From Anaerolineae bacterium (GTDB taxonomy: Bacteria > Chloroflexota > Anaerolineae > Aggregatilineales > Ch27), in NCBI GenBank assembly GCA_013178165.1, contig JABLXG010000034.1:1-34787 (forward strand): 34,787 bases of DNA. Reading direction: 5' to 3'. The notes under the pieces are model-generated. The model was not told where the DNA came from. It worked only from the letters and a program-made list of their open reading frames with translations, and made no database searches. Shown in pieces: positions 1 to 34,787 of this stretch (the first letter of the stretch is position 1; every line of letters starts with the position of its first letter). The position numbers and the translations under genes were made by a program.

Positions 1-101
1 CCGGAATGCACTGGTCCCGCCCAGGTGTGGAGCGGATGCTTGTCCTGCGTTCTGCAGTCTTGAGCCACGACTTCGATGACCTCTGGACTGCCGCGGCTTG
101 A
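1..101 (+). CDS. Transposase C-terminal fragment (ISKra4/UPF0236-like), cut by window edge
   Basis: An open frame enters from the left edge and ends at the TGA at 99-101. The 32 visible residues include GMHWSRPGVERMLVLRSAVL followed by an acidic and Trp-containing tail (FDDLWTAA). This pattern, a G-M-x-W-S-x-x-G start followed by a hydrophobic helix and a Trp near the stop, resembles the C-terminus of ISKra4/UPF0236-type transposases. Only the tail is in the window, so neither intactness nor family can be settled. The GC-rich stretch after the stop contains a candidate inverted-repeat end, which fits an IS edge at about 128. The assignment rests on remembered family pattern, not on a search. 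Confidence 0.5.
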   Translation, partial: GMHWSRPGVERMLVLRSAVLSHDFDDLWTAAA

Positions 102-128
102 CCCTGCCCCCAATCTGGAATGCACCCC
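102..128. mobile_element. Possible insertion-sequence end next to the transposase tail
   Basis: Directly after the transposase stop lies CCCCAATCTGGAATGCACCC (from 107), a position where an IS terminal inverted repeat would be expected. The matching left end would lie outside the window, so it cannot be verified here. The next gene, a peroxiredoxin read on the other strand, ends at 162. Confidence 0.3.
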
Positions 129-161
129 GATTTGCGTCGCTGCTGCCGGGCACAGACCGCT

Positions 162-623
162 CTATGCTCCGATCAGAAATTTGACCGCTCGCTCGACGCT
201 CTTCTCCGGGCTGACGTTGATCTGAGCGTCAACGATGGTTCCCGTCTCATCGATCACCCAGTGGGAGCGAATCACTCCCATGTACTTCTTGCCATACATT
301 GACTTCTCGCCCCAGGCGCCCCAGGCCTCCAGCACCTGATGGTCGGGATCAGACACCAGATCATACGGCAGATTCTCCGCTTCTTTCCACTTGCGCAGCG
401 CTGCGGGCTCGTCCGGGCTGATGCCCAAGACGGTTGCATTGACGCCCTCAAAGCGCGGGAAGTTGTCGCGCAGACCGCAGGCCTGGGTGGTACATCCGCT
501 GGTACCGGCTTTGGGATAAGCAAAGAGAATCACCTTCTTGCCCCGGTAATCGCTCAACCGGACGACCTTCCCATCCTGATTCTTCAGCGCAAAGTCAGGC
601 GCTTTTTCACCAACTGCTGGCAT
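162..623 (-). CDS. Peroxiredoxin, BCP/AhpC-TSA type
   Basis: A thiol peroxidase of 153 aa expected to reduce H2O2 and organic hydroperoxides in the cytoplasm, recycled by thioredoxin. The thioredoxin-fold start (PAVGEKAPDFALKNQDG) is followed by the active site YPKAGTSGCTTQACGLRD. The peroxidatic Cys is residue 44 and a likely resolving Cys is residue 49, the CxxxxC spacing of atypical 2-Cys BCP proteins. The ATG at 623 is chosen because GGAAGGGG lies just upstream; the longer reading from 659 adds 12 residues without family support. It is a single gene between an IS remnant and the oxidoreductase. Family assignment is firm; the subfamily is inferred from the Cys spacing. Confidence 0.9.
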   Translation of the reverse strand: MPAVGEKAPDFALKNQDGKVVRLSDYRGKKVILFAYPKAGTSGCTTQACGLRDNFPRFEGVNATVLGISPDEPAALRKWKEAENLPYDLVSDPDHQVLEAWGAWGEKSMYGKKYMGVIRSHWVIDETGTIVDAQINVSPEKSVERAVKFLIGA

Positions 624-695
624 CTCTACACCCCTTCCGTAGTAACGATCTGCATGCAATAAGAATGCCTGCGGGTACTACTTTCCGTCAGCGGG

Positions 696-2405
696 CTACT
701 CCAGCGTCGCCGATCGGCTGTGAATGCCGGTCGCACCGCTTGGACGGGGGCCGCGTGGCTCTGACTCCTGCATCACGCCATCACCATCATAGGCCCGCAC
801 CGCAAAAATATGTTGCCCCTCCTGAAACGGCCAGTCATAACGCCAGATCACCCATGTGGTCTCGGACAGCGGCGCCCGCACCCGGGCCTCCTCCCAGGGG
901 CCATCATCCACCCGCACCTCCACGCGGGAGATACCGCGCGCGCCGGCGTGAGCGATCCCGCCAACAGGCACCAGCAGACGGCCGCCTTCCTCGATCAGGG
1001 CCCGGGCAGCGATCGTATCAATCACCGCCGTCGTCTGCATCCGGGCCACCTCGTCCCAGCCCCGGCGCACCCAGTAGCCTTCCTCATAATCGGCCACCAC
1101 CTGGATTGCGGTGATCCACTTGGGCTGTTTCATCCCGTAAAGATCAGGAATGTAGATGCGCAGCGGGAAGCCATGTTCAACAGTTAGTGGCTGGCTATCC
1201 CAGGCATAGCACAGCATGATGCGTGCATCAGCCCGGATCAGATCGAGTGCGACCGTCTCATCGAAGCCATCCGCCGCCGTGATCCTCAGGTAAGCCGCCT
1301 CCGGCAACGGACGCGCTTCCGCCAGGATGTCCTGCAGGCTGGCCCCGGTCCACAGAGTGGTGCCGATCAGGTCACCCCCCACAGGGTTAGAGATGCATGA
1401 CAGGGTGACATACTGCTCCCGAAGCGGGTAACGGGTGCGCAAATCGTCCAGCGTCAGCCTCAAGGGCTGCGCCACCAGGCCATCCACAGGTAATACCCAC
1501 CCCTCCGCGCTAACACTGGGGGGGATCAGGTTGATGTCAATCCGGTAGTGCTGATCCAGCGGGGTGTACTCCGGACGTGTGCCAGGGGCAGGTTGCAGTG
1601 GGTCTCCGGCGTTAGGCAGATTGGCGGGCAGGGCGGGCTGCCTGTCGCCTCCTGTCGTCACCTGTGCTGGCTGCGGGCCTGATTGCTCGCTCTTCAACAA
1701 CGTTCCCAGCCCGGCGCCAACCACGGTGATCACAGCGGCAGTACCGCCCACCCGCAGCAGAAACTGGCGGCGGTTGATCAGACCGGTCTCAACAGGTGGA
1801 CCGAGCCTGAGTTCGCTCCCCGCCGGGTCAGATGGCGCAGCGCTGATCACCGGTAGCTCCACCGCCACAGCCTGTGTCGGGCGCAGACGAGCGTGCACCT
1901 GCCCGATCGCCCCGCCCCACCCCACAGACACTGCCAGCAACCACATCACGCTGATCGCCAGAGTAGCGGTTGCTGTTTGATTGACACCGAGATACAGGGC
2001 GATCATCAGCGCACCGGCAACCATCCCGGCGGCCAGACCCAGCCGGATGGATAGACTGCCCTTCAGGCGGCCCTGCAACGCAAAGAGCAGCGCCCCGGCG
2101 GCCAGACCCAGCCCCAAAAAGAGCGCCACTGCCAGCGTTTGTTCCAGGGCTTTGGCCGTAGCAGAAGTCTCCCCCAGGTTCAGGCCGGCGATCACGCCGA
2201 CAAGCGCATCAATCCCGGCAGTGACCACATTCCCCGGCAAAATGCGAGCCAGCCAGTCAAAAGCGTCAAACGGCGGAAAAGGCAAGCCGAACGCGCTGGC
2301 GCCAAGATACTGTAAGGCGATCGTCGGCGCTGTCACCAGTACTCCAATCAGCGCGCCCATCGCCGCTGAGGGTTCAGAGCCGCCAGCCTGTCGCTCATGT
2401 TTCAT
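696..2405 (-). CDS. Membrane-anchored sulfite-oxidase-family molybdopterin oxidoreductase
   Basis: A 569-aa protein in two parts. Residues 1-170 hold about five hydrophobic segments (roughly 16-36, 55-75, 90-110, 120-140, 147-167). After a linker, residues 211-235 carry NRRQFLLRVGG plus a hydrophobic stretch, which looks like a twin-arginine motif but sits internally. Residues 285-560 match the sulfite oxidase/MsrP-type molybdopterin fold: the LSCISNPVGGDLIGTTLW block supplies the likely Mo-ligand Cys337, and the C-terminal part resembles a Mo-co dimerisation domain (VRVDDGPWEEA, WRYDWPF). The catalytic part probably faces outside the membrane. The substrate is unknown. ATG 2405 has GGGGAA upstream. 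A MogA/MoaB cofactor gene lies at 15590. The membrane domain fused ahead of an RR motif is unusual. Confidence 0.85.
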   Translation of the reverse strand: MKHERQAGGSEPSAAMGALIGVLVTAPTIALQYLGASAFGLPFPPFDAFDWLARILPGNVVTAGIDALVGVIAGLNLGETSATAKALEQTLAVALFLGLGLAAGALLFALQGRLKGSLSIRLGLAAGMVAGALMIALYLGVNQTATATLAISVMWLLAVSVGWGGAIGQVHARLRPTQAVAVELPVISAAPSDPAGSELRLGPPVETGLINRRQFLLRVGGTAAVITVVGAGLGTLLKSEQSGPQPAQVTTGGDRQPALPANLPNAGDPLQPAPGTRPEYTPLDQHYRIDINLIPPSVSAEGWVLPVDGLVAQPLRLTLDDLRTRYPLREQYVTLSCISNPVGGDLIGTTLWTGASLQDILAEARPLPEAAYLRITAADGFDETVALDLIRADARIMLCYAWDSQPLTVEHGFPLRIYIPDLYGMKQPKWITAIQVVADYEEGYWVRRGWDEVARMQTTAVIDTIAARALIEEGGRLLVPVGGIAHAGARGISRVEVRVDDGPWEEARVRAPLSETTWVIWRYDWPFQEGQHIFAVRAYDGDGVMQESEPRGPRPSGATGIHSRSATLE

Positions 2406-2509
2406 ATCCGGTTCCCCACTGAATTTTTCTCATTACAACAATCGTAAATCAAAGAAACCCACTACGCCATGAGAAATGGATTAATCGCGTCCACGTGGCC
2501 GATCCGATC

Positions 2510-2538
2510 TGGTGAGGCCAGTCTCCCTGTGGTACAAT
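2510..2538 (+). promoter_or_regulatory. Candidate promoter of tRNA-Gln
   Basis: TACAAT at 2533-2538 sits 11 bases before the tRNA. The matching -35 (TGGTGA, 2510-2515, 17-base spacer) is weak. The -10 hexamer and its position are the main support. Confidence 0.45.
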
Positions 2539-2549
2539 TTGGCCAGCTT

Positions 2550-2621
2550 TGGGGAGTGGCCAAGCGGCAAGGCAACGGTCTTTGGAACCGTGTACCGTAG
2601 GTTCGAATCCTACCTCCCCAG
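2550..2621 (+). tRNA. tRNA-Gln (anticodon TTG)
   Basis: A full cloverleaf of 72 nt. The acceptor arm TGGGGAG pairs with CTCCCCA, followed by discriminator G2621. The anticodon stem ACGGT/ACCGT encloses loop CTTTGGA with TTG at 2582-2584. The T-arm contains GGTTCGAATCC. The 3' CCA is not encoded and must be added enzymatically. A strong hairpin follows at 2629. Confidence 0.95.
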
Positions 2622-2628
2622 CTATGAT

Positions 2629-2656
2629 CAGGCCCCGCCGGGTGCGGGGCCTGCCT
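2629..2656 (+). terminator. Terminator-like hairpin after tRNA-Gln
   Basis: A 10-bp stem, CAGGCCCCGC (2629-2638) with GCGGGGCCTG (2644-2653), has a 5-base loop. The following T-run is short. It lies between convergent transcripts, the tRNA and the gene ending at 2677, and may serve both. Confidence 0.6.
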
Positions 2657-2676
2657 GTTTCTGCGCTGCCATTAGT

Positions 2677-4836
2677 TCACGATGCTGCTTCGACCAGGAC
2701 GCGCACCATCTCCCCAGCCTGTGGTTCCAGGGTGACTCGCGCCGTCAGACCGTCCTCTGCCTGCCGGAAGAGCGCCCTGCCCTCCGACCAGGCGCTGTCG
2801 ATCTTGAAACCGGCATGCCTCAGTACTTCTTCCAGCCAGGTTTCAGCGCCATGCCGTGGCGGTGAGATGACAGCCTCCACCCGCGATCCATTATCGAGTG
2901 TCAGTAGCCGGTCGCGCAGGGCGCGCCGTGACGGCCAGCCCGGATCAGGATGGTAGACCCGGTACTCGAAGCCATTCATGGGGATGACTTCGGCTGGTGA
3001 GTAGGCTTGCATCATCGTGTACAGCACAGGGTCCGGGTAGAACAGCGCCCGCAGGATCAGCACATTGAACGCCTGATCCTCAATCATCGTCACCAGTGCC
3101 GAAGGGTCGTACAGACCGTTGTTGTACAGGTTAAGAAGCTGTGTCGGGTTGCCGACCACATCCTTGCCGGCCAGCCAGCTGAAGGCGGCATCCTCGCTCA
3201 ACGCAGGCCGATCGCCCTCCGCGGAGATGGCAACCAGCCGCCAGCCGTTCTCAACATCCGTCGGAGTCGGAATCTGGCCCAGTACAGCATAGCCCACCGT
3301 CCACCCCGCCGAGTCATAGTAGGCGAAATCAGTGTTGGGGGTAACGCCCAGTGTTCTGGCGAGGGGGCCAAACAGCGCCCCTTCCGTCGGCATGTGGAAC
3401 ACGGCTGCCGCGTACAACAGGTAGGAAACGGGCATCATAAGGCGCAGCCCGGCCTGTGCCAGCGGCGCGCGCGCAAACAGCACCCGGATCGGGTTCAGCA
3501 GCCGCGCCAGGTAGTTATCCGGCCAGTGCCAGCCACCGCGCAGCGTCCGGGCGGCAAAGATGCCACTCAGGATGCAGGTTGCAGCAATGGCCGTAGCAAA
3601 GTAGCTATCCCCCGCCCCCCATTTGCCTGCTGACGTGGTGCTCAGGACTGCTGTGCCAAACCAGATGGTGTACAGGCTAACCCGGTCAAAATACAGCTCA
3701 TAGATGGCGAGCAACCCGGCCAGGATCAGCAACGCGCCATGCAAGCCGAACCACTGGCGGAAGAGACCGGGGAACTGCCCCGGTACAAACTGGTTCACGT
3801 TGGCGGTGATAATGTTCAGCCACCACTGGCCACCCGTCGCCCGGTCGATCAGCAGGAAGATACTACCCGCCACCAGCGCCAGTAGCAGCCCCCATCCTGC
3901 AGCGTGGCGCGGATTGGCCAGGAACAGAAACACGAACACAGCCGCCACGGTTACCACAGCCAGTTGCTTGGTGTAACCTGCCGCCAGAAGCAGTAGCAGG
4001 CCGATGATCAGCCGCCGACGACGCGCCCGACCTTCCAGCGCATGGACGTTGGCCAGCGCCACCACCGCCAAAGTCTCAAACATCACCATGAACAGATGCT
4101 GACGGAACAACGGCCCGACATGGTAGATGGTATTGGATGCCAGAAAGGCCAGCCCGGCAATCACGGCTATCACCCTCTGGCGTTCGGCACGGTAGACCGC
4201 ATAGCCAATGGCGCTTGCCGTCACCAGCGTGCCCAGGAAGCCGAGCAGCCGTCCGTACCAGTAAGCGGGACCGAACAGCCAGACGAACGGTGCCGCCAGC
4301 ACATGAAAGAGCGGCGGGTAGTTGGAGGAATAGAACGGGTAGACCTCGGTATCCTGGTATGGCCAGCGGAACTGGCTGAACAGGATGGTGTCCACCAGTT
4401 CAAAACCCTCGCCCTGATCGTAATCGAACGGGAACTGAAAGAGGTTGACGGCGTAGACGACATAAACGCCGAAGTAGAAGAGCATGACCGCCAGAGTGAT
4501 CAACAACAAAACCCGCGTGATCCGTCCCGGCGAGGCACCCTCCCGCACAATGGATGGCTCCTCCTGGGGCAAAAGGGTCACCGGCTCGCGGCCCAGGGGG
4601 ATCAGAGTCAGCCCCACGACAGCCAGTACACCACCCACCAGCAGGGCCAGGCGCTGCATCGGCCCAAATCCGGCCTGGCGGTCCGGTGGCAGCACATCCA
4701 GCCCAAGACTGTGCAGCCAGTCAGCAACCGGATCCAGCGCCAGCAGCCCGATCACCGCCACCAGGCCGACCACCAGCATGATCCAGCCCAGATCACGTTT
4801 GGTCAGGTGAAAGTCGTCACGCATCAGAGTCAGCAT
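2677..4836 (-). CDS. Polytopic membrane protein, GT-C glycosyltransferase-like
   Basis: A 719-aa integral membrane protein with many hydrophobic helices over about the first 500 residues and a soluble C-terminal part. A first large loop with acidic residues (YDQGEGFELVDTIL) followed by YSSNYPPLFHVL resembles the PMT/ArnT-like GT-C fold, in which a lipid-linked sugar is moved on the outer membrane face; donor and acceptor cannot be predicted. ATG 4836 is preferred over the longer frame to 4926: it has GGGGAG 9 bases upstream, and a TATACT -10 at 4867-4872 would place transcription start near 4860, downstream of the longer start. The gene runs towards tRNA-Gln. Membrane nature is clear; enzymatic role is inferred. 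Confidence 0.7.
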   Translation of the reverse strand: MLTLMRDDFHLTKRDLGWIMLVVGLVAVIGLLALDPVADWLHSLGLDVLPPDRQAGFGPMQRLALLVGGVLAVVGLTLIPLGREPVTLLPQEEPSIVREGASPGRITRVLLLITLAVMLFYFGVYVVYAVNLFQFPFDYDQGEGFELVDTILFSQFRWPYQDTEVYPFYSSNYPPLFHVLAAPFVWLFGPAYWYGRLLGFLGTLVTASAIGYAVYRAERQRVIAVIAGLAFLASNTIYHVGPLFRQHLFMVMFETLAVVALANVHALEGRARRRRLIIGLLLLLAAGYTKQLAVVTVAAVFVFLFLANPRHAAGWGLLLALVAGSIFLLIDRATGGQWWLNIITANVNQFVPGQFPGLFRQWFGLHGALLILAGLLAIYELYFDRVSLYTIWFGTAVLSTTSAGKWGAGDSYFATAIAATCILSGIFAARTLRGGWHWPDNYLARLLNPIRVLFARAPLAQAGLRLMMPVSYLLYAAAVFHMPTEGALFGPLARTLGVTPNTDFAYYDSAGWTVGYAVLGQIPTPTDVENGWRLVAISAEGDRPALSEDAAFSWLAGKDVVGNPTQLLNLYNNGLYDPSALVTMIEDQAFNVLILRALFYPDPVLYTMMQAYSPAEVIPMNGFEYRVYHPDPGWPSRRALRDRLLTLDNGSRVEAVISPPRHGAETWLEEVLRHAGFKIDSAWSEGRALFRQAEDGLTARVTLEPQAGEMVRVLVEAAS

Positions 4837-4866
4837 AGGCAGATACTCCCCGCTTGGCACGGGGCA

Positions 4867-4872
4867 AGTATA
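4867..4872 (-). promoter_or_regulatory. -10 element for the GT-C-like gene
   Basis: TATACT on the minus strand, about 30 bases upstream of the chosen ATG. The -35 at a 17-base spacer is poor. It matters mainly because it argues against the longer start codon. Confidence 0.4.
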
Positions 4873-5006
4873 CTCGCTGGCCGCCCGCGCTGCATGGCCG
4901 ACCCAGCCGGAGCCAGGAGGTCGCATGCAACCTTCTCAGGCCCGGCGCGTAAGAATCACTGAGACCTGGACTTACAGGACACGGCAACCACTTTCAGGAG
5001 TCAGTT

Positions 5007-5690
5007 ATGAGCGAGCGTCAAACCCTCCCGGAGCAGCCAGATATGTCATCCACTGAGCTGCCTGGCGACAGCATTCGCATCCGCGTTGAACCGGCAGACT
5101 TCCCGGCCAGCGCCAGCCGCAAACGCAAGCGCTCGGCAACACTGGCGCAGGAAATCTCCCAGAAGCTGCTGTACGACATCGACTGGCAACCGCACAGTAT
5201 CCCGGTTGATACGCTGACCGAGGATGAACGTCTGTGGGCGGCGCTGGCGCACGCCAGCTTTCTGATCACCGTGCTGGCCGGGATCGCCACCGGCGGCCTG
5301 GCCGGGTTGGCGATGATCTTTGCGCCACTGCTGATCTATGTGGGCTTCCGCGATCGTTCGCGGTTTGTCGCCTATCATGCGCTACAGGCTTTCGCCGCCC
5401 AGCTGATGGGCACGATTGGCTGGATCACCCTGCTGACCATCGGCTCACTGATCTTCGCCGTAGCCATCACGCTGGCCGCCGTCGCCAGCATCATCCTGAT
5501 CGGCATCCCGTTTGTGGTGCTGTTCGGGTTGCTTTACGTGGTCTTTGTCCTGACCATGCTGGTACTGCCGCTGGTCATCATCATTCTGTCCATCGCTGGC
5601 GCGGTCAACACCTACAACGGGCGCGACTTCCGCTACCCGGTGATCGCTGCCTGGATCGAGCGCCAGATGGAAGGTGATACGATCCTCTAG
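5007..5690 (+). CDS. DUF4870 (Tic20-like) membrane protein
   Basis: A 227-aa protein. Residues 1-70 are charged and hydrophilic with a basic patch (SRKRKR). From LTEDERLWAALAHASFL (about 72) it follows the DUF4870 pattern: helix with LAHAS, a short loop containing GFRDRSRFVAYHALQAF, then three further long hydrophobic helices ending with NTYNGRDFRYPVI near the C-terminus. DUF4870 proteins are small polytopic membrane proteins of unknown role related to Tic20. The ATG has AGGAGT 6 bases upstream. The following hairpin at 5717 separates it from the convergent tmRNA gene. The long N-terminal cytosolic extension is longer than in minimal family members. Confidence 0.85.
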   Translation: MSERQTLPEQPDMSSTELPGDSIRIRVEPADFPASASRKRKRSATLAQEISQKLLYDIDWQPHSIPVDTLTEDERLWAALAHASFLITVLAGIATGGLAGLAMIFAPLLIYVGFRDRSRFVAYHALQAFAAQLMGTIGWITLLTIGSLIFAVAITLAAVASIILIGIPFVVLFGLLYVVFVLTMLVLPLVIIILSIAGAVNTYNGRDFRYPVIAAWIERQMEGDTIL

Positions 5691-5716
5691 CTTCCGGGTG
5701 GCGACACGTGAGAACA

Positions 5717-5749
5717 AACCAGGCGGCTCCAATGATGGGCCGCCTGGTT
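5717..5749. terminator. Bidirectional terminator between DUF4870 gene and ssrA
   Basis: An 11-bp perfect stem, AACCAGGCGGC (5717-5727) with GCCGCCTGGTT (5739-5749), has an 11-base loop. T-rich sequence follows on both strands, so it can end the DUF4870 transcript and the convergent tmRNA. Confidence 0.75.
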
Positions 5750-5756
5750 GTTCAGG

Positions 5757-6144
5757 TGGAGATGCCGGGAATCGAACCCGGGTCCGAAGAGGACGAAACC
5801 GCACGTCTACAAGCTTAGTTGGCCTTTTGGTTCTCGCCGTCGGTAGCCCCGGCCAACAGGGTACACCTCAGGCCCAGCCGATAACTCTTAGCGCCCACGT
5901 ATCGGCGTCACAGGCGAGCACTCCGGCTTTGGTGACGCCCGCCAGTCTCCCCGACCGGAGACGGGAAGGGCGGACGGATTACCGTATCAGGTAATCAGCT
6001 ATGCTAGGGACCGCTTAAGCGGCCATAGCCATAGCGGGTGCGTAAGTGCGGTTGGCACTTAATGGGTTGCGCCAGATTTACGAGTTAGCGCCGCTCGGCT
6101 TGCAGTACGGCCACTATCGCTCCCCGTCGAAACCTGTCATCCCC
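5757..6144 (-). ncRNA. ssrA: Transfer-messenger RNA (tmRNA)
   Basis: The 388-nt gene has the tRNA-like ends of tmRNA. The 5' end GGGGATG pairs with CATCTCC near the 3' end, the 5' part continues with GGTTTCGACGGGGA, and the 3' part has the T-arm GGTTCGATTCCC. CCA is not fully encoded (CCT follows the discriminator). The internal resume frame at 6056-6015 encodes a 13-residue tag. tmRNA with SmpB frees stalled ribosomes and tags the nascent chain for proteolysis. It is transcribed divergently from proB and ends at the 5717 hairpin. The ends are set by acceptor pairing and should be right within a base or two. Confidence 0.97.
6015..6056 (-). other. tmRNA proteolysis-tag reading frame (ANRTYAPAMAMAA)
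   Basis: Within ssrA, the resume codon GCC (6056-6054) follows TTAAGT. The frame reads A-N-R-T-Y-A-P-A-M-A-M-A-A and stops at TAA (6017-6015). The Ala-Asn start and the small hydrophobic end with AA fit bacterial tmRNA tags. The Met-Ala-Met-Ala-Ala end differs from the common LAA ending. Confidence 0.85.
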
Positions 6145-6164
6145 TTTTCAAGGTACGCGTTTGT

Positions 6165-6170
6165 ATTATA
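6165..6170 (-). promoter_or_regulatory. Extended -10 promoter of ssrA
   Basis: TGGTATAAT on the minus strand, an extended -10, places transcription start about 14 bases upstream of the mature tmRNA 5' end. This fits a short leader removed by RNase P. The -35 is weak. Confidence 0.6.
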
Positions 6171-6189
6171 CCATACTCCGCGATTCCGC

Positions 6190-6195
6190 TATACT
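6190..6195 (+). promoter_or_regulatory. -10 element for proBA
   Basis: TATACT lies about 58 bases upstream of the proB ATG and back-to-back with the ssrA -10, only 19 bases away. No good -35 is seen. Confidence 0.4.
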
Positions 6196-6253
6196 TAAAT
6201 TCTACTCAAATCAATCGCCCGCATACATACCAGCCAGCAGGTACAGCCCACCC

Positions 6254-7372
6254 ATGACACCCAGCCCCCCGCAGACCATCATCATCAAAGTCGGCACCAG
6301 CACCCTTAGCGGCGGATCCAGGCGACTCTCCCGCCCGGCCATCCTGGAGCTAGTCCGCCAGATGGTGTTGCTGTGGCGGGAAGGACATCGCATCGTCTTT
6401 GTCAGCTCCGGCGCCATCGCTGCCGGGCGGGAAGCGCTCAACTATCCCAACCTGCCCAACCATTTGCCAGCCAAACAGATGCTGGCGGCCATCGGCCAGA
6501 GTCACCTGATGGGCATCTACAGCACCATGTTTGGCCTGTACGATGTACGCATCGGTCAGGTGCTTCTGACCAACGATGATTTCAGCCACCGGACACGCTA
6601 CCTCAACGCTCGCAATACCCTCAGCACGCTCCTCGACTACCGGATCGTGCCGGTAGTCAACGAGAACGATACTGTGGCTGTGCAGGAGATCAAGTTCGGC
6701 GACAACGACAATCTATCCGCCCATATTGCCGCCCTGCTGGACGCCGATCTGCTTATCCTGCTGACCGACAAAGACGGTCTCTATGATCACGACCCCGGTC
6801 TCTACCCCGATGCCCGCCTGATCAGGGAGGTGCGGACCATCGACGATAACCTCTGGCGGCTGGCCGGTGGCACACTTAAGACGCAGGGTATGGGCACCGG
6901 CGGGATGATCACCAAGCTTCAGGCCGCACAGCTGGCCACCCGCAGCGGCACCCGAACCATCATCGCCAACGGTCATACGCCGGACGTCCTGCTACGGCTG
7001 CTGGCCGGTGAACCACTCGGCACAACCTTCTTCCCCGCCACTGAACATCTGGAGAGTCGCAAGCGCTGGCTGCTGGCGGAACGGCCCCAGGGCATCCTGC
7101 AGATCGATCCGGGCGCAGCCCGCGCCCTGAGTGAAGGCCGGGCCAGCCTGCTGCCGGTGGGCATCCAGACTGTGCGCGGCGACTTTGAGCGCGGCGACGT
7201 GGTAATCGTCGCGGACGCTACTGGCAAGCCCCTGGCCAAAGGGCTGAGTAACTACACCAGCAAGGAACTGGCCAGCCTGTGCGGTCGCCGCTCCAGGGAC
7301 ATTATCCAGGTCCTCGGTTACACCTACGGCGATGAGGCTATCCACCGCGACAACCTGATCCTCATCGAGTGA
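6254..7372 (+). CDS. proB: Glutamate 5-kinase
   Basis: Phosphorylates L-glutamate with ATP to gamma-glutamyl phosphate, the first step of proline synthesis. The 372-aa protein has the amino-acid-kinase domain first, with [25 protein letters not shown], the NENDTV substrate loop and [10 protein letters not shown]. From about residue 275 a PUA domain follows ([24 protein letters not shown]), giving the full-length bacterial form. ATG 6254 is chosen because kinase homology starts a few residues later; the reading from 6161 would add 31 low-complexity residues. The ribosome-binding site is weak. proA follows 52 bases downstream and is probably cotranscribed. Proline feedback control is known for the family but cannot be judged here. 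Confidence 0.95.
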
Positions 7373-7424
7373 CATTCCGCTCGCAATCATCGCAGCTGGA
7401 CATCCTGTTCCGGGAGGACAACCC

Positions 7425-8681
7425 ATGACCATCGACATGCAGGCGCTCGGACAACAGGCCAGAGCCGCGGCGCGCATCCTGCGCAGCCAGCCCACCACCG
7501 CCAAAAATGCCGCCCTGCTGGCCATCGCTGACGCTATTGACAGCCATCAGGCGGCCATCCTGGCAGCCAACGCCGCCGATGTCACTGCCGGCCAGCTAGC
7601 CGGTCTCAGCCCGGCCATGATCGACCGGCTGAATCTGGCGGGACGGCTGGCCGGAATCACCGCCGATGTCCGCCGTGTGGCTGAATTACCTGATCCGGTC
7701 GGCGTAGAGTTCGACGCGCACACCCTGCCCAATGGCCTGCAGGTCAGGAAGCGCCGGGTGCCCATTGGCGTGCTGGGCGTAATTTACGAATCGCGCCCTA
7801 ATGTGACGGTGGACGTCGCTGCTCTGGCGCTTAAGACCGGCAACGCGGTCATTCTGCGCGGCGGCTCGGAGACGCTGCGTAGCAATACCGCGCTGGTCGA
7901 TGTGATCCAGGACGCTGTAGCGGGGGCTGGTTTACCAGCTGATGCCGTCCAGCTGATTCGCGATCCCGACCGGCGCTATGTCACCGAACTCCTTCGCCTG
8001 AGCGACTATGTCGACATGATCATCCCGCGCGGCGGCAACCATTTGCATCAGCTTTGCCGCGAGCAGAGCACCATCCCGGTGATCACCGGCGGGATTGGCA
8101 TCTGCCATCTGTATGTGGACGAGACAGCCGATCTGGCCGCCGCGATAAACGTCATTCACAATGCCAAAGTGCAGCGTCCCACCGTCTGCAACGCCCTGGA
8201 TACCCTGCTCGTTCAGCGCAATATCGCCGACCAGTTCATCCCTGCGGTTGTGGATCGGCTGACCAGAGATGGCGTGACGTTCCGGGTAGACGCGGAGGCT
8301 GCTGCGCTACTGGCTGGACGGGAACAGGTAACCCTGGCCGGGCCGGACGACTGGGATACCGAATGGCTGGCCCTGATCCTGGGCATCCGTATTGTTCCCG
8401 ATCTGGAGGCGGCTATTGCCCACATCCAGGCCCACAGCACCGGTCATTCTGACGGCATCCTGACCACCGACCCGGCAGCGATGGCGCGTTTCCTCAATGA
8501 GGTCGACTCAGCGGCTGTGTATGTTAATGCGTCAACCCGCTTCACTGATGGTGGACAGTTAGGGCTTGGCGCGGAGATCGCTATCAGTACACAGAAGCTG
8601 CATGCGCGCGGGCCAATGGGGCTGGAGGAATTGACCACCTACAAGTGGATCATCGTTGGGGAAAATCACATCCGGCCGTAG
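7425..8681 (+). CDS. proA: Glutamate-5-semialdehyde dehydrogenase (gamma-glutamyl phosphate reductase)
   Basis: Reduces gamma-glutamyl phosphate with NADPH to glutamate semialdehyde, which cyclises on the way to proline. The 418-aa protein has the ALDH-like fold with [17 protein letters not shown], the nucleotide-binding region [15 protein letters not shown] and the catalytic Cys255 in [13 protein letters not shown]. The C-terminal block [29 protein letters not shown] is typical and complete. The ATG is preceded by GGGAGGA at good spacing. It lies directly after proB and forms a two-gene operon. The hairpin at 8701-8725 just after the stop is oriented for the opposite strand but could also weakly stop this transcript. 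Confidence 0.96.
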
Positions 8682-8689
8682 GCGCAGGT

Positions 8690-8910
8690 GGAAGCAAAAA
8701 CCCCTTCAGGTCACCCCTGAAGAGGCTTCGCCAGCAAAGGATACCCGCCATGCCGTGTGCTGCCCGTTTTGAACCTGCTTTCGCAGGTGGGTGCCTACCA
8801 GAAGCCTCAGCCTTGGCCGTAGCCTAACGCTTCAGTCTCTGGAAAATGAACACCCTTCTTTAAGAGTGTTGGCTCAAAACCTGGGTGCGGCATCACGCGC
8901 ACGGCAGGCG
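8690..8910 (-). ncRNA. Structured small RNA of unassigned family
   Basis: A free-standing transcription unit of about 215 nt on the minus strand. A TTTACA/TATAAA promoter lies just upstream and a hairpin plus five Ts closes it. A long-range closing stem pairs 8897-8906 with 8751-8760 (10 positions, one mismatch). A second stem pairs GTTTTGAGCC (8880-8871) with GGTTCAAAAC (8775-8766). Inside are a 9-bp hairpin (8849-8870), a GAAA-tetraloop hairpin (8773-8788, sharing three bases with the second stem) and a less certain arm (8790-8845). No coding frame fits it and no gene lies downstream on the strand, so a riboswitch is unlikely. A closing stem, internal bubble and 3'-side hairpin are loosely like 6S RNA, but I cannot confirm that. 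Confidence 0.6.
8696..8725 (-). terminator. Intrinsic terminator of the 8.7-8.9 kb RNA
   Basis: On the minus strand CCTCTTCAGG and CCTGAAGGGG form a 10-bp stem with one G-T pair and a 5-base loop, followed by TTTTT. The T-run lies only on the minus-strand side, which fixes the direction. Confidence 0.8.
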
Positions 8911-8916
8911 AGTTCT

Positions 8917-8945
8917 TTTATACCACGTCTGGCCTGCTCTGTAAA
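8917..8945 (-). promoter_or_regulatory. Promoter of the 8.7-8.9 kb RNA
   Basis: On the minus strand TTTACA (8945-8940), a 17-base spacer and TATAAA (8922-8917), the latter preceded by TGG. Predicted start is near 8910, a few bases before the closing stem of the RNA. Confidence 0.7.
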
Positions 8946-8975
8946 GGCTAACCGTGCCCAGCACCCCGGCGAAAC

Positions 8976-9977
8976 TCAGTCAAATAGCCGGGCGATCTCA
9001 TCCCGCGCCGGGCGCGGCAGAGCCACCCCCCGGTGGAGCACAGCCGCTGGTCCCGCCGCCACCTGCCCTAGCCGGAAAACTGGAATTCCCGCCTTTTGCA
9101 GCGCCGCCCGTACCCCGGCTTCCGCCTCCGGGCGGACCGTCAGCAGCAATGCCCCGGAAGCAATCGCCCCCAGCGGATCAAGACCGTAAAGCGCGCACAG
9201 CCGCGCCCCTTCTTGACACAGCGGCCACGTCTCAACATCCAGGTGGAGTGCCCTGCCGCTGGCCTCGGCCACTTCCCACAGCGCGGTGGCCAGCCCGCCT
9301 TCGGTGGGATCGTGCATACTGGTGACCCCCCCTGCGGTGCAGGCGGCCTGCGCGTCCGGCACCACGCTGATGCCCGGCCTGGTCAGGTACTCTGCAGCCC
9401 GATCCACCAGAGCCGGATCGAGCCGCTGGAGTAGTTCGGCGCGTTTCTCGCGGGCAATGATCGCCGTCGCCTCGATCGGGATGCCTTTCGTCAACAGGAT
9501 CACATCGCCGATCTGTGCGCCGCCGGTCGTGACCAGCCGATCCTTCTCCACCTCGCCGAGCATGAACCCGGCCACAATAGGACGCTCCAGACCATAGGTG
9601 ATTTCGGTATGGCCACCAATCAGGGTGATACCCAGCGCAGCGCAGGCCGAGGTGATCTGCGTGAAGATACGCTCTGCCAGCGCCCGGTCGGCTTGCCCAC
9701 CCGGTAGCAGCACGGTAGCCATAAACCAGCGGGGTATTGCGCCGGTTGTTGCCAGATCGTTGGCGTTCACCTGCACGGCATACCAGCCGATCGCGTCGGT
9801 CGCAAACGTGATCGGATCGGTCTTGGCCACCAGGTATCGCTCGCCCATATCGATGACGGCGGCATCCTCGCCAATCCGTGGGCCTACCACCACCCGCGGG
9901 TCGGTGGGTAGTCGGCTCAGCAAATCGGCCAGGAGGTCAGCAGGCAGTTTCCCCAGTGGCAGCATGTGATCGCTCAT
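8976..9977 (-). CDS. AIR-synthase-related protein (HypE/ThiL/SelD superfamily)
   Basis: A 333-aa ATP-binding protein of the PurM/HypE/ThiL fold. It shows VVGPRIGEDAAVIDMGERYLV and TDPITFATDAIGWYAVQVNANDLA near the N-terminus, IGGHTEITYG in the middle and the second-domain signature MHDPTEGGLATALWEVAEAS with a late ASGALLLTV. HypE proteins end in a PRIC-type Cys used for cyanide-ligand synthesis; this one ends DEIARLFD with no Cys, and no hyp genes are nearby. Hydrogenase maturation is therefore unlikely, and the substrate is unknown. ATG 9977 is where homology starts, but a TTG at 10028 has a better AGGAG site 6 bases away, so the start is uncertain. An extended -10 lies at 10054-10059. Confidence 0.8.
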   Translation of the reverse strand: MSDHMLPLGKLPADLLADLLSRLPTDPRVVVGPRIGEDAAVIDMGERYLVAKTDPITFATDAIGWYAVQVNANDLATTGAIPRWFMATVLLPGGQADRALAERIFTQITSACAALGITLIGGHTEITYGLERPIVAGFMLGEVEKDRLVTTGGAQIGDVILLTKGIPIEATAIIAREKRAELLQRLDPALVDRAAEYLTRPGISVVPDAQAACTAGGVTSMHDPTEGGLATALWEVAEASGRALHLDVETWPLCQEGARLCALYGLDPLGAIASGALLLTVRPEAEAGVRAALQKAGIPVFRLGQVAAGPAAVLHRGVALPRPARDEIARLFD

Positions 9978-10053
9978 CTCTGTCAGCTTCCATTTGCCAG
10001 CAGTCGCAGGTCCCGCCAGTAAGCGCAATTTGCACTCCTGGCCGGCAGGCGCT

Positions 10054-10059
10054 ATTCTA
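10054..10059 (-). promoter_or_regulatory. Extended -10 for the AIR-synthase-like gene
   Basis: TGCTAGAAT on the minus strand, with predicted start near 10047. This leaves room for either the TTG 10028 or the ATG 9977 start. The -35 is poor. Confidence 0.4.
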
Positions 10060-10156
10060 GCAGGGCCGCCTATCAGCGCCCACCGTGATCTTCCCCCTGG
10101 TCCTCCGAAAGCGATTTCTGCTCAATCCGATAGATTAGGCCATGATTCTTTGCTAA

Positions 10157-10191
10157 CGCTCATTGAGCGCATTTGTCGGCTGTGGTAGAAT
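10157..10191 (+). promoter_or_regulatory. Promoter of hsp20-lon with overlapping palindrome
   Basis: TTGAGC (10163-10168), a 17-base spacer and TAGAAT (10186-10191) form a good housekeeping promoter. The palindrome CGCTCATTGAGCG (10157-10169) covers the -35 and could be a repressor site. It is not a CIRCE element, which is longer and differs in sequence. Confidence 0.65.
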
Positions 10192-10233
10192 GCTAAAAAT
10201 AAAGACTTGCGAGAGATTTGCGTGAGTTGTCGC

Positions 10234-10689
10234 ATGGCCAACAGAATCACGGATAACAAGCAAGACAGGGAGCTGGCTCGCGAGGGGGAAACGACCACTA
10301 GTAGCCGCACTATCTGGCACCAAATTGTGGTACGCCATTCGTCCGTCTGGCACCCACCAACCGATGTTTACCGCACCGAAGACAGGCTGATCGTGTTGAT
10401 CGAGATTGCCGGCATGCGCGAGCATGACTTTCAGGTTGTGCTCCAGAATCGTCTACTGACGGTCAGCGGCGTGCGGCATCATCTTGGCGGTCTGGAAGAT
10501 GTGGCCTATCACCAGATGGAAATCGAGCGTGGGGCTTTCCGCACCGAGATTCACCTGCCTTGGAACGTCGACCGGTCACAGGTCAACGCGACATACCAGG
10601 ACGGCCTGTTACGCATCGAGCTTCCGCGTGCCCTGTCCACAGCCATCCATGTGCTCAGTATCACGCACAATTCATCCGACGAAGCGTAG
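10234..10689 (+). CDS. Hsp20/alpha-crystallin small heat-shock protein
   Basis: An ATP-independent holdase chaperone that keeps unfolding proteins soluble in the cytoplasm. The 151-aa protein has a short charged N-terminus and an alpha-crystallin domain from about residue 40. It starts with WHPPTDVYRTEDRLIVLIEIAGM, has the HQMEIERGAFRTEIHLPWNVD block in the middle and ends with the diagnostic ATYQDGLLRIELPR. The short tail shows no clear IxI motif. Start choice is uncertain: ATG 10234 has no obvious ribosome site, while GTG 10222 follows GAGAG by 6 bases. The lon start lies 8 bases after the stop, so the two are almost surely cotranscribed. Confidence 0.9.
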   Translation: MANRITDNKQDRELAREGETTTSSRTIWHQIVVRHSSVWHPPTDVYRTEDRLIVLIEIAGMREHDFQVVLQNRLLTVSGVRHHLGGLEDVAYHQMEIERGAFRTEIHLPWNVDRSQVNATYQDGLLRIELPRALSTAIHVLSITHNSSDEA

Positions 10690-10697
10690 TGTAAGCC

Positions 10698-13232
10698 ATG
10701 ATTCGTAAAAAGAAATCGTCAGCCACGGATGACCAGGTGATCACCCCATCATCCGAAAACGTCAGCAGCGATCAGCAACCTATTGACATCAAAGAAGAAC
10801 AGTCTGAAGAATCCTCTGACGAACTGAACCTGCCGGAAACCTTGCCCATCCTGCCCCTGCGCGGCGTGGTCATGTATCCCTACACAGCCATTCCGCTGAC
10901 GGTCGGGCAGCCGCGCTCCATCCGCCTCATCGATGATGTCGCCAGCAAGGAACGCCTGATCGGCCTGGTCGCCGCCCACGATCCCGAAAACGAACAACCT
11001 GGCCCCGGCGAGATCTACGACATCGGCACCGTGGCCATGGTTCACCGCCTGTTCCGCGCGCCCGATGGTACCATCCGCCTGCTGGTGCAGGGGCTGGCTC
11101 GCATCAAGATTGAGGAATACGTCGCTACCGAGCCATATCTGGTTGCCAGGGTCAGCCGCTACCCTGAACAGGTCGAGAAGACCCTGGAGGTGGAGGCGTT
11201 GACCCGCAACGTGGTCGACCAGTTCTCTCACCTGGCGGAACTGGTGCCCAGCATCCCGGCGGAACTGATCTCCTCCACGCTAAACATGGATGATCCGCTG
11301 CAGATCGCTTACGCCATCGCGACCTACATCCGGATCAACCTGGAGGAAAGCCAGCAGCTCCTGGAAATCGACGATATCGCTACCAAGCTGCGTCGCCTGA
11401 TGGCCATCCTGAACAAGGAACTGGAAGTGCTGGAACTGGGCCGGCAGATCCAGTCTCAGGCCCAGTCGGAGATGGAGAAGGTTCAGCGGGAATACTTCCT
11501 ACGCGAACAACTGAAAGCCATCCAGCATGAACTGGGCGAGGCCGACGAGCAGCAGGTGGAGATCGAGGAATTCCGCCGCAAGATCCAGGAAGCGGGGATG
11601 ACCGAGGAGGCTGAGAAGGAGGCTCGCCGTGAACTGGATCGGATGGCCAAGCTGCCCACCGCCGCAGCTGAGTACGGCGTCATCCGCACTTATCTGGACT
11701 GGCTGGTGAGCCTGCCCTGGAGCAAGCGCACGGAAGATAACCTGGATATCGCCCACGCCCGCGAAGTCCTTGACGCCGACCACTATGGCCTGGAGGATAT
11801 CAAGGAGCGCATTCTGGAGTTCCTGGCGGTGCGCAAGCTGCGTGCTGAGCGGGCGGATGAGCTAAAGCCGGATGTGACGGACTATGTCCGTCGCGAGCGC
11901 GAAGGGGCCATCCTGTGCTTTGTTGGCCCGCCTGGCGTCGGCAAGACCTCGCTTGGCTCGTCCATCGCGCGGGCTATGGGCCGCAAGTTCGTCCGCATGA
12001 GCCTGGGCGGCATCCGCGACGAGGCCGAAATCCGGGGGTTCCGCCGCACCTACATCGGCGCCATGCCGGGGCGGATCATCCAGACTCTGCGCCGCGTGGA
12101 AAGCCGCAACCCGGTGATGATGCTGGACGAGATCGACAAGCTGGGGCACGACTTCCGCGGAGACCCGGCCTCGGCCTTGCTGGAGGTGCTCGACCCGGAG
12201 CAGAATCACGAGTTCCGCGACCACTATATCGACGTGGCCTTTGACCTCTCGGAAGTGCTGTTCATCACCACAGCCAATGAGCTGGAGCCGATCCCGCCGC
12301 CCCTGCGTGACCGGATGGAGATCATCACCCTGAACGGCTATACCGAGCAGGAAAAAGTCCAGATCGCTCTGCAGTACCTGGTCCCCCGCCAGATTCGGGA
12401 GAATGGGCTGCGCCCGGAGGAGATTCGCTTCACCGAAGAAGCCCTCAGCGAGCTGATCAACAACTACACACGGGAGGCCGGAGTCCGCGATCTTGAGCGG
12501 CAGATCGGCCAGGTTGCCCGCAAGATCGCTACCCGCGTCGCCGAGAAAGCGGAAGGCGACGGCGCCGGTCCGTATGTCATCGAGAAAGAGACCATTCGGG
12601 AGTTGATCGGCAAGCCGCGCTTCAGTTACCAGACGGAAATTGAGGACCGCACCAACCAGCCTGGCGTGGCCACCGGCCTGGCTTACACGCCGATGGGCGG
12701 CGATATTCTGTTCGTTGAAGCCGCCGCTATGCCGGGCAACAAGGGCTTCCAGTTGACCGGTCAGCTGGGCAGCGTGATGCAGGAAAGCGCTCATGCGGCA
12801 TTCAGCTACATCCGCTCACGTGCGGAGCAACTGGGCGTCCCACCCAGGTATTTCGAGGAACATGACATCCACCTGCATGTACCGGCTGGTGCGGTGCCCA
12901 AAGATGGCCCGTCAGCGGGTGTGACCATGGCCACGGCGCTGGCCTCACTGCTGACCGGGCGTCCGGTACGGCCCAATGTCGCCATGACCGGCGAGATCAC
13001 CCTGCGCGGCAAGGTATTGCCGGTGGGTGGCATCAAGGCCAAAGTTTTGGCCGCCCATCGCAGTCGGCTCGACACCGTTATCCTTCCTCGCCGCAACGAG
13101 CAGGACCTGGAGGAACTCCCGGAAAGCGTGCGCCAGTCCCTGAATTTCATCCTGGTCGGGACGATCGACGAGGTGCTGGAGGCTGCTTTGATGCCTGAGC
13201 CTGAAGTCAGTCCGGAAGCTGAACCGGCCTGA
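10698..13232 (+). CDS. lon: ATP-dependent protease La
   Basis: Lon unfolds and degrades damaged and regulatory proteins in the cytoplasm. The 844-aa chain has an acidic N-terminal extension of about 45 residues ([12 protein letters not shown]), the LON substrate-binding domain from [16 protein letters not shown], a coiled-coil linker, an AAA+ module with Walker [10 protein letters not shown] (Lys416) and Walker B MMLDEIDK, then the protease domain. The Ser-Lys dyad is Ser739 in KDGPSAGV and Lys782 in [12 protein letters not shown], 43 residues apart as in E. coli Lon (679/722). Nothing is truncated. It follows hsp20 by 8 bases with a weak ribosome site, suggesting translational coupling. An acidic C-terminal tail ([12 protein letters not shown]) ends it. 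Confidence 0.97.
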
Positions 13233-13304
13233 CGCAGGGTCGGGTGAGCATGGTTTTTGTTCTGCCCTGGTGGCCGGGCGCAAAAAAACGCAGGAGAAGG
13301 CGCT

Positions 13305-13655
13305 TTGCCCAAGATCATGATCGTCGATGATGACCGGACGACCGTCATGCTGTTGCAGACTTTGCTCAGTATGGACGGGTTTGATGTCTGTGTGGCGGCC
13401 CGCGGCAAAGACGTGCTGGAGCGTGCCCACCAGGAACATCCGGATATCTTTCTGATCGACTATCACCTGGCCGACGTCGAAGGGCCGGAAGTTGTCCGCA
13501 ACCTGCGGCAGGACCCGGATTTCGCCACCACGCCGATCGTGGTCGCATCCGGCATGAATGTGGAACGGGAAGCGGTTGAGGCTGGCGCTTCCTTGTTCCT
13601 GATCAAACCGCTTGAACCCGCAAATCTGGCCCAGATTCTGACCAGCCTGCTCTGA
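13305..13655 (+). CDS. Stand-alone response-regulator receiver domain
   Basis: A 116-aa CheY-like receiver with no output domain. The acidic pocket is Asp8-Asp10 (IVDDDR), the phospho-acceptor is Asp52 in FLIDYHL, the switch residue is Ser82 in VVASGM and the conserved Lys is 101 in FLIKPLE. It probably acts through protein contacts, receiving phosphate from a histidine kinase that is not in the window. The TTG at 13305 is chosen because AGGAGAAGG lies 4-12 bases upstream and the family start PKIMIVDDD follows at once; the frame is open to 13257 but has no support there. It follows lon by 72 bases. Confidence 0.88.
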   Translation: MPKIMIVDDDRTTVMLLQTLLSMDGFDVCVAARGKDVLERAHQEHPDIFLIDYHLADVEGPEVVRNLRQDPDFATTPIVVASGMNVEREAVEAGASLFLIKPLEPANLAQILTSLL

Positions 13656-13726
13656 GCCAGTACCCCAAAACCTTCTATGAATACAACATCAACACTAACA
13701 AGTGAAAAAGCAATGGAGAGGGCCTA

Positions 13727-15490
13727 GTGGCCGCAAGAAAGAACCCAAGCAAAATGCAGTGGTTCCGTATGGACCTGCATATTCACACCCCCGCCTCGGC
13801 GGACTATCAGGATGCCGGAGTTACCCACCTTGACATCCTGCGCAAAGCTGAAGCCAGAGAACTGGACATCATCGCCTTCACCGACCATAACACGGTCGGC
13901 GGTTACCGGGCGATGATAGATGAGATCGAGAAACTGACCTTCTTGGAGTCCCTTAAACGGGCCACGCCGGAGGAACAACGCCGCCTGAGCGAATACCGCC
14001 GCCTGATGGACAAGATTCTGGTACTGCCCGGCTTTGAGTTCACGGCGACCTTCGGCTTTCACATCCTGGGCATCTTTTCCCCCGATACAACCACCCGCGA
14101 ACTGGAGCATATTTTACTCAGCCTCAATGTCCCACCGGATACGCTGGACAATGGCTCATCGGTGGTGGGCGCGTCCGCCGACGTGCTGACCGCTTATCGC
14201 GTGATCCATGCGGCGGGCGGAATCGTCATCGCCGCTCACGCCAACTCCAGCCACGGCGTTGCCATGCGTGGCTTTGACTTTGGCGGGCAGACCAAGATCG
14301 CTTATACCCAGGATGCTCACCTGCACGCCCTCGAAGTCACCGACCTGGAGCGACGCGGGCGCGGCACTACCCAGCATTTCTTTGATGGCAGCAAGCCGGA
14401 ATACCCCCGTCGGATGCGCTGCATCCAGGGGTCAGACGCCCACCGACTGAACGCCGAGACCGGCAGCGGGCGCAACCAGAACCTCGGCGTTGGCGACCGC
14501 ATGACTGAGGTATTGTTGCCTGAACGGACCTTTGAGGCGCTGCGGGAGATGTTCGAGGGCAATGACTTTGCCCGGACCCGCCCCTATGCTGTCAACCGCA
14601 AACCGTTCGACTTCATTCAGGCTGCCAGGGAGCAAGGCCCCAGCATTGTCCAGGCCTTTTACGACAAGGCAACCCGTCGCGGCGGGATGCTGTATGAGAT
14701 CGTGGCGGACGTGTGCGCCATGGCCAATACCAACGGCGGTACCATTTATATCGGCGCCAGCCCCGACCCCACCCAGCCACTAGCCGGCGTCCAGCAGGCC
14801 GCCAAGACTATCGAAATGATCACTACCGAGCTGGAGCAGCGCCTGACACCGCCGCTGAAAGTCGAGATCGACACCCAGCATTCCCAGGGCAAAACGGTCA
14901 TCCGCATCCAGGTCCCCCGTGGCGATGACCCGCCTTACGCCATCGACGACAACAAAATCTACGTCCGCGACGAGGCGGAGACCACGCTGGCCGTACGTGA
15001 CGAAATCGTTCGGCTGGTGCAGGGCAGCTTGGCCTCCCAGCAACAGCCCGCCTCTACCGGCCCCACCTCCGCGACACCGGTTGCCCCTGAGCCAGAACCT
15101 GCCCAGATGGAACAACCGCCCGCCCCAGCAGAAGTGCAGGACATTGACGCGCCCAAGACAGGCGTGGAGATCATCGGCTCCGAACAGCGCAAGGGCAAGC
15201 TCTACCACATGATGCGCGACCTGCGCAACGGTAACATTGTCAACAACGTTACCCGCACGTCAGCACGCCGGTTATGGCACTACGCCATCACTGAAAAGGA
15301 AAAGAACCCGGTCGACCCGGCCAAGGTGACCTGGCGCAACAAGTACGGGCTGATCAAACGCCACCGACGCGGCGAAACCGTTCGCTATGATCTGGCGCTC
15401 AAGACGCCGGAAGGTATGCGCGTTTTCTACGGCGTCACCGAGGACGGTATGCACGGCCCGTGGCAGGTCTTCCTGGAAGACGAGGAATAA
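13727..15490 (+). CDS. PHP-domain protein fused to an AlbA_2/Schlafen-like domain
   Basis: A 587-aa fusion. Residues 13-290 form a PHP metal-dependent phosphoesterase domain with ligands His18 and His20 (MDLHIHT), Asp53-His54 (AFTDHNT), Glu in PGFEFTA, His in AAHANSS and GSDAHR near 243. About 300-440 resembles AlbA_2 (Schlafen-like): [21 protein letters not shown], then a beta strand with [16 protein letters not shown] and [14 protein letters not shown] Pro/Ala-rich linker (about 440-480) leads to a basic C-terminal domain ([38 protein letters not shown]) that may bind nucleic acid. PHP domains hydrolyse phosphoesters; the target here is unknown. GTG 13727 follows GGAGAGG and overlaps an upstream TAG. 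Both domain calls are firm; the joint function is open. Confidence 0.8.
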
Positions 15491-15519
15491 AGCTCGTCAG
15501 CGACACCCGGAATCGCACG

Positions 15520-15552
15520 GCGGGGCGCTGCCAGCACGGCAGGCCCCGCTTT
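15520..15552 (+). terminator. Terminator-like hairpin after the PHP-AlbA_2 gene
   Basis: A 12-bp stem with one bulge: GCGGGGC (15520-15526) pairs with GCCCCGC (15543-15549) and CTGCC with GGCAG. TTT follows. It suggests that the next gene has its own transcript. Confidence 0.55.
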
Positions 15553-15589
15553 CGCCCCGGCGGTTGAGCAGCTAGCGGAGCAGCGACTC

Positions 15590-16114
15590 ATGCGTATTGG
15601 CATCCTGACTGTCAGCGATCGTAGCGCGCGCGGCGAGCGTCCTGACGCCGCCGCCCCTCTAATCGCCGCTCTCCTGACCGAGTCGTTCCCCGGCTGCCAG
15701 ATCGCCCGCACGGCAATTGTGCCAGACGAGCGCGATCAAATCAGCGCTTGCCTGATCGCGTGGAGCGATGAGGATGGGGTCGACGTTATCTTCACGACCG
15801 GTGGAACCGGCTTCGCCCCGCGGGATGTCACCCCGGAAGCTACGCGCAGCGTCATCGAACGGGAAGCCCCCGGTCTGGCCGAAGCGATGCGTGCTGCCGG
15901 ACTACGGCAGACACCCCATGCCATGCTCAGCCGCGGAATCTGTGGTTTGCGCGGGCGCACCCTGATCGTGAACCTGCCGGGTAGCCCCGGAGCGGTACGG
16001 GACAGTCTGGCGGTCATCCAGCCCGTACTGCCTCATGCCATCGCCCTGCTGCGCGACGCGCCTGACACCGAAGCCGGTCATACGTTGCCAGCGCAACCTG
16101 ATCCGGGTTCCTGA
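15590..16114 (+). CDS. MogA/MoaB-family molybdopterin adenylyltransferase
   Basis: Members of this family activate molybdopterin by adenylation before molybdenum insertion. The 174-aa protein carries the MPT-binding core IFTTGGTGFAPRDVTPEAT (GGTG at 71-74) and the later LPGSPGAVRDSL loop, both hallmarks of the MoCF-binding fold. The N-terminus RIGILTVSDRSARGERPD is also typical. MogA and MoaB cannot be told apart reliably from sequence alone, so no symbol is given. ATG 15590 has GGAG about 10 bases upstream. No other cofactor genes lie nearby, but a molybdopterin oxidoreductase at 696 would need its product. It converges on the STAND-TPR gene with a 21-base gap. Confidence 0.9.
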   Translation: MRIGILTVSDRSARGERPDAAAPLIAALLTESFPGCQIARTAIVPDERDQISACLIAWSDEDGVDVIFTTGGTGFAPRDVTPEATRSVIEREAPGLAEAMRAAGLRQTPHAMLSRGICGLRGRTLIVNLPGSPGAVRDSLAVIQPVLPHAIALLRDAPDTEAGHTLPAQPDPGS

Positions 16115-16135
16115 ACAGTACCCGCACCTTCACGG

Positions 16136-18718
16136 TCAGACGCTGCCATCCGCCAGAATCGATTCCGCCGCCGCCCAGCTGGCCAGGCTCATCGGCACCG
16201 GCGCTTGAGGGATAGCGGATTGGCGCAGCCGCTGCAGACGTTTCTGGGCGCGGTTGAGCCAGCGGTCGCGCTCCGGATCGCCGTCCAGGGTCTGTGCTTC
16301 CTGTAACAGAGCAACTGCCAGCGCCACATACGACACATCATCCATGAGCAAACGGCCCAGCACGTCCAGGTATCGAACCTGCCAGTCGCTGCGTCCCGTC
16401 TGGTAAGCCAGGTCAAGTGCCGAGGCGTAGTACCGCACCATGGCATCGCGGTCTTCGCGAGCCTGCGCGATGTACCCCAGGTTAGCCAGTTGGCGCTCTT
16501 GCTCTTCAACGTTGCCCAGGCTTCGCGCCATTTGCAGCGCCTGCAGATGGCGTTGCTCGGCCTGCCGCCACTCACCCAGGTGGCCGTAAGCCATGCCTAG
16601 GATGCCCAGCACCCGTTCCTGGTACTCCTGCCGCCCGGTCTGCTCGAAGATCAGCAGCGCTTCGTTCAACATGTTCACAGCGCGGCCATATTCCCCGCGA
16701 TCCATGTACGTTGCGCCCAGCTTGGTCTGCACTACCCCCAGGCTAACCTGGTCGCCCGCTGCCCGCAGCCGTCCAATGGCGCGCGCATAAGCGTCCGCAG
16801 CCTCATTCAGGTCGCCCACTTCCAGCCGGATATCGCCCAGCAACGCCAGCACATATCCCAGCCGCCCCGGCTCGTTGCGCTGTTGCAGGAGGTTCTCCGC
16901 GCGGACGGCGCAGGTCAGCGCATCCTCCAGGTTGCCGGTTTCCAGATTCAGCCGTGCCAGCGCCTCCAGCGTTTGCAACACCAGTTCCTCATCATCCAGC
17001 CGCTCAGCCAGTGACAGGGCTTCCCGGTAGGCGTCAATAGCGCGCTCCGCCAGCCCGGCCTCTTCCCAGGATTGTCCAACCGACATCAGCAGGCCGAGCA
17101 ATTCCCGATCGTTGCCTGCGCGCCGCGCCGCGTCACAGGCCTGTAGCAGCCCTTCCAGCGTGGCACTCCCGGCAGCCTCACCGCGCACCGCTTCTTCCAA
17201 AGGAGCAGGTGCATGCTCAACAACGGTGGCGGCCTCCTCCTCAGTGCCTAGGATGGGTTCAGGCACGCTCGATGGCGCCGCGGTGATCTGCTCTACCGCC
17301 GTAGCGGGTTCTGGTGCGATGATCTCCTGCTCAGTAGGCGGCTCCCAGGCTCCCTCATCGTAGAAAGCCGGTGCAGCTTCCTCCGTGATGACCGGCTCAG
17401 ACGGCACAGTTGTCTCGATCGCTGGCTCAGTTACCGGCTCCTCAGCGGTGGACACCGGCGCAGGTGGCGGCGCTACAGGCTCAAGCTCCTCAGCTTCGGG
17501 TTGCAACTGGCCCAGCTGTCCATATAGTGTGTGAATCTCAAACCCGTAGGCTCCCGTGCTCCCGAAGGCTGTTTCCAGAACATCGGCCAGGCGCGCCAGG
17601 ATATCCTCATCACCCCGCTGCCAGACCTCATCTGCCAGCGCCAGGAGGTTCGGCATCTCCGCCAGCAGGCGCATTCGCGCTTCCGGATCGTCGCGCCGGT
17701 TGGCTGCTGCATGGGTGAGCAGCGCGGCTTCAACATGCGCCTGAACCGTCTCCAGGTGTCCGGCGCCCTGCAGAATCCCCCGCGCAAAGCGGGCAACAGA
17801 CTCATGCATCGCGTAGCACAGGCCTGCCGGAGCAGGCAGGCGGTAGACCAGACCGCGCACAGCCAGCGACTCCAGAACGGAGGAAAACGTCTCCCCGGGG
17901 GCGGGCTGCAGACGCTCCAGCAACCAGGAGGAGGCCCGGCCGGCAGGAGTTGCGCCGATGGTCAACACAATCCCCCGCAGCGCTTCCGGCAGCTGGCGAT
18001 AGATCGCGCCCAGCACCTTTAGCGCGGGATCAGGCGCCGCCGGGTCCAGCGCGCCAAGCAGGTCTGCCGGAGTCTGCTGGCTCACGGCAAGATGCCGCCC
18101 CGCCAGCACCAGGGCCAGCGGTACGCCTTCCAGGGCGCGGCACAATTGCTCGCAGCCTTCCACTTTCTCGCGGCGTGCCGCATGCAACAGTAGCGCCATC
18201 CCGTCAGTGTCACCCAGCCTGTCCACCCGGAAAGGCAGCCAGGGGCCTGATGCCGCCTGCTCAGCCGTCCAGATCAGGGGCACACCGGCGGCCAGCCGAC
18301 GCACAAAATCGCGGGCGGTTTCCTGCGTCAGCGGGCCATCCAGCACCAGCAGCGGCCGGTCATGCTGCTGAAGCAGAGCCGCCACGCGGTCAACCAGCGC
18401 AAGCGGATTGGCGCTTTCCGTGATTTCTCGCTCACCATACGCCCGGCCCAGGCGCACAACGAGTTGCTCCAGCGAATCATCCGCTACCCGCCACCACAGC
18501 ACACCGGCCGGAAAAGTTGTAAACGCGGCGGCAATCGTCGCTGCCAGCGCGGACTTCCCGATGCCCGGCGCGCCATACACGAGCACAGGCGCGCCCACCC
18601 GAACCTGGGCGAAAATCTGGCCCAGTTCACGGTCGCGGCCAATGATCTTCGGCGGGGGGGCTACCGGCAGTTGTTTCGGCTCATGAATCGGCGCTTCGGG
18701 CGGGGTAAAGATTGCCAT
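16136..18718 (-). CDS. STAND-type NTPase with C-terminal TPR repeats
   Basis: An 860-aa signalling-type ATPase. The N-terminus goes almost directly into the NTPase: KIIGRDRELGQIF, Walker A GAPGIGKS (49-56), Walker B RPLLVLDG (about 115-122) and a GxP-like motif LCRALEGVPLALVLAGRHL, as in NB-ARC proteins. A helical region follows, then a Pro/Glu-rich linker of about 110 residues (roughly 410-525), then at least six TPR units to about 800 (SLGVVQTKLGATYMDRGEY, EYQERVLGILGMAYGHLGEW). No effector domain is seen at either end, so any output must go through partners. The TPRs probably sense a protein ligand. ATG 18718 has AGGA upstream and an extended -10 at 18770. Confidence 0.82.
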   Translation of the reverse strand: MAIFTPPEAPIHEPKQLPVAPPPKIIGRDRELGQIFAQVRVGAPVLVYGAPGIGKSALAATIAAAFTTFPAGVLWWRVADDSLEQLVVRLGRAYGEREITESANPLALVDRVAALLQQHDRPLLVLDGPLTQETARDFVRRLAAGVPLIWTAEQAASGPWLPFRVDRLGDTDGMALLLHAARREKVEGCEQLCRALEGVPLALVLAGRHLAVSQQTPADLLGALDPAAPDPALKVLGAIYRQLPEALRGIVLTIGATPAGRASSWLLERLQPAPGETFSSVLESLAVRGLVYRLPAPAGLCYAMHESVARFARGILQGAGHLETVQAHVEAALLTHAAANRRDDPEARMRLLAEMPNLLALADEVWQRGDEDILARLADVLETAFGSTGAYGFEIHTLYGQLGQLQPEAEELEPVAPPPAPVSTAEEPVTEPAIETTVPSEPVITEEAAPAFYDEGAWEPPTEQEIIAPEPATAVEQITAAPSSVPEPILGTEEEAATVVEHAPAPLEEAVRGEAAGSATLEGLLQACDAARRAGNDRELLGLLMSVGQSWEEAGLAERAIDAYREALSLAERLDDEELVLQTLEALARLNLETGNLEDALTCAVRAENLLQQRNEPGRLGYVLALLGDIRLEVGDLNEAADAYARAIGRLRAAGDQVSLGVVQTKLGATYMDRGEYGRAVNMLNEALLIFEQTGRQEYQERVLGILGMAYGHLGEWRQAEQRHLQALQMARSLGNVEEQERQLANLGYIAQAREDRDAMVRYYASALDLAYQTGRSDWQVRYLDVLGRLLMDDVSYVALAVALLQEAQTLDGDPERDRWLNRAQKRLQRLRQSAIPQAPVPMSLASWAAAESILADGSV

Positions 18719-18769
18719 GGTCCTGATCCATCCGGCGGAAAAGGCGCAATCATGTTCTCTACTATGCGC

Positions 18770-18775
18770 AGTATA
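18770..18775 (-). promoter_or_regulatory. Extended -10 for the STAND-TPR gene
   Basis: TGCTATACT on the minus strand, with predicted start near 18763, about 45 bases before the ATG. The -35 (TTTCCG at a 17-base spacer) is weak, but the TGn extension can compensate. Confidence 0.5.
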
Positions 18776-19091
18776 GCAGATTGGCTCCTTTCCGGAAAAA
18801 GCCTGCCCGCGCCCGGATCACGGGTACATGCGGAAGCCATTGGCGAACAGCCCACAACACAGGGGGAATAGGGAATGGGCAGCAGGCAATAAAGAGATCA
18901 GAGGAAACGGCTGTCTGTTATTGTTGCCGGCGCCCCAGCCGCTCCAACCCAGCCTATCGGTATCAAGGTTCAGACGTGCAACCTGCCGATGTGCAGGTAC
19001 AATAGACGCGCCTGACGCTGCTCAGACGCAGCGCCGCCAGTACATCCTGCCACCTGAGCAATCTATCCGGTTGCCCGCGAGGTCAATGCTG
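18776..19091. other. Intergenic region between STAND-TPR and methyltransferase genes
   Basis: No convincing coding frame. It holds a purine-rich low-complexity patch (about 18855-18886, with GGGGGAATAGGGAATGGGC) of the same style as one near 33905. Further on is an operator-like inverted repeat at 18981-18998 with an adjoining TACAAT. Confidence 0.5.
18981..19003 (+). promoter_or_regulatory. Inverted repeat abutting the -10 of the methyltransferase gene
   Basis: ACCTGC (18981-18986), a 6-base spacer and GCAGGT (18993-18998) form a perfect inverted repeat. Its last base begins TACAAT (18998-19003), a likely -10, so a protein bound there would block the promoter. Confidence 0.5.
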
Positions 19092-19844
19092 ATGACTGAA
19101 CTCTACGATACCACCCGCCAGACCTGGGAAGATATCTGGGAAGGCGCTAGCGTACAAGTGGAACTGGAGACGCTCCGCTACAGCCGCGCCCGGCAGACCA
19201 TTGCCCGTTACGAGCGCTACCTTGACCGGAATGGGGTCATCCTGGAGGCAGGCTGCGGCCTGGCTTCTGTGGTGATTTACCTCCGTGATAAGGGATTCCG
19301 CGTCATCGGCCTGGATTACGCCGCCAATGCCCTGCGTAAAGCGCACGCTTTTGACTCCACCCTGCCGCTCTGCGCTGGCGATGTTCACGCCTTGCCCTAT
19401 GCTTCCGGCTCCCTGGCCGCCTACCTGTCGTTTGGTGTACTTGAACATTTCCCGCACGGCATGGGGCCAGCCCTGAGGGAAGCAGCACGCGTCCTCAGGC
19501 CAGGCGGCATCCTCGTGCTGACCATCCCCTACCCCAACCTGGTCTGGAAACTCAGCCAGTTCCGTCGACGGTTACAGGGCGCCAGCCGTCTGAACCAGGA
19601 AGATTTCTACGAAAGCACGTATACCCAGCACGATCTGGTCCGAGAGGCCCAGGCAGCCGATTTTGATGTTCTGGAGGTTACGCCCACCAGCCACGCCTTC
19701 ACGCTGTGGGGGCTGGGCGGCCCGTTCCGCGCTCCAGGCTACTACCGGACTTCGCCCCTGGCTGACCGGCTTGGTAGCCTGCTGGCCAGGCTGGCCCCCT
19801 GGAGCTTCAGCTTCAGCACCCTGCTCATCGGCCGCCGACGCTAA
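19092..19844 (+). CDS. SAM-dependent class I methyltransferase
   Basis: A 250-aa methyltransferase. Motif I is ILEAGCGLASVVIYLRDKG (SAM glycine loop), motif II VIGLDYAANALRKA, then CAGDVHALPYASGSLAAYLSFGVLEHF and REAARVLRPGGILVLTIPYPN, the standard Methyltransf_11 order. The substrate is unknown. The C-terminal part (SQFRRRLQGASRLNQEDFYE) is typical of methyltransferases acting on lipids, sugars or other small molecules, but this is weak inference. ATG 19092 is favoured over ATG 19086 because GAGG at 19079-19082 is 9 bases from the former and only 3 from the latter. A long upstream extension is open but not family-like. An inverted repeat lies at its promoter. Confidence 0.85.
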   Translation: MTELYDTTRQTWEDIWEGASVQVELETLRYSRARQTIARYERYLDRNGVILEAGCGLASVVIYLRDKGFRVIGLDYAANALRKAHAFDSTLPLCAGDVHALPYASGSLAAYLSFGVLEHFPHGMGPALREAARVLRPGGILVLTIPYPNLVWKLSQFRRRLQGASRLNQEDFYESTYTQHDLVREAQAADFDVLEVTPTSHAFTLWGLGGPFRAPGYYRTSPLADRLGSLLARLAPWSFSFSTLLIGRRR

Positions 19845-19861
19845 GACAGGCTGCTGGCAAC

Positions 19862-19888
19862 AAAAAGGGCCTCCGCGCCGGGAGGCCC
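19862..19888 (-). terminator. Terminator of the SH3-like lipoprotein gene
   Basis: A perfect 8-bp stem, GGGCCTCC (19867-19874) with GGAGGCCC (19881-19888), is followed on the minus strand by TTTTT. It may also stop the convergent methyltransferase transcript. Confidence 0.8.
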
Positions 19889-19903
19889 CTGATCAACCGC
19901 TGC

Positions 19904-21670
19904 CTAATCCGCTGGACAACTCGTCAATTCGACCACCACGTCGCGCAGCACCCACCCATCGCGGTAGATCCGGTTGTCAAACCGCACACGAGCGTAATAC
20001 CAGACCAGCCCATCAGCGCTGCGTGCCGTGTCCAGAACCGTCATGACCGTCCGCCGGGGCAAGGCAAGCAAGACCGGCGCGTTAAGGGCCGGATTCAGAC
20101 GCATGTTCACACCATCCGGATTGTCCACAAACACCCAGCACAGGATCGGAGTTGGCGTCGGTGTCGGGGTCGCCGTAGCTGTAGCGGTCGCCGTGGCCGT
20201 CGGCGTTGCTGAGGGGGTATCCGACGGTGTCACCGAGGACGTTGCTGTGGAGGTATGCGTCGCCGTCGGTATCGTCGTTGGCGTAGCCGTTGGCGATGCC
20301 GTGGCTGTAGGCGTATAGCTGGGCGTCACTGTGGGCGTTGCTGTTGCTGTCCACGAGGGTGTCGGCGTTACCGTCGGCGTCACGGTGGGCGTTGTTGAAG
20401 CTGTTGGCGATGGCGTGGCTGTTGATGTTGCGGAAGGGGTCAGGCTGGGGGTGTGGGTGGGACTGGGTGTGATGGTCGGCGTTGCCGTTGGCTGTAACAG
20501 CGTAGCCAGCAGAGCCTCCTGCGCCACAAGGGTCGATTCCAGCCCGGTGATCCGCCCGGTCAACTGCCGGGCGCTCAGAGTCGCCTGAACCTGCGCCCGG
20601 CGCACCGTTGCATCAGCAGCCACAGCGCCCTGCGTTGCCTGGGCGGCCAGCGCCCCATACGCCGCTGCCGCAGTAGACTGCTGCATGGCCAGGGCTTCCA
20701 GATACTGCGCCCGCTCCGCTTCCAGTTGAGCCACCGCTGCCGCCGCCGATTGCGTTGCCTGTGCGGCCAGCGCCTCGTATTGAGAGACAGCGGTCGCCTG
20801 TAGAAAAGCCTGCGCCGTCGCGTTCAGGACGCGCTCGGCTTCCAGCCGGGTTGCCACCGTCGCAGCAGACTGCGTAGCCTGCGCCGCCAGCGCGTCGCGC
20901 GCGGCGGCAGCCGTCGCCAGGTTTGCTGCTGAAGCGGTTGCCTGGCGGGCCTGCGCTGTCATAGCCTGAGCGACCGCCGTAGCGGCAGCCTGTTGAGTGG
21001 CCAGGGCCGCGGCCTGCACGGAGTCCAACTCTGCCTGCGCAGTGACGGCAGCAGCGGTAGCTGTCGCCATTGTGTCCTGCCGCCCGGCCTGCGCCGTGCT
21101 CACATTCCAGGCCTGGGCGGTAACCGTACCCGCCCACACCGCCACCTGGGTCGTGTACCCCTGAGCCGCCAGTGTGCCCGCCAGTTGCCAGCCGCTGATC
21201 TCGGTCGCAGCGATCCGCGCCGCTGTGGTCGCCGTGGCAGCAATAACCTCCCGCCGGGCAACGGCCGTCGCCAGGTCATAGCCGCGTGCATCCAGCGTCG
21301 CCGCCTGTACCGCCAGGTCCGTCGCCGCCACGGCCTCCGCCGCGGCTACCTGGTTAGCCCGGAGTGTAGCTTCAATGGCATGCACGGTCGCCGCGGCCTC
21401 TGTGGCAGCGTTCTGTACGGCTCCGGCCTGCCTGGTGGCGTCCGCACCCGCCAGAGCGGTCGCACTGGCAGCAGCCCTGATCGGCCAGGCGGTCAGAGTT
21501 GCACGGGCCTGCCCCGCCCAGTCTTCGGCTGCGGCCAGATTGCTGGCCTGGTCAGCGATCACACCAGCCTGAGCCGTCAAAGTAACGGGGATGGTGTTGT
21601 CAGTGCATCCGGCAGCCAGTACCAGGAGCGCCAGGACTGGCACCACGACCCATTTCGCCGGCATAGTCAC
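19904..21670 (-). CDS. Lipoprotein with Ala-rich repeats, Thr/Pro stalk and SH3-like C-terminal domain
   Basis: A 588-aa secreted lipoprotein. Signal peptide and lipobox LVLAAGC give lipidation at Cys22. Residues 30-390 are Ala/Gln/Thr-rich with recurring A-A-Q-A-T-Q-S/G-A units (about 265, 305 and 345), likely helical and rod-like. Residues 395-505 are an almost pure Thr/Pro/Ser/Ala stalk (TPTxTPS type). The end is a bacterial SH3-like domain ([41 protein letters not shown]) with two Cys that could form a disulfide. A surface-exposed, wall- or ligand-binding role is inferred. The GTG at 21670 and an ATG two codons later are both possible; neither has a strong ribosome site. Confidence 0.8.
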
Positions 21671-21743
21671 GCTAATCCATCGTGGAGAGCACGCCCAATC
21701 ACATAACCATCCTCACTGTATTCTCAATTCAGCCAAAACACAA

Positions 21744-21757
21744 AGGGATTCATCCCT
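21744..21757 (-). terminator. Weak terminator after the MaoC-like gene
   Basis: On the minus strand AGGGA-TGAA-TCCCT is followed by TTGTGTTTT. The stem is only 5 bp, but its position just after the stop at 21772 fits. Confidence 0.4.
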
Positions 21758-21771
21758 GTTCTAACGCGACT

Positions 21772-22269
21772 CTAACCGTTCCCTGACGCCGGGTTACCGC
21801 TTATGTCTGTTCTGGCCGTTTCCTCCGGACGGCTGCGCACCAGTACGACCCATTCGCCCTTCTGGGCAACCGTGCCATCCTGCTTGACCACCTTGACGGC
21901 CAGCACAACCTTGCCGCCACCCAGCCGCGGCAGGCGCTTGAGATCGATGATCTGGACCTCGCAATGGATCGTATCACCGATGAAGATCGGTGCGCTGTAC
22001 TTCCAGTCGAGACTCAGGAAAGCCATCACCGTCTCGTCCATGAAACCGGCCTGATACGTTAACCCAATCGCAATGCTGAAAACCAGGGCGCCATGAGCGA
22101 TGCGCCGCCCGAATTCTGTCTTGCTGGCAAATTCGGCGTCGGTATGCAGCGGGTTGTAATCCCCCGAAAGCCCGGCAAAGTTCACTACATCCGTCTCGGT
22201 GATCGTCCGCCCTTTGGTGGAAACCGACCAGCCGATCTCAAGCTCCTCAAAATAAAGTCCTCTGGCCAC
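21772..22269 (-). CDS. MaoC-family (R)-hydratase/dehydratase
   Basis: A 165-aa hot-dog-fold protein. The active-site stretch [18 protein letters not shown] carries the Asp and His of the MaoC hydratase motif, and [15 protein letters not shown] supplies the following helix. Family members hydrate enoyl-CoA or enoyl-ACP; the exact acyl substrate cannot be read. The C-terminus keeps the [18 protein letters not shown] strands. GTG 22269 is chosen since GGGAGG lies 8 bases upstream, whereas the open frame to 22338 has no such site and overlaps the promoter. That promoter (22310-22338) is near consensus. The neighbours, cyclophilin and lipoprotein, do not suggest a fatty-acid cluster. Confidence 0.88.
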
Positions 22270-22309
22270 GGTGGATACCTCCCTGTCTGGGCACAAAAAC
22301 ACACGGGCC

Positions 22310-22338
22310 ATTCTAGACTGGCAGCCACAGGCGGTCAA
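22310..22338 (-). promoter_or_regulatory. Promoter of the MaoC-like gene
   Basis: On the minus strand TTGACC (22338-22333), a 17-base spacer and TAGAAT (22315-22310). Predicted start near 22303 leaves a 33-base leader to GTG 22269 and excludes the longer start at 22338. Confidence 0.75.
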
Positions 22339-22543
22339 ACGCGCTGATCCCGATCTCAGTTGGCTGTTGTATGAGCATTTTCTTGCTGCCGCGCTGCGCC
22401 CTCAGCAGTCTCCCGTCCTTCTGGCATCCCGGTCTCCTGGATTCCAGTTCCACTCGTTTATGGCTGGTTTGCAGCAGCCCGGCCAGGAAAGCAGTACAAT
22501 CCTCCTGCACCCAATATCCCTTCCCTGTGCAAGGAGATTCTGC

Positions 22544-23059
22544 ATGGCCAAGACCTACAATGCGCCACCACCGATGACGATCGATCCAACCAGGCGCTAC
22601 ACCGCTATCTTTCACACCGAAAAAGGGGACTTCAAAGTAGCGCTTTTTGCAGACAAAGCGCCCAGGACAGTCAACAATTTCGTCTTTCTGGCACGCGAAG
22701 GCTTTTACGACAATACCACCTTTCACCGGGTGATCAAAGACTTCATGGCCCAGGGAGGATGCCCGCTGGGGACAGGCACCGGCACCCCCGGCTACCGTTT
22801 CGACGACGAACCAGGCGCGCTCAAGCTCAAGCACGACCGTCCCGGCATCCTGAGCATGGCCAACGCCGGCCCCAATACTAACGGCAGCCAGTTCTTCATC
22901 ACCCATGTGCCTACCCCCTGGCTGGATGGCAAACATGCCGTGTTCGGCCAGGTCATCGAGGGGTTCGACGAGGTGGTGATGCAAATCCGGCAGCGCGACC
23001 CCAGGCAGGACCCGATTGCCGGCGACCGCCTGTATTCGATTGAGATCATCGAGAGCTAA
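22544..23059 (+). CDS. Cyclophilin-type peptidyl-prolyl cis-trans isomerase
   Basis: Catalyses proline isomerisation during protein folding. The 171-aa protein carries the cyclophilin core [13 protein letters not shown] (Arg62, Phe67, Gln70), the block [10 protein letters not shown] (Gln116, Phe117), and Trp126 and His131 in [11 protein letters not shown]. No signal peptide is present, so it is cytoplasmic. ATG 22544 has AAGGAG 7 bases upstream; the frame stays open further upstream but that part is not family-like. Length equals a minimal single-domain cyclophilin. It is divergent from the MaoC gene and followed by a strong terminator. Confidence 0.94.
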
Positions 23060-23118
23060 GTAGTCGCTTTCCCGGCCCCGCGAACAAAACGCCTGTCAGG
23101 CACAGTGCAACGGTGATG

Positions 23119-23149
23119 CAGCCCCCGTGTTGCTGGCGGGGGCTGTTTT
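23119..23149 (+). terminator. Terminator of the cyclophilin gene
   Basis: A 9-bp stem, CAGCCCCCG (23119-23127) with CGGGGGCTG (23137-23145), is followed by TTTT. Confidence 0.8.
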
Positions 23150-23204
23150 CGGACAGGCCCATACCCGCACGCGGATCGAGTACCGCGAACCCTTGCCAGG
23201 GAAC

Positions 23205-23237
23205 AAAAAAGCGACCGCCATCAACCCTGGCAGTCGC
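23205..23237 (-). terminator. Terminator of tRNA-Val
   Basis: On the minus strand GCGACTGCCA pairs with TGGCGGTCGC (one mismatch), followed by TTTTTT, just downstream of the tRNA 3' end. Confidence 0.75.
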
Positions 23238-23243
23238 GTCGTG

Positions 23244-23317
23244 TGGGGCGTAGAAGACTCGAACTTCTGACCTCTCGGATGTCAACCGAGTGCTCTAACC
23301 AACTGAGCCAACGCCCC
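23244..23317 (-). tRNA. tRNA-Val (anticodon GAC)
   Basis: A 74-nt cloverleaf. The acceptor GGGGCGT pairs with ACGCCCC and the discriminator is A. The anticodon stem CTCGG/CCGAG encloses TTGACAT with GAC (plus-strand 23281-23283). The T-arm is AGAAG-TTCGAGT-CTTCT. CCA is not encoded. Confidence 0.95.
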
Positions 23318-23330
23318 TCAACTGACCGTC

Positions 23331-23359
23331 AGTATACCCGCGGCCAGGTCATTTGGCAA
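23331..23359 (-). promoter_or_regulatory. Promoter of tRNA-Val
   Basis: On the minus strand TTGCCA (23359-23354), a 17-base spacer and TATACT (23336-23331). Transcription would start about 7 bases before the mature tRNA. Confidence 0.8.
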
Positions 23360-23430
23360 GGGCAGAATCGCCACAAACCGGCATTCCGCCCACCGGCTGG
23401 CCGAACCGATAGCCCGCGCCAAAACAACCA

Positions 23431-23459
23431 TTGACAGCCCTCTGGCGCAGGAGTATACT
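23431..23459 (+). promoter_or_regulatory. Promoter of initiator tRNA-Met
   Basis: Perfect -35 TTGACA (23431-23436), a 17-base spacer and TATACT (23454-23459). Predicted start near 23466, six bases before the tRNA. This is one of the strongest promoters in the window. Confidence 0.85.
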
Positions 23460-23471
23460 TCCTGCCAATGA

Positions 23472-23543
23472 TGCGGGGTAGAGCAGTGGCAGCTCGTCGG
23501 GCTCATAACCCGGAGGTCGCAGGTTCGAATCCTGCCCCCGCTA
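23472..23543 (+). tRNA. Initiator tRNA-Met (anticodon CAT)
   Basis: A 72-nt cloverleaf. The anticodon stem has the initiator-specific GGG/CCC pairs (GTCGGGCTCATAACCCG), with CAT at 23504-23506. The first acceptor pair is a mismatch (T23472 against T23542), the other initiator mark. The T-arm is GCAGG-TTCGAAT-CCTGC. CCA is not encoded. A terminator follows at once. Confidence 0.93.
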
Positions 23544-23551
23544 CTCCACAG

Positions 23552-23573
23552 GCGCCTGACCGGCGCTTTTTTT
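23552..23573 (+). terminator. Terminator of initiator tRNA-Met
   Basis: GCGCC-TGACC-GGCGC followed by seven Ts (23567-23573), a textbook intrinsic terminator. Confidence 0.9.
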
Positions 23574-23673
23574 GTTGTAGCTGCCTTACGGTATAATCAG
23601 ACCAGCATTGTGCCTGGCAAGCCAGAAAGCGGCTTCACCGACTCGACCGCGTGGTTTTCTAGCGAGGACATTC

Positions 23674-24327
23674 ATGTCAGAACAGCGTATCATGATCGTG
23701 GACGATCACGAGGTTGTCCGCCTGGGTCTCCGGGACCTGTTGACTCACAAGGGCGGTTTTGAAGTCGTCGCCGAGGCTCGTACCGCCAAAGAAGCGATCG
23801 AGAAAGCCGAGCTGCACCAGCCTGATGTGATCCTGATGGACATCCGGCTGCCGGGCGCCAGTGGTATTGAAGCCTGCGCAGCCATCAAGCAGAAGTACCC
23901 CCACATCAAGATCATCATGCTCACCTCGTACGAGGAAGACGAGATGCTGTTCTCCGCCCTGCGGGCTGGCGCGGAAACCTACCTGCTCAAGCAAATCGAC
24001 GGCCAGAGCCTGATCCAGGCGATTGAAGCCGTGGGTCGCGATGAAGTGCTTCTCGATCCCAGCGTCACCAAACGCGTGCTGGATGAGGTACGCCGGGCCA
24101 AACGGCAGGAGGAAGCCGAAGCCTTTGCTGATCTGACCGCGCAGGAAATGCAGGTGCTCAACCTGGTTTCGGAGGGCAAGACCAACCGCGAGATTGCCCA
24201 GGCGTTATTCCTGGGGGAAGGCACCGTGCGCAATTACGTCAGCAACATTCTCAGTAAATTGAATGTCTCCAATCGTGCTGAGGCGGCGGCGTATGCGGTT
24301 CAGCACCACCTCAAGGACTATCTCTAG
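23674..24327 (+). CDS. NarL/FixJ-family response regulator (LuxR-type HTH)
   Basis: A 217-aa two-domain DNA-binding regulator. The receiver has Asp10-Asp11 (IVDDHE), phospho-acceptor Asp56 in ILMDIRLPG, the switch Thr in MLTSYEED and Lys in YLLKQ. The LuxR-type HTH spans about 150-210: LTAQEMQVLNLVSEGKTNREIA and GTVRNYVSNILSKLNVSNRAEA. Phosphorylation by a partner kinase would promote dimerisation and DNA binding; no kinase gene is adjacent, so this is an orphan regulator. The layout resembles DevR/DosR-type members, but the signal is unknown. ATG 23674 has AGGA 7 bases upstream. A bidirectional hairpin follows the stop. Confidence 0.92.
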   Translation: MSEQRIMIVDDHEVVRLGLRDLLTHKGGFEVVAEARTAKEAIEKAELHQPDVILMDIRLPGASGIEACAAIKQKYPHIKIIMLTSYEEDEMLFSALRAGAETYLLKQIDGQSLIQAIEAVGRDEVLLDPSVTKRVLDEVRRAKRQEEAEAFADLTAQEMQVLNLVSEGKTNREIAQALFLGEGTVRNYVSNILSKLNVSNRAEAAAYAVQHHLKDYL

Positions 24328-24360
24328 ACCAGCCGGTACAGCGTGATCCTCTGATGGGGC

Positions 24361-24398
24361 AAAAAGGCAGCAGCCCGGCAGTCTGAGCCGGGCTGTTT
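24361..24398. terminator. Bidirectional terminator between convergent genes
   Basis: A perfect 9-bp stem, CAGCCCGGC (24371-24379) with GCCGGGCTG (24387-24395). TTT follows on the plus strand and a TTTTT run (24361-24365) on the minus strand. It ends the NarL-type gene and the DUF971 gene. Confidence 0.75.
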
Positions 24399-24418
24399 GC
24401 TGTGCACCTGCAGCAGCT

Positions 24419-24754
24419 TCATGACCCGGATGAATCGGATGGACAGAGCCGGTAGAGATAGTCCCAGGTGTAAATCCCCGCCTGGTGGCCGTCATCCCAG
24501 AGGAACTGCAGCGCATAATTCCCCACCTGGTCTACCCGCTCGACCCGATACGACCGCGCAGGCTTCAGCGCAAGGATATCCTGCGGATCGTATGCCCGGC
24601 CCATAAAGGCGTGCCCGCCGCGACACTCCGCGCACGGGCATGCCTCGCGCAAGTTGCTCAGCGGATACACACACACGCGCCCATCACGCCAGGTGATCCG
24701 CAGTTCCCCGGCAGCGCGATCAAGATCAACGCGAGCTGGAAGTATCGCCATCAT
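24419..24754 (-). CDS. DUF971 (GBBH-like N-terminal domain) protein
   Basis: A 111-aa single-domain protein. It follows the DUF971 pattern: VDLDRAAGELRITWRDGRVCVYPLSNLREACPCAEC, then ILALKPARSYRVERVDQVGNYALQFLWDDGHQAGIYTWDYLYRL. The Cys cluster CPCAEC (about 39-44) recalls the zinc-binding N-terminal domain of gamma-butyrobetaine hydroxylase, but no oxygenase domain follows. Related stand-alone proteins are found near Fe-S assembly genes in other bacteria; none is seen here. Two Met codons in a row are possible starts, with GGGGG upstream. It lies 8 bases after the helix-hairpin-helix gene and is surely in the same transcript. Confidence 0.85.
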   Translation of the reverse strand: MMAILPARVDLDRAAGELRITWRDGRVCVYPLSNLREACPCAECRGGHAFMGRAYDPQDILALKPARSYRVERVDQVGNYALQFLWDDGHQAGIYTWDYLYRLCPSDSSGS

Positions 24755-24762
24755 GCCCCCGG

Positions 24763-25224
24763 TTACTGTCCACCGGCCAATCGGGCCGCCTGCCCGATCC
24801 AGTCTTCCTGCCGGATGCGGTCGCCGATGATACGCAACCCCTGCGCCTTCAACCGGGCCGCCAGCTCATCGGCATCCTGCTGGCTCAACTGGGCAAACGT
24901 GGTCACGCCCAGCCGGGCCAGGCCCTCGGCATATTTGGGGCCAATACCGTCAATGCGGGTCAGATCGTCCGCCTGGACCGCCAGACGCGCGACGGCCGGA
25001 GTTATCTCAGTCTCCAGTGCTGACTGTATCGGTTGCACCAGATCATCCGGGAAAGGTACCGGAATGTTCCGTTCGGCTGGGCGCTGAGGAGGCACCCATC
25101 GGGCCTCTGCGGTTTCCTCCTTGCCCTGCAACAGGCGCCACAACCACCAGCCCAGGATCGTAGCGATGACGGCCCCGGCAATGACCAGCGTTACGGCAAC
25201 GACAGCCCTGCACCACTTGGTCAT
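24763..25224 (-). CDS. Membrane-anchored helix-hairpin-helix protein
   Basis: A 153-aa protein with one N-terminal transmembrane helix (about 6-32, ending GWWLWRLL), a charged linker, and a C-terminal helix-hairpin-helix region (about 88-130): DDLTRIDGIGPKYAEGLARLG followed by VTTFAQLSQQDADELAARL. Such HhH modules bind nucleic acid or act in protein contacts; a membrane-tethered version has no defined role. ATG 25224 has CAGGTG upstream and fits the promoter at 25262-25290; the frame to 25290 would start inside that promoter. It is the first gene of the pair with DUF971. Confidence 0.75.
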   Translation of the reverse strand: MTKWCRAVVAVTLVIAGAVIATILGWWLWRLLQGKEETAEARWVPPQRPAERNIPVPFPDDLVQPIQSALETEITPAVARLAVQADDLTRIDGIGPKYAEGLARLGVTTFAQLSQQDADELAARLKAQGLRIIGDRIRQEDWIGQAARLAGGQ

Positions 25225-25261
25225 AGGATTCACACCTGTCTCAGCGGCCACCCTGATTCGA

Positions 25262-25290
25262 ATTGTAAACGGGCAATTACATGCTGTCAA
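25262..25290 (-). promoter_or_regulatory. Near-consensus promoter of the HhH-DUF971 pair
   Basis: On the minus strand TTGACA (25290-25285), a 17-base spacer and TACAAT (25267-25262). Predicted start near 25255, about 31 bases before the ATG. Confidence 0.85.
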
Positions 25291-25386
25291 AGCTTATACT
25301 GCACAAAAGTACCTAGCTACGGTTATCGTAGAACCGACAGTATGACAATTCCGGTAAGCATTGGCTACGCCCGGCTTAATTGTCAT

Positions 25387-25415
25387 TTGCCCTGCTCTGA
25401 AAGCTTTCGTATACT
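25387..25415 (+). promoter_or_regulatory. Promoter of the BTAD regulator
   Basis: TTGCCC (25387-25392), a 17-base spacer and TATACT (25410-25415). Predicted start near 25422 lies inside the palindrome at 25418-25434. Confidence 0.7.
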
Positions 25416-25417
25416 AT

Positions 25418-25434
25418 ATTATTGGGGCAATAAT
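25418..25434. promoter_or_regulatory. 17-bp inverted repeat at the BTAD-regulator start site
   Basis: ATTATTG-GGG-CAATAAT, perfect 7-bp arms, right after the -10. The position suits a repressor or autoregulation site. Confidence 0.55.
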
Positions 25435-25455
25435 CCAACAGGAAGAGGCCATACC

Positions 25456-26733
25456 ATGAAACTGAATAACATGGTCACGGGCAGCTACGAAGCGTTTAAT
25501 CACTACTCGCCGGGTGCGAAAATCGTGCTGCTACATCCGCGCAGCCGCTACCGTTCCGTGCTGATTGCACGCCTGCTCAACAGCCCTGAATACCAGACTC
25601 TGTACTATGCCATGGGGCCGGACGATGTCAGCGTCCCGGCCTTCCTGGCAGGTTTGCGTCACAACCTGGCCAGCCAGCACCCCGAATTCGGCCGTCACCT
25701 CGATCTGACAGAAGATCGTCCAGGCGTCGGCAAAATGGAGCACTGGCTTAGCGCTCTTGCTGCCGACCTTTCCGAGTGGACAACCAACCCCTTCCTGCTG
25801 ATTCTTGACGAATATGATCGGGCAGATGGCGCCGACGATATTCAGCAGTTCATCGAGCAACTGGTCCCGCTCATGCCACCGCACGGCAAAATCATCCTGA
25901 ACAGTCGCACACTTCCGCGCCTGTCCTGGGTCTCCCTGCTCGCCCGCAACCTGGCCGTCATCCTTGAAGATGAACATCTGGTCGTCAGCGATTTCTATGA
26001 CCATCGCCGCCATCCCAACGGCCCCCGCCTGGAGGTCACCGCTCTGGGGCCGGGCTACGTCTCCATCAACAACAATCTCATCTCTACATGGGAAGGGCAC
26101 CTGCCGCGCCTGCTGTTCTTCTTCGCCCTGGATCGGCCTACCGTCACCCGATCGGAAATCTGCCAGGCCTTCTGGCCCGATCTGGATGTCGATCAGGCCG
26201 TCAATGTCTTCCACGTCACCAAGCGCCGCCTGCACAAGGCGCTGGGCGAAGATGTGCTTGTGCACATCGATGGGTACTATCGCGTTAGCCCGGAGTTAAA
26301 CGTCGTCTATGATGTGGTCGACTTTGTCGGGGCGCTGGTCCGTGCGCGCGCCGCTGCCGAGCAGGACAAAGTGCAATACTGGCAGGAAGCCATCAATCTC
26401 TACCGGGGACCGTTCCTGCAGGGGCACGACGATCCCTGGATTGTTGCCCGTCGCACCGACTTCCTGAACGGGTATATGGAGGCGGTCATCCAGATGGCCG
26501 AAGTGCGCCATGCCAGGGGCGCGGCGGAACACGCCCTGCGCCTGTACCTGCGCGCTCTGCAGGAAGACCCCAGCCGGGAAGATTTGCACCGTCGAGTCAT
26601 GCAGCTCTATGCGGAGATGGGCCGGCGCAGCGAAGCCGCCGCCCATTTCCAGCGCCTGCAGCGTGAATTCAAAGCGGCCCGGCGCAAGCTTTCCCCGGAA
26701 ACCGAAGAGGTTTACCGGGCCATCATGGCCTGA
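25456..26733 (+). CDS. BTAD (SARP-type) regulator with degenerate STAND NTPase domain
   Basis: A 425-aa protein. Residues 20-190 align in pattern with the MalT-type STAND NTPase: the P-loop position reads LLHPRSRYRSVLIARLL (27-41), where GKT/S is lost, yet the Walker-B-like LLILDEYD (114-121) and IILNSRTLPRLSW sensor stretch remain. About 193-285 is a winged-helix DNA-binding domain of the OmpR/SARP kind (TRSEICQAFWPDLDVDQAVNVFHVTKRRLHKAL, then a GYYRVSP wing). About 290-420 is the TPR-like BTAD domain (YWQEAINLYRGPFLQG, ALRLYLRALQEDPSREDLHRRVMQLYAEMGR). It probably activates or represses unknown targets without ATP hydrolysis. ATG 25456 follows a GGAAGAGG site. Confidence 0.82.
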   Translation: MKLNNMVTGSYEAFNHYSPGAKIVLLHPRSRYRSVLIARLLNSPEYQTLYYAMGPDDVSVPAFLAGLRHNLASQHPEFGRHLDLTEDRPGVGKMEHWLSALAADLSEWTTNPFLLILDEYDRADGADDIQQFIEQLVPLMPPHGKIILNSRTLPRLSWVSLLARNLAVILEDEHLVVSDFYDHRRHPNGPRLEVTALGPGYVSINNNLISTWEGHLPRLLFFFALDRPTVTRSEICQAFWPDLDVDQAVNVFHVTKRRLHKALGEDVLVHIDGYYRVSPELNVVYDVVDFVGALVRARAAAEQDKVQYWQEAINLYRGPFLQGHDDPWIVARRTDFLNGYMEAVIQMAEVRHARGAAEHALRLYLRALQEDPSREDLHRRVMQLYAEMGRRSEAAAHFQRLQREFKAARRKLSPETEEVYRAIMA

Positions 26734-26752
26734 CCGCTGTGAGTCGTACAGC

Positions 26753-26780
26753 AAAAAACGCCTCACTGGAGGCGTTTTTT
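26753..26780. terminator. Bidirectional terminator after the BTAD gene
   Basis: AAAAAACGCCTC-ACTG-GAGGCGTTTTTT: a 6-bp GC stem (26759-26764 with 26769-26774) flanked by six As and six Ts. It serves the BTAD gene and the convergent tRNA-Arg. Confidence 0.9.
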
Positions 26781-26786
26781 GCTGGC

Positions 26787-26862
26787 TGGCGCCCCCTGAA
26801 GGACTCGAACCCTCGGCCAACTGCTTAGAAGGCAGCTGCTCTATCCGCTGAGCTAAGGGGGC
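26787..26862 (-). tRNA. tRNA-Arg (anticodon TCT)
   Basis: A cloverleaf whose acceptor GCCCCCT pairs with AGGGGGC, with discriminator G followed by an encoded CCA (26789-26787), unlike the other three tRNAs here. The anticodon loop CTTCTAA holds TCT (plus-strand 26827-26829). The T-arm contains GGGTTCGAGTCC. Confidence 0.94.
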
Positions 26863-26875
26863 GGATTTGTTCTGT

Positions 26876-26904
26876 ATTGTAGGTAGCGCCAGTAGCGCCG
26901 TCAA
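26876..26904 (-). promoter_or_regulatory. Promoter of tRNA-Arg
   Basis: On the minus strand TTGACG (26904-26899), a 17-base spacer and TACAAT (26881-26876). Predicted start is about 7 bases before the tRNA. Confidence 0.8.
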
Positions 26905-26919
26905 GCGCCAATCACGCCG

Positions 26920-27354
26920 CTAACCCAGATAAGGCCGGATGCCTTTGTACACCTGCCCACCCGTCAACGTCCGCAGGATCGTCATCGGTGGGCGGTTGAT
27001 CCGGGCCGACAACTCGATCGGCGTCAGCGGAAAGTTGTTGTTAGTCAAAAAGACGCGAAACACAGCATCGACCAGCGAAACCGGAGGCAGGAAGTAAGCG
27101 GGGTCTTTGGCGGCTTCCTGAAGCGCCATGCGTAGCGCATCAACACGATGCACCTCGGCTGTTTCCGGATCAATCCAGTCCGACTCGGTATCACCCGAAT
27201 GCTGCATGAAATAGTCGCGCTGCTCAGGAGGAAGCTGCCCGATCATGTTCATCCGCAAGTCCTGATCGGCGCGTTCCCACCATTCGTAGTCAATATGAAA
27301 CCGCGTTTCCAGCGTCGGTATAACGCGCTGACTGGCTATGCTTCCAGCAGTCAT
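26920..27354 (-). CDS. Hypothetical protein with C-terminal HTH-like segment
   Basis: A 144-aa protein that I do not recognise. It is mostly acidic and hydrophilic, without signal peptide or membrane helix. The mid-part reads LPPVSLVDAVFRVFLTNN and the end (about 110-144) FPLTPIELSARINRPPMTILRTL looks like a helix-turn-helix followed by a short wing (GGQVYKGIRPYL). It could be a small DNA-binding or adaptor protein, but that is inference. ATG 27354 has GAAGGA 7 bases upstream. It lies 49 bases after the 527-aa gene on the same strand and is probably its operon partner, since no promoter or terminator is apparent between them. Confidence 0.7.
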   Translation of the reverse strand: MTAGSIASQRVIPTLETRFHIDYEWWERADQDLRMNMIGQLPPEQRDYFMQHSGDTESDWIDPETAEVHRVDALRMALQEAAKDPAYFLPPVSLVDAVFRVFLTNNNFPLTPIELSARINRPPMTILRTLTGGQVYKGIRPYLG

Positions 27355-27403
27355 CGTTCATTCCTTCAGGCAGAAACACCGTCCAGGCAAACCCGGACCC
27401 TGG

Positions 27404-28987
27404 TCAAGCGCCCCGCGTATAACGCCAGTAATGGCCACCTACATGGGTGAACTCCGGCTGCGCTTCCAACGCGGCCAGGATTGGCCCCGGCGGGCAACGC
27501 CGCACCACGTTGACCGCGCTATACACCGTCTTGGCGTGTACCGCTGCCTGTGGATTCAGGCGGGCAAGCTCTGGCAGGATATCTCGGATGATCTCGATCA
27601 GGCTGCGCTTTTGATCGCGCACTGTCCGCCAAACAGCATCGATACCTTCCAGATCATCAGCGCCCAACACCATCAACTGATCATAAGCCGCGCCGATCAG
27701 GCGCCGCTGATTGACGAATCCCAGCCGTCCACCACGTGGCTCCACCAGGATGATCCATTCCGTGCGTGGCCGGTAGCCATCAAAACTGATCTGAAACTGT
27801 CCGGCCTGCCCGGTCGTCTGAATCTGCAGCACCGCGCCCACCGGCAGTTTATGCTTGCGATAGAAACGCTCCAGCCCGCACACATAACGACCAGCCCGGA
27901 CAACCCAGCCGGTGTATTTGTCGCCCGTGATGCCGTCTATGAACGTGATCAGAATGCGTTCCGCCTCGTAGGCAGTAGGCAACATGGCCGAGAGTCCCGC
28001 CGTGAGGGGCAAAGTGCCGCACCGGCGATGCGGGTAGTTGAGCGTGATTGTGACACGATCTATCGGTTCGGTCACCGCCGGCAATTCTGAATGCTCATCG
28101 CCGATCTCAGCCTCCAGTGCCAGATCGTCCGGCGTGAGCAGGCTGCGATCGTAGGGGATGCGTTCGTAGATCAAGCGCTCCGGCGTCCGCTGGACTTCCT
28201 CCGGCTCCAATCGCCTCAGGTACCAGCGCACCAACCCCGCCGAACCGACCTCATCAAAGCGATTGTCGTTATACAGGGCGCAGTTCAGAGCGAACGCCTG
28301 CAACCGGGGATTGACCTCAGTTGGCAAGTCCAGGATGGGCAGAATGTCCTCAGGGGCCAGCGGCCCGCCACCGTTCATGTCCAGCAGCGCTTCCGCCAGA
28401 TTGGTATGCCCCTTGTCGATGGTCGGCAGCAACGACTTGAGGAACCACAGCCCGCCCGCATAGGCCACATCGTCGATAACGCTGAGCCGCTCTTCAAGCT
28501 CCTGGGCCAGCGCATCACCATAAGCCTGTTCTAGCGGCTCAATCTCGACCGGCTCCAGTAGTTCGTCCAGGGAGGCATTGCCGTTGTTCAGGTCAAGCGC
28601 ATGGGGGATCTTCAGGTCGCTGGCGAATTCCCGGCGCAGCCCACCCGGGAATTCCACCTGAATCACAGTGAAATCGCCATATTCCGGGTTGGAGCCTGGG
28701 CGCACGCCAACAACTTTGCCCAGGGCAAACCCAAACGCCGGGAAGACCAGCTTCTGCCCGACCTCATAGTGCGCTTTAGGCTGGAAGAGCGTACCTTCCT
28801 TCAGGTGCCTGCGCCAGCTATCTTCTTCCTGACGGACCCGGTGCTCGATCAGCAGCCGAACCATGCGCCGGATATCCAGCGGCAGCTCTTCTTCGAGCAT
28901 GACGCTGAACAGGTATTCGATGTCCTCATCCGTGATCTTAAGGGAGTGACTCCAGTATTCTGGCGTAAGGATCTGGCGCCTGAGCAA
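27404..28987 (-). CDS. Hypothetical 527-aa protein with beta-barrel and winged-helix-like ends
   Basis: I do not recognise this family. The N-terminal 60 residues are helical and charged (DEDIEYLFSVMLEEELPLDIRRMV). At 75-125 a small beta-rich domain (YEVGQKLVFPAFGFALGKVVGV, then FTVIQVEFPGGLRREF) looks KOW/SH3-like. A mixed middle part follows. The last 80 residues (ARLNPQAAVHAKTVYSAVNVVRRCPPGPILAALEAQPEFTHVGGHYWRY) resemble a HARE-HTH or RNA-polymerase-delta-like winged helix. A nucleic-acid-related role is inferred. TTG 28987 is supported by GGAGGC 8 bases upstream. It has a strong promoter and a perfect palindrome in its leader. Confidence 0.72.
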   Translation of the reverse strand: MLRRQILTPEYWSHSLKITDEDIEYLFSVMLEEELPLDIRRMVRLLIEHRVRQEEDSWRRHLKEGTLFQPKAHYEVGQKLVFPAFGFALGKVVGVRPGSNPEYGDFTVIQVEFPGGLRREFASDLKIPHALDLNNGNASLDELLEPVEIEPLEQAYGDALAQELEERLSVIDDVAYAGGLWFLKSLLPTIDKGHTNLAEALLDMNGGGPLAPEDILPILDLPTEVNPRLQAFALNCALYNDNRFDEVGSAGLVRWYLRRLEPEEVQRTPERLIYERIPYDRSLLTPDDLALEAEIGDEHSELPAVTEPIDRVTITLNYPHRRCGTLPLTAGLSAMLPTAYEAERILITFIDGITGDKYTGWVVRAGRYVCGLERFYRKHKLPVGAVLQIQTTGQAGQFQISFDGYRPRTEWIILVEPRGGRLGFVNQRRLIGAAYDQLMVLGADDLEGIDAVWRTVRDQKRSLIEIIRDILPELARLNPQAAVHAKTVYSAVNVVRRCPPGPILAALEAQPEFTHVGGHYWRYTRGA

Positions 28988-29011
28988 CGCTGATGCCTCC
29001 AGCTAACCTAA

Positions 29012-29027
29012 CCTGATGATCATCAGG
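29012..29027. promoter_or_regulatory. Perfect 16-bp palindrome in the leader of the 27-29 kb cassette
   Basis: CCTGATGATCATCAGG, self-complementary over all 16 bases, lies about 12-27 bases after the predicted start site (about 29039) and about 24 bases before the TTG start. It suits a dimeric repressor. Confidence 0.65.
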
Positions 29028-29045
29028 CACATGCAAAACGATTAT

Positions 29046-29073
29046 AGTATAGCGTCCGATCAGGCATTGGCAA
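29046..29073 (-). promoter_or_regulatory. Promoter of the 27-29 kb two-gene cassette
   Basis: On the minus strand TTGCCA (29073-29068), a 16-base spacer and TATACT (29051-29046). A TATAAT overlaps 5 bases downstream. Confidence 0.75.
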
Positions 29074-29114
29074 CGTTGGATTGTTCCAAAAACAGGCCGA
29101 CATTCAGCCCTCGC

Positions 29115-30251
29115 TTACAGAGCCGCCGGAGCGCTCCCCGGCAGGACAAAGAACGCCAGCGCCAGGATCAGGTATACCGCCAGCAGCATGGCCCCTTCCA
29201 GCCAGTTCGACTCCCCATCCAGGGCCACCAGCGCCGCAATGAAGGACGCTGCAGAGAGCGCAATCAGCTCGTAGGGGTTAAACACCAGCAGCAGTTTGTT
29301 CTGGAACAACAGGCTGACAAACACCAGCACCGGCGCGACAAACAGCGCAATCTGCAGGCTTGAGCCAAGCGAAATGTTGAGGCTCAGGTCCATCTGGTTC
29401 TTCATCGCCACCTGCACAGCCACCAGATGCTCGGCCACATTGCCGACAATCGGCACAATGATGATGCCTACAAAGAACTCCGTCCAGCCAAGCTGCGCCA
29501 CCACCGGCTCAACCGACCTGACCAGAAACTCGCTCATGATCACGATGCCAAGCGTCGCGGCAGCCAGCACGGCGACAGCCTGGGAAACGCTCCACTGCGG
29601 CACGTGCGCCCCGCTATGAGATGCTGTCCGGTTCTCAGGATCGCGCAATGCATAAAGCAGACTCAGGCCATACAGCACGATCAGGATGATCGCCACCCCC
29701 TCGCTAAAGAGCAGTTCCGATTGCAGCGCGTTGACCTCAACCAGAGCAGCGTCAAACAATGACGGAATCGCCAGGGCCAGAAAAGCCAGCACCACCAGCG
29801 TGGCGTTCATGCCAGCCTGCCGCTGGTTGAATATCTGGCGACCCTGCTTCAGACCGCCCAGCAGCAGGCTGAAGCCCGCCACCAGAAGCAGATTGCCCAG
29901 AATCGAGCCAACAATTGAGGCTTTGACCAGTTCGGTCAAACCGGCCCTGAGGGCGAAGATGGTGATGATCAGTTCGGCGGCGTTGCCCAGCGTGGCGTTG
30001 AGCAAGCCGCTGATCTGCGTCCCCAGCCGGCTGGCCAGTTCCTCCGTCGCCTGGCCGATCAGCCCGGCCAGCGGGATAATCGCCAGGGCTGATGTGGCAA
30101 AGATCAGGACTTCATTGCCGTGCACTCCTCCCAACAGGCCCAGCCACTCGACCGCTATGGCGATCAGGCCCGCCAGCAACAGGAGGTTCAGATTGAGCAG
30201 CCTGCTGATCGGAAAACGCCTGGTATTCAAAGCATCCTCATCCTGGTTCAA
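29115..30251 (-). CDS. Calcium/proton antiporter (CaxA/CAX type)
   Basis: Exchanges cytosolic Ca2+ for protons across the membrane. The 378-aa protein has about eleven hydrophobic helices and the two CaCA alpha-repeats: the first GLLNATLGNAAELIITIFALRAG and the second VGIIIVPIVGNVAEHLVAVQVAMK, with the ion-ligand Glu in each. Length matches bacterial CAX proteins. The TTG start at 30251 overlaps the stop of the LysM-M23 gene (TTGA), implying translational coupling. A TTG seven codons later (30230) has a better GAGGA site and is the main alternative. It is the last gene of the four-gene operon. Family is clear; substrate range may include other divalent ions. Confidence 0.9.
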   Translation of the reverse strand: MNQDEDALNTRRFPISRLLNLNLLLLAGLIAIAVEWLGLLGGVHGNEVLIFATSALAIIPLAGLIGQATEELASRLGTQISGLLNATLGNAAELIITIFALRAGLTELVKASIVGSILGNLLLVAGFSLLLGGLKQGRQIFNQRQAGMNATLVVLAFLALAIPSLFDAALVEVNALQSELLFSEGVAIILIVLYGLSLLYALRDPENRTASHSGAHVPQWSVSQAVAVLAAATLGIVIMSEFLVRSVEPVVAQLGWTEFFVGIIIVPIVGNVAEHLVAVQVAMKNQMDLSLNISLGSSLQIALFVAPVLVFVSLLFQNKLLLVFNPYELIALSAASFIAALVALDGESNWLEGAMLLAVYLILALAFFVLPGSAPAAL

Positions 30252-31663
30252 TCCGCCACGAAGTCAAAACGCGTCCACTGGATTGCATCGGTCTCCACCC
30301 CATTGACCCACAGCTCCCAGTGCAGATGGGGGCCAACCGACCGACCGGAATTGCCGATGGTGCCGATCACCTCCCCGGCTTCGACCTGTTGCCCGACCTG
30401 AACGTAACTCTCCGTCTGGTGCGCGTAGGCGGTGAATACCCCCTGTCCATGGTCAATGATCGTGAACAGGCCATAGATATTGAGGGTATCGACCAGAGCC
30501 ACGCGCCCGTCCGCCGGGGCATAGATCGGCGCGCCGGGCGGGCCGCCAAAATCCGTCCCGGTATGGAAGCGGTCGTAGGCGCCGCCGTTATACGAACGCC
30601 GGGTGCCAAAGGGGGAAGTCACCGGCGCGGCGGCGGGCAGCCCCATCACGCCATCAAAGTACCGCTCCGGGGTATGGCCGCGCATGATCCCGGCAATCAG
30701 CTCATGCTCGGCGCTGTTCACCGCCGGATCCAGGAGTGCCTCCTGGCTCTCCGGGACGGTAATCGTTTCATTGCTGTACCGGCCATCGGCCACCCGTAAC
30801 TCGGTTGAAAACATCGTGCTGGTGTTGTCACCGGTGATCAGCGTCAGGACCAAAGGGTAAGTCCCCGGCGGCGTGAATGCATAGACACCATAAAAGGCGG
30901 TATAAGTCCGTCCATCGGCCTCCGGAAAGAAGACCAGGTCCCGGTCGAGGAAGCGGCCGCTGATCGTCACCGGTTCGGCGCTAACCACCCTCACCCGGAG
31001 GCTGCGCCCGACTTCAACCGGCAGTGGGGCCAGTGTCAGCTCCACCAGCGGCGCCGGCAACACCTGAAGCGCCGGGGCTTCAGCTGGGCCGGGAATCAGG
31101 ATTTGCTGGCCGGGGAAGATCCGCGCCGGCGATTTCAGACCGTTGGCGCGCATGATGGCGTTGAGTGAAGCATGGTGGCGCAGGGCAATGCGGTACAGCG
31201 TCTCGCCGGGGGCGACGGTCACCGTGTAGCCGTTTGTCAGCGGCGGATGCCCCGGCGCCATCTGGCTGACATCCAGGGTCTGACCGACGTAAAGCCGCGC
31301 CGGGTTAACCACGCTGTTCAACGCAGCAAGGATTTCTGTCGTCGTGCCATAGCGCAGGGCGATATGGGCCAGCGTCTCGCCCGGCTGCACGATATGGCGG
31401 CCGGCTGTTCGCACGCTGGCATTGACTGGCCCGCTGGGGATGATCAGCCGTTGCCCGACCTGAATGTTGGTCACATCGGTAAGGCTGTTGGTCTGGGCAA
31501 TAGCCTCAACTGAAGTGCCATAGGCAAGGGCAATCCGGTATAGCGTCTCGCCCCGCTGCACTACATGAACAGTGGTCTGGCCGGTGCCACCCTGGGCCAG
31601 AACCGGGCTGGCCATGCTCATCGCCACCACAACGCATAACCAGGACAACCACCGGCGACGCAT
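30248..31663 (-). CDS. Secreted triple-LysM M23 metallopeptidase
   Basis: A 471-aa exported protein likely cutting peptidoglycan cross-bridges. Signal peptide at 1-23 (VVVAMSMASPVLAQ). Three LysM domains follow at about 30-77, 87-132 and 146-190, each with the pattern GETLxxIAxxYG and VGQxLxIP, anchoring it to glycan. A beta-rich region spans about 200-290. The C-terminal M23 domain (about 355-465) keeps zinc ligands: HTGTDF (His, Asp), YAHQ and PHLHWEL (HxH), so it should be active. ATG 31663 overlaps the DUF192 stop (TAATG), and its own stop overlaps the antiporter start. The order suggests coregulated envelope functions. Confidence 0.92.
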   Translation of the reverse strand: MRRRWLSWLCVVVAMSMASPVLAQGGTGQTTVHVVQRGETLYRIALAYGTSVEAIAQTNSLTDVTNIQVGQRLIIPSGPVNASVRTAGRHIVQPGETLAHIALRYGTTTEILAALNSVVNPARLYVGQTLDVSQMAPGHPPLTNGYTVTVAPGETLYRIALRHHASLNAIMRANGLKSPARIFPGQQILIPGPAEAPALQVLPAPLVELTLAPLPVEVGRSLRVRVVSAEPVTISGRFLDRDLVFFPEADGRTYTAFYGVYAFTPPGTYPLVLTLITGDNTSTMFSTELRVADGRYSNETITVPESQEALLDPAVNSAEHELIAGIMRGHTPERYFDGVMGLPAAAPVTSPFGTRRSYNGGAYDRFHTGTDFGGPPGAPIYAPADGRVALVDTLNIYGLFTIIDHGQGVFTAYAHQTESYVQVGQQVEAGEVIGTIGNSGRSVGPHLHWELWVNGVETDAIQWTRFDFVAD

Positions 31664-32052
31664 TACGCCCCCACAACCTCGTCGAAGATCAAACGGTCGC
31701 CAATCATAACACGATCCAGTAATGACGGGGACGCCTCGACAAAGTAGCGGGCTGGCTCGCGCGGGGCATAGACCAGCCGCCAGGGTCTGGCCAGCACCTT
31801 GTCCACCACAACCCCTTCGGCATTCAGCCAGACGGTGGCAATGGCAAAACGCATGAACAGCATGTGGATGGCCGTATCCGTCCGACTCTCCCGGTTGTAC
31901 ACAAAAAGCAGTCCCTCATCTTCGGGCAATTCCCGGCGGAACATCAACCCCCGGAACTTGCACCAGAAGCCGTCGCACCACCTGACCCGCGCAAGGAGGA
32001 TAGTACCATCCTCCTTGCGCAGGATACGCCACCGACCGGTGCGGTCGCTCAT
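31663..32052 (-). CDS. DUF192 protein
   Basis: A 129-aa single-domain protein of the DUF192 family, whose function is unknown. The conserved parts are visible: VRWCDGFWCKFRGLMFRRELPEDEGLLFVY, IHMLFMRFAIATVWLNAEGVVVDK and YFVEASPSLLDRVMIGDRLIF. Many family members carry a signal peptide; this one has none. ATG 32052 overlaps the stop of the upstream LysM gene (ATGA), and its TAA overlaps the ATG of the M23 gene. It is thus locked between two LysM genes, which suggests a link to the envelope, though this is inference. Confidence 0.88.
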   Translation of the reverse strand: MSDRTGRWRILRKEDGTILLARVRWCDGFWCKFRGLMFRRELPEDEGLLFVYNRESRTDTAIHMLFMRFAIATVWLNAEGVVVDKVLARPWRLVYAPREPARYFVEASPSLLDRVMIGDRLIFDEVVGA

Positions 32053-33536
32053 GGCAAAACCAGCACCTGGCCCACGTAAATCCGGTTAACGTTGGTGATG
32101 CCGTTCAGCCGGGCCAGTTGATCCAGGCGGACGCCGTAGCGCAGCGAGATCCGGTAGAGATTTTCTCCGCGCTGAACCACATGCGTGGCCGGTCGCTGTG
32201 GCGGGGGAGGCGGGACGGGCGTCACCGGAGCAACACCGGGGATGCGCAGTTGCTGACCGACTTTGATCAGGTTGGGGTTAAGGATACCGTTGAGTTGCAC
32301 CAGCGTGCCAACCGTGGTGTTAAACCGCGCTGCGATACGGCTGAGATTATCTCCTGCCACAACCACATACGTGATCGTGGGCTGTCCTCCGGGTACAGTC
32401 GTAGGAATCGGGGTCGGAGTCGGCAGAAGGCCCACTGGCGTTGCCGTCGGGATAATCCCGATCGATGTCAGGCTGAGTGTCGGTGTGGCGGAGGGCACGG
32501 GTTGCTCTCGAACCGGGATGATCAACTCCTGATCCACGTAGATTAGCGCTTCAGAATTGAGACCGTTTGCCCGGATGATCGCTTCAACGCTGCTGCCAAA
32601 ACGTAAGGCCAGCGCGCCGACCGTATCCCCGGCCACCACTTTGTAAACGATCTGGTAGGGGAATTCACCGGGGGATAGCGTCGGCGTAGCCGTCGCTGTC
32701 GCGGGAGCTGTAGCGGAGGGCTGGACGGTTTCATCAACTTCCTGAGTAGGCGTGGTCAGGCCGGGCGCCAGCGGTGTACTGGTTGGCCCGCTGACAGCCG
32801 TCGGCGTGGCCGTAGCAGAAGGTGTGCTGGTCGGCATGGTCGTTGAGGTCAGGGTTGGTTCGGCGCCCTGGGTGATGATCAGAGCAGCATTATCCAGGTA
32901 GACATTGTTGTTCTTCTGGGGTAAATCGAAGGTGGTGCGCACAAAGACGGTGATGCGATCGCTGACGTTTTCGGCGCGGACCGAAACCTGCCGGTATTCG
33001 TCATAGAATTCCAGCGGCAACGACCACAGGATGCGCTCGCTCTCGCCATCCGTGCCGCCGTTCGGGTCAATACCCACCTGAACCTGGACCCGGCCTGGAT
33101 TCTGGCTGACATCCGGATCATCCCCGGAGGTTGACCAGACGTACACGAAAACGCTGAACTGTACATCTGACCCCTGTGGAACCAGCACCTGCTGGTACAC
33201 CCCGCCGGTATGCGTGGCAAAAAAACTAAAGTATTCCTGAGCATTACTGCCTTGCAGGATACGCTCCAGGTTGCTGGCGCTGGCAGGCTGATATTCCGGT
33301 TTGAGGTTGCGGAAGCCTTCGTCGCCCGTTCGCTGGGGGACATGCCAGGCTGACCAGCCGTTGGCTACCAGGCGGGTGGTATCGCCGCCAAACGGGACAA
33401 ATGGGTCTTCAAAGCCAGGGTTGACCAGCAGATTGGTTTGCGCAGACGGCTCGGCAACAGCGGTTGGGATCGGCAACCAGCCTGCCAGTCCCAGAGCCAC
33501 CACCAACACGACCGGGATCAGAGGTCGAACGGTCAT
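32049..33536 (-). CDS. Secreted LysM protein with N-terminal beta-sandwich domain
   Basis: A 495-aa exported protein. Signal peptide at 1-28 (MTVRPLIPVVLVVALGLAGW). A beta-sandwich-like domain follows (about 33-220), with NPGFEDPFVPFGG near its start and VYLDNAALII at its end, in the style of carbohydrate-binding modules. A Thr/Pro/Ser linker (about 225-290) leads to three LysM domains: VYKVVAGDTVGALALRFG, TYVVVAGDNLSRIAARFN and THVVQRGENLYRISLRYG, the last two joined by a Pro-rich segment. It has no catalytic domain, so it probably binds cell wall or surface sugars. ATG 33536 follows GGGGGAG by 6 bases. It is the first gene of the operon ending at 29115. Confidence 0.85.
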   Translation of the reverse strand: MTVRPLIPVVLVVALGLAGWLPIPTAVAEPSAQTNLLVNPGFEDPFVPFGGDTTRLVANGWSAWHVPQRTGDEGFRNLKPEYQPASASNLERILQGSNAQEYFSFFATHTGGVYQQVLVPQGSDVQFSVFVYVWSTSGDDPDVSQNPGRVQVQVGIDPNGGTDGESERILWSLPLEFYDEYRQVSVRAENVSDRITVFVRTTFDLPQKNNNVYLDNAALIITQGAEPTLTSTTMPTSTPSATATPTAVSGPTSTPLAPGLTTPTQEVDETVQPSATAPATATATPTLSPGEFPYQIVYKVVAGDTVGALALRFGSSVEAIIRANGLNSEALIYVDQELIIPVREQPVPSATPTLSLTSIGIIPTATPVGLLPTPTPIPTTVPGGQPTITYVVVAGDNLSRIAARFNTTVGTLVQLNGILNPNLIKVGQQLRIPGVAPVTPVPPPPPQRPATHVVQRGENLYRISLRYGVRLDQLARLNGITNVNRIYVGQVLVLP

Positions 33537-33603
33537 GATGCACTCCCCCATCATCACAAGGCTTGGCTAACACGCGCGACAAGAAGCAATTGTCTGCTCT
33601 GGC

Positions 33604-33617
33604 GTGATAACGATCAC
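33604..33617. promoter_or_regulatory. CRP/FNR-like inverted repeat
   Basis: GTGATAACGATCAC reads GTGA-N6-TCAC, the CRP-family core, about 70 bases upstream of the LysM operon start. No matched promoter was clear next to it. Confidence 0.45.
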
Positions 33618-33724
33618 CACGCGATACCGGCATGACATCATACCCGCCGGACACGCCCCCATAGTAGCATGACAGGGCCACCAGTGAAAATGAAAACAGG
33701 CAAAACTCGCCAGGGACAAAACGA

Positions 33725-33759
33725 AAGAGGCAGGAGGCAAGGGTCAAGAGACAAGCGAC
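33725..33759 (+). repeat. Five tandem degenerate heptamers
   Basis: AAGAGGC, AGGAGGC, AAGGGTC, AAGAGAC and AAGCGAC in direct succession, consensus about ARGRGRC. No coding frame with family features covers them. Confidence 0.6.
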
Positions 33760-33908
33760 CGGAAAACCAGGAGAGCAGGACACCGGGAGATGACCCGCCA
33801 TGCGGCGATGCCTGGCGCAAGATACCCGGTCATCCCGCTATGCGTATCAGGGATGCCAAGAGAGGTTGGAGCATCGCTGTGGGCCGCGCAGGCAGTTCTT
33901 TCCGCTGT

Positions 33909-33930
33909 TCCCCCACTGCTCCCCCACTGC
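33909..33930 (+). repeat. Tandem duplication of an 11-mer
   Basis: TCCCCCACTGC occurs twice in a row, followed by related CCACTGC/CCCCTGC-type sequence to about 33967. Its complement resembles the GGGGAATGGGCAG patch near 18865. Confidence 0.6.
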
Positions 33931-34011
33931 CCACACCTATCCCCTGCTCACTGCTTCCATTCCCCTGAGAGTAGCGCCGCCTGATTGCAGCGCGACTTTG
34001 CCTGCGCCCAA

Positions 34012-34033
34012 TAAGAAAAGCGCCTACAGGCGC
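34012..34033 (-). terminator. Terminator of the receiver-domain gene
   Basis: On the minus strand GCGCC-TGTA-GGCGC is followed by TTTTCTT, about 36 bases after the stop at 34069. Confidence 0.75.
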
Positions 34034-34068
34034 CTTTGCTTTCGGTTCAGTCAGGGCTGGAGTATGAC

Positions 34069-34482
34069 TCAAGGACGCTTAACGACTGTCTTCTTGCCCT
34101 GCAACACACGCTCAATGCTGTTGATCAGTTCGGCTGGGCCAAACGGCTTGGTGATGTAGTCATCCACCTTGGCGATGTGCAGCCCCAGAACTTTGTCGAT
34201 GCTCTGCGACTTGGCGGTCACAATAATCACCGGGATATGAGCAACCTCAGGATCGTTCTTCATGCGCTGGTAAACTTCCCAGCCATCCATATCCGGCATC
34301 ATCAGGTCAAGGAGAACCACATCAGGGCGCTCCCGCCTGACTGCATCCAGACCGGCCCTGCCCCCTTCCGCACCAACCACTTCGATCCCTTTTCTGTTCA
34401 GGATCAGGCGGACGAGGTCGATCATCTCAGTCTCATCTTCGATGCAAACTACCCGGATGGTGCTCGCCTGTCCCGCGGTCAT
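34069..34482 (-). CDS. Response-regulator receiver-domain protein
   Basis: A 137-aa CheY-like receiver without output domain. Acidic residues Glu15-Asp16 (VCIEDE), phospho-acceptor Asp59 in VVLLDLMMPDMDGWEVY, switch Thr in VIIVTAKS and Lys in YITKPFGP are all present, so it should be phosphorylatable. It ends in a basic tail (QGKKTVVKRP). No kinase is visible nearby. The family includes diffusible regulators acting on other proteins. ATG 34482 has GGAGAC 7-12 bases upstream. A palindrome overlapping a -10-like TATGAT lies at 34524-34538. Confidence 0.9.
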   Translation of the reverse strand: MTAGQASTIRVVCIEDETEMIDLVRLILNRKGIEVVGAEGGRAGLDAVRRERPDVVLLDLMMPDMDGWEVYQRMKNDPEVAHIPVIIVTAKSQSIDKVLGLHIAKVDDYITKPFGPAELINSIERVLQGKKTVVKRP

Positions 34483-34523
34483 CGAACCGTCTCCGCTACT
34501 GCACGATTCTTCTCAGCACCTGT

Positions 34524-34538
34524 TGATAGTCTATCATA
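34524..34538 (-). promoter_or_regulatory. -10 with overlapping palindrome for the 34 kb receiver gene
   Basis: TGATAG-T-CTATCA (34524-34536) overlaps TATGAT (minus strand, 34538-34533). The -35 is weak. Confidence 0.4.
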
Positions 34539-34663
34539 CGCGACCAGTCGGTGTCTACAGGAGCGCCACGCCAAACTACCTGCACCTAGGCATGAGCACA
34601 GGTCATCAGCACCACGCGCCAGCTACCACACCACCGTCAGCCTCCCGGCTTCCTGCAAGACCC
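34539..34663. other. Non-coding stretch before the right-end repeats
   Basis: I see no gene, RNA or strong promoter in this stretch. The small open frames lack ribosome sites and recognisable protein features. Confidence 0.4.
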
Positions 34664-34787
34664 TGTCAAATCAAAAGATAATGTTACCGAGCGGAGACGG
34701 TTCGTTCATTTGATAATGTTACCGGGCTGTCCTCTCCTTTCTGGGAGTGTTGGGGAGCGAAAAGGGTCAAGTAGACGTTCTGGGTAT
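34664..34787. mobile_element. Possible IS21-type element end running out of the window
   Basis: TGTCAAATCAAAA at 34664 is followed by GATAATGTTACCGAGC (34677-34692), and GATAATGTTACCGGGC recurs at 34712-34727. Several short direct repeats at an end that begins with TGT are typical of IS21-family elements. No transposase frame is visible before the window stops, so this is a partial and uncertain call. Confidence 0.4.

Follow-up and report, generated by a model that had tools for sequence, protein, structure and literature searches.

The RNA adjoining proA on the minus strand of the window (the whole stretch of DNA analysed, 34,787 nt from an Anaerolineae bacterium) was identified as the single 6S RNA gene of this Aggregatilineales bacterium of the phylum Chloroflexota, a reading to which we assign a probability of about 0.96. 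6S RNA is a widespread regulator that mimics an open promoter and holds RNA polymerase in check, and it has reportedly been surveyed across bacteria by Wehner et al. in 2014. We regard the gene as genuine and well formed, and its product as an ordinary 6S RNA of this well-known family. The family, the fold and the promoter were established by computation, and the binding of RNA polymerase, the synthesis of pRNA and the release of the RNA would be shared with the 6S family by homology. The coordinates of the features are given in Table 1.

Table 1. Features of the 6S RNA locus, in positions of the window
Feature	Position	Strand	Basis or detail
6S RNA (ssrS) body	8738..8913	-	RF00013 match, model positions 1-187 of 187; 71.3 bits
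-35 box TTTACA	8940..8945	-	Sequence; relatives carry the same element in the same place
-10 box TATAAA, in GTGGTATAAA	8917..8922	-	Spacer of 17 bases after the -35 box
Closing stem P1, 5' strand	8894..8909	-	One bulged base at 8898; pairs with 8743-8757
Closing stem P1, 3' strand	8743..8757	-	RF00013 alignment, RNAalifold, covariation test
Helix P2, 5' strand GUUUUGAGCC (downstream duplex)	8871..8880	-	Pairs with 8766-8775
Helix P2, 3' strand GGUUCAAAAC	8766..8775	-	Covariation test
Central bubble, 5' strand	8856..8870	-	Position in RF00013 alignment
3' central-bubble hairpin ACCUGC-GAAA-GCAGGU	8773..8788	-	GGU in common with P2
Apical arm	8789..8855	-	Conserved tip motif GCGUUAGGC-UACG-GCCAAGGC at 8810-8830
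Putative pRNA template	8868..8881	-	Start expected opposite C at 8868; pRNA 5'-GUUGGCUCAAAACC
Intrinsic terminator	8696..8725	-	Stem 8701-8725, then five T at 8700-8696; sequence and fold

The family was assigned with cmscan and Rfam 15. The match to RF00013 (6S RNA) exceeded the gathering threshold of 46.4 bits by 25 bits along the full model, with an E-value of 2.4e-12 for the whole window, and a genome-wide search found one 6S RNA copy in the source genome. A preliminary description of this DNA had placed the RNA in an unknown family, which is no longer tenable; its tentative comparison with 6S RNA was right, and the covariance-model check against Rfam that it had proposed settled the family as RF00013. 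The gene agrees with 6S/SsrS RNA in the whole-model match, the closing stem, P2, the central bubble and the apical arm, as well as in its own promoter and terminator and its single copy; it differs in sequence-level details only, and a 6S gene between proBA and an AIR-synthase-like gene was found only in the bacterial family of the host. Such species-specific details, for example a strong hairpin in the 5' central-bubble strand, might be taken to indicate a new RNA family, structured and free-standing, whose resemblance to 6S RNA is limited to layout. We regard this as exceedingly unlikely, and as to family it is already refuted by the score along the full model, by homologues over the same cut-off across Anaerolineae and in other families of Chloroflexota, and by a low-threshold search of the region in which no Rfam family other than RF00013 was matched.

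The 6S RNA was widely distributed among relatives. When the genome itself was searched together with relatives from its genus, family and order, matches to RF00013 above the cut-off were obtained in 33 of 41 genomes. The RF00013 model alone, used with strict filters, matched 77 of 300 genomes spread over Chloroflexota, and a group model (R1), built from 53 sequences of the host's group, matched 178 of 200 Anaerolineae genomes and yielded copies in several genomes missed by the Rfam model. In addition, the pattern of the 3'-end of the RNA matched 72 DNA stretches titled as Chloroflexota or its subgroups, mostly Anaerolineae. The cultured relative Anaerolinea thermolimosa (L063) also has a match. 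In one Anaerolineae family (f10), nearly all sampled genomes were without a 6S RNA by R1 (G071, G182, G272, G287, G302, G316, G331, G448, G455, G464, G478 and G484, seven of them also without a match to the Rfam model), and one member (G472) has one; in this family the 6S RNA may have been lost or may have diverged strongly. Two 6S matches each were found in a few Anaerolineae genomes (G119, G383, G416, G369 and G485, of families f11, f93 and f117), and these could represent a 6S-1/6S-2 pair as in Bacillus, or contamination.

The gene appears to be free-standing, with a promoter and a terminator of its own, on the basis of its sequence and of conservation in relatives. Both elements were present as the preliminary description had given them, a TTTACA-17-TATAAA promoter and an intrinsic terminator on the minus strand, and the transcript predicted from them is ∼218 nt long. 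TTTACA-17-TATAAA, or the same element with TATAAC, was present in close relatives. Promoters with at least 9 of 12 matches and a -10 box ending 0–8 nt before the RNA were found in 62 of 94 relatives (a set that includes some near-identical sequences, so that the count is not one of independent events); random positions in these loci gave 0.8%. With a simple scan, a terminator-like stem followed by a T-run was found in 57 of 100 relatives. Neither element was reported by a generic consensus scan of promoters and terminators; the promoter was missed because the pattern requires T at the last -10 position, and the terminator probably because A bases prolonging its stem can pair with the T-run.

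The proB and proA genes lie on the plus strand, tail to tail with the RNA as already described, and proA ends at 8681. No gene follows directly downstream of the RNA on its own strand, and an AIR-synthase-like gene (8976–10028, minus strand) precedes it. The earlier view of a free-standing and probably trans-acting RNA with its own promoter and terminator was supported. The position directly downstream of the AIR-synthase-like gene on the same strand, together with the ProB-ProA/6S/AIR synthase arrangement kept in family members, could also suggest a cis element, either a terminator structure or long 3'-untranslated region belonging to that upstream gene or an antisense regulator of proA. This has next to no probability in our judgement, given that a conserved promoter stands between the AIR-synthase-like gene and the RNA, that the RNA does not overlap proA, and that the RNA is far more widespread than its ProA and AIR-synthase neighbours, which were found only in family-level relatives. 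The order was kept in same-family relatives whose contigs reach far enough, and among the relatives examined it was not seen outside the host's family. On the far side of proBA there is a tmRNA gene (5754–6144, minus strand; tag ANRTYAPAMAMAA; 177.8 bits), and the pair is therefore flanked by two housekeeping RNA genes, tmRNA and 6S, on the same strand.

The strand from 8913 to 8690 (224 nt) folded at -109.2 kcal/mol, vs. a mean of -80.9 kcal/mol for dinucleotide shuffles (z = -5.8), and none of 200 shuffles was as stable. For the covariation test, 53 distinct sequences were aligned with MAFFT from sequence alone (A1); in this alignment, 89.7% of cells were paired over the 39 pairs of the canonical 6S fold. 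Changes on both sides were observed at 18 of the 39 pairs, vs. 10.9 (SD 1.2) in shuffles, with none of 500 as high, and the covariation score of the fold was 0.187 vs. 0.114 in shuffles. When the partners were slid by 1 to 3 columns, pairing fell to 34–50%. The closing stem, P2 and the apical tip were also predicted, identically, by RNAalifold from the alignment alone. The 6S architecture, namely a terminal closing stem, a central bubble bounded by P2 and an apical arm, is present. Most of the well-placed compensatory change sits in P2 (97.4% paired, with both-side changes at 5 of 10 pairs) and in the two apical tip helices, where every one of the 6 pairs shows a both-side change. Beyond its first two pairs the base of the apical arm was weak, and helix 3 as drawn was 58.9% paired.

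The closing stem P1 is nearly invariant, and both-side changes are confined to two of its pairs; what supports it is therefore the conservation of pairing (96.9% of cells). Its register was given alike by the Rfam model, by minimum-energy folding and by RNAalifold. The long-range closing stem that had been described was found, and so was covariation in homologues, for the canonical 6S fold, but the register first drawn, 8897–8906 with 8751–8760, was rejected: in the 53 relatives it had no both-side changes and scored like its own shuffles, and its two innermost pairs failed in nearly half of them. The 3' central-bubble hairpin, the GAAA-tetraloop hairpin recognized earlier, was paired in 95.0% of cells in the 53 sequences with little covariation, and it was a stable local fold in all 94 relatives. 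In one relative (L019:1501-1632), a 6S RNA of 132 nt in all has a much shortened apical arm; the closing stem and P2 are retained, as is the beginning of the pRNA template.

The predicted pRNA template lies at the junction of the 5' central bubble and P2, and the CCAA just before the pRNA start was invariant in 53 relatives. The pRNA of B. subtilis 6S-1 RNA is 5'-GUUCGGUCAAAACUA (PMC12005410), and over the first 14 positions the start expected here from the sequence was identical to it at 11 (5'-GUUGGCUCAAAACC vs. 5'-GUUCGGUCAAAACU). Synthesis of pRNA unwinds P2, after which release is helped by either a hairpin in the 3' central bubble or a central-bubble collapse helix (PMC8876501). When the template was blocked in silico, P2 dissolved and the 3' hairpin was completed to six pairs, which in these model folds is the behaviour expected of a 6S RNA. 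As in B. subtilis 6S-1 RNA, a 3' central-bubble hairpin is predicted in the free RNA (PMC8876501); unlike it, the hairpin here has six pairs, with three 3' bases common to P2, and in this it comes nearer to the extended release hairpin of E. coli 6S RNA (PMC8876501). Ms1 RNA of actinobacteria is a structural relative of 6S RNA (PMC9130861). It binds RNA polymerase as the core enzyme that lacks sigma, and an Ms1-like RNA would share polymerase binding with 6S RNA; the RNA here matched no family except 6S, and its conserved template at P2 and the central bubble and its pRNA start, similar to that of B. subtilis, are 6S hallmarks, which leaves an Ms1-like function barely conceivable.

By homology with other 6S RNAs, the sigma-70-type promoter (8917–8945) would drive transcription of the 6S RNA to an end at the terminator (∼8696). 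The RNA would fold into a rod in which the central bubble imitates an open promoter, and the rod would bind RNA polymerase carrying the housekeeping sigma factor, lowering transcription when the RNA is abundant. On the return of nucleotides, the polymerase would copy a short pRNA from the template; this would open P2 and free the GGU required for the complete 3' central-bubble hairpin, which would help to eject the RNA.

The 5' central-bubble strand can also form a local hairpin, AACACUCUU-AAAG-AAGGGUGUU (8849–8870, minus strand; about -9 kcal/mol). The unconstrained fold adopted it, with a gain of 2 kcal/mol over a fold in which GGG/CCC closes the apical arm, a point that counts against the 6S reading. 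The strong hairpin was found in the host species and a few close relatives. As a conserved switch it was rejected (45.5% of cells paired, covariation not above shuffles), and only its central two pairs were common among relatives; because of these results, it is probably a peculiarity of the host species and its nearest kin. It is very unlikely, in our estimate, that in the host species this hairpin holds the free 6S RNA in competition with the apical-arm base and that the RNA must therefore refold before polymerase can bind; if true, the refolding step would add a further switch to those known from E. coli and B. subtilis.

No experimental 6S work on Chloroflexota was found in the literature searched. 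6S RNA is near-universal across the sampled Anaerolineae and is now annotated in an uncultured Aggregatilineales genome, and the expected pRNA provides a testable start for Chloroflexota.
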